Of a stretch of 64,000 nucleotides of DNA, positions 1-64,000 are shown piece by piece; position 1 is the stretch's first letter; each line of letters starts with the position of its first letter. Made by a program: the position numbers and the translations under genes. The notes beneath the pieces were generated by a model. It saw only the letters and a list, made by a program, of their open reading frames with translations. It ran no database searches and was not told the origin of the DNA. The stretch comes from Polystyrenella longa (GTDB lineage: Bacteria; Planctomycetota; Planctomycetia; Planctomycetales; Planctomycetaceae). Location: the NCBI RefSeq assembly GCF_007750395.1, contig NZ_CP036281.1, positions 2,131,001-2,195,000 of the forward strand, in the 5' to 3' direction.

Positions 1-394
1 GGTGGCAAACTTCTTTACCATTAATGTCCGGCAGCATCACGTCCAGGACGATGATATCGGGATGATATTCTTTCACCATCATTCCAGCATCAAATCCATT
101 GTTCGCCACACGGACCTCGAAACGGGAATCGAGTTCCAGAGCGTCGCGGATCAATTCTACCAATTCCTCGTCATCATCGACAATTAAGGCTTTGCGGCGT
201 CCGCTTTCCAAAGCATCGGTTGGGATGCCATTGTCTTTCATGAACTTAAAGAGAATGTCGCGCGGAATGCGGCGAAAACGGCTACCTGGTACGCGAAAAC
301 CCTTCAACTGGCCTGAATCAAAACAGCGAATGATTGTTTGTTGGCTGACCTTGCAAATCTTTGCGGCCTCGCCGGTTGTAAAAACTGTTTTCAT
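1..394 (-). CDS. Excisionase-type HTH / response-regulator receiver fusion (partial, C-terminus beyond window)
   Basis: The reverse-strand frame opens at an ATG (394-392) and runs off the left edge, so only about 131 N-terminal residues are visible. Residues 1-55 form a MerR/excisionase-like helix-turn-helix (MKTVFTTGEAAKICKVSQQT, then RVPGSRFRRIPRD), the layout of the Xis/HTH_17 family. From about residue 67 a CheY-like receiver begins, with the acidic pocket (KALIVDDDEE) and the phospho-acceptor aspartate in IIVLDVMLPD. The order, DNA-binding domain first and receiver second, is the reverse of ordinary response regulators but is seen in planctomycetes. It is probably a phosphorylation-controlled transcription factor or a silencing-type regulator; its partner kinase is not in the window. 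The fold assignment is firm and the target is unknown. Confidence 0.85.
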   Translation of the reverse strand, partial: MKTVFTTGEAAKICKVSQQTIIRCFDSGQLKGFRVPGSRFRRIPRDILFKFMKDNGIPTDALESGRRKALIVDDDEELVELIRDALELDSRFEVRVANNGFDAGMMVKEYHPDIIVLDVMLPDINGKEVCH

Positions 395-1117
395 GCTGAG
401 TATCCATCCTATGCTATGGCCATCGACGTAGACGGCTGGCCCGTTTAATGTCCTCGTCAACGACACGACGTCGAGGAGGTTCCCTCCTGGAAAACCCGGA
501 AACCCGGCAAGGAGATTTAGCTCACAAACCGTCAAGTTGAGCGATGGCGCTCCCCAAGGTGACGATGGTGAGGACTTGGCTCCTTCCAAATCAATTGCTG
601 GTTTTAACAGGGCTTTCACGGGCCATCCGGGCCGTCAATGAAGAGGATACCCTACCAGTTCTTGGTTCAATTTCAGGGCTATGTCTAACCAATCAATGCA
701 GATTCCGCCGGGGTGGAAGCATGTTCCCCACTGATTTAAGTAACAGCAGTATACGATACAAAGGACTTTCGCTTCGCCCGGAGGGTGTTGATTCAAGATT
801 ACCTCTTTTCTCAACACGACCGATTGTATCTAATCTATGGAATCGGTCAACAGGACTTCTCTTCCCCTTATCTTCCCCACTCTACACCAGTTTTCTAGAC
901 GCAAACTCCTGCTATTACTAAATCTTGGCTCTGCAATGAATTAAGATGAGCATGCTAATTAGCTGTTGATGCGAAAAAAATGAGGAAAAAAAGTTCTTTA
1001 CGCGTAAGTGTTTCGATTGAAAATACTTAGGAAGAGTTTCCTCTCATTTGCGGAGATTAGGAGCATCCGTCGAAATTTCAGCAATCGACAGCTGGTGAAC
1101 GAGGATGGATGCGGGGT
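395..1117. other. Intergenic region between mnmG and the HTH-receiver gene
   Basis: This is a 723-base gap on the transcribed minus side. It contains short open frames on both strands (for example 544-921 plus, 635-817 minus), but none has a recognisable domain or a convincing ribosome-binding site. A small inverted repeat (AGGAGG TTC CCTCCT) lies around 474-491, upstream of the regulator start. It presumably carries the regulator's promoter; no clear -35/-10 pair or terminator was recognised. Confidence 0.5.
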
Positions 1118-2935
1118 TCAGCGAGGCTGCTTTAGATACATCGTCACCACGGCCAAGTCGGCGGGCGTAATTCCACTGATGCGAGAGGCCTGCCCCAAAT
1201 TGATTGGACGTACCCGATCGAGCTTCTCACGGGCCTCGATTCGTAATTGGGTAATTCCCTTGTAGTTGAGCGCCTCCGGAATTCGAAGCTGTGTGATCTT
1301 GGCCTGCTTTTCAACGTCGGCCAACTGGCGGCGGATGTAACCCGAATACTTGGTCTCAATACAGACCTGATCGCGTGCTCGTTCGGAAATCTCCAATTCA
1401 GCAAGACGGGGAGAGATCTGACAGAGAGAGGACCAGTCGGCATCCTGACGCCGCAAGCGGTCTTCCAGTGAGTTCCCGTGGTATCGCTCGGTGCGTAGGA
1501 TTTCGAGAGCATGATCGATCTCGACTTCATACTTCTTAAGTCGAGCTATGCGGTCAGCAGAGGCCAGGCCAATCTCGGCAGCAAGAGGCGTCAAGCGTCG
1601 ATCTGCATTATCATGACGTAAAAGCAGACGGTACTCGGCACGAGAAGTAAACATGCGGTAGGGTTCGTCGACCCCTTTGGTTACGAGGTCGTCAATTAAA
1701 ACACCGAGATACGCCTGGTTACGATCAAGAACAAAGGGTTCATCTCCCCGCAGTTTAAGGGCGGCATTGATTCCCGCGATGAGCCCCTGCCCTGCTGCTT
1801 CTTCGTATCCCGTGGTCCCATTGAGCTGGCCCGCGAAATACAAACCTTGAACGGCTTTTGTTTCGAGTGTGGGGGTCAACTGAGTTGGTGGAGCGAAGTC
1901 ATATTCAACAGCATATCCGTAACGCATAATCTCCGCTTTTTCGAGTCCGCGAATCGAATGAATCATCTGGTCCTGAACATCGCGCGGCAAACTCGTCGAG
2001 ATACCGTTGCAGTAAACTTCTTGAGTATTGCGACCTTCCGGTTCCAGAAAAATCTGGTGCGAGGTCTTATCTGCGAACCGTACGACTTTGTCTTCGATGG
2101 AGGGGCAGTAACGGGGACCAGTAGAGTTGATCTGGCCGCTATACATCGGAGCGCGGTGTAGGTTTTCGCGAATGGCTTCGTGAACGGCTTCGTTCGTTTC
2201 GGTCAGGAAGCATTCCATTTGCGGCTGAGTGATGCGGTCGTTCATGAATGAGAACGGAACCGGGTTTTCATCTCCAGGTTGTGCCTGGACAACCGAATAA
2301 TCGATCGTTCGACCATTTATCCGTGCGGGAGTTCCTGTTTTGAATCGTTCGAGTTCAAATCCGAGTTGTCGGAGAGAATCAGATAACGTACCGGTCGTTC
2401 CTTCCCCCGCGCGTCCCCCCTGGCTTTTCGCTTCGCCCGTGTGCATGATCGCCTGCAGGAAAGTACCCGTCGTCAGGATCACTGCTGGTGCGTGGTAGAT
2501 CGCGTCACCACGGACACGGATGCCTTGAATGACATTGTTTTCTACAAGGAGCGTTTCGACGACTTCCTGTCGGAGAGTCAGATTGTCCTGCAATTCCACG
2601 CGGTTTTTCATGCTGAACTGATAGGCCTTTTTATCGGCTTGCGCGCGCGGAGAATGCATCGCGGGGCCTTTGCTCAGATTTAACATGCGGAACTGAATAC
2701 TGTTCTCGTCGATGACGAGCCCCATTTCTCCACCGAGCGCATCGATCTCGCGTACGATCTGTCCCTTGGCGACACCTCCGATTGCCGGGTTGCAACTCAT
2801 GGCACCGACTGTATCGCAGCTCATCGTTAGTAGAGCGGTTTTCGCGCCCAGGCGTGCGGAAGCAAGCGCGGCTTCAATTCCGGCGTGCCCGGCACCAATC
2901 ACCAGGGCATCATATTCGTAGGTACTATTTGTCAT
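1118..2935 (-). CDS. mnmG: tRNA uridine-5-carboxymethylaminomethyl(34) synthesis enzyme MnmG
   Basis: This 605-residue protein is the FAD-binding partner of MnmE. Together they install the carboxymethylaminomethyl group on U34 of tRNAs that read NNA/NNG codons, a cytosolic modification needed for accurate decoding. Diagnostic features are the N-terminal dinucleotide-binding loop GAGHAG (residues 14-19), the family block SCNPAIGGVAKGQ at about 47-59, the KGPAMHSPRAQADK segment, the FKTGTPARI motif and the C-terminal helical domain with YKGITQLR near the end. Length is slightly below the usual 620-630 residues but nothing essential appears missing. It is divergently oriented to tpx across a 282-base gap; mnmE is not in the window. 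Confidence 0.97.
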   Translation of the reverse strand: MTNSTYEYDALVIGAGHAGIEAALASARLGAKTALLTMSCDTVGAMSCNPAIGGVAKGQIVREIDALGGEMGLVIDENSIQFRMLNLSKGPAMHSPRAQADKKAYQFSMKNRVELQDNLTLRQEVVETLLVENNVIQGIRVRGDAIYHAPAVILTTGTFLQAIMHTGEAKSQGGRAGEGTTGTLSDSLRQLGFELERFKTGTPARINGRTIDYSVVQAQPGDENPVPFSFMNDRITQPQMECFLTETNEAVHEAIRENLHRAPMYSGQINSTGPRYCPSIEDKVVRFADKTSHQIFLEPEGRNTQEVYCNGISTSLPRDVQDQMIHSIRGLEKAEIMRYGYAVEYDFAPPTQLTPTLETKAVQGLYFAGQLNGTTGYEEAAGQGLIAGINAALKLRGDEPFVLDRNQAYLGVLIDDLVTKGVDEPYRMFTSRAEYRLLLRHDNADRRLTPLAAEIGLASADRIARLKKYEVEIDHALEILRTERYHGNSLEDRLRRQDADWSSLCQISPRLAELEISERARDQVCIETKYSGYIRRQLADVEKQAKITQLRIPEALNYKGITQLRIEAREKLDRVRPINLGQASRISGITPADLAVVTMYLKQPR

Positions 2936-3217
2936 TTTGAAATGGAACAGAAAAAGTTGTTTAAGTGGGATCGTGTTCAGGAAGAGAGTCTTCAGAAACG
3001 GCTATTAGTTCTGGACATGTATGTCGTATTGGATCAGGCATCTCAGGGCAAATTTCCGGTTTTCAAACGCTCTCGCTTGAAACTCGGTTTATATCTGCCA
3101 TACTCAGTCGAAGCGCCCGATCCAAGTCTGCTGAGCGATTCATAAGGGCTTGGATTAGCGTAACTTACCGAACGATCAGTTAGAACGAAATTTACGGTCC
3201 CCTTGAAAGGAAACCCC

Positions 3218-3733
3218 ATGTCAGACGTCCGGACTGCTGCTGTCACTCTTAAAGGAAACCCCGTTGATCTTGCAGGCAAAGCACTGCAGGCAGGCGACAC
3301 CGCTCCCGAGTTCAAGTTGCAGAACAATGGCTTGGAAGAAGTGACTCTGGCTTCCTCTGCCGGGAAAACCCGTATTATTGCAACGGTTCCCTCATTAGAC
3401 ACCTCTGTATGCCATGCGGAGACCAAAAAATTCAATGATGAAGCTGCTAATCTTGAAAATGCCGAGGTTCTGGTTGTCAGCATGGACCTTCCCTTCGGTC
3501 AGAAACGCTGGTGCGGTGCTGAGAACGCCGAAGACATCGTCACACTCAGCGGCCACCAGTCGACTCAGTTTGGTGAAGACTATGGCGTTCTGATCAGCGG
3601 TGGGCCTTTGAATCGCTGCCTGGCACGTGCAATCTTCGTTGTCGATGCCGACGGAAAACTGAGCTACGTCGAATACTGTGCTGAAATCGCTGAGCATCCG
3701 AATTACGATGCTGTCCTTGCGGCTGCCAAATAA
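3218..3733 (+). CDS. tpx: Thiol peroxidase, Tpx type (atypical 2-Cys peroxiredoxin)
   Basis: This 171-residue thioredoxin-fold peroxidase reduces hydrogen and alkyl peroxides using thioredoxin. The start is taken at ATG 3218 rather than an upstream TTG, because a GAAAGG ribosome-binding site sits seven bases before it. The peroxidatic cysteine is C65 in PSLDTSVC (the family consensus is PSLDTPVC), and the resolving cysteine is C99 in KRWCGAE, giving the Tpx spacing. The tail FVVDADGKLSYVEY is also typical. Monocistronic, with a terminator directly downstream and ruvB converging from the other side. It acts in peroxide defence in the cytoplasm. Confidence 0.96.
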   Translation: MSDVRTAAVTLKGNPVDLAGKALQAGDTAPEFKLQNNGLEEVTLASSAGKTRIIATVPSLDTSVCHAETKKFNDEAANLENAEVLVVSMDLPFGQKRWCGAENAEDIVTLSGHQSTQFGEDYGVLISGGPLNRCLARAIFVVDADGKLSYVEYCAEIAEHPNYDAVLAAAK

Positions 3734-3778
3734 TTCAGCTGTTAAATAATTTAGCGGCAATACATGAACCAGTGAAAG

Positions 3779-3817
3779 CGGAAGCGGGTCCAGTCTTTGG
3801 GCTCTCTTCCGTTTTTT
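3779..3817 (+). terminator. Intrinsic terminator of tpx
   Basis: CGGAAG (3779-3784) pairs with CTTCCG (3806-3811), with some further interior pairing, and six thymines follow at once (3812-3817). It lies 46 bases after the tpx stop, in the gap between convergent tpx and ruvB. The loop is long, so the hairpin is moderate rather than strong. Confidence 0.55.
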
Positions 3818-3882
3818 ATTGGCCTACTAGCCGATGATTATTTCCGAGACGAAACGATCTCTACGTGATCGACAAACCCTGA

Positions 3883-4968
3883 TTACGCCGCCGGTGGTTC
3901 CAGACTCAGGTGTTCGTAGGTTTTGCGGGTGAGCATACGACCCCGGGGAGTTCGTTTGATTAATCCGCTACGAAGCAGGAAGGGTTCCACTTCGTCTTCG
4001 AGTGTATCGGGAGGAACGTCCATAGTGTGGGCAATTGCGTTTAAACCTGCAGGGCCTCCCGCAAAGACTTCATAAAGTGTGTTTAGGTATCGTCGATCCT
4101 GTTCTTCGAGACCGAGGTGATCGATCTCCTGCATCGCGATGGCATCGTTTGCCAGTGACAGGGTGATTTTACCTGAGGTCGATTTCACGACTGCATAATC
4201 GCGAATCCAATGTAGCAGGTTGTTCGCTTTTCGCGGGGTCCCCCGGCTGCGAATGGCAATCAGATCGGCGGCGTCTTCAGAAATCGAAGTATTGAGTTTG
4301 CGTGCGTTGCGAACGATGATTTCTGTTAAATCAGCGGGTTCGTAAAAGTCGAGATGTTCTCGATTGACGAACCGGTCACGAAGCGGTGCGGTTAACATGC
4401 CGCTTCGGGTGGTAGCACCGATGACACAAAACTTCTGAAGACTCATGTTGAGCGTTCGCGCATTGAGTCCATCTCCCAGAGTAATGTCGACCCGATAATC
4501 TTCCATTGCCGGATAGATAAACTCTTCAACAGCGGGCGGCATCCGGTGAATTTCATCGATGAACAGGACGGAGCCGTAACTGGCATTCGTTAAAAAGGGG
4601 AGCAAATCTTTGGGGGCGGACAGCGAGGGGCCTGAGGTGATTTGTATCTCTGTTCCGAGTTCACGCGGGATGACGGTCGCCAACGTAGTCTTCCCCAATC
4701 CGGGTGGACCATCCAGCAACAAGTGGCCGAACGGTTCCTCACGACGGCGGGTCGCATCGAGCATGATCTGAATGCGCTCTACTACTTTTCTCTGACCGAC
4801 GACATCCTTCAGGTACTGCGGGCGGAGATCGTCATCGAAGCGACTACTGTCGCTGAGGAAATCTTGTTCAGGCATCGCCGCCGAGCCTCTCACTCCCTCG
4901 CGGTCCAGATCTGCTTCGGGAGACGCCGGCTCTGCAGCCGACTGATGGATTATTCGTTCTCTCGCCAT
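3883..4968 (-). CDS. ruvB: Holliday junction branch migration ATPase RuvB
   Basis: A 361-residue AAA+ helicase motor that, with RuvA, drives branch migration of Holliday junctions during recombinational repair. Walker A is GPPGLGKT (residues 87-94) and Walker B is FIDEIH (136-141). The sensor-1 region reads [17 protein letters not shown], followed by the RuvB winged-helix C-terminus ([15 protein letters not shown]). A 45-residue acidic, low-complexity N-terminal extension precedes the core and is longer than in E. coli RuvB. ruvA and ruvC are not adjacent, so this is a stand-alone copy. The gene converges on tpx. Confidence 0.97.
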
Positions 4969-5137
4969 GTAATATAATCGTCCTTGATGAGGGTAGATTC
5001 AACCCTCAATTTAACGGGAGCGGGTCGTTCCTGTCTAGCGGGGTTCAACTGCCTGTGGGGGACGACTAAAGCCGTTTAAAGAGGATTACGAGCGTATTAT
5101 AGCAGATTACAGTCACTAGGATTAACCGGAACTGCTC

Positions 5138-5680
5138 TTAATTCGCGGCAAAGGCTCCCAGACAGCAGAAAGCGAAGAAGACGAAAACCGTAAACAGTAC
5201 GTGGCACATGGCAATGATTTTTGCCGCGCGTGTTAAGCCTTCTCCCTCGGGATTCATGATCCCTGCCCGCATGCTTTTCAAATCCTGTTCGGCAATAATC
5301 CAGACCGGGATAGAAAACAAAAAGCAAAAGAAGAACCAACTGACGATTGAACATACGAGTAAAGTGACGCCGCGATGAGCTTGCTGATTGCGTGGATCCG
5401 AGTAATCCTTCCAGTCTTCGTCTGGATCCAATAGTTCGCCGCAATTTCGACAGCGATCATCCTCAGGATGAACGTTGGTTCCACACATAGGGCACTTGGG
5501 GCGGCGTCGTGTGGAACTGGTTCCGTCAAGGTCTAGCTCCAGTTCGTCGACGACAGACTCCTCAGTGTGAGGGACTATCAGATGCGCACCGCATCCAGGG
5601 CACTGCGCCGAGAGCCCCGCTTTGTCGTCAGCGGTTCGAAGTAGCTTGTCACAGTGATCACAGCGGAATTCGATCGGCAT
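5138..5680 (-). CDS. Double zinc-ribbon, two-helix membrane protein
   Basis: The start is placed at ATG 5680-5678 (MPIEFRCDHC), giving 180 residues, because the upstream extension of the frame is not protein-like. Two zinc ribbons are visible: CDHC...CPGC (residues 7-31) and CPMC...CRNC (about 63-80). An acidic linker follows, then two hydrophobic helices (about 105-128 and 155-178) joined by a short loop containing MNPEGEGLTRAAKI. The layout is that of small planctomycete membrane proteins related to DUF4190-like families. Function is unknown; the ribbons probably face the cytoplasm. It stands alone between ruvB and yebC. Confidence 0.75.
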   Translation of the reverse strand: MPIEFRCDHCDKLLRTADDKAGLSAQCPGCGAHLIVPHTEESVVDELELDLDGTSSTRRRPKCPMCGTNVHPEDDRCRNCGELLDPDEDWKDYSDPRNQQAHRGVTLLVCSIVSWFFFCFLFSIPVWIIAEQDLKSMRAGIMNPEGEGLTRAAKIIAMCHVLFTVFVFFAFCCLGAFAAN

Positions 5681-5931
5681 TTTACAACTTTTCGACAGGA
5701 TAGAAGAACATTGTGCTACAGGGATTTCAGCAGCGGAGTCTGTTAGGTTGAACTCGGCATTTGAGTCTGACGGAATGCTTTCCCTGAAAGAGAAGGCGGC
5801 ACACACTTCACGACCAAGTGATTAGTGGAAAGCGGAAAGGATTTCCCTCTCGATTTGATTCGTCAGGAAGATGTGAGTATTAGAGAGAATAACTCGCGGA
5901 CGTGGATTTTCCAACTAACCGAATCGTTAGG

Positions 5932-6687
5932 CTACATCGACTCGGCCAGCTCTTCCATGATGTCATCAGAGATATTGAAGTTCGCGATCACATTTTGGAT
6001 GTCGTCCTGGTCTTCCAGGGCATCAATGAGTTTCAGCACTTTCATTCCGTCCGTGGCATCGAGCTCAACGGTATTCGCTGGCACGCGAGTAATGTCGGAA
6101 GACGTCGTTTCAATGCCTCGTTCTTCCAGGGCAGCATTCACAGCGTCGAATAGATCGGGATCACACAGAATTTCAAAAGAGTCCCCTGCTTCGCGGACAT
6201 CTTCGGCTCCTGCTTCGACAGCGATTTCGAATAGAGCCTCTTCGTCATTTCCTTCTACCGGAACGAGGAATTGTCCTTTGCGATCAAACATCCAGGCAAC
6301 GCAGCCCGTCGCTCCCAGATTGCCGTTATGGACTTCGAAGATTTTGCGTATTTCACCTGCAGTGCGATTGCGATTTTCAGTCAGAATGTCGCACAGAACG
6401 GCGACTCCTGCGGCTCCGTATCCTTCGTAAAGCAGTTCTTCGTAATTCTCACCACCCGCTTCTCCACAACCTTTTTTTACTGCCCGGTCAATATTGTCTT
6501 TGGGCATGCTCGCTTTTTTGGCTTTGTCGATGGCGTATCGCAGACGGAGATTTGTTGTCGGGTCGCCCCCTCCAGACTGGGCCGCAACAATGATAGCTCG
6601 GCTCAGTTTGCCAAACAGTTTGCCTCGTTTTTTATCGATTACGCCCTTCTTCGCGGAGATGTTTGCCCAATGCGAATGTCCTGCCAT
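5932..6687 (-). CDS. YebC/PmpR-family (TACO1-type) regulator
   Basis: A 251-residue protein that opens with the family signature MAGHSHWANI and KKGVIDKKRGKLFGKL, and carries GGGDPTTNLRLRYAI and KASMPKDNIDRAVKKG. These are the hallmarks of the YebC/TACO1 family. Members have been described as transcription regulators (PmpR) and, more recently, as translation factors that relieve ribosome stalling at proline stretches. The C-terminal acidic domain is intact. It lies alone on the minus strand with about 230 bases to the TPR gene upstream. Family assignment is secure; which of the two roles applies cannot be told from sequence. Confidence 0.95.
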   Translation of the reverse strand: MAGHSHWANISAKKGVIDKKRGKLFGKLSRAIIVAAQSGGGDPTTNLRLRYAIDKAKKASMPKDNIDRAVKKGCGEAGGENYEELLYEGYGAAGVAVLCDILTENRNRTAGEIRKIFEVHNGNLGATGCVAWMFDRKGQFLVPVEGNDEEALFEIAVEAGAEDVREAGDSFEILCDPDLFDAVNAALEERGIETTSSDITRVPANTVELDATDGMKVLKLIDALEDQDDIQNVIANFNISDDIMEELAESM

Positions 6688-6914
6688 CTCGTTACTCTCT
6701 CATCTCTTGTCTGGTTAAATCGATCTGATGATTACTTGAATTGGTTGCCAATGACCGCGACTCAGAAGTGTCCTTATTCGAAAAACTGGAACGTGTTGCG
6801 AACGGACGATTTCAGCGATACTGGCATCGATTACCCTTAGCGAAAATCAGTCGCTGTCGGGATATGGTAAGACTTTCTTATCCACAATTACTCTGCTTCT
6901 GTCCAGTGTACGTA

Positions 6915-9239
6915 TCAGGAAGTCGCCTCTTTTTCACTGGAGAGTTTTTCCTCGAGTTCTTTAACCAGCTTCTCATTTGGGGCTTCTGCTGCTTTTTCTT
7001 TCTCTAAAGCCGTTTCCCAGACTTTACGGGCTTCTTCTTTGTTGCCGAGAGCGTAGTGGCAATCGCCCAGATGATTGTAGATAGTTGGGTCGCCCTCTTC
7101 GAGGATCTTGATGGCTTTTTCGAGGTGTGTAATGGCTTCTTCAGGTTTGCCAAGTTTGTAGAGTACCCAACCCAGACTGTCCAGAAATGCGGCGTTGTCC
7201 GGATCGGAATCGACGGCCTTCCGAATCATCTTTTCGGCCTGCTCTAAATTTTTACCCTGGTCTGCATAGAGGTAACCCAAGTCGTTGTTCACTGTGGGGT
7301 TCTCGGGGTCGAACTTAATGAAGTCTTCGAGGACTTTTTCACCATTCGTGATGTCCCCTTTCTGCACATACAGATTGGAAAGAATCAGATGAATCGACCG
7401 TTGCAATCGAGGGTTGATATCCTTTTTCGTGCGAACATCTTCAAAGAGCTTGATTGCTTCTTCATCGTTGCTGGCTCGGTATTGAATCCAGGCTTCTTGA
7501 AAATGGAATTCATTTGTGTCTCTGATACTACGAGCTTTTTTAACTGCTGCGATCGCTTTTTCGAAGTTTTCTAACTCAACTTGTGCATCAGCTTCTCGGG
7601 ACAGAAAAATCGGTCGATAGCTGTTCAATCTACTCTCAGAACCGGCGGCGGCCCAAACTTCAACTGCCTGTTCATATTCTTCCTGCTGCATCAGGTACTC
7701 GCCCCAAGACTGGTAAAGACGAAAGGCCTGATCACCTCTCTCGGCAAGAGCGTAGGTGTAAAACTTCGAAACGAGGTCGCTTCGTTTCGCTTTCTCAGCC
7801 AGTTTACCCATCAGCAGAGCGCCTTCGAAACCAAGGTTCTCCTCAAGACGGGATTCCCCTACTTCCATTAGTGCCTTTGTGAGTTCAGGATCTTCTTCGA
7901 TTCTGTTCATCAGGTCTTGTAAGGCGTTGATATTTTGTTGGCTTTTGAAAGCGGTCGCCATCGTGTCGAGAAGTGGTTCCGCCTGGCGTCGTTGAAAATA
8001 GATTTCCGCTAAACTAATCAAACCTTCTGGATCGCCTCGGCTTTCCAACGTGGACTTGATCAGTTTTTCAGCTTCGTCGAGTTTGTCGTTCTCGATGTAT
8101 TGCTCTGCGAGGAAGTATTTCAGTTTGGAATTTCGTGGATCGTTGTCGGCCAGTTTTTCCAAACTGGGAATTAAATCGTCAGATCGATCCAGTTTTTCAA
8201 GCAACTGTTCCAGAAGCTCGTAAGCATCACGTCCTTTAGTCTGCAATCGGGCATCGAAGTAAGCCTGCAGGTTGTTGAGACCTTTTTCGTAATCCCCTTT
8301 TTTGACATACACGGAAGCGAGATTGAAACCGAGTATCGCCGGCTTACCGGTTCCAAACTCGGAGGCAGCCTCGAACGCCTGTTCGGCCAGGTCTAACCTG
8401 TCTCCATCGAGAAAAGCTCGACCAATCCGTTCCAACGACTGAGCGCGATCAGCCATAAGCCTCGCTTTGATCTGAGAATTTAACTCGTACTCTTCCGGAT
8501 GGATCATCGCATCAAAAACAACTTCATACGCTTCAGCCGCTTTCTCCAGATCCTTTGTCAATGTGAGCAGCAGTCCCAGTTCGAATCGAAACAATACATA
8601 CTCACCCGACTTGTGATCGATTCGAGAAGACTCTGTGGCGCGACGAATCAGGCGGATCGCTTCATCCATTCGGTTTTGCCGTTGCATGTAACGGCCTACT
8701 CGGACGAGCAACTCGTAATTTTCTGGATCGGCATCCTCTGCTTTGGAGACATACTTCTCGACCAATTCCGATTGGTTCATACCGATGGCCAGAGGGATCA
8801 GGAGTTCATAGACCTCACTGCTGGTTGGGTCGAGGTCCGCAGCCTTCTGCAATTCAGAGAGGGCCTGTTGATGTGCGTTTCGGTTGAATAACAGACGAGC
8901 AGTGAGAAAATGAGCCAGGGCTTCTCGTTTATTGATATCTTTTTCTGTAGGTGACTCTTTCAGATCAGGGAACTGCAGATTCTCTATGATGATCGGCAGC
9001 TTCTGTTGTCGCTCGACATAGATTTCCAGTGGCGTTTTTTCAGAGTCGGAGGTCTCGCTTTCGCTGGATTCGGTTTGGACTGGATCCGATTCTGCTGCTT
9101 TCGAAGGGATGCTGACAAACAGAAGCCCGGATAGCATCACTACAAATCCCCAGATGCCGAAAAGCTTATTAAGCGAGAGGGACTCTCTGGAGCGGGGAGT
9201 GGATTTAGAAAGAGTATGTGCCTGTGGCGACCAGTTCAT
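6915..9239 (-). CDS. Large exported tetratricopeptide-repeat protein
   Basis: A 774-residue protein with a basic N-terminus and one hydrophobic segment at about residues 27-44 ending before AAES, consistent with a signal peptide or membrane anchor. The rest is almost all helical TPR repeats. Clear TPR cores include HQQALSELQKAADLDPTSSE and PTVNNDLGYLYADQGKNLEQ, and the C-terminal repeats are the most regular. The family includes outer-membrane assembly and polysaccharide-export scaffolds, but no catalytic domain is present. It is monocistronic, and function as a periplasmic protein-interaction scaffold is inferred. The C-terminus ends in an acidic/lysine-rich coil. Confidence 0.85.
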   Translation of the reverse strand: MNWSPQAHTLSKSTPRSRESLSLNKLFGIWGFVVMLSGLLFVSIPSKAAESDPVQTESSESETSDSEKTPLEIYVERQQKLPIIIENLQFPDLKESPTEKDINKREALAHFLTARLLFNRNAHQQALSELQKAADLDPTSSEVYELLIPLAIGMNQSELVEKYVSKAEDADPENYELLVRVGRYMQRQNRMDEAIRLIRRATESSRIDHKSGEYVLFRFELGLLLTLTKDLEKAAEAYEVVFDAMIHPEEYELNSQIKARLMADRAQSLERIGRAFLDGDRLDLAEQAFEAASEFGTGKPAILGFNLASVYVKKGDYEKGLNNLQAYFDARLQTKGRDAYELLEQLLEKLDRSDDLIPSLEKLADNDPRNSKLKYFLAEQYIENDKLDEAEKLIKSTLESRGDPEGLISLAEIYFQRRQAEPLLDTMATAFKSQQNINALQDLMNRIEEDPELTKALMEVGESRLEENLGFEGALLMGKLAEKAKRSDLVSKFYTYALAERGDQAFRLYQSWGEYLMQQEEYEQAVEVWAAAGSESRLNSYRPIFLSREADAQVELENFEKAIAAVKKARSIRDTNEFHFQEAWIQYRASNDEEAIKLFEDVRTKKDINPRLQRSIHLILSNLYVQKGDITNGEKVLEDFIKFDPENPTVNNDLGYLYADQGKNLEQAEKMIRKAVDSDPDNAAFLDSLGWVLYKLGKPEEAITHLEKAIKILEEGDPTIYNHLGDCHYALGNKEEARKVWETALEKEKAAEAPNEKLVKELEEKLSSEKEATS

Positions 9240-9524
9240 TGATAAGAACCTGTGCTTAAATTTAGGAGGACATCCATTAGGCCGTTCCGCCGGGAATATT
9301 TAGCGGGCGAAACGACGGCGTACATCGATTGTACGCAGCCAAGTGAGGATGGGCCAAGGCGAAAAGGGACTCTATCCAATTCGATGAAGCAGTTTTGGGG
9401 CGGAACGGAAAGCGTTCGGATAGGCCGATTTCGCCCGGAGAGGGTGTTTCGCGGACATCCCTGCCACATCTTCACGAAAGCACTCGCGATAGTCGGGCAA
9501 TGCCTCGAATTAAGGGAGCTACTG

Positions 9525-10472
9525 TTATTTCTTCTTCGATTTTTTAGTGGGGGTCGTTTTCTTCTTCGCTTTAACGACTTTCTTCTTTACAGTCTTGGCC
9601 GCTGTTTTTTTGGTTGGTTTATTTGTGGCTGGCTTTGGGGGGATCGCTTTTTTGACTGTCTTTTTCGCGGTTTTACCAGTCGTTTTTTTGGTCGCTTTTT
9701 TAGTCGTCTTGGCTGCTACTTTGGTGGTTTTGGCAACGGGTTTTTTCTTGCTCGCTTTTCCAGCCAACAGGTTGGTGTAGCGGGTGGGTGCGTCCATCAG
9801 ATCGAAATTTTCCCCTTCGGAGTATTCGATCTCTTTGATGACCTTTTTCATCAGCTTTTCGTCACTGGAAGCGGCACGAAGAAGATAAAAGAAAAGTGCG
9901 GCTTCACTTTTGCGAACGGATGATTTTAAAGAGTCCGAGGCTTTTTCTTCGCCAGATTTTACAGAGGTAAATCCGAACCAGACGGCCAATTGATTGATAT
10001 CGGCGTCCGCAGGAATGACGTGTGCACCAAGTACTTGAAGTAGCGTGAATTGATGCACGAAGTGAGAAAGGTGCGGAATCTTATTCAGGAACTTCTGGGC
10101 TTGATCCTGTGTTTTACGAATAAATTGCTCGAGGTCGTAGCTGAAAGAGGACTCAAAGACGTATTGCAGCAAAGATCGAATACGCAAAGCACGGTGTTCG
10201 GCTTCGGGATCATCTCCGATGACTTCGACGAGTTCAGTAATAGAGCTGACCCGCATTTCGTTCAGATCGCAGAATGAGTGTTTCAGTCGATCGAACAATT
10301 CCTGTGCGTCGTCGACGGAATGATTTTCCAGACATATCGCAAACAGGATCGTTTCCAGAACAGGGAGTTCCAGTTTGGGAGTTGCGGATCCGTGTTGCTT
10401 TTTCAGCAGGGGGATCAACTTCTTACTGATCCCCTGTTTGTCGGACGCCTTCAGAGTAGGTTCAGCAGCCAT
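9525..10472 (-). CDS. Endonuclease III-like (HhH-GPD-like) protein with histone-H1-like basic tail
   Basis: A 315-residue protein in two parts. Residues about 30-170 follow the order of the endonuclease III helical fold: LETILFAICLENHSVDDA (compare the Nth core helix), a stretch matching the LEELIRPVGFYRNKAKRI region, then a helix ending VLGAHVIPADADINQLAVWF in the place of the VDTHVxR motif. The helix-hairpin-helix with its catalytic lysine (LPGVGRKTA in Nth) is replaced by IPHLSHFVHQF, and the iron-sulfur cysteines are absent. Residues about 242-315 are a Lys/Ala/Thr/Pro tail (KKATKKTTGKTAKK) like bacterial histone H1 homologues. It is probably a non-catalytic DNA-binding protein. The fold is an inference by eye; the tail is obvious. 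Confidence 0.7.
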   Translation of the reverse strand: MAAEPTLKASDKQGISKKLIPLLKKQHGSATPKLELPVLETILFAICLENHSVDDAQELFDRLKHSFCDLNEMRVSSITELVEVIGDDPEAEHRALRIRSLLQYVFESSFSYDLEQFIRKTQDQAQKFLNKIPHLSHFVHQFTLLQVLGAHVIPADADINQLAVWFGFTSVKSGEEKASDSLKSSVRKSEAALFFYLLRAASSDEKLMKKVIKEIEYSEGENFDLMDAPTRYTNLLAGKASKKKPVAKTTKVAAKTTKKATKKTTGKTAKKTVKKAIPPKPATNKPTKKTAAKTVKKKVVKAKKKTTPTKKSKKK

Positions 10473-10614
10473 ATCTGTTATCGTTATCTGGAGAAAATGA
10501 TCTCGGGTTTCAGGCCCCTGGACAGGAGCCCCGACAAGGCGGGACTAACTTAATCCATTGCTGCCACCAGCGGGAAGATGGGGTGGGAAATGTCGATGAA
10601 TAGAACTCTTTATT

Positions 10615-11010
10615 CTAGTGTTCCGGCTCCTCATCACCAGTCTCATCGGGTGTCTCGTTACCGGACTCTGTCGTTTCTATCTCTTTGAGGATACGGGCAG
10701 CTTCGAAGCTTCTTTTGATTCCCTCATCGAGTTTGAAGCTGAGGATGGGCGTGTAGCGGGTCTGAATACGATCCCCCACTTTCGCTTGCAGGAAACCGCG
10801 GGCGGATTCCAAACCATGCATGCAGAGTGACTGTTCTTTTTCGGTTCCCAGGACAGAGACGAGTACTTTTGCGGATCGCACGTCCGGAGAAACTTCGACA
10901 CCAGTAACTGTCACGTTTTTAACACGGGGATCTCGCATGTGCAGCAGGATCGTGGTGCTGACCTGTTCTTTGATCGCTTGTGCCAGTTTTTCAAGTCGAC
11001 GAGAGGACAT
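10615..11010 (-). CDS. rbfA: 30S ribosome-binding factor A
   Basis: This 131-residue protein is the KH-like factor needed for late maturation of the 30S subunit and processing of the 16S 5' end. The N-terminal helix MSSRRLEKLAQAIKEQVSTT, the DPRVKNVTVTGVEVSPD strand region and the TRYTPILSFKLDEGI motif are typical. An acidic tail of about 20 residues follows the core. It sits about 115 bases downstream of infB on the same strand, the classical nusA-infB-rbfA order. truB is not seen downstream; the histone-tail protein follows instead. Confidence 0.95.
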   Translation of the reverse strand: MSSRRLEKLAQAIKEQVSTTILLHMRDPRVKNVTVTGVEVSPDVRSAKVLVSVLGTEKEQSLCMHGLESARGFLQAKVGDRIQTRYTPILSFKLDEGIKRSFEAARILKEIETTESGNETPDETGDEEPEH

Positions 11011-11124
11011 TGTTTAGTCGAAGTTTCCAGGGAAATAGGAGGCCGTTAAAGAAGAATTAAAGGTAGACAGACTGATCAGGCAAACCGGCCAGCCTTAATG
11101 CGGGACCGGTTCACGAGTCGAGGA

Positions 11125-13938
11125 TCAATCGAGCGTTCGTTTTACTGTCTCGATTCGGTAAGATTCGAGCAGGTCTCCTTCTTTGACGTCATTAAAGCCG
11201 TCGAGACGAATACCACACTCCATTCCTTCACGTACTTCTTTGACGTCATCTTTTTCTCGCCGCAGGGACGAGATCGAATAGTTGTTGATGACAGTCTGGT
11301 CGCGAATGACATGGACTCGGTTGTTACGATCGATGGTGCCATTCAGAATTCGGCAACCGGCGATTTTTCCAACTTTACTGAAGCTGAATGCACGCAGCAC
11401 CAAGGCTCGTCCAGTAGCAACCTCTCGTGCCTCTGGTTCGAGTAGCCCTTCCAGAGAACGTTTGATGGTGTCAGTCAACTCGTAGATGATTCGGAAGCGG
11501 CGGATATCCACTCCTTCCTGCTCTGCGAGTACTTCCGCACGATCTTCCGCGATAACATGGAATGCCACGATGATCGCTCCCGATGCACTAGCGAGATAAA
11601 CATCGCTTTCGTTCACACCACCCACGGCTTCGTGAATGATTTGAACTCGTACTTCGGGGTGATCGAGTTTTTCGAGCTCGGATCGAATCGCTTCGATGGA
11701 ACCGGGAGCATCGGCTTTTACAATGATAGGCAAGTCGGAGACTGAGCCCGTGCGTGCTGCAGAAAGCAGGTCGTCCAGACTGAGCGATTTTCGACGACTG
11801 GACAGAACTTCTGCTCGGTCTGCATGTCGTCGATCGTTAGCGATCTGACGTGCTTCTTCGATCTCCGGCATGACAAAGAAGAATTCACCTGCACTTGGGA
11901 CTTCCTCCAGACCAGCCACCTTGATCGGAGTCGAAGGCGGAGCTTCCTGGATTTCTTCGTTCCGGTCATTGTACATAGCACGAACACGACCGTAAGTTTC
12001 TCCACAGAGAATAACATCGCCTACACGCATCGTTCCTCGTTGTACGATCAACCAGGACATCACCCCACGACCTTCATCGAGGAAGGCTTCGAGGCAGACA
12101 CCCACGGCATCGCGTTTCGGATCCGCTTTGTATTCATGTAGTTCGGCAGTAACCAGGATGGTTTCGAGAAGATTCTCAATCCCTTCACCCGTTGTGGCGG
12201 AAGTTCGAATGACTTCGATTTCACCGCCCCACTCTGCCGGCAGAATTTCATTCGCGGCGAGGTCCTGAAGAACTTTCTGTTCGTCAGCGTCGGGTAGATC
12301 GCACTTATTCATCGCCACGATGATAGGTGCACCACTCGATTTCGCGTGACTGATACATTCTTTAGTCTGCGGCATGACACCGTCATCCGCAGCCACGACC
12401 AGTACGATAATGTCGGTAATGTTTGCACCACGAGCACGCATTTCACCAAAGGCGGCGTGACCGGGAGTATCGACGAAGGTCACTTTTTGACCATTGTGGT
12501 CTACTTGGTAAGAGGCGATGTGCTGGGTGATTCCACCCGCTTCGCCGGACGTTACGTTAGCAGAACGGATTTTGTCGAGCAGCGATGTCTTACCATGGTC
12601 GACGTGACCGAGGATGGTGACGATCGGCGGACGATGTTCCAGGTTGGCCGGATCTTCGTCAGACTCGACAGACAGCGTCAGACGATCTTTGGCTGTTTCC
12701 TGGCGTTTGATTTCGAGCTCGACGCCCAGTTCCAGAGAAATCTCGAGAGCAGCCTCTTCGCTCAATCCGTCGTTAATGGTCACCATGTTGCCCTCGTTCC
12801 AGAGGATTCTCATGATGTCTTTTGACGGATGTCCGATCGCCTCTGAGAGGGTTCGTACTGTAATAGGCGGTTCAATAACCGCTTCCGTTTTACGAATAAT
12901 TTCTTTCTGAGACCGTTTGCGTGAACGACGATGGTACGGTCGGTAACGACGGTCGCCTTCAGTCTCGGTCGAAGGTCGACGTGATCCGCGACGCCGGTCG
13001 CGTTTCAGGCTCTGTTCTTCTTTGGCAGACTTACGGGCTTTCTCCGCTAGTCCCGCCTCTTCAGGCTTGAAGCCTTTGCGACCTCGTTGCTCGATTGATT
13101 TTTGCAGGTGCGAAGCGAGTGGGCTTTGTCCGGCGATCAAGTCGGGAGTCAGCTTGACGTCTGGTTTTTGCGCCACGCCTTCTGATTTTGCTTCGACTTT
13201 CTTTTTCGGAATTTCAAACTTGGGCTGAGCTGCGATATTCGGAAGAGCCGTTTTAGGCTTGTTCTTAGCCGCTCCACCTTTGCGGCCCCCCCCCATGTTA
13301 CCCCGTGGACGCATTTCCCGAAGGGTTCCCTGGTTTCCGGTTGCCACGTAATCATCACGGCTGATGGAGTCGATTTCAGGATCAGTGCTTTCGGACTGTG
13401 CTTCGGAGCTATCTCCGGTTTTCGTATCCGCAGATTCTGTTGTTTCGGCAGATTTGGCTGTTTCCGTTCCCGTCGTAGTTTCTGCTACATTGGTCTCGGC
13501 AGATTCGGCCACTTGCTGAGCAGAGTCGTCCTGACCGCTATCAGAAGAAGTGTCCTGATCGGTAAAGGATTCGTCCGTGGTTTGGGCTTCGCGAGTCTCA
13601 ACGGCGGTTGTAGTGTTTCCGTCGTCTCCTTGTTCGGCAACTTCTTCTTCGCTATTTTGCGAACGAAGTTGCGGACGAGCGGACATGGCGCGAATCTGGC
13701 GGATTTTGGCAGCCGGATCAGGCGCTTTTTCTCGAACCGGAGCGGGTGGCTCCGAGGTATCCTGGCCAGGAGCCTTGGTGTCTTTGTTGACGTGCGCGAC
13801 TATAACGTCTCGCTCTTCGGGCGATATGCTGGCGAGTGCGGAGTTCTTGACGACGACTCCCGCTTCACTTGCCAAATCAATCAGTTCTTTACTGTCCAGC
13901 CCCAGCTCTTTAGCCAAAGCGAAGATTCGAACTTTCAA
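11125..13938 (-). CDS. infB: Translation initiation factor IF-2
   Basis: A 937-residue GTPase that places initiator tRNA on the 30S subunit and promotes subunit joining. Residues 1-50 form the small N-terminal IF2N domain, then about 290 residues of low-complexity Glu/Thr/Ser- and later Arg-rich linker. A second IF2N-like region (about 355-410) precedes the G domain: G1 GHVDHGKT (444-451), G3 DTPGH (490-494), G4 NKCD (544-547). Domains II-IV and the initiator-tRNA-binding C-terminus are complete. The long disordered linker is usual for the long IF-2 form. It follows nusA after an unusually long, structured gap. Confidence 0.98.
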
Positions 13939-14324
13939 AGTTCAATCCCCTGAATAAATCAATCGGGTATTACAATTACGGTGCAAGGCAAATAGATCCG
14001 GCGAGACCGGTTAAAGCTGCCTCTAATTTTATACTGTCTGATTCCAAACCAATTTTGAGTGGTATTAGAATCTCTCCGATCTGGACCTCACTAAGAGTAC
14101 CGAATCGGAGTGGAAAGACGCCTGTCGAACAGGGGCTTTCTGGTGAAGGCAACTTCTTGCCTTCCTGTCATCTTATTTGGGTTTACCTGTTGAAACAGGT
14201 CGGAGGTAAACTTCGACGAACCGATCAGGGTTTCGTCGTAGGGACGATCTCCTGTTTAGCTCGGTCGAGAAACCGTTGAGGTGAAATCGATCTTTGTAAA
14301 TCGATCCTCAGGTTTTTCTTGTGG
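13939..14324 (-). promoter_or_regulatory. Hairpin-rich nusA-infB intergenic region / infB leader
   Basis: A 386-base gap inside the operon holds at least four well-formed inverted repeats: ATCGAT at 14286-14291/14300-14305 (extended by TGAGG/CCTCA outside), CGACGAA 14214-14220 with TTCGTCG 14232-14238, GTTTACCT 14181-14188 with AGGTAAAC 14204-14211 (with a nested CCTGTT/AACAGG), and GAAGGCAA 14145-14152 with TTGCCTTC 14157-14164. No open frame fills the gap. It could be an attenuator, a processing region or an infB autoregulatory leader. The repeats are seen directly; the regulatory role is inference. Confidence 0.5.
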
Positions 14325-15860
14325 CTAAGTTTCCTCACTTTGAATATCGGATGTTTCCTCGATACCAGTGACTGTACCGTCATCGGCGACCTTCGGTGCT
14401 TCTTCCGCTTCCTGCTCCGATTCGACACTCGCAATAGCGGGGTTGGCGTCAGGAACGAGATCGTTCGAGGATTCAATTGCGGGAGCAACTGTCTCTTCTT
14501 GGACAGGCTCTCCCGACTCTATTTCATGCATAGCTTCTACTTCCGGTGCCGTTGGTGTGTCGCTTTCTGCTGTGGGCAGAATGGGTTCACTGGCGTCGGC
14601 TGTTTCGTCTTTAGTTTCTGGAGTAGCTTCAGTTTCCACGACCGTCTCTGCCGGTTGTGGTATTGGTTTACGGTACGCTGTCGACCCGCTATCCATTCGT
14701 GCCAGGCGTTCGCTCTCGTCGTCGGCAAACTGAATGATCTCGTCACATTGAGCTTCAGTCAATCCGCCCATTTCGGAGAGTTGATCGGGTTCGATTATGG
14801 AAAGATCGTCAAAGCTGAAGAAACCTTGAGCGACGAGATTCTCCGCCAGTTCTTCATTTATGTGTGTTGATTGAATAAAGCTGGTGACGGACTCGTCCAA
14901 TTGCTGGTCGAGCATGTCCTGCGTCATGACTTGAATGTCCCACCCCACCAGTTTAGAGGCCAAACGAACATTCTGTCCTTTTTTACCAATAGCGAGAGAA
15001 AGTTGATCATCGTGAACCAGCACGATTACTTTCCCCAGCATCGGACAAAGGATCACGTCCTGAACGTCAGCAGGCTGTAAGGCGTTGGGAACCAAGACCT
15101 GTAGAGAGTCATTCCAACGAACGATATCAATACGTTCGCCATGAAGTTCTTCTACGATGCTGCGGATACGCGCCCCTCGCATACCGACACAAGCTCCGAC
15201 TGCATCAACTTTAGAGTCGAAGCAGCTGACGGCTACTTTAGATCGGTATCCGGCTTCGCGGGCGAGCGATCGGACTTCAATTACGTTTTCAGTGATTTCT
15301 GGAATTTCGACTTCGAACAATCGACGAATCATTTCGCGGTGAGAGCGTGAAAGCACGATACGAACTCGGCTTCCCACTTTGCGAACTTCAAGAATGATCG
15401 CACGAACGCGTTCTCCGTTTCGATGTTCTTCTCCGGGGATTTGTTCACTACGGGGAAGAATCCCCTCGACTTTCCCCAAGTTTACATTGACGGAACGTCC
15501 ACCGTCGACTCGTGAGATCGTTCCAGTGACGAGCTGCCATTTCATTTCCATGTACTCGTCGTACAGGGCATCCCGCTCAGCTTCGCGGATTTTCTGAATC
15601 ATCACCTGTTTGGCTGTTTGTGCGGCAATTCGCCCCAGCAGGTCACCCATAACATCGGGCTCGAGTGCTTCATTGTCAATTGTCATCCCGGGATCGCCGG
15701 TGACGCGATCAATCGTAACGACCAGTTCCGATGCTTCTCCATAGTGCTTGCGCGCAGCGGAGAGGATTGCCTGTTCGATTCCCTCGAAGACAATGTTCGG
15801 ATCGATACCTTTGTCGCGATGAATTGCATCTACAATTCTCAGGATTTCCCTGCCGTTCAT
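14325..15860 (-). CDS. nusA: Transcription termination/antitermination factor NusA
   Basis: A 511-residue RNA polymerase-associated factor that modulates pausing, termination and antitermination. It begins [20 protein letters not shown] (N-terminal polymerase-binding domain), followed by an S1 domain at about 110-175 ([20 protein letters not shown]) and two KH domains, the second ending [21 protein letters not shown] helix-hairpin-helix-like region follows ([16 protein letters not shown]). The last 120 residues are an acidic Glu/Thr/Ala low-complexity tail. An AAAGGGG ribosome-binding site precedes ATG 15860. It is first in nusA-infB-rbfA; rimP, the usual upstream neighbour, is not here. Confidence 0.97.
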
Positions 15861-16261
15861 CCATTTCCCCTTTAAGTGAGCAAAACAGGAGAATTTTCAC
15901 CCGACTGCCTTCAGTCTGGTTGACCTTATTCCGCTCACGACAGGAGCTAAGTCCTGTCCGACCAATCGGTTTTAAAATGTTCCCCGTTTATCCTCAGGTT
16001 CCGTGTTCGCTTAACTGAAGGACCTGCGGAAACGTGCTATCTGTGCCAATTTAAGAGTCATCAAGTAAATGTATATAAGTGATTTGCTGTGCATTCGATG
16101 CCGCTGCGAAAGTACTTTGGTAAGCATCCCCCAAGGCTGGCCAGAAATGGCTTCAAGCTTCAGTATCGAATTTAGAGCTAATAAGTAGGTTTCTCAGAGA
16201 GAGAGGTTTGCTTGAATTATCAACTTGCCGGTGGAGCGTTTTTGTCGCTTAGGCAGGTACA
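15861..16261. other. Intergenic region upstream of nusA
   Basis: About 400 bases between the small-RNA terminator and nusA. No gene, tRNA or strong hairpin was seen. It must hold the nusA operon promoter, but no convincing -35/-10 pair was identified. Confidence 0.4.
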
Positions 16262-16558
16262 ATAAAAAAAGCGGGAATAATTCCCACTTTCACGAATAGG
16301 CGCCCCGTGGAGCCTATTCCTCAAAGCGCAATACGCTCTGAGTGAATGTCATCAGGTGTAGTTAAAAGCATTCACGCTAACATCGTAAATGCCTCACAGG
16401 ATACCTAACATGGCAGAAATTCCAACCTGGACGACGAGTGGTTAATCATTCAAAATGGTCCGCTCATTCTAACGGGAATGTTGGACCTGAACAGCGGGTG
16501 TTGACCCGTAGGGCAGATAGAACTTACCTGTATAGAATGATCCTGATGGACCCCTATG
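16262..16558 (-). ncRNA. Candidate structured small RNA (about 297 nt), family not recognised
   Basis: No open frame occupies this interval. Read on the minus strand it begins just after a -35/-10 pair and ends in an intrinsic terminator. Near its 3' end are three consecutive strong hairpins: GTGAATG 16375-16369 with CATTCAC 16348-16342; CTCA-AGCG with CGCT-TGAG (16342-16320); and GAATAGGC 16319-16312 with GCCTATTC 16301-16294. Near the 5' end CGGGT/ACCCG and GGTCC/GGACC stems form. Several segments have two mutually exclusive partners. It lacks recognisable hallmarks of tmRNA, RNase P RNA, SRP RNA or 6S RNA. Structure is seen in sequence; function is unknown. Confidence 0.65.
16264..16288 (-). 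terminator. Intrinsic terminator of the small RNA
   Basis: On the minus strand AGTGGGA (16288-16282) pairs with TCCCGCT (16276-16270), with one G-U pair and a five-base loop, followed directly by seven uridines (16270-16264). A compact, classical rho-independent terminator. Confidence 0.85.
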
Positions 16559-16564
16559 GGGCTG

Positions 16565-16593
16565 AGGGTATCGAGTTGAGATCAGACTGTCAA
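16565..16593 (-). promoter_or_regulatory. Promoter of the small RNA
   Basis: A perfect sigma-70-type -35 hexamer TTGACA (16593-16588) is followed after exactly 17 bases by TACCCT (16570-16565) as -10. Transcription would start near 16558. The -10 is only a fair match; the spacing and position relative to the folded RNA support it. Confidence 0.6.
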
Positions 16594-16876
16594 GAAAATG
16601 GGAGCGACTAAACAGAATTTAAGTCCTGCTGACCAAAATGTTTCTTTGATTTCGCGCCGGTTAAAACAGGTTGCGTATTCGACCGACAGAAACCTCATCG
16701 ATGGAGATTTAATAAAGTCGCACTGAACAGGCGTGTCGGCCGATCCAGAGGTTAGAATACACTTCATGCGCGAAGGGTTTTAAGTGCTAGCAAGAGTGTC
16801 GAGTGTGTTCGATAGTACCTGGGTTTATTGTACCTGTGTTCAGTTGTTCCGGGTTTGCCCAACCACGTTCTGGCCA
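16594..16876. other. Gap between the ketosynthase-like gene and the small-RNA promoter
   Basis: A 283-base stretch with no supported gene; the 61-codon minus-strand frame at 16582-16767 shows no family resemblance. No terminator for the ketosynthase-like gene was recognised here, so that transcript may run on into the small RNA and its terminator. Confidence 0.4.
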
Positions 16877-18199
16877 TTAAGCTCCCTGGGCGATAATCAC
16901 GCTGGCCTGACCCTGTCTTGTGACGTTGATATTCATCACGACTTTATTGTCCGTGGCAAGTGGTGCACCGTGGACAATGTTCAGGCTCGGATCCTCGGGA
17001 GATTGGGCAGTGAAGTTCAAGGTGGGCAGAATGACACCTTCCTGAAGTCCCACAAGGGAGCCAGCCAGTTCCAGCGAACCACACGAGGCACCCGGGTTAC
17101 CCCAGTAACTCTTGAATGAAGTTACGGGAACCTGAGAGGCAATATCGCCGAATACATCGTGAATTGCCTGAGCTTCTTCCCGGTCGGCTTCGACTTCGCC
17201 CAGTCCATTGGCATTAATATGCCCGATGTCTGAGGGTTTCAGGCCGGTCGAATGCAGGGCGCCAGTCATGGCCCTGACGAGAGCTTCCCGGTAATGGCCC
17301 TGGCCTTTGTCGTCGGCCACGCAGCTGGCACCGGAACCAAGTAGGGTTGCCCAGATTTTGGCCCCACGAGCCTGAGCGTGTTTTTCTGTTTCTAGAATGA
17401 ACGAAGTTCCACCCTCGGCGAGCACCTGACCATTACGGTCTTTGTCGAACGGACGAGCCCAGCTGGATGGGGTATCAGGGTTCTGGGCGAGATCGTCCCA
17501 AAATGTTCCATGAATGGATTTAACTGGATTTAGACGCGTTCCCGTCGTTCCGGCAATCATGATGTCGGCCCAACCCCGCTCGATGATGCTCATTGCTTCA
17601 CCGAGAACCAGATTGCCAGAGGCTTCATCTACCGTCATCGAGTTACTGGGTCCACGGGCATCCATGGAAATACCGATGTGGCAGGCTGGCATATTAGGGA
17701 GGTAGCAAAGCAACCAGAGCGGCTCCATCGCGGCGAGGCCCTTTTCTCCCCACTCGTCAAACTGGAATTCGAGACCATCCTCTGTTTCTTTGCAGCATTT
17801 CACGCAGGCGTCTGACAATACCCAAGGGGGGCTGAACATCAGGTTAGCACCGAACTCTACACCAAAGCGTGTGTGGTCGATCTGGTCGAGATCGAGTCCC
17901 GAATTTTCGACGGCCTGCAAAGCGGCTGCGACACCCAGCTGGATTTCGCGACACATGACTTTGACGCTTTTTTTCAGCGGTTTCAGATAAGTTTTACGCG
18001 CATCTTTTTCCGTGAAATCGGAGACCTCGCCGCCAATGTTGCCGGGTGCAGCTGATGTAGAAAGCAGTTCCAGCGGCTTGACACCACTCTGCTGATTCAT
18101 CACGGCGGTGGAGAATGGTTCCATCCCAATTCCCAGCGGAGTGACGACTCCAATACCGGTGATGACAATTCGAGAATCCGACGTTCCGTTGCTACGCAT
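16877..18199 (-). CDS. Catalytically degenerate beta-ketoacyl synthase (chain-length-factor-like)
   Basis: A 440-residue thiolase-fold protein with FabF/KAS II architecture from RIVITGIGVVTPLG (residues 10-23) to the C-terminal NINVTRQGQASVIIA. All three residues of the Cys-His-His triad are changed. The cysteine position holds Glu192 (MTVDEASG against IATACTSG), the first histidine is Asn331 (NANGLGE against NAHGTST) and the second is Asn368 (KSYWGNPG against KSMTGHLLG). Lys363 and the PFDKDRNGQVLAEGG block remain. This resembles KS-beta/chain-length factors of type II polyketide synthases, which pair with an active ketosynthase. No partner KS, ACP or reductase is nearby. The substitutions are seen directly; the partner role is inferred. 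Confidence 0.85.
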   Translation of the reverse strand: MRSNGTSDSRIVITGIGVVTPLGIGMEPFSTAVMNQQSGVKPLELLSTSAAPGNIGGEVSDFTEKDARKTYLKPLKKSVKVMCREIQLGVAAALQAVENSGLDLDQIDHTRFGVEFGANLMFSPPWVLSDACVKCCKETEDGLEFQFDEWGEKGLAAMEPLWLLCYLPNMPACHIGISMDARGPSNSMTVDEASGNLVLGEAMSIIERGWADIMIAGTTGTRLNPVKSIHGTFWDDLAQNPDTPSSWARPFDKDRNGQVLAEGGTSFILETEKHAQARGAKIWATLLGSGASCVADDKGQGHYREALVRAMTGALHSTGLKPSDIGHINANGLGEVEADREEAQAIHDVFGDIASQVPVTSFKSYWGNPGASCGSLELAGSLVGLQEGVILPTLNFTAQSPEDPSLNIVHGAPLATDNKVVMNINVTRQGQASVIIAQGA

Positions 18200-18690
18200 T
18201 TCGGTGTTCCAATTAACCTACCTAGTTCGAATCCCTCCAGGCTGGCTTACCGAAATCGGTTCCAGGCCGGATATGGGGCTTGCTGAAGACGTAGTCGCAT
18301 TGGCGAAGGATGTGTTCAGCTGAAGCGATTAGGAGTTTTTGATCGTTTATCTGGTGAGGGACAGTTTGGGATGTATGAGTCTGGTTTCAATTTCGACCAG
18401 ATCGGACAACGCGTCACCAGTTAAAAAGTAAGTATAGTGAAAAAAGTTCAATTCCGGGAGAGAGAGGCGTCTTGTTCGGGTCAGCCCTTACTCATTCCTT
18501 GCCAGGAGCTCATCCTGCCTTAAGTCATGACAGGTCCTCGCGAGGGCCGCCCAACAGCCCAGATTCACCCAAAAGATATATTCTCGCTGTGGGGAATGAA
18601 ACCCACACGCGAGAGCTACCGTCCGTTCCCCTAAGAATTTTCCGATCAATTTCACGAGAGAGAAGCTAAATCGGAAGACGTAATTGTTGG
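18200..18690. other. Intergenic region upstream of the ketosynthase-like gene
   Basis: A 491-base gap on the minus side. It contains a short inverted repeat (GGTCCTCGCGAGGGCC, around 18533-18550) but no supported gene. It presumably carries the ketosynthase promoter and the end of the lipoprotein transcript. Confidence 0.4.
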
Positions 18691-19170
18691 TTAATTGCCG
18701 TATTCAATCAACTGCTTAATCAGGGGTTCACTAACCCCCTGCTCTTTCAGGTAGATCATATTGTTGGGGTTCATGTCGATCTGGCAACCACGAGTCTGAG
18801 CTGCCAGCAGAATCGTATCGTCTTTGAGACCCTGCCGTGACATATTGACTACGTCGGACATGGTAATCTCCCGTCGTCGTAATTCGCTTTCCCGGGCCGC
18901 CATGATGGCGGCATCCCGTTCCATCTGGACCTCTTCTTTATGTCCGACGGCAACGCCTGCCACGGTTCCAATAGCAGCACCCAGCAGCGCACCCTCTGCT
19001 GAATTTCCGCTCGCGTCTCCAATGATCGCCCCGGTAGCGGCTCCCAGGCCGGCCCCCGTGAGCGCTCCTTGGTCCGTCGGGCTCATATGAGCGCATCCTG
19101 AAATCAGAATAGCAACAAATAGACCAGCGGGTAATCGCGGAGTCATGGGTATATAGGGAACGGATTGCAT
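18691..19170 (-). CDS. Glycine-zipper lipoprotein
   Basis: The start is set at ATG 19170-19168 because AAGGA lies eight bases upstream; this gives 159 residues. A signal sequence (PAGLFVAILISGC) ends in a lipobox, so the mature protein would begin at a lipidated cysteine. It is followed by a glycine zipper (GALTGAGLGAATGAIIGD and GALLGAAIGTVAGVAVG) of the kind that inserts into or spans membranes. A charged helix (ERDAAIMAARESELRRRE) precedes a C-terminal region with QGVSEPLIKQL. It is probably an outer-membrane-associated lipoprotein; function unknown. Confidence 0.8.
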   Translation of the reverse strand: MQSVPYIPMTPRLPAGLFVAILISGCAHMSPTDQGALTGAGLGAATGAIIGDASGNSAEGALLGAAIGTVAGVAVGHKEEVQMERDAAIMAARESELRRREITMSDVVNMSRQGLKDDTILLAAQTRGCQIDMNPNNMIYLKEQGVSEPLIKQLIEYGN

Positions 19171-19443
19171 AAGAACCATCCTTGGCGCATCGGAACAGGT
19201 TCGATTTCGGGCGGGATTGAGGAGATGGAAATGGATCCACCGGGCAGCTGGATTGAAGGGCGAGAACTGTCGCACAAGTCGTTTATGGGGTCAATACGAA
19301 CCCGATATGGTTAGTTTTAGAAGCATTTAATTCGATCAGTCCGTCCCCTGTCACATCGAGCGTGTCGCGTTCATAGACTTCATTCAGGGGCAGGTATGAA
19401 CTCTCGAATATTAAAGGTCTCCAGGAACATGGATAATAGAGAG

Positions 19444-20226
19444 TCACGTAAGTTTATTATCGTCCCCTAGACAATCCCAGAGGAGACCTTCAAGTAGGTC
19501 GAAGTCAATTTCAGGCGTATCAGTTCTAAGTCTCACCAACTTTTCCCATTTCGCAATTGTCTTGATGTCTTCCAATGTTAACGCCGTTTCCCATCCTGCA
19601 AAGAATTGAAGATTTGGAAAAACAGTTCTTATCAGATCGACTGACTGACTGGAAACACGAGATGCAGAAACATCCAGTCGGCCTACCTTGGGGAAAGTCA
19701 CATCTCGTAACTCTGGACCGCTAAAAGAAACATCTGATTCAAGGAGAACTAAACTTTTTAAGGTATCTTTACAACGGAGTGAGGCAATTAAAGAGTCGGT
19801 TATCCCCGTTGCTTTAAATAGGCTCAGTGATTTCAAGTTAGATTGGGAGCAAACTCATCGAGCAACAGTATCGGTGATTGACTGATACGCTATATCCAGC
19901 CACATCATATCCAGCCACATCAAACATGGAAGTGCTCCGAGACGTTCAATACTGTCTAAAAAATGTGGTGAGTTGTAGACGCATAACTCTGGAAGATCTT
20001 CAAAACAGGTTGGTTCCACTATTTCCGCCCACGGTTGTTTGACTCCTTTTACACGAAGTTTTTCGAGATGTCGCAAATTCAACGGTTTTGTGATACGAAA
20101 ATCCGATTTCTCAGGCTCAATCCAAATTCTGTGAATTCCGTCGTTTTCAATCTTGCTGATATCAGCTTGTGTTAAGGGCGTATTGATACACGCGGTGATG
20201 GTGTCATCAATCTTATAAATCTCCAT
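19444..20226 (-). pseudogene. Leucine-rich-repeat-like protein gene interrupted by an in-frame TGA
   Basis: Two adjacent minus-strand open segments are in the same frame and are separated only by a TGA at 19857-19855. Reading through it gives one continuous LRR-like pattern (SNLKSLSLFKATGITDSLIASL after the stop). The best start is ATG 20226-20224 with GGAG six bases upstream (MEIYKIDDTI); the frame ends at 19444, about 260 codons. A perfect 15-bp tandem duplication (19892-19906 and 19907-19921), encoding a repeated MMWLD, lies just before the stop. The gene is probably inactivated by the nonsense mutation, next to an insertion sequence. Function unknown; selenocysteine recoding is unlikely. 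Confidence 0.7.
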
Positions 20227-20290
20227 TGAATTCTCCAAAAAGTACGCAAACCTGCTTGGATGCAAGACTCCTGCAAAGTCCTAGAGATCC

Positions 20291-21553
20291 AGGGCAGTCG
20301 CATGAATTGGTCCCTGTTTTGCTTTGGTGGGGAATTGGTTCTCGTGACCGGGAGAGGCCCGGTACGAGCAGGGAATGAGGCCTTTTTTTCGCAGAGCGAT
20401 TGTCATGTTTACCATCCCGTTTTCCATTTTACAAGTTTTTGACGAACTCCCCGGCCCCAGGCAGGACGCTAAAGTCCTCTATGATCTCCCCGAGATGATC
20501 TTTATCGCCCTCTCCGGAGCGGTCGCCAATTGTGACTCCTGGACCGACATCGAACTCTACGCGCGAGAGCACCTCGACGACTTCCGTAAGTACGTGCCCT
20601 TGCCGAACGGCATTCCGTCGCACGACACCTTCAGCCGCGTCTTCTCCAGACTCGATCCCGTCCTCTTCGCCGAATGTCTGATCAAGTGGATCGATTCGTT
20701 GCAGTTAACGCTTAAAGTTCAGGGAGTGCATCTGGATGGAAAAGTGCTCCGCCGCAGCTTCGACGCGGCCGCCGGGAAAGGGGCTCTGAACGTGGTGACC
20801 GCCTGGGCCGGTGACCTGCACCTGTGCCTGGGACAGCTGCCTGTCGCCGCAGGTTCAAACGAACGCACCGCCGTCCCGAAACTGTTACAGATGCTGGAAT
20901 TGACAGGAGCGGTGGTTACGCTCGATACGATGCATACGCAGAAATCGACCGCCAGACAGATTCGTGGGAAGGAGGCCGACTATGTGTTGACGGTCAAACG
21001 GAATCAGAAGACCTTATATAACCTCATCCAGGGCCGGTTCGCCGATCTTACTAAAGATGATTTCCGTTCGTCGCGCGTACGTCGTTATACGTAGCGCGAA
21101 CAGCGAGGTGGCCGGGAAGAGTTACGCAGTTACACCGTCTTTCCGGCTCCGGCGGAGATCCGCCGGAGGGGATGGTGTGATGCGCGCACGATCGGGATGG
21201 TCTATCGCGAGCGGACCGTGAACGGGAAGATTTCGGAGGAGTTTGGTTTATTTCATCTCGAGCCTGCCGCCGAAAGTCCGTCAGCTGGCTCGTCATGTGC
21301 GGAATCACTGGCGGATTGAAAACCAGTTACACTGGAGCCTGGATGTCAGTTTTGCAGAAGAAACAAGCCGGATCCGTAAGGGGGACGGGGCGGCAAACGC
21401 GGCAATATTTCGGCGTCTGGCGTTGTCGCTGGTCAAGCGCGACCAGAGCGAAAAGAGAAGCCTCCGCGCGAAACGCCTCAAAGCCAGCTGGCGTTTCGAG
21501 AATCTGTTACCCGATCTCACGGGAATAACAGCATAAGTTCATGCGATTGCCCT
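20291..21553 (+). mobile_element. Decayed ISAs1-family insertion sequence
   Basis: Terminal inverted repeats are visible: AGGGCAGTCGCATGAA at 20291-20306, and its near-perfect complement at 21538-21553 (15 of 16 match). The 1263-bp span and the transposase type fit ISAs1. No target-site duplication was found by comparing the immediate flanks. The right end lies 18 bases from the terminator of tRNA-Ser. The transposase is broken twice, so the element is probably immobile unless helped in trans. Confidence 0.85.
20405..21535 (+). pseudogene. ISAs1-family DDE transposase, disrupted
   Basis: The frame starts at ATG 20405 (MFTIPFSILQVFDELPGPRQ). It carries the N-terminal DUF4372-like H-repeat region and then the DDE catalytic core: VHLDGKVLRRS (first Asp), VTLDTMHTQ (second Asp) and, after the lesions, HWRIENQLHW with the Glu. 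The frame is cut by TAG at 21092-21094, where family members continue straight on. About 145 bases later, near 21236-21250, the reading frame shifts by one: the family block FISSLPPKVRQLARHVRNHW appears in the next frame and runs to 21535. All catalytic residues are still encoded, so the decay is recent. Confidence 0.88.
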
Positions 21554-21570
21554 ACAAACCCTGTAGCCAT

Positions 21571-21619
21571 AAAAAAAGCTTTCCATAACCTGTTAATATT
21601 TAACGGGCTACGGAAAGCT
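21571..21619 (-). terminator. Intrinsic terminator of tRNA-Ser
   Basis: On the minus strand AGCTTTCC (21619-21612) pairs with GGAAAGCT (21585-21578), with further inner pairing CC-GTTAA/TTAAC-GG, followed by seven uridines (21577-21571). It is positioned 12 bases after the 3' end of the tRNA gene. Confidence 0.9.
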
Positions 21620-21628
21620 GTTTGAATC

Positions 21629-21720
<92 letters not shown>

Positions 21721-21998
21721 AACGGAATTTCCGTTATTCAGGTGTTCTACAGCGCAAGGTGCCTGTTCACAAGTCTTTGGCGCCACTTGGAGTCGCTCTT
21801 CTCCATAATTTCTCGGTATCTTGAGAGGTAGAGACGACTTTTTCAGGCGGGTTCAGCACGATTTTGCTTCTTCCTGCATTTCCTGGCCCTTCTTTTCTTG
21901 CCAGACGGAACAATTATCCGATAAATTACGCACCCCACTGTTGGATTTTGTGTCCAGAGGGCGGGTCTCATCACGAATGTCGTGGGGAGCAAATAATC

Positions 21999-22074
<76 letters not shown>

Positions 22075-22076
22075 TC

Positions 22077-22113
22077 AAAAGGCATTTTACGATTATCGTA
22101 AAATGCCTTTTTT
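22077..22113 (+). terminator. Intrinsic terminator of tRNA-Val
   Basis: A perfect 16-bp stem (AAAAGGCATTTTACGA, 22077-22092, with its complement 22096-22111), a three-base loop and a T run. It separates the tRNA from the SMR efflux gene. Confidence 0.93.
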
Positions 22114-22169
22114 CGTGTCTGTTGTTTTCGGGTGGTCTAAGCTCATTTGCGGGGAAGAAAGATACAGAA

Positions 22170-22499
22170 ATGGAATATCTATTTCTCGCGTTGGCGATTG
22201 TGGCAGAGGTTATCGGGACCACCGCTCTGACGGCGTCGCAAAGAATGACTCGCCCCTTCCCTACTCTGCTAATGATCGTCGCGTATGGGATCGCTTTTTA
22301 TCTCCTTTCACTGACATTGGAGAAAATCCCCACCGGCATCGTCTATGCGATCTGGTCGGCGTGTGGCATCGTGCTGATTTCCATCATCGGGTTCGTGATG
22401 TTCAAGCAGACGCTCGATACCGCCGCCTTGATCGGAATGGGATTAATTATTGCCGGAGTTCTGGTGATCAATTTATTTTCCGGTAGCGTCTCGCATTAA
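22170..22499 (+). CDS. Small multidrug resistance (SMR) efflux protein
   Basis: A 109-residue, four-helix inner-membrane proton antiporter of the EmrE/QacE/SugE superfamily. The start is ATG 22170 with a GGGGAAGAAAG ribosome-binding region; the longer frame through the tRNA is not coding. The essential membrane glutamate is E13 (MEYLFLALAIVAEVIGT, the counterpart of EmrE E14). Helix 2/3 motifs (GIVYAIWSACGIVLISIIG) match the quaternary-cation branch, and the C-terminal helix GMGLIIAGVLVINLFS is complete. Such proteins act as dimers exporting cationic compounds or guanidinium; the substrate cannot be told. Confidence 0.93.
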   Translation: MEYLFLALAIVAEVIGTTALTASQRMTRPFPTLLMIVAYGIAFYLLSLTLEKIPTGIVYAIWSACGIVLISIIGFVMFKQTLDTAALIGMGLIIAGVLVINLFSGSVSH

Positions 22500-22583
22500 C
22501 GAGCATCTCATCTCTCTACTGATGTTGAGCGATTACTTTTTTAGTTCACGATCAGTTCGTGTTTGAATCCGAACGTGGCCATT

Positions 22584-23285
22584 ATGAAAAGCACTGAACT
22601 AGCTTCTTTGTACGACCGGGTAGACGTTTTATTGGACAGAGGCCAGTCTGCGGAAGCGGTTGTTCTGTTGAAAAGGATTGCATCAGCCGGCGATGTATGG
22701 GGGCAATATATGCTCGGCTTGGCCTATCACTATGGGGACGGTGTCGGGAAATCCCGGAAGCAGGCGGAAAAGTGGTACTCGCTCGCGGCAGAGCAAAACT
22801 ACGATAGTGCCCTGCTGAATCTAGGACTCTTGTATGCCTCGCGACGTCCCCCTGCCTATGGCGAGGCCTACAGGTTGTTTCAACGAGCGGCTCGGTTGGG
22901 AAATCGAAACGCGATGTACAATCTGGGACTCTACTACGAGCGGGGACATCATGTGAAAGCGAATTCCCGGACGAGCTTTCGCTGGTATTTTAAAGCGGCG
23001 GAACTGGGAGACGATGAAGCTCAGTGCATGGTGGGATACTGCTATCACGAAGGAGAGGGGATCAGTCAGAATAAAGAACAGGCTGTCCATTGGTATCGGC
23101 TTTCGGCAAATCAAGACAATGCCTCCGCCTGTTATAATCTGGGACTCTGTTATGGCGATGGAGATGGTGTCCGACGAAGCGTGAGACAGGCTCGCAGGTG
23201 GTTGGAGCAGGCCATTATCCTGGGACACGTGAAGGCGGGAAATCAATTGCGGGAGCTGTCAGCGTCGCCATCTGTCAGTCGGTGA
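22584..23285 (+). CDS. Sel1-like repeat protein
   Basis: A 233-residue protein starting at ATG 22584. It consists of about five Sel1-type repeats of about 36 residues, with the typical phrases AQYMLGLAYHYGDGV-like (WGQYMLGLAYHYGDGVGKS), AMYNLGLYYERGHHV, AQCMVGYCYHEGEGI and ACYNLGLCYGDGDGV. There is no signal peptide or catalytic domain. Sel1 proteins are solenoid adaptors in signalling or envelope processes. It stands alone, so no partner is suggested by context. Confidence 0.9.
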   Translation: MKSTELASLYDRVDVLLDRGQSAEAVVLLKRIASAGDVWGQYMLGLAYHYGDGVGKSRKQAEKWYSLAAEQNYDSALLNLGLLYASRRPPAYGEAYRLFQRAARLGNRNAMYNLGLYYERGHHVKANSRTSFRWYFKAAELGDDEAQCMVGYCYHEGEGISQNKEQAVHWYRLSANQDNASACYNLGLCYGDGDGVRRSVRQARRWLEQAIILGHVKAGNQLRELSASPSVSR

Positions 23286-23369
23286 TCATAAGGACGGTGA
23301 TTTTCTTCTCCATTGTTGGTAGTGACGAGGGATTCCCAATATCTGTCATGTCGTTACTCGCCATATTCT

Positions 23370-24635
23370 TTATCGAGGGCGGATTTTAGCATAGTGGAAC
23401 TCGGCAACAGTTTTATAGGCAGTGGCGATTATAATTCCGGATTTGGAACGCCCTTCAAATAAATTGAGATCATCGTTGGGTTCCCATATGTCTTGTTTGC
23501 CTCCCTTCCAATCGCCGACTTGAGAACCGTTTATGGCGACTGTTACTTGAGTTTTCGTTTCTTCGACATCGACCTTGAAGTTAAGACGGACTCGTTTTCG
23601 TCTGGAGAAGTTGATTGGTGTACCATCAGTAAAAGAACTGAAGCCCATATGTTTTTTTGCTGGCGAAAATGTTCCTCTGGTAGAGCCTGATCCATCACGC
23701 ACGTGTTTGATCTGGAGCCAATCGGGAGCCCAGAAACTGAATTGCCCACGCGTCTCTCCGAGAGGGATAGAGAATGCGACTCCAGGATACCGTTCGTGGT
23801 AGGTGATTTCGAATTCACATTCAAATTCGTAGCTACCTTCTTGAGCGGGCAACTTTAAAGCGGCATGATGATAATTATTTGGATCGGCGCTGAGTCCTTC
23901 GCCCGTACGTCTCCAATTCCCAGCGAATACGTCAGAGTTTAGATTTACCGACGAAAGTAGGTCTTTCCACGGTTTTTGAACGGCGGTTACTTTTTTGTTT
24001 GCCCCACCGTTCTTTCCAGTACGCTGGGATTTTTCCTTCTGATTTAATCCGGCAAGTTGGACATCGACTGGACGATCGTTCCCTTTTTCAATACCGGGCT
24101 GTACGGCAACTTGTTCAGGATCACCGTCGCGAAGATCGAGAGATTGATCTTCTTTAATCCGACTCCATGGGAAAAGTGACGAAGAGAGAAAAGCAATCAG
24201 AAAGCAAGCGACGATCACTGATATGACCCCAGCAAATTCGCGAGCAATTCCTGCTTCTTCTCCCACGACTTGGCGATAAAGATAAGCGGGAAGGGATTTT
24301 TTAGTGGGTGCATTCTGAGAATAGAGCCGTCCTTGTTTTGACGCACGGCTTAGCCTTCGGCGATACCGTTGACGCAAAGTTGGATCCAGCAGACAGACCG
24401 TGGCCTCTTCGAGTTCGTATGTAAGTCTGGCTGCCCACTCTTCGTGTTCGCCACCTCGAAATGAGGTTACGACCGACTTCTGTTTGCGAGCGGCAATCTC
24501 AATGGATTCCCGGTCAGTTACAGATTTGGGAAGCCCTAAAAGATCGAAATAAGTTGGGGGTCTTCTGTGGAGAGGGATTCCTAACCATTTTAAATAGGGA
24601 TCGAGATTCGTCTGAGACGTCGGTTTTCGGCCCAT
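23370..24635 (-). CDS. Planctomycete membrane protein with DPYLKWLGI-type N-terminal module
   Basis: A 421-residue protein. The N-terminal about 100 residues carry the planctomycete-type module DPYLKWLGIPLHRRPPTYFD followed by LLGLPKS and a run of helices (EEATVCLLDPTLRQRYRRRL), reminiscent of a J-domain-like or kinase-associated adaptor. One hydrophobic helix (about 135-155, VISVIVACFLIAFL) is followed by a charged linker. A C-terminal beta-rich domain of about 180 residues has YEFECEFEITYHERYPGVAF-type strands, like LamG/3-keto-disaccharide hydrolase-type jelly rolls. It is probably a cytoplasm-to-periplasm sensor or carbohydrate-binding protein. Function is not assigned. Confidence 0.7.
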   Translation of the reverse strand: MGRKPTSQTNLDPYLKWLGIPLHRRPPTYFDLLGLPKSVTDRESIEIAARKQKSVVTSFRGGEHEEWAARLTYELEEATVCLLDPTLRQRYRRRLSRASKQGRLYSQNAPTKKSLPAYLYRQVVGEEAGIAREFAGVISVIVACFLIAFLSSSLFPWSRIKEDQSLDLRDGDPEQVAVQPGIEKGNDRPVDVQLAGLNQKEKSQRTGKNGGANKKVTAVQKPWKDLLSSVNLNSDVFAGNWRRTGEGLSADPNNYHHAALKLPAQEGSYEFECEFEITYHERYPGVAFSIPLGETRGQFSFWAPDWLQIKHVRDGSGSTRGTFSPAKKHMGFSSFTDGTPINFSRRKRVRLNFKVDVEETKTQVTVAINGSQVGDWKGGKQDIWEPNDDLNLFEGRSKSGIIIATAYKTVAEFHYAKIRPR

Positions 24636-24776
24636 TCATAAATTCCCAAGGTAACATTGATATTATCTAAATCAGAGCTATCTGTTCACACGTATCGATA
24701 TCTGAACATAGCTCAATCAAGATGTCAATAAAACCTGCAGAAAGTGGTGGAGGCGGGAAAACAATTGAGGGGGCTG

Positions 24777-25787
24777 TCAGTATCGTAAGCCGTCAATTAA
24801 CGATGTCGCCCAAGGTTCTTCTTCATCTTCGTTGGCCGTGACGAGGGCCCTTAGGATTTTGGGGTCGGTGTTTTTGCTGAACCATTGCACGCTGCCATTG
24901 GCCATCTGGAAAAAGGCTCCGTTTTGATGATAGGAAGAAAACCAACCGGGGGATTGATGGGGCTGATCGCCGGGGAGGTTGATGCCGATGGGTTGCTGGT
25001 CGATATCGATATCGCGAGGTTCGGTCCAGGGAATCTGGAGTCCCGCTACCTCGCCCGTCATGATCGTATTGGAGACGCCGTCTGTGATCTCTTCTCGTGA
25101 GAGTGGACCGGAGGGAGGATTGATGGTCCCCTCTCCTGTGACGAGCGCATAGCTGGTATGGGATGCTGATTCGTCGATGCCTACATTCTTATGTGTGACA
25201 CAGTAGAGGAAATCAGGTTTCTGTTGAAGCAGCGGTTGGTTGGCAGGAGAATCCCAGGTTGCCGATGGGTCATATCCATTTTGAAGTTCGTGTAACCACT
25301 TCGAAGCTTCGACTCGCCAGCTGACCTGATGTCCTTCAGTTGTCGGAGAGCTTGTAGAAGGGAAATGCCCTTGTGCCTCATGGTAGTCATCAAAAATGGT
25401 TCCGATTTGCTTCAGATTCTTTCGGCAGTTTGTTCGTGTCGCGGCTTCTCTGGATCCCGCAAACACATACCAGTTAGAGAAGCAGTATAAGAACATCGGT
25501 AGCACAGCAAGAATCACAAACGGAAGAGGATTCTTCCGAGACTGTTCCATAAGCCGACCACCAAGTGCAACAGGTAACACCATAAAGAAGGGCAAGAAGG
25601 ATAGCCCGCTGAAGGAAATTAGAATCGCCGTGAACCACCGGAATCTTTTTGAAGGTTCTGTCGCGTAGCTCTCTTCATTTCGGCGAAACAAACCGACTCC
25701 CCAGAGGAGGATCGGGAGCATGATCAGTACATTGATCCAGAGGTGGAGCCAGGGAAAGTAGTCTGCGGGCGGGAAATCGTAGGTCAT
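24777..25787 (-). CDS. DUF1559-domain membrane protein
   Basis: The start is set at ATG 25787-25785 (MTYDFPPADY), giving 336 residues; an upstream GTG is possible. Three hydrophobic segments (about 12-32, 48-72 and 84-105) are followed by a pseudopilin-like segment RTNCRKNLKQIGTIFDDYHE and the DUF1559 hallmarks: NGAFFQMANGSVQWFSKNTD and LRALVTANEDEE at the end. In planctomycetes this domain usually follows a type IV pilin-like N-terminus. Here that leader is replaced by a multi-helix membrane region, an unusual arrangement. Function unknown; probably envelope-located. Confidence 0.75.
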   Translation of the reverse strand: MTYDFPPADYFPWLHLWINVLIMLPILLWGVGLFRRNEESYATEPSKRFRWFTAILISFSGLSFLPFFMVLPVALGGRLMEQSRKNPLPFVILAVLPMFLYCFSNWYVFAGSREAATRTNCRKNLKQIGTIFDDYHEAQGHFPSTSSPTTEGHQVSWRVEASKWLHELQNGYDPSATWDSPANQPLLQQKPDFLYCVTHKNVGIDESASHTSYALVTGEGTINPPSGPLSREEITDGVSNTIMTGEVAGLQIPWTEPRDIDIDQQPIGINLPGDQPHQSPGWFSSYHQNGAFFQMANGSVQWFSKNTDPKILRALVTANEDEEEPWATSLIDGLRY

Positions 25788-25840
25788 GACTCGTTCCTGC
25801 ACTGATTCGTTTGAGTAGCCTCAGAACATACCGTTTTCGG

Positions 25841-26368
25841 TCATGTATCTTGTCGAACGCGATGCCCAAAGACGGTTTTGGTGATCCAGTTCCCGAGTTC
25901 TGATACCGACGAGACCTTTTTTGCATCAGGCCACCGTGACTTCAGTTGGGCGTCAGGATCGCGGTCGAGAACGAGTGCGTCGCGAACACCATTGGTAATT
26001 ACCATGTTACCGGCGCGGGCCACATCCAGGACAAAGCCGATGATCTTGGTGTTCAGTTTTTTGACCACAATCTCGACGGTGCCGCTCACACAGCGAGGAT
26101 CGGAATCGAGATCTCTGAATCGAAATCGTAACGAGGAGCCGTCTCGTCCGTAAATAGCATATCCATCGCCGTCTGGTTCAGGGCCCTTGAATCCATTGTC
26201 TTTGAAGACTTGTTTTATGGCTGCGATTTCAGAATCAGTCAAGCCGTCGTCGATGGGGAACCGGGTCGTTTTTCCTGTGAATGGATTGGTACCTTCCCTG
26301 TATCGATCACCCAGATTGGAAGTGTGAATTCCGAAACTGTATGACCAATGCGTTGACTTTAATTCCAT
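25841..26368 (-). CDS. Hypothetical protein
   Basis: A 175-residue protein with no recognised family. It has no signal peptide or membrane helix. The middle is beta-rich (DGYAIYGRDGSSLRFRFRDL, then SGTVEIVVKKLNTKIIGFVLD), ending with a short helix (SVSELGNWITKTVFGHRV). It lies just 28 bases upstream of the sdhB end, on the same strand, and could be transcribed as a fourth gene of the sdh operon. The frame is long for chance and the composition matches its neighbours, so it is probably real. Confidence 0.6.
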   Translation of the reverse strand: MELKSTHWSYSFGIHTSNLGDRYREGTNPFTGKTTRFPIDDGLTDSEIAAIKQVFKDNGFKGPEPDGDGYAIYGRDGSSLRFRFRDLDSDPRCVSGTVEIVVKKLNTKIIGFVLDVARAGNMVITNGVRDALVLDRDPDAQLKSRWPDAKKVSSVSELGNWITKTVFGHRVRQDT

Positions 26369-26396
26369 CAGGGAGTTCCCAAGTGGAGTCGTCGCC

Positions 26397-27164
26397 CTAC
26401 TCCACGTCGGAGGCGACGGTCGCTTTGAAGTATTCCCGGTTCAGGCGGGCGATATTCGTGACGGAAATTTCTTTCGGGCAGGCGGCTTCGCACTCGTAGG
26501 TGTTGGTACAGGCACCGAAGCTTTCTTCGTCCATCTGGGTAACCATTCGCATGACGCGTTCCTGTTTTTCCGCTTTTCCCTGGGGTAACAGGGCCATTTG
26601 CGAAACCTTAGCGCTGACAAACAGCATTGCCGAGGCATTTTTACAGGCGGCGACACAGGCTCCACAGCCGATGCAGGCGGCGGCATCCATTGCTTTTTCG
26701 GCAGTGTGGCGGGGAACCGGAATCGCGTTGGCATCCGGGGCATTACCGACGTTCACGGAAACATAACCACCGGCCGACATGATGTTATCAAACGGAGTTC
26801 GTTCGACCATCAAGTCTTTCAGGACGGGGAACGGTTTGGCTCGCCACGGTTCGATCGTGATGGTCTGGCCATTGCGGAAGCGTCGCATATGTAACTGGCA
26901 GGTGGTGATGCCCTGATCCGGCCCATGGGCCTGACCGTTGATCATCACTCCGCAGGTACCACAAATGCCTTCACGGCAATCGTGATCGAACGCAATCGGT
27001 TCTTCTCCTACCTGGATCAGTTGCTCGTTCAGAACGTCAAGCATTTCCAGGAAGGACATATGAGTGGAGACGTCCTTCAATTTGTAATTTTTGAATTCAC
27101 CCTTCGCGTCTTTGGAAGGTTGTCGCCAGATTTTTAATGTCAGGTCGAGTTGTTCGTCACTCAT
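26397..27164 (-). CDS. sdhB: Succinate dehydrogenase iron-sulfur subunit
   Basis: A 255-residue subunit that passes electrons from the flavoprotein to quinone through three clusters. The [2Fe-2S] ligands are C63, C68, C71 and C89 ([10 protein letters not shown]...TTC). The C-terminal ferredoxin domain has [11 protein letters not shown] (C164, C167, C170, C174) and [12 protein letters not shown] (C219, C225, C229) for the [4Fe-4S] and [3Fe-4S] clusters. It begins two bases after the sdhA stop, so translation is probably coupled. The sequence is of the type found with a single cytochrome b subunit. Confidence 0.97.
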
Positions 27165-27166
27165 GA

Positions 27167-29098
27167 TTATTTGTAACTCCTCGTCGTCAATGCGACTTCT
27201 TCGAAGGAGAGCTGTTCTTTATGAAGAGCCGGTTCTTCGCCTACTCCTTTGAATTCCCAGGCGGCGACGTAAGCGTAATCGTCATCGTTTCGCAGGGCTT
27301 CATTTTCGGGAGTCTGGTACTCTTCGCGGAAGTGCCCACCGCAGGACTCTTTCCGTTGCAGTGCGTCCAGAGCGAGCAATTCGCCGAACTCCATGAAGTC
27401 CGCTACGCGTCCCGCATGCTCCAGGTTCTGGTTGAGGGAAGCTCCCTTGCCCATGACCTTTACTTCTTTCCAGAATCGATCTCGTAGCGTTCGGATATCG
27501 GCGATGGCCTCTTTCAGGCCGGCTTCGTTTCGCCCCATTCCGCACTTGTCCCACATGATCGTACCGAGTTCGCGATGCAAACTATCGACCGATTTAGTTC
27601 CGTTAACCGACAAGAGAGCGTCGATGCGGCCCTTGGAATTATCTAAAGCTTCCGTAAAGGCTCCGTGAGTCGTATCGATTTTATCAAGCGTTGCTGTGGC
27701 TAGATGATTTCCCAGTGTATGGGGAATGACGAAGTAACCGTCGGCAAGCCCCTGCATTAAGGCACTCGCTCCCAGTCTGTTCGCTCCATGGTCGGAGAAG
27801 TTGGCTTCCCCGAGGACAAACAGGCCTGGAATGGTGCTTTGCAGATTGTAGTCCACCCACAGACCTCCCATGGTGTAGTGCACCGCGGGATAGATTTTCA
27901 TGGGGACTTTATAAGGGTTCTCGCCAGTGATCTTCTCGTACATCTGGAAGAGGTTACCGTACTTGGCTCGAATCGTTTCTTCACCATCCCGTTTGATGGC
28001 GTCGCGGAAGTCGAGATAAACGGCTTTGCCTGTATCACCCACTCCATAACCTTCGTCACAACGTTCCTTGGCGGCACGAGAGGCGACGTCACGGGGGACC
28101 AGGTTACCAAAGGAGGGATATCGACGTTCCAGATAGTAATCGCGATCTGCGTCCGGAATTTCGTGGGGCGATCGATTATCGCCCTTGGCTTTAGGAACCC
28201 AGACGCGACCATCGTTTCGGAGTGACTCGGACATCAAAGTCAACTTCGACTGATAGTCGCCGGAGACAGGGATGCAGGTCGGATGAATTTGCGTATAACA
28301 GGGGTTGGCAAAATACGCTCCCCGTTTATGGCAGCGCCATGCCGCTGTCACATTACAGTTTTTGGCATTGGTGGAAAGGTAATAAACGTTTCCGTAGCCA
28401 CCAGTACACAGCAGGACAGCGTCAGCTTCATACGTTTTAAATTCACCACTGACGAGGTCACGAGTGACGATTCCTCGGGCGTTGTTATCGACCATGACAA
28501 GGTCCATCATCTCTTCCCGAGGAAAGAGTTTGACCTTACCGAGATCGACTTGTCGCATCATGGCACTGTAAGCACCGAGCAACAGTTGCTGACCTGTTTG
28601 ACCACGGGCGTAGAATGTTCGAGAAACTTGTGCCCCACCGAAGGACCGGTTAGCCAGAGTCCCGCCATATTCGCGAGCGAACGGGACACCCAGGGCGACA
28701 CAGTGGTCAATGATTTTGTTACTCATCTCGGCGAGACGATGGACATTGGCCTCGCGGGCGCGATAGTCGCCACCTTTAACGGTATCGTAGAAGAGACGCC
28801 AAATGGAATCGCCATCATTGGGATAATTCTTGGCGGCATTGACTCCTCCCTGGGCGGCAATGCTGTGCGCACGGCGGGGAGAATCTTGAATGCAGAATGC
28901 CTTGACGTTGTAACCCAGTTCCGCCAGTGAGGCCGATGCTGAGGCACCCGCCAGGCCGGTTCCAACCACGATGATGTTGAACTTCCGCTTGTTAGCCGGG
29001 TTTACCAGCTTGAGGTGGCGGATATGATTTTCCCATTTCTGGGCCATCGGACCGTCAGGTATGTTGGAATCGAGTGTGTTCTCGAAAACGGTCTCCAT
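27167..29098 (-). CDS. sdhA: Succinate dehydrogenase flavoprotein subunit
   Basis: The start is ATG 29098 ([10 protein letters not shown]), seven bases after AAGGAG, giving 643 residues. It oxidises succinate to fumarate in the TCA cycle. The FAD-binding loop is [19 protein letters not shown] and the flavin-linking histidine is in [11 protein letters not shown]. The substrate-site region [10 protein letters not shown] and the [20 protein letters not shown] block are intact. The C-terminus continues into the normal capping and helical domains. It lies between sdhC and sdhB, the usual order for complex II with a single cytochrome b subunit. Confidence 0.98.
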
Positions 29099-29197
29099 AA
29101 AAGGACTCCTTGCCACAAGGCAGTTGGATAATAACCAGTTGTCAGGATGTATCCGGAAGGGACTCAGTTTGGAAATGGACAGAGGCGAAAGGAGACG

Positions 29198-29869
29198 CTA
29201 GTCCCCTTTCATGAACAGCGCCCAGATGGGGAAACTGGCGAAACCAATTCCGATGATCCAGGCAAACAGGGTGCCGCCGACACTGATCAGTTTATTGTAT
29301 TTGGGATGGTTCCATCCCAGTGTTTGAAAGGAAGACTGCACCCCATGAGAAAGGTGGATAGCCAGAATTATCGGTCCGACGATATAGGCGAATACGCTGA
29401 TACCATCCTTCAAGATATGAACCGCTTTTTGGAATGGTTCCATTTCGCTGGTTTCGCTCATTCGTAAATCGAATTTAAAGTCCCCCAAATGGAGGATAAG
29501 GTAAGCGAGGATGATGGAGCCAGAAAGAAACATCCAGTTTTGGGGGCGGAGTGCGTACTGCTTCTTTTCTTCAATCTTAGACTGCTTTTCGAGGTAGCCC
29601 ACGCCTCTGGCCTCGGTGTTCATCGATCTTGTCGAAAACGCGAGGTAGATGTGCAGGAAGAAAAGCGCAAACAGGCCAAGCTCGGCAACGATAAGCAGTT
29701 GCTCATTCTCATGCAGCTTGTGAGCGTATGCGTCGTACATTTCCGGGCCGACGTACAACAACAGGTTTCCAGCCAGATGAGCGACCAGAAAACCGCACAA
29801 CAGTAGACCCGATATGGCCATAACGTACTTTTGGCCAATGGAACTTTTTAAGGCTTTCAACAGCCACAT
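29198..29869 (-). CDS. sdhC: Succinate dehydrogenase cytochrome b subunit
   Basis: A 223-residue integral membrane protein with five hydrophobic helices that anchors SdhAB and binds haem b. The N-terminus SSIGQKYVMAISGLLLCGFL with VAHLAGNLLLYVG is the family signature. Likely haem-ligand histidines include the ones in VAHLAGN, FFLHIYLAF, LILHLGDFKFD and AIHLSHGVQSSF. It belongs to the single-subunit (B. subtilis/Bacteroidota-like) cytochrome b type, so no sdhD is expected. It is first in sdhC-sdhA-sdhB. Confidence 0.95.
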   Translation of the reverse strand: MWLLKALKSSIGQKYVMAISGLLLCGFLVAHLAGNLLLYVGPEMYDAYAHKLHENEQLLIVAELGLFALFFLHIYLAFSTRSMNTEARGVGYLEKQSKIEEKKQYALRPQNWMFLSGSIILAYLILHLGDFKFDLRMSETSEMEPFQKAVHILKDGISVFAYIVGPIILAIHLSHGVQSSFQTLGWNHPKYNKLISVGGTLFAWIIGIGFASFPIWALFMKGD

Positions 29870-29958
29870 GGAAATCAGCTCCTATTGAGAGGGATTCGGA
29901 CCCCCGTATCCCCGACTGAAATAGAGTCTCCGCCTGAAATAATGTCCCTGACGATGAA

Positions 29959-29974
29959 TGTTCGTTAACGAACA
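29959..29974. promoter_or_regulatory. 16-bp perfect palindrome upstream of sdhC (candidate operator)
   Basis: TGTTCGTTAACGAACA is an exact palindrome 90 bases before the sdhC start codon. The symmetry and position suit a dimeric repressor or activator site. The cognate regulator is unknown. As RNA it would make a short hairpin followed on the plus strand by AAAAAAT, so a minor terminator role cannot be excluded. Confidence 0.45.
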
Positions 29975-30169
29975 AAAAATATTGCAGGGCGCGCTCAGTA
30001 ATGTTTTAGCCAGACCAGATTGATCTGTCAGAAACATCGCGAATGATAATCCGGGCTGAGATAGAAGTGGAAATCACATCAACTCGATTGCATTAAGTTA
30101 ACTAGATCGAACCTGCAAGCAAGTCCACCTCTTTTACCCGAACAATTCGCTCCCGATTATAGAAGAAGA

Positions 30170-30204
30170 GGCAATAAGTTCAATCGCAGGAGCTACTTAT
30201 TGCC
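30170..30204 (-). terminator. Terminator-like hairpin after rnr
   Basis: GGCAATAAGT (30170-30179) is exactly complementary to ACTTATTGCC (30195-30204). On the minus strand, 53 bases after the rnr stop, the stem is followed by a pyrimidine-rich TCTTCTTCT rather than a pure U run, so termination strength is uncertain. Confidence 0.5.
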
Positions 30205-30256
30205 AGAACTGAGAATTGGTATCAGAAAAAACTCGGAGGTAATATTTCGCGAGACA

Positions 30257-32617
30257 CTATTTTTTGCGTTTACGTCTGGTTTTGGACGGTCCACGCCCTT
30301 TGGGTGTTTTAGAGCGAGTGCCTCCTTTTTTCTTGCTACCGGATGAAGCCCCTTTAGGCCCCTTCCGACCTCGCGCATTCGGATTTTTCGGGCCTCTATT
30401 TCCATTCCTGCTCTCTTCCTTCTGACGAGGATTGCCTCCTTTGGCAGGGGCTTTGAGCTGGACTGAGGGTTCATGCGAAACTAGCTCGAGGTCGAGTTCG
30501 CGTTTCTCCAGATCGACTTTGCCGACCTGAACTCGAATGGCGTCTCCCAGACGAAAGACTTGAGCGCTGCGGCGACCGGTTAAGGTCAGTGTTTTTTCGT
30601 CGTAGTCGAAAAGTTCATGATCGGCCAGTCCTTCCAGAGGAAGAAGGCCTTCAATCGGGATATCAATTCCCTGGCAAAATACACCGAAATGTTGCACGCC
30701 CGTGATGATAGCGTCGAATTGCATTCCGATTTGAGTGGAGACGTATTGCAGCAGTTTCAGTTTAACGAGGGCCCGTTCCGCTTTTTCAGCCCGTCGTTCT
30801 GTTTCGCTGCACCGTTTACACGCTTCTTCCATGTCCTCGGGCGATTGGCGCCCTTTGCGTTTTTTGCCTTGAATCAGATCGTCGACCAGGCGGTGCACAA
30901 TCAGGTCGGGGTAACGACGGATTGGACTGGTAAAGTGGCAGTAGTTCTCAAAATTGAGTGCGTAGTGCCCTTCCTCGGTGGTGGTGTATATCGCCTGCTT
31001 CATGCTCCGGAGTACAGCATAGCTGAGGGGACTTTCCAGAGGAGTGCCCCGAACCTCCGCGAGTAAGTCGCGGATGGCGTTTCGGTCCTCGGGTTGTGGT
31101 AGTGAAAACCCGAGTGCTTCGACGAAGACTTTCAGGTTTTGCATCTTGACCGCTGATGGAGTGGGGTGCACGCGTCGGGGAAACGGGATTCCTTTGGCAG
31201 ACAGTGTTTCAGCGACAGCCACATTGGCTGCCAGCATGAATTCTTCAATGACCTCGTGAGACTCATCATGATGGGCCTCTTCCGCACCGGCGACTTCGCC
31301 TTCTTTATTAAAGTTGAGATGAATCTCGGGCATTTCCAGTTGCAGTGAACTATGAGCCATGCGTCGCTGACGCAGGATACGCGAGAGTTCGTACATCTTC
31401 GCCAGAAGAGTTCGAATTTCGGCGGAAACATCATTCGCATGCTTTTCCGGATCTTCCAGAATCGGCATCACATCTTCGTAAGCGAATCTCCGTTTGACAT
31501 TGATCACGGCGTTGGCGAAATCCGTGTGTACTGGGATTCCGTCCGGAGTGAACTCGATAAAGACCGACTTCACATAACGATTTCGATCCGCCTGCAATGA
31601 AGCGAGTCCATTGGAGATCACCTCCGGAAGCATGGGGATGACCATTTGCGGAAGGTAGACCGAGTTCCCTCGCTGAGTCGCTTCCCGGTCGAGTGTCGAT
31701 CCCGGTTTTACAAAGTGGGCGACATCAGCGATGTGAACGCCCAGGACCCAGTGGCCTGCTTCATTCTTCTTGAGCGAAATCGCGTCGTCAAAGTCACGGG
31801 CTTCTTTTGGGTCGATGGTGACGATCAATTCTTCGCGCAGGTCGAGGCGATCGCCGATAACGTCTTCGTCGAATAGTTCCGCTTCCTGACTGGCCGCCTC
31901 CAGGACAGCATCCGGAAATTCCTGTGGTAGGCCGTATTCATACATTACGAGTTGCAGATCGACGCCAGGTTCCCCGCGTGGTCCCAATACCTTGGTGATG
32001 ACCGCTTCCCCTTCCGCTTGATGAGAGGGAAATCGAAGCATTTCGATAACAACGGTGTCTTCTGGCTCAACACCCTTGGCACCCGGGTCGCCGACGTAAA
32101 TCCATTCGTGAAAGATGTTGCCATCGACCTGCACCCAACCGTTGTGGTTATCTTCTTTATACGTACCAACGAATGTATTCGTCGCACGGGAGATGATCCG
32201 TTGGATGCGACCGCATCGTTGTCCGCCGCGGCGTGTTCGTTTGAGAAGGACAGCAGCGACTTCGTCACCGGAGCAGGCGTCGATCAAGTCTTCTGCGGCA
32301 ACAAAGATATCGTGCGTACGTCGCTCTGATGGGCTGAGATCAGGAGGAAGCTCATTCGGCATCACGAAGCCAGCACCGGAAGCAATCTTTTTCAGCTTAC
32401 CGACGACTTCCTGAGAGACTGTTGATTTAAGCCGCAAGCGGTTCTTCTTGCCGACCTTGATTTCCCCGCGCTCAATTAACCGGTCGAGGGCCTGGCCGAA
32501 TGCCGACCGTTCTTTCTTTTTAAGATCCAGCTTTTTCGCCAGCATCTCCTCGGTCATCGGTTTGTAATCGGACTGAGCCAGATATTGTTTGATTTGAAAT
32601 ATTATTTTTCCAGACAT
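30257..32617 (-). CDS. rnr: Exoribonuclease R (RNB family)
   Basis: A 786-residue processive 3'-5' exoribonuclease. The N-terminal winged-helix domain (MSGKIIFQIKQYLAQSDYKP) is followed by cold-shock domains, the RNB catalytic domain with acidic motif DPKEARDFDDAISL (about 260-275) and GVHIADVAHFV, and a C-terminal S1 domain (IGMQFDAIITGVQHFGVFCQ). The last 70 residues are a Lys/Gly/Arg-rich basic tail, as in other RNase R proteins. It degrades structured RNA and acts in mRNA turnover and rRNA quality control. The YhaM-like nuclease upstream makes this a small RNA-decay neighbourhood. Confidence 0.97.
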   Translation of the reverse strand: MSGKIIFQIKQYLAQSDYKPMTEEMLAKKLDLKKKERSAFGQALDRLIERGEIKVGKKNRLRLKSTVSQEVVGKLKKIASGAGFVMPNELPPDLSPSERRTHDIFVAAEDLIDACSGDEVAAVLLKRTRRGGQRCGRIQRIISRATNTFVGTYKEDNHNGWVQVDGNIFHEWIYVGDPGAKGVEPEDTVVIEMLRFPSHQAEGEAVITKVLGPRGEPGVDLQLVMYEYGLPQEFPDAVLEAASQEAELFDEDVIGDRLDLREELIVTIDPKEARDFDDAISLKKNEAGHWVLGVHIADVAHFVKPGSTLDREATQRGNSVYLPQMVIPMLPEVISNGLASLQADRNRYVKSVFIEFTPDGIPVHTDFANAVINVKRRFAYEDVMPILEDPEKHANDVSAEIRTLLAKMYELSRILRQRRMAHSSLQLEMPEIHLNFNKEGEVAGAEEAHHDESHEVIEEFMLAANVAVAETLSAKGIPFPRRVHPTPSAVKMQNLKVFVEALGFSLPQPEDRNAIRDLLAEVRGTPLESPLSYAVLRSMKQAIYTTTEEGHYALNFENYCHFTSPIRRYPDLIVHRLVDDLIQGKKRKGRQSPEDMEEACKRCSETERRAEKAERALVKLKLLQYVSTQIGMQFDAIITGVQHFGVFCQGIDIPIEGLLPLEGLADHELFDYDEKTLTLTGRRSAQVFRLGDAIRVQVGKVDLEKRELDLELVSHEPSVQLKAPAKGGNPRQKEESRNGNRGPKNPNARGRKGPKGASSGSKKKGGTRSKTPKGRGPSKTRRKRKK

Positions 32618-33113
32618 ATGTTTTTTCTTTCCTACTTACTTCTATTTTTTTCTTTCATTCCCAACATCACAACAAACAACAGATGGCGAGGTTTCCCTTT
32701 CGATAAAGTGTAGCCGCTTTTCTGCCCCTGTGGGCTTGGAAATTATATATTTGATGAGCACTGGCCTCAGGCCAGTGACTGTGGCCCCTCACTGGGGGCT
32801 CTTTATTAATGCAAAGAGTGTATTCATGCGGAGAGAGTCCGCGTTGTCTTGCAGAGTGGTGCGTAAATCCCCATTTGAGGAATCGACTCAGGTGTGGGCT
32901 CTTGCGTGCAAGCCCTTGGGAATGCAAGCAGTCTCGCTATTGCCAGCTAATGAGCTGAATGTACGGATTTCTCCCGTAGGCCTTCCGCATTTTGAAATCG
33001 TCAGGACAGCAACTTGTCTCTTTGGAGCCTGAGATGAACAACCATGGAGATAATCAACCCAGCTTCGCTTGCTGAAAATCGATTGATGATGAATGCCTCT
33101 CTCGTGAATGGCG
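32618..33113. other. Intergenic region between the YhaM-like nuclease and rnr
   Basis: A 496-base gap with two open frames (32667-32927 minus, 32730-33032 plus) that show no family or ribosome-binding site and overlap a repeat-like palindrome (32759-32777). It probably holds the rnr promoter. A long T-rich run (plus strand) precedes rnr. Confidence 0.45.
32759..32806. repeat. Palindromic REP-like element
   Basis: CACTGGCC TCA GGCCAGTG forms an exact 8-bp stem with a three-base loop (about 32759-32777), followed immediately by a second hairpin GGCCCC TCACT GGGGGC. Paired GC-rich palindromes in an intergenic gap are typical of repetitive extragenic elements. Only one copy is seen in this window, so the repeat status is an inference. 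Confidence 0.35.
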
Positions 33114-34085
33114 TCAGTTCGCCCCTTTGAACAATTTCCGGTCGAGACGCGGTGAGAATGGCGTCCAGTGGCTGTCCGTGTTCGGATCGTCTTCGATAGA
33201 GCGGGCGAATTCATGAACTTTCGCATCGAAGTTGTCGAGGTGATGGAGAGCAATCGCTTCGGGGGTCATCGGCAATTTGGGACTACCGTAATCGTATTGT
33301 CCATGATGGCTGAGCACGAGGTGTTTCAGACGTAGAGCCGTTTCGACGGGAAAAGGTTCGTTTGTCAGTTTTTCGACTTCGGCAACTTTCTCATTGATCA
33401 TCTCCACGCCGATGACCAGATGACCAATCAGCTGACCTTCATCGGTGTAGGTGAAGGCCCCCTCGAAGGCCATCTCGCGGACTTTACCCAAGTCATGCAG
33501 GAAGACTCCGGCGAGCAGCAGGTTTGTGTCGACTTCTGGATAGAGGTCGCCAATACGCCACGCCATTTCCATCAGCCGGACGACATGCTCCAGTAAACCA
33601 CCCTGATACGCGTGATGTGCTTTCACACCAGCGGGGGCACGGGAAAAGCTATCCATCAGGTCTTCGTCGATCAGAAAACATTCCATCAGGCTACGGAGTT
33701 GTGGATCATCGATACCCAGCAGACGGCTTTTCAGCTGTTCCAAAAGCTCGGAAACATTCTGCGAACTGGTCGGTTGGAAGTCTTCCGGGTCCAAGTTATC
33801 GCTCGCTACTTTAGTGATACGCGTGACAATGACCTGCAGGGAGCCTTGGTAAAGCTGCACTTTTCCCTTGATCTGCACATGATCTCCGGCAGAGATCTGC
33901 GCCATCGACTCTTCGCTCACATTCCACATTAATCCATTGATGATACCCGTTTTATCGCGCATCGTCGCTAACAGATAAAGATCGGCGTTGCGGTTCGCTC
34001 TCAGTTGTTTGTCCACCAGAAGAAAAACTTCTTCTATGGTTTCTCCGTCTTGTAAGTCTTGAACATACCGGCGGGTCATGGTCAT
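33114..34085 (-). CDS. 3'-5' exoribonuclease, YhaM family (OB-fold + HD domain)
   Basis: The start is set at ATG 34085, giving 323 residues; a TTG 33 bases upstream is also open. An N-terminal OB-fold (about 1-100, with [20 protein letters not shown]) is followed by an HD phosphohydrolase domain: the histidines in [20 protein letters not shown], the HD pair in [11 protein letters not shown] and a later [23 protein letters not shown]. This is the architecture of YhaM/Cbf1, an exonuclease that trims single-stranded 3' ends of RNA and DNA. It is upstream of rnr on the same strand, separated by a 496-base gap. Confidence 0.9.
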
Positions 34086-34326
34086 CGAGACGCGTCTTTC
34101 TAAATCGTTCCTGGTCAAATCATGCAGAGAAAGCCGGGCCTGCGGTTATTCACACCTGAAACGCTCGACACCAACTCCCCTCCGATCATATCGGGTCAAC
34201 GGCGTGCATCACAAGTTCACTGGGGAAGTAAAACGATTCATGATCGCTTTCCATCCTATCTACAAATCCCAAATGACTGATTTCATGCTCTCTTAATAGA
34301 GCGGGGGGATAGATATTTCTACTTGT

Positions 34327-35838
34327 TTAATACGCCTTCGCGAAGATTCCGATTTTGTCCGTCGCCTGGCCAGTGAAGATGCAGATGCCGGGATTGGCGG
34401 GGCGGTCGAGCGGAATACAGCGAGCGGTGACTTTAAGCGGTTTAAGTTTTTCTTCCATCTCAGGGCAGTCGACGAAATGACAGATGGCGAAGCCACCGTG
34501 GATTTCGGGTTCGTCTTCGTTTTTCGGAGTGAAGTAGGCGGCGAATTCTTCGAAGTCATTGAAGGCGCGGGTATTGTCCTCGCGTAGTTTCAGAGCCCGG
34601 TCGTACAGCTCCTGTTGAATTTCCTGGAGAATGTCGGCGGCGATGGAAACAAACTCTTTTCGGTCGTAACCCTGTTTTTTACCCGTGTCGCGACGTCCGA
34701 CGAAGACGCCCCCCTTCTCGATGTCTTTGGGACCAACTTCCACACGAAGCGGCACGCCTCGTTTAATGTGTTGCCAGTTTTTCTCACCGCCACGGATGTC
34801 GCGGTTGTCAATTTTGACTCGAATAGGTAATCCGCCGAATTGCTGAGCTTCGAGTTCCTTCTTGAGGTTTTCGCAGTACTCCATGACGTCGGCCTCGCTC
34901 TCCAGTTTGTGGATCGGGAGCAGAATGATCTGCGCGGGAGCCAGACGCGGAGGAACGATCAAACCGTCGTCGTCGCTGTGAGTCATGATCAAGGCACCGA
35001 TCAAGCGAGTCGAGACACCCCAGGAGGTCGTCCAGGCGAAACAGGTTTCGCCATTCTGGTCCTGGAACTGAATTCCTTGGGCTTTGGAGAAGTTCTGGCC
35101 AAGAAAGTGAGACGTGCCCGATTGCAGTGCTTTACGGTCCTGCATCATCGCTTCGATGGTGAGCGTGCTGACGGCGCCAGGGAACCGTTCGCCGGCCGTT
35201 TTCTCTCCCTTGATGACGGGCATCGCCATCCAGTTCTCGGCGAAGTCGGCATAGACTTCCAGCATTTTATTGGTTTCTTCCACCGCCTCTTCTTCGGTGG
35301 CGTGTGCGGTGTGCCCTTCCTGCCAGAGGAACTCGGTCGTGCGAAGGAACATCCGGGTTCGTAATTCCCAGCGGACGACGTTCGCCCATTGGTTGATTAG
35401 GATCGGCAGGTCACGGTGGGACTGCACCCATTTCGCGTACATCGCCCCAATGATCGTTTCCGAAGTCGGACGGACGATCAGCGGCTCCTCCAGTTCCCCA
35501 GCGGGGACGAGGCCCCCATCCGGTCCCGGTTCAAGCCGATGATGGGTCACCACGGCGCACTCTTTGGCGAAGCCGTCGACGTGCTCGGCTTCTTTCTCCA
35601 GGAAGCTCATCGGAATAAAGAGGGGGAAATAGGCGTTTTCATGGCCGGTATCTTTAAACATGCGGTCGAGGGCCTGTTGCATGTTCTCCCAGATTCCCCA
35701 TCCCCACGGTTTGATGACCATACATCCGCGCACGGGTGAAAGATCCGCCAGGTCGGCGGCTCGAATCACCTGCTGATACCACTCCGGGTAATTTTCTTCG
35801 CGAGTCGGGCTGATTGCGGTTTTGGGTTGCTTGGCCAT
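34327..35838 (-). CDS. proS: Prolyl-tRNA synthetase, archaeal/eukaryotic type
   Basis: A 503-residue class II aminoacyl-tRNA synthetase charging tRNA-Pro. Motif 1 lies in the RGCMVIKPWGWGIWENMQQAL region, motif 2 in VVRWELRTRMFLRTTEFLWQEGHTAH and motif 3 in AWTTSWGVSTRLIGALIMTH. The anticodon-binding domain follows, and the protein ends with a zinc-ribbon-like C-terminal domain closing in FAKAY with a terminal tyrosine. This is the short form without the bacterial editing insertion, typical of archaea, eukaryotes and some bacterial phyla including planctomycetes. The minimal form probably depends on separate editing factors; none is seen here. Confidence 0.97.
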   Translation of the reverse strand: MAKQPKTAISPTREENYPEWYQQVIRAADLADLSPVRGCMVIKPWGWGIWENMQQALDRMFKDTGHENAYFPLFIPMSFLEKEAEHVDGFAKECAVVTHHRLEPGPDGGLVPAGELEEPLIVRPTSETIIGAMYAKWVQSHRDLPILINQWANVVRWELRTRMFLRTTEFLWQEGHTAHATEEEAVEETNKMLEVYADFAENWMAMPVIKGEKTAGERFPGAVSTLTIEAMMQDRKALQSGTSHFLGQNFSKAQGIQFQDQNGETCFAWTTSWGVSTRLIGALIMTHSDDDGLIVPPRLAPAQIILLPIHKLESEADVMEYCENLKKELEAQQFGGLPIRVKIDNRDIRGGEKNWQHIKRGVPLRVEVGPKDIEKGGVFVGRRDTGKKQGYDRKEFVSIAADILQEIQQELYDRALKLREDNTRAFNDFEEFAAYFTPKNEDEPEIHGGFAICHFVDCPEMEEKLKPLKVTARCIPLDRPANPGICIFTGQATDKIGIFAKAY

Positions 35839-36021
35839 GGTTGGTCTTCAACTGAGAGTTTTCGGAAAGCAGGAAGTCACCCCCCTGCTCGATCATGTCG
35901 CGGGGCATTTTAGCAGACAGCTATTCACCCTAAAAGGTTCAATGCCTCTCTCGGGGGGCTGGTTTTTCGCAGAGATGAGAGATGTCCACGTTGCTAAAAC
36001 AGCAGTCCTGAGATAGGCTGA

Positions 36022-36870
36022 ATGCGAATTTTGAACCAGAATGATAGTGCCTTCAGTCCAGGACTAAAGATGTCTGAAATCTTAACTACTTCAGAGTTTT
36101 CAAGTGATCTCCAGCTTCTAAAGAGATTTCTTCCACTGAGCCGATACACGGTGCCGTTGTTTTACTCGCTGATTCTATTTCAGGTCGCTCTGGCTCTTTT
36201 ACTTATACTGACCGCCTCTTTGCTTCATCTGGGGAGGGATAGAATCCAGCAGGACGAAGGTCTTTGGTTTTTATCGCTCGTCATTTTTAACTTGAACTTA
36301 TTCGTGATCCTCTTTGTTTTTGCTGTTTACGGCCTGGGGATCCTGTGGGTCCATCGAGCTTCCTCGAACCTGCGATCAATCAATTCGAATTCGAGTCGCT
36401 GGTTCCCCTACGTGGCTACCTTCTGCGTGACAGTCCCCTACTTGAATATCGTGACCAGTTTCTTTTACATGACGAAGCTTTATCGATGCAGTTCTGTCGA
36501 TCCCGATCTGCGGGAGAGTACATGGTGGCGAATTCCGGGAGCCGTTTTCTGGCGATGTCTCGTAGTGAATTTCTTTATGGTATCCAGCCTGGTCATCAAT
36601 TCTCTTTTGGCTCGTTCTGAATTTGATCAAAGAACAATCCCCGCGATCATAGGAATAATCGGCTATTCTATTGTCACTCTTCTCGTTTGCTCTATGTCGA
36701 CTTTAACATTGGTAAATCACATCTCTCGCATGCAGCAGGAGCGTTACGAAGCTTTATCTCGATCCGGTAAACCGGAATGTCTCCAGTGTGGTGGATCAGT
36801 AGCGATGGAACTCCCTCACTGCCCAGTCTGTGGCAGGTCTTCGGATCGGGGTTCTTTAACCAGATCTTAA
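36022..36870 (+). CDS. Multi-helix membrane protein with C-terminal zinc ribbon (DUF4328-like), paralogue 1
   Basis: A 282-residue protein; a start at ATG 36070 (MSEILTTSEF) is also possible. About six hydrophobic helices are followed by a C-terminal ribbon CLQCGGSVAMELPHCPVC. The middle has the DUF4328-type feature WVHRASSNLRSIN, then a helix ending FYMTKLYRCSS and a STWWRIPG segment, as in that family. The penultimate part (NHISRMQQERYEAL) corresponds to the related motif of the next two genes. Function unknown. It is the first of three adjacent same-strand genes with matching architecture. Confidence 0.75.
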   Translation: MRILNQNDSAFSPGLKMSEILTTSEFSSDLQLLKRFLPLSRYTVPLFYSLILFQVALALLLILTASLLHLGRDRIQQDEGLWFLSLVIFNLNLFVILFVFAVYGLGILWVHRASSNLRSINSNSSRWFPYVATFCVTVPYLNIVTSFFYMTKLYRCSSVDPDLRESTWWRIPGAVFWRCLVVNFFMVSSLVINSLLARSEFDQRTIPAIIGIIGYSIVTLLVCSMSTLTLVNHISRMQQERYEALSRSGKPECLQCGGSVAMELPHCPVCGRSSDRGSLTRS

Positions 36871-36974
36871 TTTGGCAACTATTGCGTTAGCATGAATTCC
36901 ATACGGGCCGAATCATGAGTACCTGATCGATTAAGCAGGTTCCCGACAATCAAATATCTGATATCCTCATAATC

Positions 36975-37805
36975 ATGCCCACATTTGACTTTTGGCGAAT
37001 TAAACTGCGACCGGGGGATCGGTATCGACCGGCGAATCGACTGGCCATCGCGACGTTGCTGGCGTCCTGCGTGTTCGTGGTCGCTATGGTGGGGATCGTG
37101 GCCTTTGCGCAGTTTTTCCTGTTATTGTCCGTCGGGATGATCGAAGAACCTTCCAGTGAGTTAATTCAGCTTTTTGAGCAGAACGAGATCGTTTTCTTTG
37201 TCGGGCTGGTCGCGTTCAGTCTCTTTCTCCTGGCCAGCCATGCCGGTATGTTCCTGTCGTTTTGCATGTGGATGAGCCGGACAACACGGAATATCTTGAT
37301 CATTTCCGCCAAGGATGCCCGTTTTCTGTCGTTGTGGGGGTATCAGATGGCCGGGACTCCCCTGTTGAACAATTTCGTGGCGTGGTTCTACTTTCGGGAT
37401 CTCGGTAAGCATCTCATTTTGGATTCAGCGGAACCTGATACGAGATTACGAATCCTCGGTTACTTTAAAACTCGCTGTCGAATCTTGGCGCTCTCCATGT
37501 TGTGTCTGTTGACGGCGATTGCTCTGTTTCTCTGGCTGATGGATCGCGACCCCGAGAGCTTGCCCAGTCAGCTGAGCATTCTGATGGGGACGGTCTCCTT
37601 CTTTCTGATCGTCATGGCCTATTGCTGGAACAGTATGATTTTCCGAGTGAATGATCTGACGGGAGAGAAGCACGAAGAGTATTTGCGAACGGCTGCATCC
37701 CGTTGCCCGGAATGCGGCGAACCGTACCGCGAAACGGCGATCCACTGCGAAGTCTGTGGAGCGGAATTCAGCTTCTCGACCGAAGTCGATGTTTATGGAA
37801 TATAA
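36975..37805 (+). CDS. Multi-helix membrane protein with C-terminal zinc ribbon, paralogue 2
   Basis: A 276-residue protein with about six hydrophobic helices and a C-terminal zinc ribbon (CPECGEPYRETAIHCEVC). The segment AYCWNSMIFRVNDLTGEKHEEYL before the ribbon is shared almost phrase for phrase with paralogue 3 (AYCWSSMILEISRLQHEKYRE). The N-terminus lacks a cleavable signal, so the ribbon is expected in the cytoplasm. It is separated from paralogue 1 by 104 bases and from paralogue 3 by 18 bases; the latter pair is probably co-transcribed. No function is known. Confidence 0.75.
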   Translation: MPTFDFWRIKLRPGDRYRPANRLAIATLLASCVFVVAMVGIVAFAQFFLLLSVGMIEEPSSELIQLFEQNEIVFFVGLVAFSLFLLASHAGMFLSFCMWMSRTTRNILIISAKDARFLSLWGYQMAGTPLLNNFVAWFYFRDLGKHLILDSAEPDTRLRILGYFKTRCRILALSMLCLLTAIALFLWLMDRDPESLPSQLSILMGTVSFFLIVMAYCWNSMIFRVNDLTGEKHEEYLRTAASRCPECGEPYRETAIHCEVCGAEFSFSTEVDVYGI

Positions 37806-37823
37806 AGGGGTACCCTCTAACTC

Positions 37824-38642
37824 ATGAATCGTCTTTCTCAATATCTATTAGCACGCTGGAAAATCATTCCCAGTCCGAAAGATCAATTTGAGCCGACGAT
37901 TTCAAAAGCTCGAATTCTGGTGGTAGCCATCTCACTTTTTGCTGTGGGGCTCGGCATGTTCTATCTATTTGTTATTTGGATGATTCAAGGACGCCAAATG
38001 CTTATTTATCTTTTTGGAGAGGAGCTTTCTCTTGAGAAAGTTCAGGACCATGTGGATATTTACTTTGCCGGGATGATAACGACTTTGTTTTTGTACAAGG
38101 CAACCACTGCCTTCTTGTTATGGTGCTTAATCGAATGGGCTTTGAAACTATTCCGGAATTGGTTGATCCTGGCTCCTGATTGCAATTACAAAACACCTGC
38201 TTTGCTTCTATTTAGTTTTATATGTATTCCGGTAAGCGTTGTGTTCACGCCGTTTGTCTTTTGGGTTTTGTACATAAATTGCATACCGGATTCGTCCCCA
38301 TCGTCCCAGAAGAATTTCTTCTATAGCTATGTCGGATGGCGGTGCAGTCTTTTTAGTTTGTGTTTTCTCGGATTAATTTATCTGGCCGTGGGTGGCTTTG
38401 ACCGATTCGAAACAGGCCTCGATTTTTCTCCCCATTACATCTTCAGTCTCACAGGTGTGGTTGCGGTGTTACTTTTCAGTATGGCCTACTGTTGGAGTAG
38501 TATGATCCTGGAAATCAGCAGGCTTCAACACGAAAAATATAGAGAATCCTCCATGCAATCAGAGGAGAAATGCAAGTCATGCGGTGAACCTTTAACGACG
38601 GACAATTCGCCCTGTCCGATGTGCGGTCAGCGAAATACCTGA
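37824..38642 (+). CDS. Multi-helix membrane protein with C-terminal zinc ribbon, paralogue 3
   Basis: A 272-residue protein beginning at ATG 37824, 18 bases after paralogue 2. It has about six hydrophobic helices, the AYCWSSMILEISRLQHEKYRE segment and a ribbon CKSCGEPLTTDNSPCPMC close to its end. Its base composition is more AT-rich than paralogue 2, so the copies are old or arrived separately. Like its neighbours it may bind zinc and sit in the inner membrane; no catalytic motif is seen. Confidence 0.75.
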   Translation: MNRLSQYLLARWKIIPSPKDQFEPTISKARILVVAISLFAVGLGMFYLFVIWMIQGRQMLIYLFGEELSLEKVQDHVDIYFAGMITTLFLYKATTAFLLWCLIEWALKLFRNWLILAPDCNYKTPALLLFSFICIPVSVVFTPFVFWVLYINCIPDSSPSSQKNFFYSYVGWRCSLFSLCFLGLIYLAVGGFDRFETGLDFSPHYIFSLTGVVAVLLFSMAYCWSSMILEISRLQHEKYRESSMQSEEKCKSCGEPLTTDNSPCPMCGQRNT

Positions 38643-38809
38643 CCTGTTTCGGGCCTCTTTCCGGGGGCAAATTCAAAACCGCAATTGCCCTGCTGCGGAG
38701 TTCCCCCGTAGAATGGAGAGGTCCTTTACTATATTCATTTACTCCCCCTGACCAGAATTGACTGTCCGAATTATTGGACTGGCGTCTGGCTGCTGGAGAA
38801 CAGAGCGTA

Positions 38810-39799
38810 ATGCGTTATTCCCTCCCCTTCCCCACGGACCATTTGAAGTCGCGTTTCCTTCAGCTATTTGTGGGGCTGCTGGTTGTGGCGTTTTCGATCC
38901 TGCCTGGTAAAGCGGACGAGCCCGAGAAAAAAGAGGTCGAATCGGCTGCCGATGAATACAAGTTCATGCGAGTTGAGACGAACGATCAGGATGAAGTCCT
39001 GGCGCTTCAGACGGCAATTACCCGCTACGAGTTGGACCGCCCCGGAAAATCTCCGGTTCGAGTGGATCTCATCGGTGTGATTCATATCGGAGACAAAGAG
39101 TACTACGAGAGTCTGGAACGCCAGTTCAAATTCTACGATGCCCTGCTCTATGAATTGGTGGCCCCGCCCGAAGCGCTCCGTAATGGTTTCAAACCCGATG
39201 CTCGCGAAGGAGGAAATATCGTTTCCTCAATGCAACTCATGATGAAGGATGTGTTACAGCTTGAGTTTCAGTTGGAGAATATCGACTACATGCAGAAGAA
39301 CTTCGTCCATGCCGATATGTCGCCCGATCAACTGTTTAAGACGATGAAGGACAAGGGGGAGACGCCGATCAACCTGTTCCTGCGAATTGTTCAGGCGAAT
39401 GCCGCCATGCAGGCTCAACCACAATCAAAGGCAGCCGAAATGGCCTTGATGATGACGGCCTTTGATGCTCCTGATGTTCGGGCACGAAAACTCAAGGCAG
39501 TCTTCGCGAAAGAATTCATCGCTAACGACACCTTCCTGAGTTCGTTCAGCGGCGAACAGGGATTCTCGCTGATTACGGATCGAAACGATGTCGCCCTGGA
39601 GGTGATGCAGAGAGAGATCGACAAGGGGTCCGAAAAGATTGGCATTTTCTACGGTGCCGGTCACATGGAAGACATGCATCAGAAGCTGATCGACAAATAC
39701 AACATGAAGCCAGTGAAGACCGTCTGGCTGAATGCCTGGACCGTGCAGCAGGATAAAGTGCCACAGGAAAAAGAAACGGCAACCGAGAAAACGCCTTAA
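38810..39799 (+). CDS. TraB/PrgY/GumN-family protein, exported
   Basis: The start is ATG 38810, giving 329 residues with a signal peptide (about residues 14-36: LQLFVGLLVVAFSILPGKAD). The family signatures are near the N-terminus, VDLIGVIHIGDKEYYESL with YDALLYELV, and near the C-terminus, KIGIFYGAGHMEDM. These contain the conserved His and Glu residues proposed to bind a metal in the Tiki/TraB/GumN superfamily, which includes proteases and pheromone-shutdown proteins. It is probably a periplasmic metalloenzyme. A terminator follows, and it converges with gatB. Confidence 0.85.
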   Translation: MRYSLPFPTDHLKSRFLQLFVGLLVVAFSILPGKADEPEKKEVESAADEYKFMRVETNDQDEVLALQTAITRYELDRPGKSPVRVDLIGVIHIGDKEYYESLERQFKFYDALLYELVAPPEALRNGFKPDAREGGNIVSSMQLMMKDVLQLEFQLENIDYMQKNFVHADMSPDQLFKTMKDKGETPINLFLRIVQANAAMQAQPQSKAAEMALMMTAFDAPDVRARKLKAVFAKEFIANDTFLSSFSGEQGFSLITDRNDVALEVMQREIDKGSEKIGIFYGAGHMEDMHQKLIDKYNMKPVKTVWLNAWTVQQDKVPQEKETATEKTP

Positions 39800-39851
39800 T
39801 AAACAGGAGATACTTGAAGAGTTCGTCATCCTCGGTCTGGATTACAAGTAG

Positions 39852-39925
39852 TTTCAAAACCCTCTGCTGGGTCACATTGCCCCAGTTTTTGTAGAGTTTC
39901 AGACAGCCACAACCGGGTTTTGAAA
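39852..39925. terminator. Nested inverted repeat between convergent genes (bidirectional terminator region)
   Basis: An 11-bp exact inverted repeat, TTTCAAAACCC (39852-39862) and GGGTTTTGAAA (39915-39925), encloses a smaller hairpin CTGGG (39867-39871)/CCCAG (39881-39885), which is followed by TTTTT (39886-39890). The inner hairpin is a plausible terminator for the plus-strand TraB-like gene. The outer one could act on either strand. Confidence 0.6.
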
Positions 39926-40034
39926 TGGCCTCTAGAGCGCATTCCAGATAACCGTAGCGTATTCTGGCGGCGTATCCTGCTGTTTTTAAAGGCTTTTCGG
40001 GACAGATAGCCGCCACACTCATCCTGGACAGGAT

Positions 40035-41522
40035 CTAGTTTCCTTGAATGTGATCGATGATCATCTGGCGAACAGTCTTGGGGTCGGCGCCTTTCAGCTC
40101 TTTCATGACCTGACCGATCATGGGGCCAGCGGCTTGAAGTTTGCCTTCACGAATGTCGCTGGCTGCTTTTTCATTGCGGGAGACGACGGCGTTGATGACC
40201 TCGGTGATCTGGCCTGTATCCTGAACAGCTCCCAGCCCTTTTTCGTCGATGATCTGGTCGATTTTGGCAGAGGTGCATTCGGTGGCGGGGACTTCAAGCA
40301 GTTCCATGAAGACCTCTCGTGCCGACTTGATCGTCAAATCCCCTTTGATCACTTTAGCTAGCAAGGCAGCGAGAACGTCCGCTTTGATGGGAAACTCTTC
40401 GATCGATAGACCCCGGTCGTTCATCTCGCGAGTCACATCCTGAGTCACCCAATTGGCAGCCTGTTTGCCATCGTCACAACCTTTAGCGACGGTTTCGAAG
40501 TAGTCGGCGAAGGCGCCCAGCTTTTCGATGATGACATTCGCGTCGTAAGGGGTGAGGCTGTACTCTTTCAGAAATCGCTGTCGGCGGGCCGCAGGCAATT
40601 CGCAGAGGCTCGCTTGAGCGTCGTTCAGTATCTCGTCCGAAACAACAACAGGGACGAGGTCGGGATCGGGGAAGTACCGGTAGTCGGAAGCATCTTCCTT
40701 GCCCCGTTGGGCGAAGGTCGTACCGCGAACGGCGTCCCATCCACGGGTCTCTTTTTCGACTTCGCCAAGACGTTTGCCTGTCTCTTCAAACTCTTTCTGC
40801 TGACGGATGATTTCGTATTCGCACGCGAGTTCCACGTTGCGGAAGCTGTTGACGTTTTTAACTTCCACGATTGGAGTAGGGATTGTTTCGCCATCTTTGA
40901 GGACGTGCAGGTTGATGTTCGCATCGCAGCGAAGAGAACCTTCCTGCATGTTGCAGTCGGAAACTCCGATGTAGGACAGGAGCAGTTTCAGTTCTTCAAG
41001 ATAAGCTCTTGCTTCAGCGGCGGAAGTAATGTCGGGTTGCGAAACGATTTCAATCAGCGGCGTTCCCGCGCGATTCAAGTCGACGTGAGAGTCCCCTCCT
41101 CCGCCCGTTTCGTCGTGCATGTTCTTACCGGCATCTTCTTCAAGATGAGCACGCAGAATGCGGATTTGTCGTGGTTCAACCGTGTCATCCGTCGTCGGGA
41201 TTTCTAGCCAGCCATGCTCGCTGAATGGCATATCGTACTGGCTGATCTGATACCCTTTGGGCAGGTCGGGATAGTAGTACTGTTTGCGGTCCCACTTCGT
41301 AAACCGGGCGATCGTGCAGTTGAGCGCGATCGCAGTTTCGAGAGCCAGTCGGAAAGCCTTGCGGTTCATGACCGGCAATGTCCCTGGCAGCCCGATGGTC
41401 ACGGGATCTGTCTGGACGTTGGGATTGTCCGGATTGAATTTGTTAATGCAGCCGCTGAATAACTTGGTATTCGTCAGCAATTGCACGTGTACTTCTAAGC
41501 CGATGACAACTTTGTAATCCAT
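40035..41522 (-). CDS. gatB: Aspartyl/glutamyl-tRNA amidotransferase subunit B
   Basis: The 495-residue tRNA-binding subunit of GatCAB, which converts Glu-tRNA-Gln and Asp-tRNA-Asn to their amides. It opens [20 protein letters not shown] and carries the family markers [50 protein letters not shown] and [10 protein letters not shown]. The C-terminal YqeY-like domain ([17 protein letters not shown]) is intact. It is last in gatC-gatA-gatB; the presence of GatCAB suggests the indirect route for Gln and/or Asn tRNA charging. Confidence 0.98.
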
Positions 41523-41662
41523 CCTGATTTACCCGAATCAAATTCAAACCAGATAATTGAGAAGCGAAGAGAGCCAGCGAAGTCGCGGCTAAATCTTGTC
41601 CAAGATAAGTGTGGCGGTCTTTGAACCCGTAAAAGCATTATAAAACGTGGTTTTTCGCCGCC

Positions 41663-41695
41663 AGAACACGCTACGGTTACACGTAAGCGTGTTCT
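41663..41695 (-). terminator. Hairpin overlapping the gatA stop codon
   Basis: AGAACACGCT (41663-41672) is exactly complementary to AGCGTGTTCT (41686-41695), with ACG/CGT extending it inside. On the minus strand the hairpin starts at the gatA stop and is followed by GGCGGCGAAAAACC, not a U run. It may attenuate or stabilise the transcript between gatA and gatB rather than fully terminate. Confidence 0.4.
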
Positions 41696-43157
41696 AGTTA
41701 ATTTCCGGTCGTTTCGCAGTCCAACCGGTCTCTTTTTCAAACATGCGGGCGGCCCGAAGCAGTTTTCCTTCTTCGAAAGGAGCCCCTACCAACTGCAAGC
41801 CAATGGGTAACCCCTCTTTGCTAATGCCCGCCGGAACGGAAATTCCCGGGAGCCCAGCCAGGTTGGCGCTGATCGTGTAGATGTCTTCCAGGTACATGGA
41901 CATCGGATCGTTGATCATGCCGCCCAGTTTGAATGCTGTATTGGGAGACGTGGGCGAAGCGATCACGTCGACCTTCTTGAAGGCATCGTCGAAGTCATTC
42001 CGGATCAGTCGGCGAACCTTGAGCGCTTTCAAATAGTATGCGTCAATGTAACCGGCCGAGAGTGTATAAGTTCCCAGCATAATTCGACGTTTGACTTCGG
42101 TGCCGAATCCTTCTCCACGACTGCGGGAATACATTTCGACCATGTTCTCGAAGTTCTCGGTGCGGTGTCCGTAATGGATACCGTCGTATCGAGCAAGGTT
42201 ACTCGAAGCTTCTGCCGGGGCGATGATGTAGTAGGCAGCGACGCAATATTTGGAATTCGGCAGGCTGATATCGATCAGTTCTGCCCCCAGTGACTCGTAG
42301 ACTTTATATGCTTCCCGAACAGTTAATTCGACTTCTCCATCGAGCCCGTCTACGTAATGTTCTTTGACGATGCCGATCTTAAGTCCCTTGAGAGGTTCTT
42401 CAAGATTACTGGTGTAGCTGGGGACATCTTTAGGGACGGAGGTGGAATCGAGTTGATCGTGGCCGGAAATCGCTTCCAGCAGGAGTGCCGCTCCATGAAC
42501 ATCGTTGGCGAGGGGACCGACTTGATCGAGCGAGCTGGCAAAGGCGACCAGACCGTAGCGGGAAACTCGACCGTAGGTCGGTTTCATTCCGACGACACCG
42601 CAGAAGTGAGCGGGTTGACGGATGGAGCCACCTGTGTCGGAACCGAGTGACATAGGGGCGGTCATGGCGGCGACCGCAGCAGCGGAACCCCCAGATGACC
42701 CGCCTGGGGTGCACTCCAAGTTCCAGGGATTGCGTGTTTTTTTGAATGCTGAGTTTTCGGTGGAGGATCCCATGGCGAATTCGTCCATGTTGACCTTCCC
42801 GATCATGATTCCATCTGCCTCAGACAGCTTCTTAATGACTGTTGCATCGTAAGGAGGTATGAAGTTTTCCAGCATCTTGCTTGAGCAAGTCGTAGCCACC
42901 CCCTTGGTGCAAAGCACATCTTTGATCGCGATGGGCAGGCCACCCAGCGGTCCGACCGATTCTCCAGCCTGGCGGCGAGCATCGACGTCGGCAGCTTTCT
43001 TTAGCGCCGTCTCGGTATCGATCTGCACGTAAGCTTCGACTTTATCGTCGGTCTGGCTGATCTGCTCCAGATGAGCTTGCATTACCTCGACGGCGGTGGT
43101 CTCTCCCTTTTTCATGAAAGAGAGGAGCTCAGCAGCGGTTGCTCCGACGAGAGACAT
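41694..43157 (-). CDS. gatA: Aspartyl/glutamyl-tRNA amidotransferase subunit A
   Basis: The 487-residue glutaminase/amidotransferase subunit. It is an amidase-signature enzyme: the catalytic lysine is in [13 protein letters not shown], and the Gly/Ser-rich signature [16 protein letters not shown] and [16 protein letters not shown] supplies the cis-Ser and nucleophilic Ser. Sequence is complete to the C-terminus. It lies between gatC and gatB on the minus strand, with about 155 bases to gatC. Confidence 0.98.
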
Positions 43158-43312
43158 GGTAGTGAATTCCTTTTATGGTGACTGGTGTAACAGTTCAGGG
43201 TTCGGATCAGGATGCAGGAAGAGTCGCCTAAACGACCTTCGTCAGTCTCGTCTGTGGAGACACGGCTTCTGTAATGTCCGGAGTCGTTATCACAAGCGAT
43301 TCCCAAGTGGGA

Positions 43313-43615
43313 TTATTTGTTTTTGTCGTTTCGAAGAATTTCGGGCACGAGAAAATACTTGCCGTCGGTTTTGGGAGCATTCGACAACGCTTCTTCCCGA
43401 GACAGCGATTCGAGGACTTCATCTTCGCGGAAGACGTTATGTAATTCAATCGCGTGGGCCAACGGCTCGACATTCTCGGTGTCGACGTCCTTAAGAATCT
43501 CGAAGTAATCCAGGATCTGTCCCAGATGTTGCTGCATTTGAGCGAGTTCGTCGTCAGTGAGTGCCAACCGGGAAAGGCTGGCGACCTTTTTCACATCGTC
43601 CTGCGAAAGAGACAT
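43313..43615 (-). CDS. gatC: Aspartyl/glutamyl-tRNA amidotransferase subunit C
   Basis: A 100-residue helical protein that clamps GatA to GatB. It begins MSLSQDDVKKVASLSRLALT and has the LGQILDYFEILKDVDTENVEPLAH segment and the C-terminal DGKYFLVPEIL, all characteristic. It is the first gene of gatC-gatA-gatB, downstream of rpmB's terminator. Confidence 0.96.
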   Translation of the reverse strand: MSLSQDDVKKVASLSRLALTDDELAQMQQHLGQILDYFEILKDVDTENVEPLAHAIELHNVFREDEVLESLSREEALSNAPKTDGKYFLVPEILRNDKNK

Positions 43616-43719
43616 GGTTGCTCCAGAATCGAAGGGGCTACAACTGGGCAGCTAGAGAGGGGGAAATCGATAGTCGCCCTCTCAAAATGCCAAAGTGGAA
43701 ATTATGTCGAGGCGCAGCA

Positions 43720-43770
43720 AACAAAGCGGAAGGAATGTCTAGGCTTTTGAACCGAGACATCTTTCCGCTT
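43720..43770 (-). terminator. Terminator of rpmB
   Basis: On the minus strand AAGCGGAA (43770-43763) pairs with TTCCGCTT (43731-43724), with an inner ATGTCT/AGACAT stem, and is followed by TGTTTG. It lies about 20 bases after the rpmB stop and before gatC. Confidence 0.6.
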
Positions 43771-43791
43771 AGGCGTGTTCTTTATCCGACG

Positions 43792-44055
43792 TTACTTAAC
43801 GGTCGGAAGTGTAAACGGCTTGCGAACAACTGCTTTTTGCACTTTGTTCGAGCGAATGCACTGAGTACAAACGCGTTTACGGGCAACGGTGCCACCATCC
43901 TGCACGCGAATACGCTGCAGATTCGGTTTGAACTGTCGTTTGGTAATACCAGTCGTTTTACGACCGTTACCGCCGAGGTATTTGGCTTTACCACGTTGTT
44001 TCACACTGTTGCCAACCTGAACCGACTTGCCGCAAACTTCACATTTCTGAGTCAT
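43792..44055 (-). CDS. rpmB: 50S ribosomal protein L28
   Basis: An 87-residue ribosomal protein. It starts MTQKCEVCGKSVQVGNSV and ends with VCTQCIRSNKVQKAV. The two CxxC pairs (C5/C8 and C63/C66) make this the zinc-binding (C+) form of L28. The GRKTTGITKRQFKPNLQRIRV core is typical. It is monocistronic with its own terminator. Confidence 0.96.
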   Translation of the reverse strand: MTQKCEVCGKSVQVGNSVKQRGKAKYLGGNGRKTTGITKRQFKPNLQRIRVQDGGTVARKRVCTQCIRSNKVQKAVVRKPFTLPTVK

Positions 44056-44088
44056 CGAAGAAATCTCTTTTATTTATCTGTATGGCTA

Positions 44089-44444
44089 CTAAATAGATGG
44101 CTGAGAGCGAATTGAAACCCTGCCGTGTCGTTGCCCGCACAAATGCAGGTAGAACTGATACTCAAACTGGCCGGTCTGCCGTGCGGATTTCCAGTAGTCG
44201 ATATCCACCCTGAATTGGAGACTGGGGAAACCGTGTAAATGCAGATGCTTACAGGGGTTTTCAGGGAATCGCTTAGTATAGGTATCCGGTAGAAGAACGC
44301 AAGCCAACGCCCTGCTTCGGCTTGGAATCCCGCAAAATCAACGGAAGACACTGTTTCGGCATCGAATGAGAGCATGTTCACTTTGAGATTCTCTTTCTCG
44401 TCATTCGCCGGAATGATGCTTAAATTGTAAAAGTCGCAGCGCAT
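44089..44444 (-). pseudogene. Possible frameshifted hypothetical gene upstream of rpmB
   Basis: Two overlapping minus-strand frames look like halves of one protein. The first, from ATG 44444 (MRCDFYNLSI), gives a plausible N-terminus up to AEAGRWLA near 44307. After that a second frame, ending at 44089, continues with protein-like sequence (FRVDIDYWKSARQTGQFEYQ, then FYLHLCGQRHGRV). A one-base shift at about 44307 would join them into roughly 118 residues. No family is recognised. It could instead be non-coding leader of rpmB. Confidence 0.3.
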
Positions 44445-44449
44445 AAGTA

Positions 44450-44476
44450 AAGCCACCGAAAAGACTTCGGTGGCTT
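44450..44476. terminator. Strong hairpin after the secreted Tyr/Pro-rich protein gene
   Basis: AAGCCACCGAA (44450-44460) and TTCGGTGGCTT (44466-44476) form an exact 11-bp stem with a five-base loop. It lies about 150 bases past the stop of the minus-strand secreted-protein gene. On that strand it is followed by TACTTAT, only weakly U-rich, so the terminator call rests mainly on stem strength. Confidence 0.6.
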
Positions 44477-44627
44477 CATCTGTTTAGTGGCACAAGGTTC
44501 CTCTCAGTTCAGGTTGGAAAATCGAGGTCGGTCTCTACTAGCAAACCTGGCGGGGCAGCAATTCGACGTAAGTCCATGTTGATAGGTCATTACTGTCTCG
44601 AAAGCGGCCCCGGGTGCAGAAGGTAGT

Positions 44628-45020
44628 CTAGTTGTAGAATGGTGAAGGAACCTGTGAATTGCTGGGCCCGTAGTTCGGGGTCGGTTGGCTGTAGTTGCCA
44701 CTGACGGGGCGAATGGCGGGGGCATTGTAACTGTTGTTTACAGGTGGGTAGTAAGCCGGGGCGGTCGTTCCTGGATACGCCGTGCTTTGGTAATTCGTGC
44801 TGGGGACTGCATAGGTAGAGCCGTAAGGCTGGCTTGAGGTTGGGTAGCAACCACTAGGCCCGCAGACGGTTCCCGTGCTGAAGCTCGGGGTGCTGTAAGA
44901 CGCATTGTTACCCCAGGTGAAGGGATTCAGGAAGTCGAGAGGTCCCGCCTGAGCGGCCTGGGTTCCTGCGAATACACATCCTGCGACGGCAACCATAGTC
45001 AAAGTTTGGAAAGCTTTCAT
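44628..45020 (-). CDS. Small secreted Tyr/Pro/Ser/Asn-rich protein
   Basis: A 130-residue protein with a clear signal peptide (MKAFQTLTMVAVAGCVFAGTQAAQAG) and a mature part dominated by Tyr, Pro, Ser, Asn and Thr (SQPYGSTYAVPSTNYQST). One cysteine pair (VCGPSGCYP) may form a disulfide. The start has AAAAGGAG eight bases upstream, a strong ribosome-binding site. No family is known; the composition suggests a disordered surface or matrix protein. It is divergent from csrA across an AT-rich gap. Confidence 0.8.
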   Translation of the reverse strand: MKAFQTLTMVAVAGCVFAGTQAAQAGPLDFLNPFTWGNNASYSTPSFSTGTVCGPSGCYPTSSQPYGSTYAVPSTNYQSTAYPGTTAPAYYPPVNNSYNAPAIRPVSGNYSQPTPNYGPSNSQVPSPFYN

Positions 45021-45550
45021 TTCAACGCTCCTTTTGAAGGGTGGGGTTTTTCTTTTTGTTTTCCCTGCGAGTATTTCCGCTTGGATGATGTCAGATTAAG
45101 CACACCCTGTGCCAAAAAGTGTTGTCAAAAGAGATCGGTGTGTCCTGGTGTGTATTGATACATATATAGACTCCATTTCAAAAAAGGTTAGCTAGCTCAG
45201 TTTGTGCAAATCGAATGTGTTAACGAATTGATATTTTTGTAAATCCTTATGGTAACAAGTTCAAAGCTTAGCCGGTTAACTAACTTGAACAATCGACAAA
45301 GATTGACACGGGTACTATTGAAAAATGTACCAATCTGATTTCGGTGTATTGGAAGAAATAAAATTTTAAGTTGTTTTAAAATAATAGTTTAGCGTGGTTT
45401 AATGCTATTGGATTTGTGGATGGGAAATGGCATTGGCACGGCATTGGCATTATCACTTTTCTGTTGAGTCGAAATGACTCGGTCTGGAAACACAAAAAGA
45501 TACTTAGCCAGTAACGCATCAACATAAACGAGTTCAAGGGAGATGAAATC
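45021..45550. other. AT-rich divergent intergenic region (secreted protein / csrA)
   Basis: This 530-base gap is visibly richer in A and T than the surrounding genes. It contains a TTGACA at about 45303-45308 and a nearby inverted repeat GGTAC/GTACC enclosing TATTGAAAAAT, possibly part of a csrA promoter. No open frame of interest is present. Confidence 0.45.
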
Positions 45551-45775
45551 ATGTTAGTACTGACCCGCAAAAAATCAGAAATGATCCATATCGGCGAAAA
45601 CATCGTTGTCAAAGTGATTAGAACAGGCAAAGGGCACGTCAAGATTGGAATCGAAGCTCCTGCTGACGTCCGAGTGCTGCGAGCAGAGCTCTGTGAAGAG
45701 CCTGTTGATGCCAGCCAACTCGAAAACGCCCTCGAGAATGAAGAAGAGATTCAACTGCAGCTATCAGTCGCCTAA
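45551..45775 (+). CDS. csrA: Carbon storage regulator CsrA
   Basis: A 74-residue RNA-binding dimer that represses or stabilises target mRNAs by binding GGA motifs near the ribosome-binding site. The signature MLVLTRKKSEMIHIGENIVV (with the key L4/R6 in the N-terminal strand) and KIGIEAPADVRVLRAEL are intact, followed by a variable acidic C-terminus. A GGGAG site lies eight bases upstream. It is followed after about 80 bases by an S41 protease gene on the same strand. CsrA often controls motility and carbon use; no flagellar genes are in the window. Confidence 0.96.
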   Translation: MLVLTRKKSEMIHIGENIVVKVIRTGKGHVKIGIEAPADVRVLRAELCEEPVDASQLENALENEEEIQLQLSVA

Positions 45776-45856
45776 GCCGCAAACCTGACCTCGAATACCT
45801 AACCCCTGCAAATCAGCAAACCCTATAAAACAAAAATTGAACCAAAGGACGGAATC

Positions 45857-47944
45857 ATGATGACTCATCAATTCAATAATAACGCTGACCGAAACAAAAC
45901 TGCTCGCTCTAGCCGGACACAAAAATCGGGTTGGACGGCTAATCAAATCGCCAATCGGATTGTAGGTGCCTGCCTGCTTTCCATCGTCTTCTTCTTTGGG
46001 GCGATGGCAAACGGAGCCGAGCCAGAACGAGACCTGCGGGAATGGTTGAACCAACCTCTCTCGTCTCAACAGAGCTACGACTATCTTGAAGATCACTCCA
46101 ACTACAGTAACGTCGCTGATCCTTTCGCTTCTACTTACGATAATAACCAGGTCAGTAATGAAGGGAGAAGTCGGGCACCTGATCGTTGGTACGACCGATA
46201 TCACACAGAAACTCAAACCGAAGTCTCCCCTTCACTCGAAGATTTGATTCAGGAACGAATTGAACAGATGGGTTACACCCGCCCTGTTCAGGATTATAAA
46301 CAACAACGACCTGTGCAAGATCGTCGCGAACAGCGTCCTGATTACGAACGGTCTTACTACGCTCCTTCTGATTCCGGTTTGAATCAGAATCGTGACCAGA
46401 ACTTTGAGCTGAACATTGAAAAGCTCAAACAACTTCTCGAACAGTACCAGGGACAACCTCAGTCGACTCCGGTTCCGACTCAGCCTTCTGTTCAACCTAC
46501 CCAGCCTACTACTGAACCGGCCAGCACTTTAAGTCCTAAGGAAGAACGTGATCGTAAACTGGCCGCTCGTTATGGCGACCCTGTTATTGGGAGATTCATT
46601 ATGGGCGTCAGTACACAACAGGCACTCTCTTTGTACCAGGAAACGGCTCGGTTGATTGATACACGACACATCGAACCTACTTCTTACAAAGAACGTGTTG
46701 AATACGCTTTGGGTAACCTCGACCTGGCGATTCAGAACCAGTACTTTCTGTCCTCTAACCAGATTTCACCTTCGTCTCAGCAGATCAGCAACTTTCGTAA
46801 TGGCTTGCGTCAGATTCACCAGAACTACCCCACGACCAATGCGAGTCAGGCAATGAACTTGATCAACCAGACGATCAACATGGCACAGCAGACTGTTGGT
46901 TTACGTGGATCGGCTGTGGTGACGGAATTTGTCTTCGCAGCAACGGAAACTTTGGATAAATACTCCGCCTTCGTTCCTGAAGACATCTATCGGAAACCAA
47001 GTGCAACTTTGGAAGATCACATCGTCGGAATCGGCGTCGAGATCAAACCTGAAGGAGATAGTATCCTCGTTGTGAAAGCCCTGCCTGGTGGCCCTGCTGC
47101 CAACGCTGGACTGAAAGCGGGAGACTTGATCATGAGTATTGATGGTCAGTCGGTCAGTGGAAAAACACTCGACTGGGTGGTGGACCGAATCACGGGTGCT
47201 GAAGGAAGTCGAATTGTTCTCGGAATGCGACGCGATTCGAAAAACGCCAACGTCACTCTGGTTCGATCACGAGTTACGATTCAGTCGGTCTCTGAGTTCA
47301 AAATGGTCAGCTCCGATGTGGGGTACCTGAAACTTGAAAAGTTCGCCAAATCTTCTAACGAAGAAATGGATAAAGCTCTGTGGAGTCTGCACAACAGTGG
47401 GATGAAATCGCTGGTCATCGACTTGCGAGGCAACCCTGGTGGCCTGCTGACAACGGCGATTGAATTGTCAAACAAGTTCATCACCTCTGGAACAATTGTT
47501 TCAACCCGAGGACGAACTGCTGGCGATCAGTCGCAAGAAGTCGCTACTTACGAACAGACTTGGAAAACTCCCCTGGTTGTTCTGGTTGATGGTAACAGTG
47601 CCAGTGCCAGCGAAATCTTCGCTGCGGCGATTCAGGAGAACGGACGGGGAATCGTAGTGGGCGAACGCTCTTACGGTAAAGGAACTGTTCAAACTCACTT
47701 CCCGCTGCAGTCGGTTTCCGGCAACCTGCGAATCACGACCGCGAAGTTTTACTCGCCCAACGGTCGCGAAATGGCAGGAGCGGGAGTGACCCCGGACATC
47801 ACGGTTCAGAACGACAACTACTCCGGTCAGGACCTGGTCCTCGAACGGGCAACGGAAGCGGCTCGCAGCACCCAGGCTCAAAACCTGGCTCAAGGCAACA
47901 GCCGCAACCAGAACCAGACCTACCCAAGTCTCTCTTCCTTCTAA
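45857..47944 (+). CDS. Carboxy-terminal processing protease, S41 family
   Basis: A 695-residue exported serine protease. An N-terminal hydrophobic stretch (IVGACLLSIVFFFGAMANGA, about 35-55) is a signal or anchor. A Gln/Pro/Tyr-rich region of about 170 residues follows, then helical sequence, a PDZ domain (about 390-475, VGIGVEIKPEGDSILVVKAL) and the S41 catalytic domain. The catalytic serine lies in SASASE (581-586) and the lysine is K608 in GERSYGKG, giving the Ser-Lys dyad. It resembles CtpA/Prc, which trims C-termini of periplasmic proteins. The Q/P-rich insert is unusual for the family. Confidence 0.92.
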   Translation: MMTHQFNNNADRNKTARSSRTQKSGWTANQIANRIVGACLLSIVFFFGAMANGAEPERDLREWLNQPLSSQQSYDYLEDHSNYSNVADPFASTYDNNQVSNEGRSRAPDRWYDRYHTETQTEVSPSLEDLIQERIEQMGYTRPVQDYKQQRPVQDRREQRPDYERSYYAPSDSGLNQNRDQNFELNIEKLKQLLEQYQGQPQSTPVPTQPSVQPTQPTTEPASTLSPKEERDRKLAARYGDPVIGRFIMGVSTQQALSLYQETARLIDTRHIEPTSYKERVEYALGNLDLAIQNQYFLSSNQISPSSQQISNFRNGLRQIHQNYPTTNASQAMNLINQTINMAQQTVGLRGSAVVTEFVFAATETLDKYSAFVPEDIYRKPSATLEDHIVGIGVEIKPEGDSILVVKALPGGPAANAGLKAGDLIMSIDGQSVSGKTLDWVVDRITGAEGSRIVLGMRRDSKNANVTLVRSRVTIQSVSEFKMVSSDVGYLKLEKFAKSSNEEMDKALWSLHNSGMKSLVIDLRGNPGGLLTTAIELSNKFITSGTIVSTRGRTAGDQSQEVATYEQTWKTPLVVLVDGNSASASEIFAAAIQENGRGIVVGERSYGKGTVQTHFPLQSVSGNLRITTAKFYSPNGREMAGAGVTPDITVQNDNYSGQDLVLERATEAARSTQAQNLAQGNSRNQNQTYPSLSSF

Positions 47945-48364
47945 GGGGGAGAGCCCCCCACCCGGGGGCGATTGCAAAAGAGAATGCTTGAAAGAGATGA
48001 TGCGGAATTCAGACTGACTACGGATTTACAACTAAGAGACGACAACGCGAATCAGTTTGGACCCCGGCGAACGCTCTGCAACTCACCTTGAAAACTCCTC
48101 CCACACGAGGCTTCGGCCTGAGAGTTTTCAAAAGTTGCAGGGCGTTTTTTTGTGTTGGCATCTAGTAAAGGGTGTCTGGATTCTAGAGGAGGACGTATTA
48201 AGGCAGCAGGTCGTGGTCGGTTTGCAGAACCGGACAGATTGTTTTATTCTTCAGTGGAGATGTTAAGCAGGAAGGCTTCCGGAAAAGCTTAGTTAAGTGT
48301 TGATCAATAGATCTGTATCATTCTGGCTTATAGACCGGAAATCCTTAACAGGCATAGAGACTTT
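47945..48364. other. Intergenic region between convergent S41 protease and KAP NTPase genes
   Basis: A 420-base gap. Just after the protease stop is a small GC-rich inverted repeat (GCCCCC/GGGGGC, about 47952-47969), then the strong terminator at 48070-48151. The remainder shows no gene or recognisable element. Confidence 0.5.
48070..48151 (+). terminator. Long-stem intrinsic terminator after the S41 protease gene
   Basis: AACGCTCTGCAACT pairs with AGTTGCAGGGCGTT, and inside it TTGAAAACTC pairs with GAGTTTTCAA, capped by CGAGGCTTCGGCCTG. The stem is followed by eight thymines (48144-48151). One of the strongest terminators in the window. Confidence 0.9.
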
Positions 48365-49726
48365 CTAGTTCCAACATGAAATTTGCTCAATAGTCTCAAA
48401 AATCTGCTTGAATCGGCCGTGGTTCGAAAATCCCCATCCTTGTGCGAATTTGTCCAGTCTCTCAGAGTAAAATTTTTCCTCTTCCTGGCTCGCGAGACCA
48501 ACCTCCACAAGGATTTTGAAACATTCCCCATGTGAAGCGATTTTGAAAGCTTCTCCAGTCATAAGTAGCATGAACCACCATTTAGTGTCTTTGTTGCGAA
48601 GTACAATTTTTAAAAAATCGTAAGTTTCTATTGCGGAATAATTCTGGTGGCCAAAATTGAAATAGTCTTCGCGGCGTCCAATTTTCATCGCTACCATAAA
48701 AAATGTACGAATTTCGAGGCACCAGAAAAGTGGGTGTTCATTTTCTGATTGAGCATTGAAGACGTGCCCAATTAGACGGAACATTTCTTGAATCTGTCTT
48801 GGGGTTAGATTGAAGAGATGGGCTAGTTCATGGATCCTTTTATATTGAGATGTGTTTTTTTTGAGCCGAGTAAATCTTAAATCGTTTCGTTCGAGATAAT
48901 ATTTTACATATTCTGATGCAATTTTCTGATAATTTGCCTCTACTAGGGTTGGGAGTGCGATTTCTCTGTGCACAATTTTACGAATGTATTCGTCAAAATC
49001 CAAATCACGACCGAAGGCAGTTTTAGCTGAGTTCTCTAGATGATCTCTGTCTGCCGCCAGAATAAAAACGGCTCCTTGCACATCGAAAATGTGTTTGATT
49101 GTTTCTAGGTATGAAATGGCATAATCTGGACGGCAACGGTCAAGTTCATCTACAAGAAATATCGTCCTAGGTTCGGTGGAGCCAACATGCTCTTCAATGG
49201 CCTCTTTTAGGTTGCTCATTGCATGTTTTCTGGATTCATATACTGAAAATGTATCAGAATGTGTTTCTGAGGTTTCTTCTTTGCTTTCTCTTTGTTCGCG
49301 TTTTTTCTCGGCGAAATCGCCTGCAGCCTCAAAATTGATTCCGGTAATTTGGGCCGCTATTTGTCCGCCAATCGCAGTCGCAAACCAGCCTAAGTCCTTG
49401 GCCGCATCGATGATTCTTTGAGCGTCTTTGTTGTTTTGATTTAGAGATTCGATAAGACTTGAAATGATTGCAAACAGAGGATCTCCGTAATAGTCACTCT
49501 CCCACGCGTTGAGTGAAATGACCATCGGCTTGTTGTCTCTTTTTTCAAGCCGGTTCTTCCACATTCTCAAAAAAGTGGATTTTCCGGAGCCGTATTTCGA
49601 ATTCAGTGCGAGGACGAGTCCTCCTTGAACGAAATGGTGTTCGACCTCAATAAACTTCTCTAATCTATCGGCAAAGTCGGATAGATCAAGAAGATCATCA
49701 TCGAATGTGGGGATTTCCAATACCAT
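48365..49726 (-). CDS. KAP-family P-loop NTPase
   Basis: The start is set at ATG 49726 (MVLEIPTFDD), giving 453 residues; a GTG 57 bases upstream is also open. Walker A is KYGSGKST (about residues 44-51) and Walker B is FLVDELDRCRPD (about 191-202), the characteristic KAP combination. Between them is an insertion with a hydrophobic, Gly/Ala-rich stretch (GWFATAIGGQIAAQITGI) that may touch a membrane, as in many KAP proteins. The gene is markedly more AT-rich than its neighbours, suggesting transfer. KAP NTPases include predicted antiviral components, but no defence partner is adjacent. Function unproven. Confidence 0.85.
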   Translation of the reverse strand: MVLEIPTFDDDLLDLSDFADRLEKFIEVEHHFVQGGLVLALNSKYGSGKSTFLRMWKNRLEKRDNKPMVISLNAWESDYYGDPLFAIISSLIESLNQNNKDAQRIIDAAKDLGWFATAIGGQIAAQITGINFEAAGDFAEKKREQRESKEETSETHSDTFSVYESRKHAMSNLKEAIEEHVGSTEPRTIFLVDELDRCRPDYAISYLETIKHIFDVQGAVFILAADRDHLENSAKTAFGRDLDFDEYIRKIVHREIALPTLVEANYQKIASEYVKYYLERNDLRFTRLKKNTSQYKRIHELAHLFNLTPRQIQEMFRLIGHVFNAQSENEHPLFWCLEIRTFFMVAMKIGRREDYFNFGHQNYSAIETYDFLKIVLRNKDTKWWFMLLMTGEAFKIASHGECFKILVEVGLASQEEEKFYSERLDKFAQGWGFSNHGRFKQIFETIEQISCWN

Positions 49727-49934
49727 TTCTTGAGCCCAAATAAATTGCCTGTCGTAGGCGTTCTGTGATTGTGTGAGTAACACGGCGCATTGAGCGCGTT
49801 GCCAAATAATGTGTTATTCTAACTGCAGATGAGCAATATGGAAATCTAAAGGAGCTGTCAGGTTTGCAGTGCGTTGGCGAGGCTACAGCGTCTATTCGCC
49901 AATGAGGCGAAGTCGCAAACTCAAAGCCCTACTC

Positions 49935-50369
49935 TCACTTCTGTGTACGCAAGACATATACATCGCAGTGCGCTTCGCGGATGACGCGTTCGGTTACTGA
50001 GCCTAATAGCAGTCTTGGCAGGCCGTGGCGGCCGTGGGAGGAGATGACGATGAGGTGGGCTTTGATCTCTTTGGCGTAGTCGGCGATGACGAATCCAGGG
50101 GAGCCGATGCGGACTTCGAGCTGGTTCTGGCTGACATTGAATTCGCCGTAGTGATCGATGAAGTATTTCTTCACTGCCTTATGGCGTTTCTCGTCGTCGA
50201 CGTCTCCCCAAAGTGTGCCGGGAGACATATTTGCCTGGTTGGACAGCACGTGGATGCACCGAATGTCGTCGGGGGAACTGGCCAGAAGAAGAGCCTGCTC
50301 AAGCACGGCCGGGGTGTTATCTGAAAAGTCGATCGGAACGACAGTCAACGAGGAGGGCTGGCCAGACAT
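49935..50369 (-). CDS. Universal stress protein, UspA family
   Basis: A 144-residue single-domain Usp. The N-terminus TVVPIDFSDNTPAVLEQALLLAS and the C-terminal ATP-binding signature SSHGRHGLPRLLLGSVTERVIREA (pattern G-x2-G-x9-G-S/T) are clear, so it is of the ATP-binding type. Such proteins aid survival under stress and starvation. Monocistronic; context gives no further clue. Confidence 0.93.
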   Translation of the reverse strand: MSGQPSSLTVVPIDFSDNTPAVLEQALLLASSPDDIRCIHVLSNQANMSPGTLWGDVDDEKRHKAVKKYFIDHYGEFNVSQNQLEVRIGSPGFVIADYAKEIKAHLIVISSHGRHGLPRLLLGSVTERVIREAHCDVYVLRTQK

Positions 50370-50519
50370 GAGAAGAGTCTCCTTAACGAGTTGAAGTGAT
50401 CAAGGTCTCACGGACAAACCGCGGGGCCCCCTGCTCTATCTTCTATTATATTCATCGTGAAGTACGCGGTGTTGTCTATTCTTAATTGCGTATTTTTTAA
50501 GTGAGAATCCAAACCAAAA

Positions 50520-52562
50520 CTATTTATAAGTTTTGAATTCGCCCGCCTTGTAACGACGCCAGTAGTCAGCCAGATCCCGTTTGACTTTGGGGGCGAGAAT
50601 GACCACTCCGAGGATGTTCGGGAACGCCATCGAGAGGATCATCATGTCGGAGAAATCGAGCACGGAACCCAGGTTAAAAATGGCTCCCAGAAAGACAAAC
50701 ACAATCGTCAGGAACTTGTAGATAAAAGTGCTGCGCGGGCCGAACAGTTGTTCCCAACTGCGCTCGCCGTAGTAGCTCCAGGAGATGATGGTGGAGTAAG
50801 CAAACAGGATGACGGCAACGCTGAGGACCCACGGGAAAAAGCTGACTTCCGAACCGAAGGCACGAGAGGTCAACGCGGCTCCAGCGAGCCCTTCGCCCAG
50901 GATCCATTCCTGATTATCCCAGGCACCGGTGATCAAAATTACCAGTGCGGTCATGGAGCAGATGATAATGGTGTCGATGAAGGGACCGAGTAGTGCGACC
51001 GACCCTTCGCGGATCGGCTCTTCGGTGCGGGCGGCACTATGGGCGATCGCGGCGCTGCCGACTCCGGCCTCATTACTGAATGCGGCTCGTTGAACTCCGA
51101 CGACCAACACTCCAATGAAACCACCTCCTAATGCTCGTGGGGAGAAGGCTTCTGTGAAGATGCGTATGACCAGTTCGGGAATCTGAGTGATATGGGCACA
51201 GATAATATACAGGCAGACGGCAACATAGATGGCGCACATGGTGGGGACAATCTTTTCTGCCGCAGCTCCGATCCGTTTGATTCCTCCCACGATTACCAGT
51301 GCTACCAATGCCGCCAGAATTAACCCATAAGCGATGCGGAAGATGCTGTCGAAGCTGGTGATATCACTTTCAAGCACAGTAATGTCTGTTTGCAAACGTT
51401 CAATTTCCGTCAGGTCATTGGCCGCTTTGGCAGTGGCGAGTTCTTCGTTGAGCGAAACGAGTTGCCGTTTGTCGTCTTGTTGTAATTGTTCGAGCATGAC
51501 TGTTCCGGACTGATTCGCCTGGAACATATTGCCCCCTCCAAAGGAGGCGAGGATGCACATGATCGTAAAAGTGAATGAGAGCAGGAGTCCTAATGGGCGC
51601 AAGCCGAGTTCGGAGAGTCCTTTGTCGAGGTAGCGCATGGGGCCACCGAGTACCGTTCCGTCCGGTTTGACGTGGCGGTACTTCTGGCCCAGGGTGCATT
51701 CAACAAACTTGCTGGACATTCCAAAGAAACCACAGCAGATCATCCAGAAGAAAGCACCGGGGCCTCCCATTGTCATCGCGAGGGTCACACCGGCGATATT
51801 GCCGAGACCGACGGTCGCGGAAAGCGCCGAGGAGAGTGCTTGAAAATGAGTGACTTCGCCTGTTTCGTTCGGGTTGTCGTATTTTCCGCCCACGATTTCG
51901 ACAGCGTGTCCGAAGCCCCAGAAATTATAAAAACCCATATAAAGAGTGAAGAAGAGCGAACCACAGGCGAGCCAAATGACAACCAGCGGAGCTCCTTTGG
52001 TGGTGCGAGTGCCGATGTGGGTCGTGGTGTTGTCTTCGGTGGGGAGTGGTTTCAGATCTCCAGCGGTGGCGTATTCTGCTGCTTCTTCCCGGCTCATAGT
52101 GTATTTGAGGCTGAGGGCGTCTCGCATTTTTTCCAGTTTATGAAACAACTCGTCTTCATCGCTCCAAACCCAGGTTCCATTGAGTACGTCCTCGGTTGGG
52201 TCATCCGATTGGAACTCGAAGTACTCCTGTTCGCCCTTGAAGATTTCGTAGAACAGAACAGTTGCCATGCCATCGACGATTTTCGCAAAGATGGCATCGA
52301 CTTTTTCGAGCGTCGTTGGATCCGGGGCTTCGGTTTCGTCCACCTCTGCCTGATCTGCTTCCGCATTGTCATCAACCGTTGCCGTTTCGGTTGTCGTGAA
52401 TGTCGGATCTTCTGATTCAACTTCCCGGGTTTCGATTACGGGAGAGTTGGAGAACGGGTCGGGGATCTCGGTTTCCTGACCCGGTAAGGGGGCCATCGTC
52501 AAGAACATGCCGGAGGCAATGACGAGGAGAAGTCGGATGGAAGAAGTTGAATTGAATTTCAT
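50520..52562 (-). CDS. Alanine/glycine:cation symporter (AGCS family) with exported N-terminal extension
   Basis: The start is set at ATG 52562 (MKFNSTSSIR), giving 680 residues. A signal peptide (about 10-28) leads into about 130 residues of acidic Glu/Thr/Asp-rich sequence (TFTTTETATVDDNAEADQAE) before the eleven-helix transporter core. The core carries the AGCS markers SATVGLGNIAGV and FSNEAGVGSAAIAHSAA and imports alanine or glycine with Na+ or H+. A second insertion, residues in TAKAANDLTEIERLQTDITV, interrupts the core as a charged coil. The exported acidic extension is not part of the normal family. Confidence 0.93.
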   Translation of the reverse strand: MKFNSTSSIRLLLVIASGMFLTMAPLPGQETEIPDPFSNSPVIETREVESEDPTFTTTETATVDDNAEADQAEVDETEAPDPTTLEKVDAIFAKIVDGMATVLFYEIFKGEQEYFEFQSDDPTEDVLNGTWVWSDEDELFHKLEKMRDALSLKYTMSREEAAEYATAGDLKPLPTEDNTTTHIGTRTTKGAPLVVIWLACGSLFFTLYMGFYNFWGFGHAVEIVGGKYDNPNETGEVTHFQALSSALSATVGLGNIAGVTLAMTMGGPGAFFWMICCGFFGMSSKFVECTLGQKYRHVKPDGTVLGGPMRYLDKGLSELGLRPLGLLLSFTFTIMCILASFGGGNMFQANQSGTVMLEQLQQDDKRQLVSLNEELATAKAANDLTEIERLQTDITVLESDITSFDSIFRIAYGLILAALVALVIVGGIKRIGAAAEKIVPTMCAIYVAVCLYIICAHITQIPELVIRIFTEAFSPRALGGGFIGVLVVGVQRAAFSNEAGVGSAAIAHSAARTEEPIREGSVALLGPFIDTIIICSMTALVILITGAWDNQEWILGEGLAGAALTSRAFGSEVSFFPWVLSVAVILFAYSTIISWSYYGERSWEQLFGPRSTFIYKFLTIVFVFLGAIFNLGSVLDFSDMMILSMAFPNILGVVILAPKVKRDLADYWRRYKAGEFKTYK

Positions 52563-53164
52563 GAGGTTCCTCGTCGGGCTTGGTACCGAAGGGAGGGACA
52601 CGGGGATTTGGGAGATTTGCAGTTTCGGAAGGGGGAACCAGTCGAGCGGACCGGGCTGTGGCATCAGCAGGAGGACGCCTGAACAGATTTGACAACCAGC
52701 GAGACAGTTTTGAACGCATCCCCAACCGAATGCTCACCATGTTTGAATGTATATTTAACAGGAAATTGCCTTAGCAGGCAAGGTCGATGCGAACGCGGAT
52801 ATGTACTCTAAAGTGATTCCAGTGAAGTGGTTGCGTCGATTGAAGAAAAGGTCGAGCACAAGAAATGGCTTGAGGCGTGTCGAGGGGCTCGGTTTTCAAA
52901 GATTGTTTTGACAATATTGGTTGTCAAAATTGAAAATATTCCTATGATGGGAAGTAGTAGACTCCTTGCAGGGCCTCGATTTATGGATCGTAACAGGTTT
53001 TGAGTGAAAAATCTTGTCTACCGAACCTCAAATCACCGCCCGCTCTGGAGACCCATTTCATTAGCCGCAAGGCGATGAGATTCGAACCAAGTCAGAAGTT
53101 GTACAGAGTACACGTTTACTCTCTATTTGAAAGCGTTTTTAAACTTGAAAGTTGGTGAGCCGGG
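52563..53164. other. Divergent intergenic region upstream of the SUF locus
   Basis: A 602-base gap between the symporter and the SufR-like gene. It contains the suf promoter/operator candidate (52906-52948). Apart from that, no gene or element was recognised. Confidence 0.5.
52906..52948 (+). promoter_or_regulatory. suf locus promoter with overlapping inverted-repeat operator
   Basis: TTTTGACAA (52906-52914) and TTGTCAAAA (52921-52929) form an exact 9-bp inverted repeat with a six-base spacer. The right arm contains TTGTCA (52921-52926), a good -35, followed after 16 bases by TATGAT (52943-52948) as -10. A repressor bound to the repeat would block polymerase, matching a SufR-type autorepressor encoded about 215 bases downstream. 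Confidence 0.65.
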
Positions 53165-53839
53165 ATGCGAGCAAACCTGGACCAGAATGATCGACAGTTT
53201 CTAGAGCAGTTAGGCCGGCAGGGTTCGGCGACTGTCCCGGAAATCTGCGACAGGCTGGGAGTCACGGCGACCGCAGTTCGGCAACGTCTTGTCCGTTTAC
53301 GGGCAGCAGGCTTTATCGAGCGGGAACTGGTCCGAAATGGCCGGGGCCGACCTCATCACGCTTATCAGGTTTCCAGTCTCGGTCAACGAGAACTGGGCGA
53401 CAACTATGCCGAGTTAGCCGCGATTTTGTGGCAGGAACTCCAGACCATTGAAGAACCTGACGTAAGAGCCCACTTGCAGCAACGCATTCAAGAGGCTCTG
53501 GTGAAACGGTACGGTCGAGATGTTGACGGAGAAACTCTTCACGAACGTGTTGAACAACTGAAGACAGCCCTTCAAGATCGTGGTTTTGATGTGGAAGTGG
53601 ACCAAACTGGTCCCCTGCCCGTCCTGCGAGAACGAAATTGTCCTTATCTGGAATTGGCTCAGTCCGATCCTCGTATCTGCGAGATGGAACAACTGGTTTA
53701 TGAAAAAATCCTGGGTAGTTCAGTCTCGTTGACTTCCTGTTGTCTGGATGGACATCACTGTTGCGAATTTGTGACCTCCGAGCTTGAAGCGGTAACCGTC
53801 CCTCTGGATAAACATTCCGATTCGGAAACGGGAGACTAA
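53165..53839 (+). CDS. SufR-like iron-sulfur transcriptional repressor
   Basis: A 224-residue regulator. Residues 8-65 form a winged helix-turn-helix of the DeoR/MarR-like type (VPEICDRLGVTATAVRQRLV, wing GRGRPHHAY). The C-terminal domain has clustered cysteines: C159 and C172 (NCPYLELAQSDPRIC) and C192/C193, C199/C200 (SCCLDGHHCC). This pattern matches SufR, a [4Fe-4S] repressor of suf operons that is released when the cluster is lost. It heads the suf locus, as expected for an autoregulated repressor. Which cysteines ligate the cluster cannot be told by eye. Confidence 0.9.
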   Translation: MRANLDQNDRQFLEQLGRQGSATVPEICDRLGVTATAVRQRLVRLRAAGFIERELVRNGRGRPHHAYQVSSLGQRELGDNYAELAAILWQELQTIEEPDVRAHLQQRIQEALVKRYGRDVDGETLHERVEQLKTALQDRGFDVEVDQTGPLPVLRERNCPYLELAQSDPRICEMEQLVYEKILGSSVSLTSCCLDGHHCCEFVTSELEAVTVPLDKHSDSETGD

Positions 53840-53887
53840 GCGAGACAGGTTTCCGTTTAGGATGTGAACCTTCGATTTGCCGGTTGG

Positions 53888-53901
53888 CTCCTTTAAAGGA
53901 G
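53888..53901. promoter_or_regulatory. 14-bp perfect palindrome between sufR-like gene and sufC
   Basis: CTCCTTTAAAGGAG is an exact palindrome in the 220-base gap before sufC. No T run follows, so it is not an ordinary terminator. It could be a second operator or an RNA hairpin that adjusts sufCBD expression. Confidence 0.35.
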
Positions 53902-54059
53902 TGCGGTTAGTAAACTAAGAACTCTGAATCGAGAATCCGAATACTGCATCGCTCCTGACCGAGAAGATGCCAGAATAAACACAACGAACAGTCGATTACC
54001 GATAATCTGACCTAACAATAAACTCATATCCCTCTACTACCAAAACCTCAAAGAGAATT

Positions 54060-54863
54060 ATGAACAGCATTCTTAAAATTGAAGACCTGCACGTCGCTGT
54101 CGAGGAGACCCCGATTCTGCGTGGGGTGAATCTGGAAATCCGCCAGGGTGAAATTCACGCTCTCATGGGACCGAACGGGTCTGGTAAAAGCACGTTGGCT
54201 TACGCACTGGCCGGTCATCCCAAGTACACCATCACCAGTGGTAAAATCGAAATCGATGGAACAGACATCGTCGAACTGGATCCTTGCGAGCGAGCTCGTC
54301 TGGGTTTGTTCCTCGCATTCCAGTACCCGGTAGTTATTCCCGGTGTCAAAGTGGCCGACTTCATTCGTCACGCGGTGACCAACGTTCGTAACCCGGATCG
54401 GAAAGAAGGCGAAACCTTGATGCCGATGCGTGAGTTCCGCAAAGAGATCAAAGAGCGGATGACCGAACTCGGCATGGAGACCGGCTTCGCCCGGCGTTAC
54501 CTCAACGAGGGGTTCTCCGGTGGTGAGAAAAAACGAATGGAAATTCTGCAGTTGGCGATGTTGCAACCCAAGTTCGCCGTGCTTGACGAAACAGACAGTG
54601 GTCTGGACAGTGATGCCGTGAAAGTGGTCAGTGAAGGGGTCAACCGCCTCGCCGGACCCGGTATGGGCGTGCTGATCATTACCCACCACGAACGTCTGCT
54701 GGAATATAACATTCCTCAATACACACACGTAATGCTGGGCGGCAAAATCGTGGAAACTGGCGGTGCGGATCTCGCTCGCGAGCTTCACAGTGACGGTTAC
54801 AAGTCCGTTCGAGAACGACACCCTCAGGAAGCAGCGGAGCATTTGGAAACGACCGCTTCGTAA
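54060..54863 (+). CDS. sufC: Fe-S cluster assembly ATPase SufC
   Basis: A 267-residue ABC-type ATPase that powers the SufBC2D scaffold. Walker A is GPNGSGKST (37-45), the signature is FSGGEKKRM (152-160) and Walker B plus D-loop is AVLDETDSGLD (173-183). No membrane domain is associated, as normal for SufC. It is followed after 115 bases by sufB. The protein is cytosolic and interacts with SufB and SufD. Confidence 0.98.
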   Translation: MNSILKIEDLHVAVEETPILRGVNLEIRQGEIHALMGPNGSGKSTLAYALAGHPKYTITSGKIEIDGTDIVELDPCERARLGLFLAFQYPVVIPGVKVADFIRHAVTNVRNPDRKEGETLMPMREFRKEIKERMTELGMETGFARRYLNEGFSGGEKKRMEILQLAMLQPKFAVLDETDSGLDSDAVKVVSEGVNRLAGPGMGVLIITHHERLLEYNIPQYTHVMLGGKIVETGGADLARELHSDGYKSVRERHPQEAAEHLETTAS

Positions 54864-54978
54864 GGAGAGGGTTCCCGCAGTTGAAGACGAGTGGATTAAA
54901 TCGAATCACTTCCGACAGCGATTCAGCAACAGTCCTTTCCAACCCCACGTTCTCAGTGACGTGTAAGGAGAATAAATC

Positions 54979-56388
54979 GTGACTACCGAAATCAAAGACA
55001 ATGTAGACATTGGTGAATACCAGTACGGGTTTCATGATTCTACTGACAAATATGCCTTCACCGGAAAGAAGGGGCTCAGCCGAGAAGTGGTTGCCGAGAT
55101 TTCCGAGATGAAGGGGGAACCTGGCTGGATGCGTGATTTTCGATTGAGGTCTCTGGAGATCTTCAACGAAAAACCGATGCCGACCTGGGGAAGTGACCTC
55201 AGTCATATCGACTTCCAGAACATCCACTATTTCATGCGCGCCTCGGATCGTCAGGGTAAAACCTGGGATGAAGTGCCCGAAGAAATTCGAAACACCTATG
55301 ACCGTCTGGGTATTCCGGAAGCGGAAAAGAAATACTTGTCCGGAGTGAAAGCCCAGTACGAGTCCGAAGTGATCTACGGCAGTCTGGATGAAGATCTCGC
55401 TAAACTAGGTGTGATCTTTACCGATACTGATTCTGCGTTGAAAGATCATCCGGAATTGTTCCGGGAACACTTCGCTACGATCATTCCGCCAGAAGACAAC
55501 AAGTTCGCTGCGTTGAACTCCGCTGTCTGGTCGGGGGGATCGTTTATCTATGTGCCACCCGGCGTAGAGATTGAATTCCCACTGCAAGCATACTTCCGGA
55601 TCAATGCCCAGAACATGGGACAGTTCGAGCGGACGCTGATCATCGTCGATGAAGGGGCCAATATCCATTACGTCGAAGGTTGTACTGCTCCGACTTATTC
55701 ATCCGATTCGCTGCACTCAGCGGTCGTTGAAATTCTTGTCAAACGTGAAGGTCGCTGCCGTTACACGACGATCCAGAACTGGTCGAATAACGTGTATAAT
55801 TTGGTGACGAAACGGGCGATGGCTTATGGTGATTCACTCATGGAATGGGTCGATGGAAACTTGGGCTCCCAGGTCACGATGAAATATCCCGCCATCTATC
55901 TGATGGAGCCGGGTGCTCGTGGCGAGACTTTGTCGATCGCTTTCGCAAATACGGGTCAGCATCAGGACGCCGGTGCCAAGATGGTTCACTGTGCTCCGAA
56001 TACTTCCAGCCGGATCATCTCAAAGAGTATCTCCAAAGGAGGCGGTCGTTCGAGTTATCGTGGTCTGGTTCGTGTAGAAAAGAATGCGGAACACAGCAAG
56101 TCTAACGTCGTCTGTGATGCCTTGATTCTCGACGATCAGAGCCGTAGTGACACCTATCCTTACATTGAAGTCGAAAACGACAATGTTGCGATGGAACATG
56201 AAGCTTCTGTATCCAAAATTGCGGAAGAGCAGTTGTTCTATCTGATGAGTCGTGGTCTGACCGAGGCGGAAGCTTCCGCGATGATCGTGACCGGCTTCAT
56301 CGAACCGCTGGTTAAAGAACTGCCGATGGAATATGCGGTTGAAATGAACCGGCTGATTGAGTTACAGATGGAAGGTTCCGTTGGTTAA
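54979..56388 (+). CDS. sufB: Fe-S cluster assembly scaffold SufB
   Basis: A 469-residue scaffold on which clusters are built. It contains the FDSTDKYAF-type N-terminal motif ([18 protein letters not shown]), the central [20 protein letters not shown] block with the conserved cysteine, [18 protein letters not shown], and C-terminal [20 protein letters not shown] with the SufD-contact region. Complete. It lies between sufC and sufD in the usual suf order. Confidence 0.98.
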
Positions 56389-56482
56389 TTCCAGCGTCCT
56401 GTTCCCGGCGGCAATCTGGCCGCCGGTGGTGTGTCCCCTTCGCTAATTTTTAGATCATCTTTAAAGACTGATTCTGACTGAA

Positions 56483-57805
56483 ATGACCAGCACTACCTTA
56501 AAAGTATCTCCCCCTGCTCCTTTCGCAGAGGAAGCATTCGAAGCCTTTCTGGCGACACGCAATGAACCTGAATGGTTTCTGCAGTTGCGCCGACAGGCCT
56601 ATGCGATCTACCTCGAAAAACTGGCCGAAGACCTGGATCCTGAGGAATGGAAACGGGTTGATATGCGGACATTCCGGCCGGAAAAATTCCAACTGGCAGG
56701 CGATACCGTTTCTGACGCTTCGTTTGATACGCTGCTTCAGGATCGGGCAGAATTCGCCGGTCAAGTGACGCATGTCGAAGGTAAAACTCGGCACGAAAGT
56801 CTAGCCGCAGAGTACGCTGAGAAAGGCGTGATTTTCGGTGACCTGGAGACTGTTCTGAATAGTCACAGTGATTTGATTCAGGAACACTTCATGACACGAG
56901 CCGTGAAGCCCGATGCGGACCGGTTTTCTGCGTGGCATGCCGCCTTCTGCACTGGAGGCACCGTTTTATACGTGCCCCGTAATGTCGAACTGGATCGCCC
57001 TCTACATAGTCTGATTGGCTTGTCTGGAACTGGTGCGGCTGATTTCAGCCATACACTGGTGATTATTGAGGAAAACGCTTCTGCGACTCTATTGGAAGAA
57101 ACTGCTTCCGAAACAACTGATCAACCGGGATTACATGTCGGATCGGTCGAACTGCTGGTCGCGGCTAATGCTCGACTTCGCTATGTTCAATTGCAGAACT
57201 GGAATCAGAAATCGTGGCACCTGGCACATCAATGCGGTCGCGTGGGACAGAATGGAAGTCTGCAGTGGACCGTCGCCGGACTGGGCGCATCGACCGCACA
57301 CATTCATCAGGATGTGATGCTGGACGGTAAAGGTTCTGAAGCTCAGGTGAACGGGGTAACATTCGCCGATCAACGACAAAAGATTTCTTACTACACCAAG
57401 CAAGCTCACAATGCCGAGTCGACGCGCTCAGACCTGCTTTACAAACAAGTGTTGCGAGACAAATCCAAAGCGATCTGGCGTGGAATGATCCGAGTTGAGC
57501 CGGAAGCACAACTGACGGACGGATACCAGCGATGTGATGCTTTACTGCTCAGTTCGACTTGTCGCAATGATGCGATTCCCGGACTGGAAATTGAAGCTGA
57601 CGACGTCCGTTGTACTCATGGTGCAACTGCCGGTCAGGTTGACGACGAGCAAATTTTCTACGCGATGAGCCGAGGGATATCCCGCTATGAAGCGATGCAT
57701 ATGATTGTGGAAGGATTCTTTCAAGGAGTCTATGATCGTATCCCCGTAGAAGTGGTTCGTGAAACATTAAGTCAAGCGGTGACACGAAAGTTGGGCATCG
57801 ATTGA
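56483..57805 (+). CDS. sufD: Fe-S cluster assembly protein SufD
   Basis: A 440-residue partner of SufB in SufBC2D, with the same beta-helix architecture. Family motifs are GTVLYVPRNVELDRPLHSLI, HTLVIIEENASATLLEE, the RYVQLQNWNQKSWHL region and the C-terminal IFYAMSRGISRYEAMHMIVEGF. The N-terminal segment (MTSTTLKVSPPAPFAEEAFE) is short. It is downstream of sufB, 94 bases apart. No sufS (cysteine desulfurase) follows, unlike many suf operons. Confidence 0.97.
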   Translation: MTSTTLKVSPPAPFAEEAFEAFLATRNEPEWFLQLRRQAYAIYLEKLAEDLDPEEWKRVDMRTFRPEKFQLAGDTVSDASFDTLLQDRAEFAGQVTHVEGKTRHESLAAEYAEKGVIFGDLETVLNSHSDLIQEHFMTRAVKPDADRFSAWHAAFCTGGTVLYVPRNVELDRPLHSLIGLSGTGAADFSHTLVIIEENASATLLEETASETTDQPGLHVGSVELLVAANARLRYVQLQNWNQKSWHLAHQCGRVGQNGSLQWTVAGLGASTAHIHQDVMLDGKGSEAQVNGVTFADQRQKISYYTKQAHNAESTRSDLLYKQVLRDKSKAIWRGMIRVEPEAQLTDGYQRCDALLLSSTCRNDAIPGLEIEADDVRCTHGATAGQVDDEQIFYAMSRGISRYEAMHMIVEGFFQGVYDRIPVEVVRETLSQAVTRKLGID

Positions 57806-57965
57806 TCCTCTGTTTACGGACGATTTTAATATCGTTCGAATACCTTAGGGTCATTGTGTGACCACTGCATTGTCTGACCACTGCAGAATGCTTTAGTTTC
57901 GTATTGCTTAACCAGTAAAGAGAGCTTCGGGAAAACTAACCCGGTGCGTCGAGGAATTGCCGCTG

Positions 57966-58277
57966 ATGGAAGGTTATGAATTAGTCGCGAAGGAATCTGA
58001 GTTTGAACAGGACGGTCGTAAGGAAGTCATTGTCGATGATGTTCCGGTCCTGCTGATTAAACAGGATGGCAAGTATTACGCGATCGAAGATGTCTGTTCT
58101 CATGATGGTCAGCCGTTGACAGACGGTCCTATAGAGAATTGTCAGATCACCTGTCCTCGACATGGGGCCAAATTCGATCTGGCGACCGGAGCAGCCTTGT
58201 GCATGCCCGCGACCGAAGGGATTCCGACCTACGATATTAAAATCGAAGCGGGCGAAATCTGGTTATGTGAAAATTAA
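57966..58277 (+). CDS. Rieske-type ferredoxin
   Basis: A 103-residue Rieske [2Fe-2S] protein starting at ATG 57966. The two cluster-binding motifs are CSHDGQPL (Cys-X-His) and CPRHGAKFD (Cys-X2-His), in the usual non-haem-iron-oxygenase ferredoxin arrangement. It ends in ALCMPATEGIPTYDIKIEAG, typical of NirD/HcaC-like proteins. Rieske proteins of this size often accompany SUF genes and probably supply electrons to assembly or act as a target. It follows sufD in the same direction. Confidence 0.93.
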   Translation: MEGYELVAKESEFEQDGRKEVIVDDVPVLLIKQDGKYYAIEDVCSHDGQPLTDGPIENCQITCPRHGAKFDLATGAALCMPATEGIPTYDIKIEAGEIWLCEN

Positions 58278-58559
58278 AATAGTCTGAGTAGGCTAGCCGG
58301 TTGAAGTTGAGTATAATGCTCCTGTCACCGATATCAGGTGAGAACAGATCTTGAATCAGTTCAATTTGTTCGTTGCGTAGGATGACGCAACTCTCCATTC
58401 AAACGATCCATATATCCCCTGATCTGGAACGGTCTGTTTCTCTCAGGCTGCAAGTAAGGATGCTCGGATTGTTGGATTCTTCGACATTCTGTCCGACGAA
58501 TTGAAAGCTTTCAATTCCGGATTAGAAGACTCGCTTTCTACGCTTAAGGACCTTGGCCG

Positions 58560-58859
58560 ATGTCAACAGAACTCGAATTAATCGATGCTTTGAAAGAAGT
58601 GATTGACCCAGAATTGATGGTGAATATCGTCGACTTGGGATTGATTTACGACGTAAGCCAGGAGGAAGGAAAAGTCCTGGTTGAGATGACCTTGACCAGT
58701 CCCGCCTGCCCTGCCGGGCCACAAATTGTGCAGCAGGCACAAATGGCTTTGGTTCGACTGAAAGATGTCGACGAAGCTGAGATCAAGCTGACCATGTCTC
58801 CGCCCTGGACGCCAGAACGTATGACCGACGAAGCCCGCGACGAACTGGGGATTTTCTAA
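58560..58859 (+). CDS. DUF59/MIP18-family protein (SufT-like)
   Basis: A 99-residue protein of the iron-sulfur-cluster carrier family (DUF59, PaaD/SufT). It has DALKEVIDPELMVNIVDLGLIY and TLTSPACPAGPQIVQQ, with the conserved cysteine C60 used for cluster transfer. It ends in the usual LTMSPPWTPERMTDEARDELG. Such proteins take part in cluster maturation and delivery. It is the last gene of the suf cluster in this window, 282 bases after the Rieske gene. Confidence 0.95.
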   Translation: MSTELELIDALKEVIDPELMVNIVDLGLIYDVSQEEGKVLVEMTLTSPACPAGPQIVQQAQMALVRLKDVDEAEIKLTMSPPWTPERMTDEARDELGIF

Positions 58860-59413
58860 GCTCCAGTTGTCTATCGTAGCTTGGGTTTTGCTCTACGTAA
58901 TCTCGCCATGTGAAGGTGAGTAAGCAGATAAAGTCGAGTTCTGCAAGACTGACTGTCTGGTCTTTTGCTGAAAAATTTCTTTCCAGTTTGTTTGTGTTCA
59001 AACTGCTGAAATTCAATTGCTGTTTTGTGCAGGCTTGTTCATACTGGATTGAAATTCATGGATCAGCAGCCGCATGCACGGTGGAAAGTCGACTAGTCGT
59101 ATTCCTGAATGGAGGCATCTTAAAATGCTCTGTTGAATGGAAACTCTGACGGCTTCTCTGTCCGTAAAACGCTGTTACCGGATGTAATCGAATTATTGTT
59201 TCTATGATCTGAGCTTCTTTCAGTGAATTTCGAACTACCCGGTGATGGGGATGGAAAAGACCCATTACAACTATATCTAAGCCCCCTGTTACCCACCTTC
59301 ATCTTCCCCTGCCGCAGTCTCCGTTTGAGACTGGGTTTGAACTGATCCACCGTTAACTTCTGTCACTTCTGGCTTGAGAATTCATTCTCGCCCGACAAGG
59401 AAGGATATTGAAC
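58860..59413. other. Intergenic region downstream of the suf locus
   Basis: A 554-base gap with no gene. Small open frames on both strands (such as 58910-59149) show no family resemblance and lack ribosome-binding sites. It must carry the promoter of the DUF3500 gene; none was clearly identified. Confidence 0.4.
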
Positions 59414-60487
59414 ATGACTTTTAAAAAGAATTCGAAATCAATCGCTCCACGAGAGAATGAGAACGAATTGTGTTTTAATCGCTTTTCCCGCCGTGATTTC
59501 GTCAAAACATTAGGAGTAGGCGCAGCTGCCTCCCTGCTGCCGAACGTCATTACTCTTGCCGAAGAGACCTCCACCAAGCAAATTCCTCAGGTTGAGTCTG
59601 AAAAACTCGTTGCGAAACTGTACGAGTCATTTACTCCCGAACAAAAATCTTCCATTTGCTTTGACTGGAATCACCTGAAAGATGGTAGCCCGTTGCGACT
59701 GCGAGTCGCTAACAACTGGCAAATCACCGACAAACTTGTCCGCTCCGATTTCTACACTAAAGACCAGCAGGAAATGATTGAAGCAATCGTCTTCAACATT
59801 TATAGCCCTGAATGGCGTGGCAAAATTCGTCAGGAAATGAATGACGACTGCGGTGGATTCGGCGAAGAGCATTCCATTGCGTTATTTGGTGACCCCGCAG
59901 CTGATAAATTCGAATTCGTTTTCGCCGGACGCCATTTGACGGTTCGCTGTGATGGCAACACGACGGAAAATGTAGCCTTCGGTGGCCCAATTTTCTATGG
60001 ACATGACCCTCATGGTGAATTCAACGAACCTGCGGATCACCCGGACAATGTGTTCTGGGAACAGGGAATTAAAGCGAATAGATTATATGAAATGCTGGAT
60101 GGCAAACAGCGGGCCGTCGCTCTGAAACAAGAGCTTCCTGCTGAAGATCAAGTTCACTTCCGAAAAGCGGAAGAGGAAATTCCTGGACTGCGTGTTTCTG
60201 AAATGTCTGCGGACCAACAGGAGCATATGGAATTGGTTTTGAAGTCGCTCGTCGAGCCTTATCGTCAAACCGATCAGGCAGAAGTGCTGACTTGTCTGAA
60301 GGCTCAAGGTGGATTGGAGAATTGTCGGCTGACATTCTATCAACCCGGCGATATCGGCAATGATCAGGTGTGGGACAACTGGCGCTTGGAAGGCCCCGCT
60401 TTTGTATGGCACTTCCGCGGTGCCCCCCACGTACACGTCTGGGCAAATGTGGCAGACGATCCGAGTGTGAAAATCTCGACAGGCTAA
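59414..60487 (+). CDS. Tat-exported DUF3500 protein
   Basis: The start is ATG 59414 with AAGGA upstream, giving 357 residues. A twin-arginine signal (NRFSRRDFVKTLGVGAAASL) ending before EETSTK indicates export of a folded protein. The rest is DUF3500: SSICFDWNHLKDGSPLRLRV, GDDCGGFGEEHSIALFG-type (NDDCGGFGEEHS), and the characteristic C-terminal FVWHFRGAPHVHVWANVAD. Conserved His residues in PHVHVW suggest a metal site. Function unknown; probably a periplasmic enzyme. It is monocistronic. Confidence 0.88.
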   Translation: MTFKKNSKSIAPRENENELCFNRFSRRDFVKTLGVGAAASLLPNVITLAEETSTKQIPQVESEKLVAKLYESFTPEQKSSICFDWNHLKDGSPLRLRVANNWQITDKLVRSDFYTKDQQEMIEAIVFNIYSPEWRGKIRQEMNDDCGGFGEEHSIALFGDPAADKFEFVFAGRHLTVRCDGNTTENVAFGGPIFYGHDPHGEFNEPADHPDNVFWEQGIKANRLYEMLDGKQRAVALKQELPAEDQVHFRKAEEEIPGLRVSEMSADQQEHMELVLKSLVEPYRQTDQAEVLTCLKAQGGLENCRLTFYQPGDIGNDQVWDNWRLEGPAFVWHFRGAPHVHVWANVADDPSVKISTG

Positions 60488-60675
60488 AGATGTTTTCTAA
60501 GGAAAGCATCTTCCGTCAGATGGGTTAGTTGAGTCTGCTTCTCTTAACTGACTGTTTGATGGAAAGAGACAAACTGGTAGTACCTTTTTGAAGTGCCCTT
60601 CTCTATCGGTTGCTCCGAATCGTGTTCAATATTCGGAGTTTCCTATCGTCTCCTTTTCAGCCTGAAAGTTATTCA

Positions 60676-61584
60676 GTGAGCGAACCAAATCCCCCTGGTG
60701 AGATCAAATCAATTGACTATCGTTCCCGTGAATTCAATCAACCGCAGCCCATTCATGATGAATCCCAATTAAATCGCCTGGCGATCAGTCAGGTATACAA
60801 CCATCAGTGCTCTTTGGAGCAGGAGTTGGCTGCTTTAAAACAGGCCAATATTCAGACGGTCGGATTGTATCGTCCTCGTTTAGCCGAGTTCTGCGATCAA
60901 CAAAATTTGGGGCTGCTACTCCAGTTCCAGATGCAGGTGTCCTCAATCGCCTGGGCGGGTGGTTTTACGGGCTCTCATGGTTATTCCCATGACGAGGCCA
61001 TCGCAGATTCGTGTGACGTCGTCCAGCTTGCCTCTGCAGCGGGTGCAAGCTGTGTGCTGGTAGCCACTGGTGCTCGTTATGGCCACACGCGAAATCATAC
61101 CAACCGCCTGATTTGTGATGGTCTGAAGCAAGTCTCTGATTTCGCTGGAGAACGAAATATTGAACTGGCTGTGGTGCCCATGGTTAACAGTAAAGCTGGT
61201 CGATGGACTTGCCTTAATTCTATCGATGACGCCATGCAGATTATTCTGAAATGCAATCGTCCTAATATCGGTCTTGGTATTGATGCCGGACAGTTGCAGA
61301 ACTCCGAGATACTGCTCGGTCATGCGGAATCTGTAGCACCACATACTAAACTCGTCCGTATGCAGGTTGTTTGCGATGCGGACAGTTCTGAGCTCGTATC
61401 GCCGAGTTCATCTGATGAGGATTCCAGTCTGCCTCTGGAAGAGATTCTCAATCAATATACTCAGCATGGGTATGATGGATTCTTCGAGTTTCAACTCAAT
61501 ACGACCAACCAATGGTCACTGAAAGAGTACCGGGAAATGCTGTCAGGTTGCCGGGAATTGTTTGCTCAATCCGTGTTGATATGA
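60676..61584 (+). CDS. Sugar-phosphate isomerase/epimerase-like TIM barrel
   Basis: The start is set at GTG 60676 (SEPNPPGEIK, about 302 residues); an upstream TTG at 60610 is possible. The family is AP-endonuclease-2-like: RLAISQVYNHQCSLEQELAA, VQLASAAGASCVLVATGARY, NIELAVVPMV and a metal-binding-like NIGLGIDAGQLQ. The predicted metal ligands are partly altered compared with EndoIV-type enzymes. It probably acts on a sugar; substrate unknown. No linked pathway genes. Confidence 0.82.
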   Translation: MSEPNPPGEIKSIDYRSREFNQPQPIHDESQLNRLAISQVYNHQCSLEQELAALKQANIQTVGLYRPRLAEFCDQQNLGLLLQFQMQVSSIAWAGGFTGSHGYSHDEAIADSCDVVQLASAAGASCVLVATGARYGHTRNHTNRLICDGLKQVSDFAGERNIELAVVPMVNSKAGRWTCLNSIDDAMQIILKCNRPNIGLGIDAGQLQNSEILLGHAESVAPHTKLVRMQVVCDADSSELVSPSSSDEDSSLPLEEILNQYTQHGYDGFFEFQLNTTNQWSLKEYREMLSGCRELFAQSVLI

Positions 61585-61813
61585 ACCCTCGTTTATTGGT
61601 GGATTCGTAGCAGATGGCTTTGTGCTAAATCGGCGGTAAAATCGTCACAGGGGTGTTTTTCAGTTCGGCTTGTGGTACGATTGAATTCCTTCCTGACTTC
61701 ATCGTTCGCTGCAAGAACGATGCTAAAACGGAGAGCAACTTACCTTCCGTAAGTAAAACTCTTCCGCTGATACACTCCCCTGCCCTCTATCCAACCCTGC
61801 ACAATTACCATCC

Positions 61814-62536
61814 ATGGAACACGACTGGTACACATTAGATGAACTCGCGCGTCAACTTGGTCGCGACAGCAGGGAGATTCTGAAGCTGGCAAATCGGGGA
61901 CGAATCCCCGGTCGCAAAATGGGTGATGACTGGCAGTTCCATACGTCGGAAATTACCCAGTGGTTGGAGCAGGAAATGCATGCTTACACCGACCGCGAGC
62001 TGGCAATTCTAGAGTCGACACATCGTTCTGAGGATGAAGATGTTGACGCCGACGTTCCTGTCAGTAGTCTGCTTACTTTGGATACAATTGAAGTCCCATT
62101 GCAGGCGAGAACGCGTGTTTCAGTGTTGGAGTCGCTGGTGGAACTGGCGGGCCGGACTTACCAAATCTGGGAGCCGGCGTCGGTTCTCAAAGCGGTCCGC
62201 GAACGTGAAGAAACCTTTTCTACTGCGGTTGAAAATGGTGTCGCTTTTCCTCACCCGCGTAATCCTCTTCCTGAGAGTATTGGCGAACCCCTGATTGCCT
62301 ACGGTCGCACATTTACTGGCATTCCTTTCGGGGCTCCCAAGCGGCAGATGACGGATCTGTTCTTTCTGATTCTCTGTCGCGATTCACGGACTCACTTGCA
62401 GGTTCTGGCTCGTTTGGGGCGTATCCTGCAACTTCCCGGATTGCTTGAAGAACTTCGGCAAGCGGACGACGCCCGTTCTTCCTACGATGTCATTTGTAAA
62501 GCAGATAACCAGGTCAGTGAAACTGAAGTGGAATAG
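61814..62536 (+). CDS. Excisionase-type DNA-binding domain fused to PTS EIIA
   Basis: A 240-residue protein. Residues 1-55 are a MerR/excisionase-like helix-turn-helix (YTLDELARQLGRDSREILKL, then GRIPGRKMGDDWQF). Residues about 88-230 are a PTS EIIA (fructose/nitrogen-type) domain: the phosphorylated histidine is H147 in NGVAFPHPRNPL. EIIA-Ntr domains receive phosphate from HPr-like proteins. The fusion suggests a transcription regulator controlled by the phosphotransfer chain, without sugar transport. It is a planctomycete-typical architecture. It lies directly before bshB1, separated by 178 bases. Confidence 0.88.
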   Translation: MEHDWYTLDELARQLGRDSREILKLANRGRIPGRKMGDDWQFHTSEITQWLEQEMHAYTDRELAILESTHRSEDEDVDADVPVSSLLTLDTIEVPLQARTRVSVLESLVELAGRTYQIWEPASVLKAVREREETFSTAVENGVAFPHPRNPLPESIGEPLIAYGRTFTGIPFGAPKRQMTDLFFLILCRDSRTHLQVLARLGRILQLPGLLEELRQADDARSSYDVICKADNQVSETEVE

Positions 62537-62714
62537 AGCGAACTGATTTCATAAGTCGCTTCATCGCCAAAGGGAAAATGACTTTTTAACAGTATTTTTC
62601 GTTTGGATTTCGCTACACTTATTTCTTACCCGAGATTGCGCCCGGGTTTCGTGTCCTGTGAAATAACATCGAGACGCTTCACTTTTCACATTCTGCAAGG
62701 AACGAGGAATTAGT

Positions 62715-63446
62715 ATGTCCGTCGAACTGCCTGAACCGTTGGATCTGATCGCCGTCGGAGCTCATCCCGATGATGTCGAAATTGCCTGCGGGGGGACTCT
62801 TGCCCGATTGATCCAACAAGGATATCGAGTGGGTATTGTTGATCTGACGGATGGTGAACCGACTCCCGGCAGCCCCAGTCCCGACGTTCGCCTGGCGGAA
62901 GCACAAGAGGCAGCTCGAATTCTGGGAGTCACTGTCAGGGAAACATTGAATCTCTCCAATCGTAAATTGTTCGACGATTATGAAGGCCGTGTAGAGCTGG
63001 CTAAGATTTTCCGAAGATATCGGCCGAAAGTGGTTCTTGGAATTGCAGGCAAAACTCCTCTGGCCTCTCCTGACCATTTGGAGGCGGCAAACCTGACAGA
63101 CGCGGCCGTGTTCTATTCTCGATTGACGAAATGGGATGATCAGTTTGACCATTTACCTGTGCATACCATTACACGTCAGATCTGGTATCCGCTTAGTCTA
63201 AGAAATTTAACCATTCCGGAGGGAGAAGGTCGATTCGTAGTCGATATCAGTGAGACGTTGGATTTGAAATTAGAATCTGTAAGAGCCTATAAGACTCAAT
63301 TTCCACCTACGAAAGAAAGCGTATTCAAAATGGTGGAAGGGATGGCGATGCATGTGGGCGCTTGTGCAGGTTTTGAGGCAGGTGAGTTATTTGTTTCGAC
63401 CCGAGTGCTGGGGACTTCTGATTTTATGCAGACAGTTCTCTCGTAA
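62715..63446 (+). CDS. bshB1: Bacillithiol biosynthesis deacetylase BshB1
   Basis: A 243-residue zinc-dependent PIG-L/LmbE-family deacetylase. It removes the acetyl group from GlcNAc-malate during bacillithiol synthesis. The metal motif is [12 protein letters not shown] (about 16-27), with the second part in [10 protein letters not shown]. The middle [14 protein letters not shown] and [11 protein letters not shown] at the end match BshB1 rather than mycothiol MshB. Bacillithiol is known in some planctomycetes. bshA and bshC are not in the window. A start ATG 62715 has GGAACGAGG upstream. Confidence 0.9.
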
Positions 63447-63656
63447 TGTGAATAGATGTTTCAGGCTGTTTTCCGTATAATAATCGGGCTTATAGCGGGC
63501 ACCATGATCTTTGCCAGACACCACTTACCCTCTTTCGTCTGGTGGTTGATCGTGGGATACTATTAGGCGTCCCCTGTCTATCACAAACCTCCTCTGCAAC
63601 TCTCCATTCGTGGGAGCAAGAGCGGTTCTCTCTCCGATTCAGGTTTCTAATTTATT

Positions 63657-64000
63657 ATGGTCGCTATACGTCACGGCTCTGTCTGTATCACCGGTAACTT
63701 CAGAGAGAATAATGAAGATCGTTGCCTTGCCGATGATCAACAAAGATTCTTCCTGGTTTGCGATGGTATGGGAGGACAGGCGGCGGGTGAAAAGGCGAGC
63801 GAACTGGCGACAGAACTGGTTGCTAAAAAGCTAAACCAATTAGTTCCCTTCGAATCGGCGACTGCCGAGCAGGTTCGGGAAGCGGTCAATAAATCGATCG
63901 AACACGCCAACCTCGAAATCATGGCACTGGGAGAGATAGAACCCGAGTACCATAAGATGGGAACAACGATTGTCTTCCTGCTTAACCTGGGCGACCGGTT
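63657..64000 (+). CDS. PP2C-type serine/threonine protein phosphatase (partial, C-terminus beyond window)
   Basis: The frame opens at ATG 63657 and runs to the right edge; about 114 residues are visible. It has the PP2C N-terminal metal motifs GNFRENNEDR and VCDGMGGQAAGE, followed by the EFDS-type KMGTTIVFLL segment, which together bind the two Mn/Mg ions. Bacterial PP2C phosphatases of this kind (PrpC/Stp) reverse serine/threonine kinase signals, a system abundant in planctomycetes. The kinase partner would lie beyond the window or elsewhere. Confidence 0.92.
   Translation, partial: MVAIRHGSVCITGNFRENNEDRCLADDQQRFFLVCDGMGGQAAGEKASELATELVAKKLNQLVPFESATAEQVREAVNKSIEHANLEIMALGEIEPEYHKMGTTIVFLLNLGDR

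Follow-up and report, generated by a model that had tools for sequence, protein, structure and literature searches.

A putative attenuator leader of the nusA-infB operon in Planctomycetaceae with a conserved minimal reading frame

Two core factors, NusA in transcription and IF2 in translation, share an operon, and how it is kept in balance is an old question. In the window (the whole stretch of 64,000 nucleotides of Polystyrenella longa DNA analysed here), the minus strand between a ketosynthase-like gene (KS) and nusA encodes an RNA bounded by a promoter and a terminator. What is this RNA, and what could its place ahead of nusA mean? An earlier note, made from the letters alone, described it as strongly structured, of unrecognised family and possibly a conformational switch or a pseudoknotted RNA. 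Comparison with related genomes points to a control leader of the nusA-infB operon as its most likely identity and shows that it contains a minimal reading frame.

The RNA and its fold

The promoter and the compact terminator proposed for the minus strand are both present (Table 1), and the promoter has counterparts in both congeners (TTGACA-17-TAATCT and TTGACA-17-TAACCT). A whole-genome search finds two close homologues, 79-85% identical, in these members of the same genus, and the gene order KS-RNA-nusA is the same in the window and in both. A block adjoining the promoter upstream, GCAGGACTTAAATT (16600-16640, minus strand), is kept in the three congeners (AGCAGGACTTAAATT / AGCGGGACTTAAATT) and is possibly an UP element or an activator site.

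Table 1. Coordinates of the leader features and downstream genes in the window
Feature	Position	Strand	Basis
Sigma-70-type promoter TTGACA-17-TACCCT of the leader	16565..16593	-	sequence; kept in congeners
P0, 5' domain, long irregular hairpin; basal helix GATCATTCTA (16542-16533) with TAGAATGAGC (16471-16462)	16462..16542	-	MFE
P1, helix GTCGTCCAGGT (16435-16425) with ACCTGATGAC (16357-16348), encloses the mini-ORF hairpin	16348..16435	-	RNAalifold consensus, three congeners
P2, mini-ORF hairpin, 12-bp stem, loop AUGUUAG	16364..16395	-	MFE; RNAalifold consensus
Shine-Dalgarno GAGG of the mini-ORF	16392..16395	-	sequence; identical in congeners
Mini-ORF AUG UUA GCG UGA (M-L-A-stop), 113 nt before the U-tract	16372..16383	-	identical in three congeners
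P3 hairpin	16320..16342	-	two pairs changed on both sides in the three congeners
P4 hairpin	16294..16319	-	three pairs changed on both sides in the three congeners
Attenuator terminator GAAAGUGGGAAUUAUUCCCGCUUUUUUU (GUGGG..CCCGC plus U-tract)	16264..16291	-	sequence; family-wide pattern
nusA, first gene after the attenuator, spacer of 409 nt	14325..15860	-	ORF; orthologue 92% identity in congeners, same order
infB (IF2), downstream of nusA, same strand	11125..13938	-	listed ORF start; IF2 by its translation

A search of Rfam with the RNA gave no match at the gathering score and just two chance-level matches at E<=10, so that no Rfam family can be assigned, as had been supposed. tmRNA, tRNA and other Rfam families were rejected for want of a match (Rfam, ARAGORN); in the whole window ARAGORN reports just two ordinary tRNAs, both outside the RNA locus. 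The 6S RNA (RF00013) was rejected as well: it has no match at the locus and in relatives it sits elsewhere than nusA (contig C112 vs C13 in G017; 3.15 Mb vs 4.10 Mb in G003). In the window's own genus (G000-G002) 6S RNA was undetected, though most relatives have it; it has maybe diverged or been lost. Elsewhere in the window (20375-21536, plus strand), ORFs that by eye resemble a transposase split by a frame change lie beside tRNA-Ser and tRNA-Val genes.

The strong fold is borne out. The 299-nt RNA reaches -109.9 kcal/mol (z -5.5) and its last 139 nt reach -57.1 kcal/mol (z -6.7), with 0 of 200 dinucleotide shuffles as good in either case. The three back-to-back hairpins described ahead of the terminator are recovered as P2, P3 and P4. 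In P2 the Shine-Dalgarno (SD) sequence occupies the 5' arm, the start codon the loop and the stop codon the 3' arm. From about 16440 up to P2 the 3' half of the RNA is nearly invariant within the genus, whereas the 5' half diverges even there. Compensatory changes, which the note had proposed to look for, come from comparison of the three congeners: P3 and P4 vary and nevertheless pair, with five pairs changed on both sides against 0-1 in a slid-partner control. The basal helix of P0 shows one double and two single pair-keeping changes, a weak covariation, while P1 is invariant and carries no covariation signal either way. Between genera the segment from the mini-ORF to the terminator diverges, which confines the covariation to the three congeners.

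The leader and its terminator across the family

The surroundings of nusA were examined in related planctomycetes, as the note had suggested. The position of nusA could be established in 134 of 139 relatives, and for 80 of them the upstream kilobase was taken. Usable leaders came from 50 genera of the window's family, with one genome per genus; the genera are related, so the counts given below are not independent. A counterpart is present upstream of nusA in almost every genome of the family (about 50 genera and 37 further leaders) and follows one layout, namely a TTGACA-17-TANNNT promoter, a leader of 180-450 nt and the terminator. The RNA is thus not an isolated one and is most likely the nusA-infB leader. 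In 46 of the 50 genera, compared with 0.15 in shuffles, a promoter of the form TTGACN-17-TANNNT precedes the U-tract by 180-480 nt. Outside the family, among 16 genomes from other families of the same class, an SD-led mini-ORF upstream of nusA occurs in 0/16 and the terminator in only two. The operon itself begins with nusA because rimP is missing: the RimP_N domain (PF02576) is absent from all 30 planctomycetes searched (G000-G018 and class relatives) and present in 10 of 14 control genomes.

In the leaders of Planctomycetaceae the terminator follows the consensus GUGGG..CCC[G/A]C and then U6-7. The GGG..CCC stem is found in 97 of 103 leaders, where the next pair is U-G, U-A or C-G; A-U (42) and A.G (33) dominate at the inner pair, which is C-G in only 3. 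The motif score used to choose the U-tract gives preference to GTGGG..CCC; the uniformity of these terminators may be overstated for that reason, and the mini-ORF test is unaffected. When whole genomes were searched, the pattern appeared in 24 of 61 and at most once per genome; compared with the located nusA, every match in these 24 genomes lies directly upstream of that gene and none elsewhere.

The distance to nusA is informative. In 15 of the 50 genera the U-tract begins only 17-45 nt ahead of the nusA start codon, and nothing resembling a promoter follows the terminator. Since this gap is both short and promoter-free, nusA would be reached there only by read-through of the leader terminator, and by its anatomy the RNA would be an attenuated leader. 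In the window's genus the distance is 342-410 nt. Given the gene order and position, the same reading is likely for the window despite its longer gap, although a spacer of this length may also accommodate an extra promoter for nusA.

A minimal reading frame before the terminator

Alignment of the leaders on the U-tract brings out a start codon joined directly to a stop codon (AUGUAA, AUGUGA or AUGUAG), preceded at normal distance by GAGG, AAGG or GGAG. The motif lies 105-160 nt, typically about 130 nt, before the U-tract. Of the 50 genera, 35 have an AUG-stop between -165 and -100, where shuffled sequences give 1.6 and at most 6 in 500 runs. None of the 50 has one when the search interval is moved 120, 240 or 360 nt upstream. 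If ORFs of up to five codons with an SD are admitted, the count rises to 40/50, against 1.5 in shuffles.

The reading frame itself provides a further test, in which AUGs were picked by SD match and place and not by stop. An in-frame stop follows within five codons for all 42 such AUGs, compared with 8/42 in each of the other two frames. In a validation set of 37 separate leaders from named genomes (Gimesia, Schlesneria, Fuerstiella, Thalassoglobus, Planctomicrobium and others), 31 of 32 SD-matched AUGs behave in the same manner. Nine of the 50 genera have no SD-matched AUG at this place; some of these have an AUG-stop with no SD match.

In leaders without the AUG-stop the frame is still closed by a stop, with 1-4 additional codons, varied in sequence, in between (AUGUUUUAA, AUGAUAUAG, AUGAAUUAA, AUGUUAGCGUGA, AUGUCGGCGUAG). 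A short in-frame ORF replaces the lost AUG-stop, as MDKM-, MDKI- or MGKI-stop in one clade and as M-L-A-stop in the window's genus. In the window the mini-ORF with its SD reads GAGG-N8-AUGUUAGCGUGA (16395-16372). The earlier statement that about 297 nt lack an open frame is correct for long ORFs and overlooks this SD-led frame of three codons. The mini-ORF AUGs are predicted to be exposed, with an unpaired probability of 0.57 compared with 0.32 for the leader (p=2e-8), a difference to which A/U-rich codons may contribute; for the AUG of the window the predicted value is 0.98.

Taken together, an SD, an AUG and a stop within a few codons are conserved beyond chance, as expected of a minimal start-stop upstream ORF. 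Because the short frame is kept in frame across leaders, its translation is strongly indicated by the comparison.

Three details of these short frames can be added. In the clade with the four-codon form (L113, L118, L122, L124-L126, L128, L131, L143, L150, L154, L157; G048, G054, G118, G119), M-(D/G)-K-(M/I)-stop follows GGAACCTGAA or a close variant and lysine is constant at codon 3, for which reason the peptide itself may matter in this clade. In all three congeners of the window's genus, ATGTTAG occurs twice, 28 nt apart (16411-16377, minus strand), and the first copy opens a five-codon ORF (MLGIL-stop) with no SD core match. A second SD-AUG-stop elsewhere in the own genome (2271575) overlaps an ORF on the opposite strand, looks like chance and was discarded.

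Competing readings and known systems

We favour a NusA-type feedback attenuator of nusA-infB that carries a ribosome-loading start-stop mini-ORF, and assign this reading a probability of about 0.7. The same terminator would also suit a pure NusA-feedback attenuator, the planctomycete counterpart of the rimP leader, in which the AUG-stop is an untranslated loop motif (AUGUNA) bound by the KH domains of NusA or by another protein. The motif is indeed often placed in an exposed loop, and the terminator stem shows sequence conservation like that of the rimP leader, where a protein has been suggested as the signal (PMC2965389). A protein-binding loop is nonetheless an improbable explanation, given that the SD stands at normal spacing before the AUG and that leaders devoid of the motif preserve the frame through one to four varied codons, with all 42 frames closed against 8/42 in the control frames. 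A free-standing sRNA, trans-acting or of dual function, that ends in a true terminator and lies upstream of nusA by chance of place would account for the strong promoter, the compact structured 3' end, the efficient-looking terminator and the long terminator-to-nusA distance in the own genus. It is hard to reconcile with a terminator that is tied to nusA family-wide and unique per genome, with a nusA gap too short for a separate promoter in 15/50 genera and with a 5' half that is poorly conserved even within the genus; we therefore consider it unlikely.

The switch proposed in the earlier note, a riboswitch or pseudoknot driven by a ligand or by alternative helices, was attractive in view of the strong fold and the nearly invariant sequence block within the genus. 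Most of the competing pairings on which it was built are not conserved in the two congeners. CATTCAC, the alternative partner of GTGAATG, is CAGTCAC in one and CATGCCC in the other, and the pairing of the GGGGC loop with GCCCC at the 5' end is not kept either. AGAATGA does pair with TCATTCT, as part of the ordinary long helix of P0 and not as an alternative state, while GGACC/GGTCC is lost. Across 49 genera, antiterminator or SD-sequestering pairings gave mean z values of 0.2, -0.3 and 0.0, nothing above chance, and in the leader comparison no family-wide aptamer-like core was seen apart from the SD-AUG-stop and the terminator. Such a switch is thus highly improbable. The earlier interpretation is partly supported overall: a structured, bounded RNA outside Rfam was rightly recognised, the proposed switch or pseudoknot is not supported and the mini-ORF was missed.

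How might the favoured attenuator with its ribosome-loading mini-ORF work? Comparison supplies the promoter, the terminator, the SD, the minimal ORF and their order and spacing; we infer that attenuation takes place in the window's species, that NusA stimulates termination, that the mini-ORF is translated and that it affects read-through. Transcription would begin at the strong leader promoter and most transcripts would stop at the GUGGG..CCC[G/A]C-U7 terminator, the nusA-infB mRNA arising by read-through. Termination efficiency is probably set by NusA itself, by analogy with Bacillus subtilis. The SD and the minimal ORF, usually AUG-stop and M-L-A-stop in the window, would recruit a ribosome about 130 nt before the U-tract. 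As such an ORF involves initiation and termination with almost no elongation, its occupancy would track IF2, fMet-tRNA and free subunits, not amino acid supply, and a parked ribosome would serve as a readout of initiation capacity. The parked ribosome may bias either the folding of the intervening hairpins or RNA polymerase-ribosome coupling, the two candidate links to the terminator, and thereby match read-through to the demand for IF2 and NusA; the effect could have either direction. In the RNA this link is not visible, since neither an antiterminator nor an SD-masking helix exceeds chance in the 49 genera.

The presence of a start-stop ORF in about 50 genera suggests that the act of starting translation is used as a control signal. 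That it defines a new class of ribosome-sensing attenuator, in which translation initiation (IF2, initiator tRNA and subunit supply) is the signal and is coupled to a NusA-controlled terminator before an operon for NusA and IF2, is a tentative proposal which we hold to be possible and somewhat doubtful. Initiation sensing thereby becomes directly testable through single-codon changes. To our knowledge, this is the first bacterial case of a minimal start-stop ORF clearly under selection as a regulatory part; the open-access literature searched contained no start-stop ORF conserved within a bacterial attenuator, which is not proof of novelty. The nusA-operon attenuator is also extended to a phylum without rimP and without a recorded leader in that literature.

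Among known systems, the closest in anatomy is the rimP leader (RF01770). Naville and Gautheret (2010) found a GGG..CCC terminator before rimP-nusA-infB to be the commonest attenuator of their survey, mostly in Firmicutes and Gammaproteobacteria, and do not mention planctomycetes (PMC2965389). Both leaders attenuate, or would attenuate, the nusA-infB operon by a sequence-conserved GGG..CCC stem and U-tract shortly before the first gene, and neither has a visible antiterminator. The planctomycete leader cannot be filed in this Rfam family because the model is unmatched (0/40 genomes over the cut-off and none in the own genome), the inner C-G pair is rare and the rimP gene is absent. It further differs in its SD and minimal ORF: the metY-rimP leader of E. 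coli K-12 has CTGGGCTTTAGGCCCTTTTTTT at the corresponding place, after metY, and no AUG before the terminator.

In the nusA-operon leader of B. subtilis, NusA stimulates termination at an intrinsic terminator and so limits its own expression, according to the part of that report used here (PMC12288461), which reports no start-stop ORF. An intrinsic terminator in the nusA-operon leader is common to both systems, whereas NusA dependence of the planctomycete leader is an analogy. With the leader-peptide attenuators (trp, his, tnaC) the planctomycete leader shares a short ORF that is preceded by an SD and followed downstream by an intrinsic terminator. A classical attenuator of this type was rejected: the planctomycete ORF has 1-5 codons, with neither regulatory codons nor a nascent peptide, and no alternative antiterminator helix was detected.

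Start-stop sites are known from eukaryotic leaders and from scattered bacterial Ribo-seq sites, and known AUG-stop upstream ORFs stall or park ribosomes (PMC5972666, PMC11955535). Like those of Arabidopsis NIP5;1 and the Ribo-seq sites of E. coli and Campylobacter, the usual planctomycete form consists of a start and a stop codon only, which allows initiation and termination without elongation. The known examples are eukaryotic or single, scattered bacterial sites, whereas the planctomycete ORF holds a fixed position within one putative attenuator in about 50 genera.
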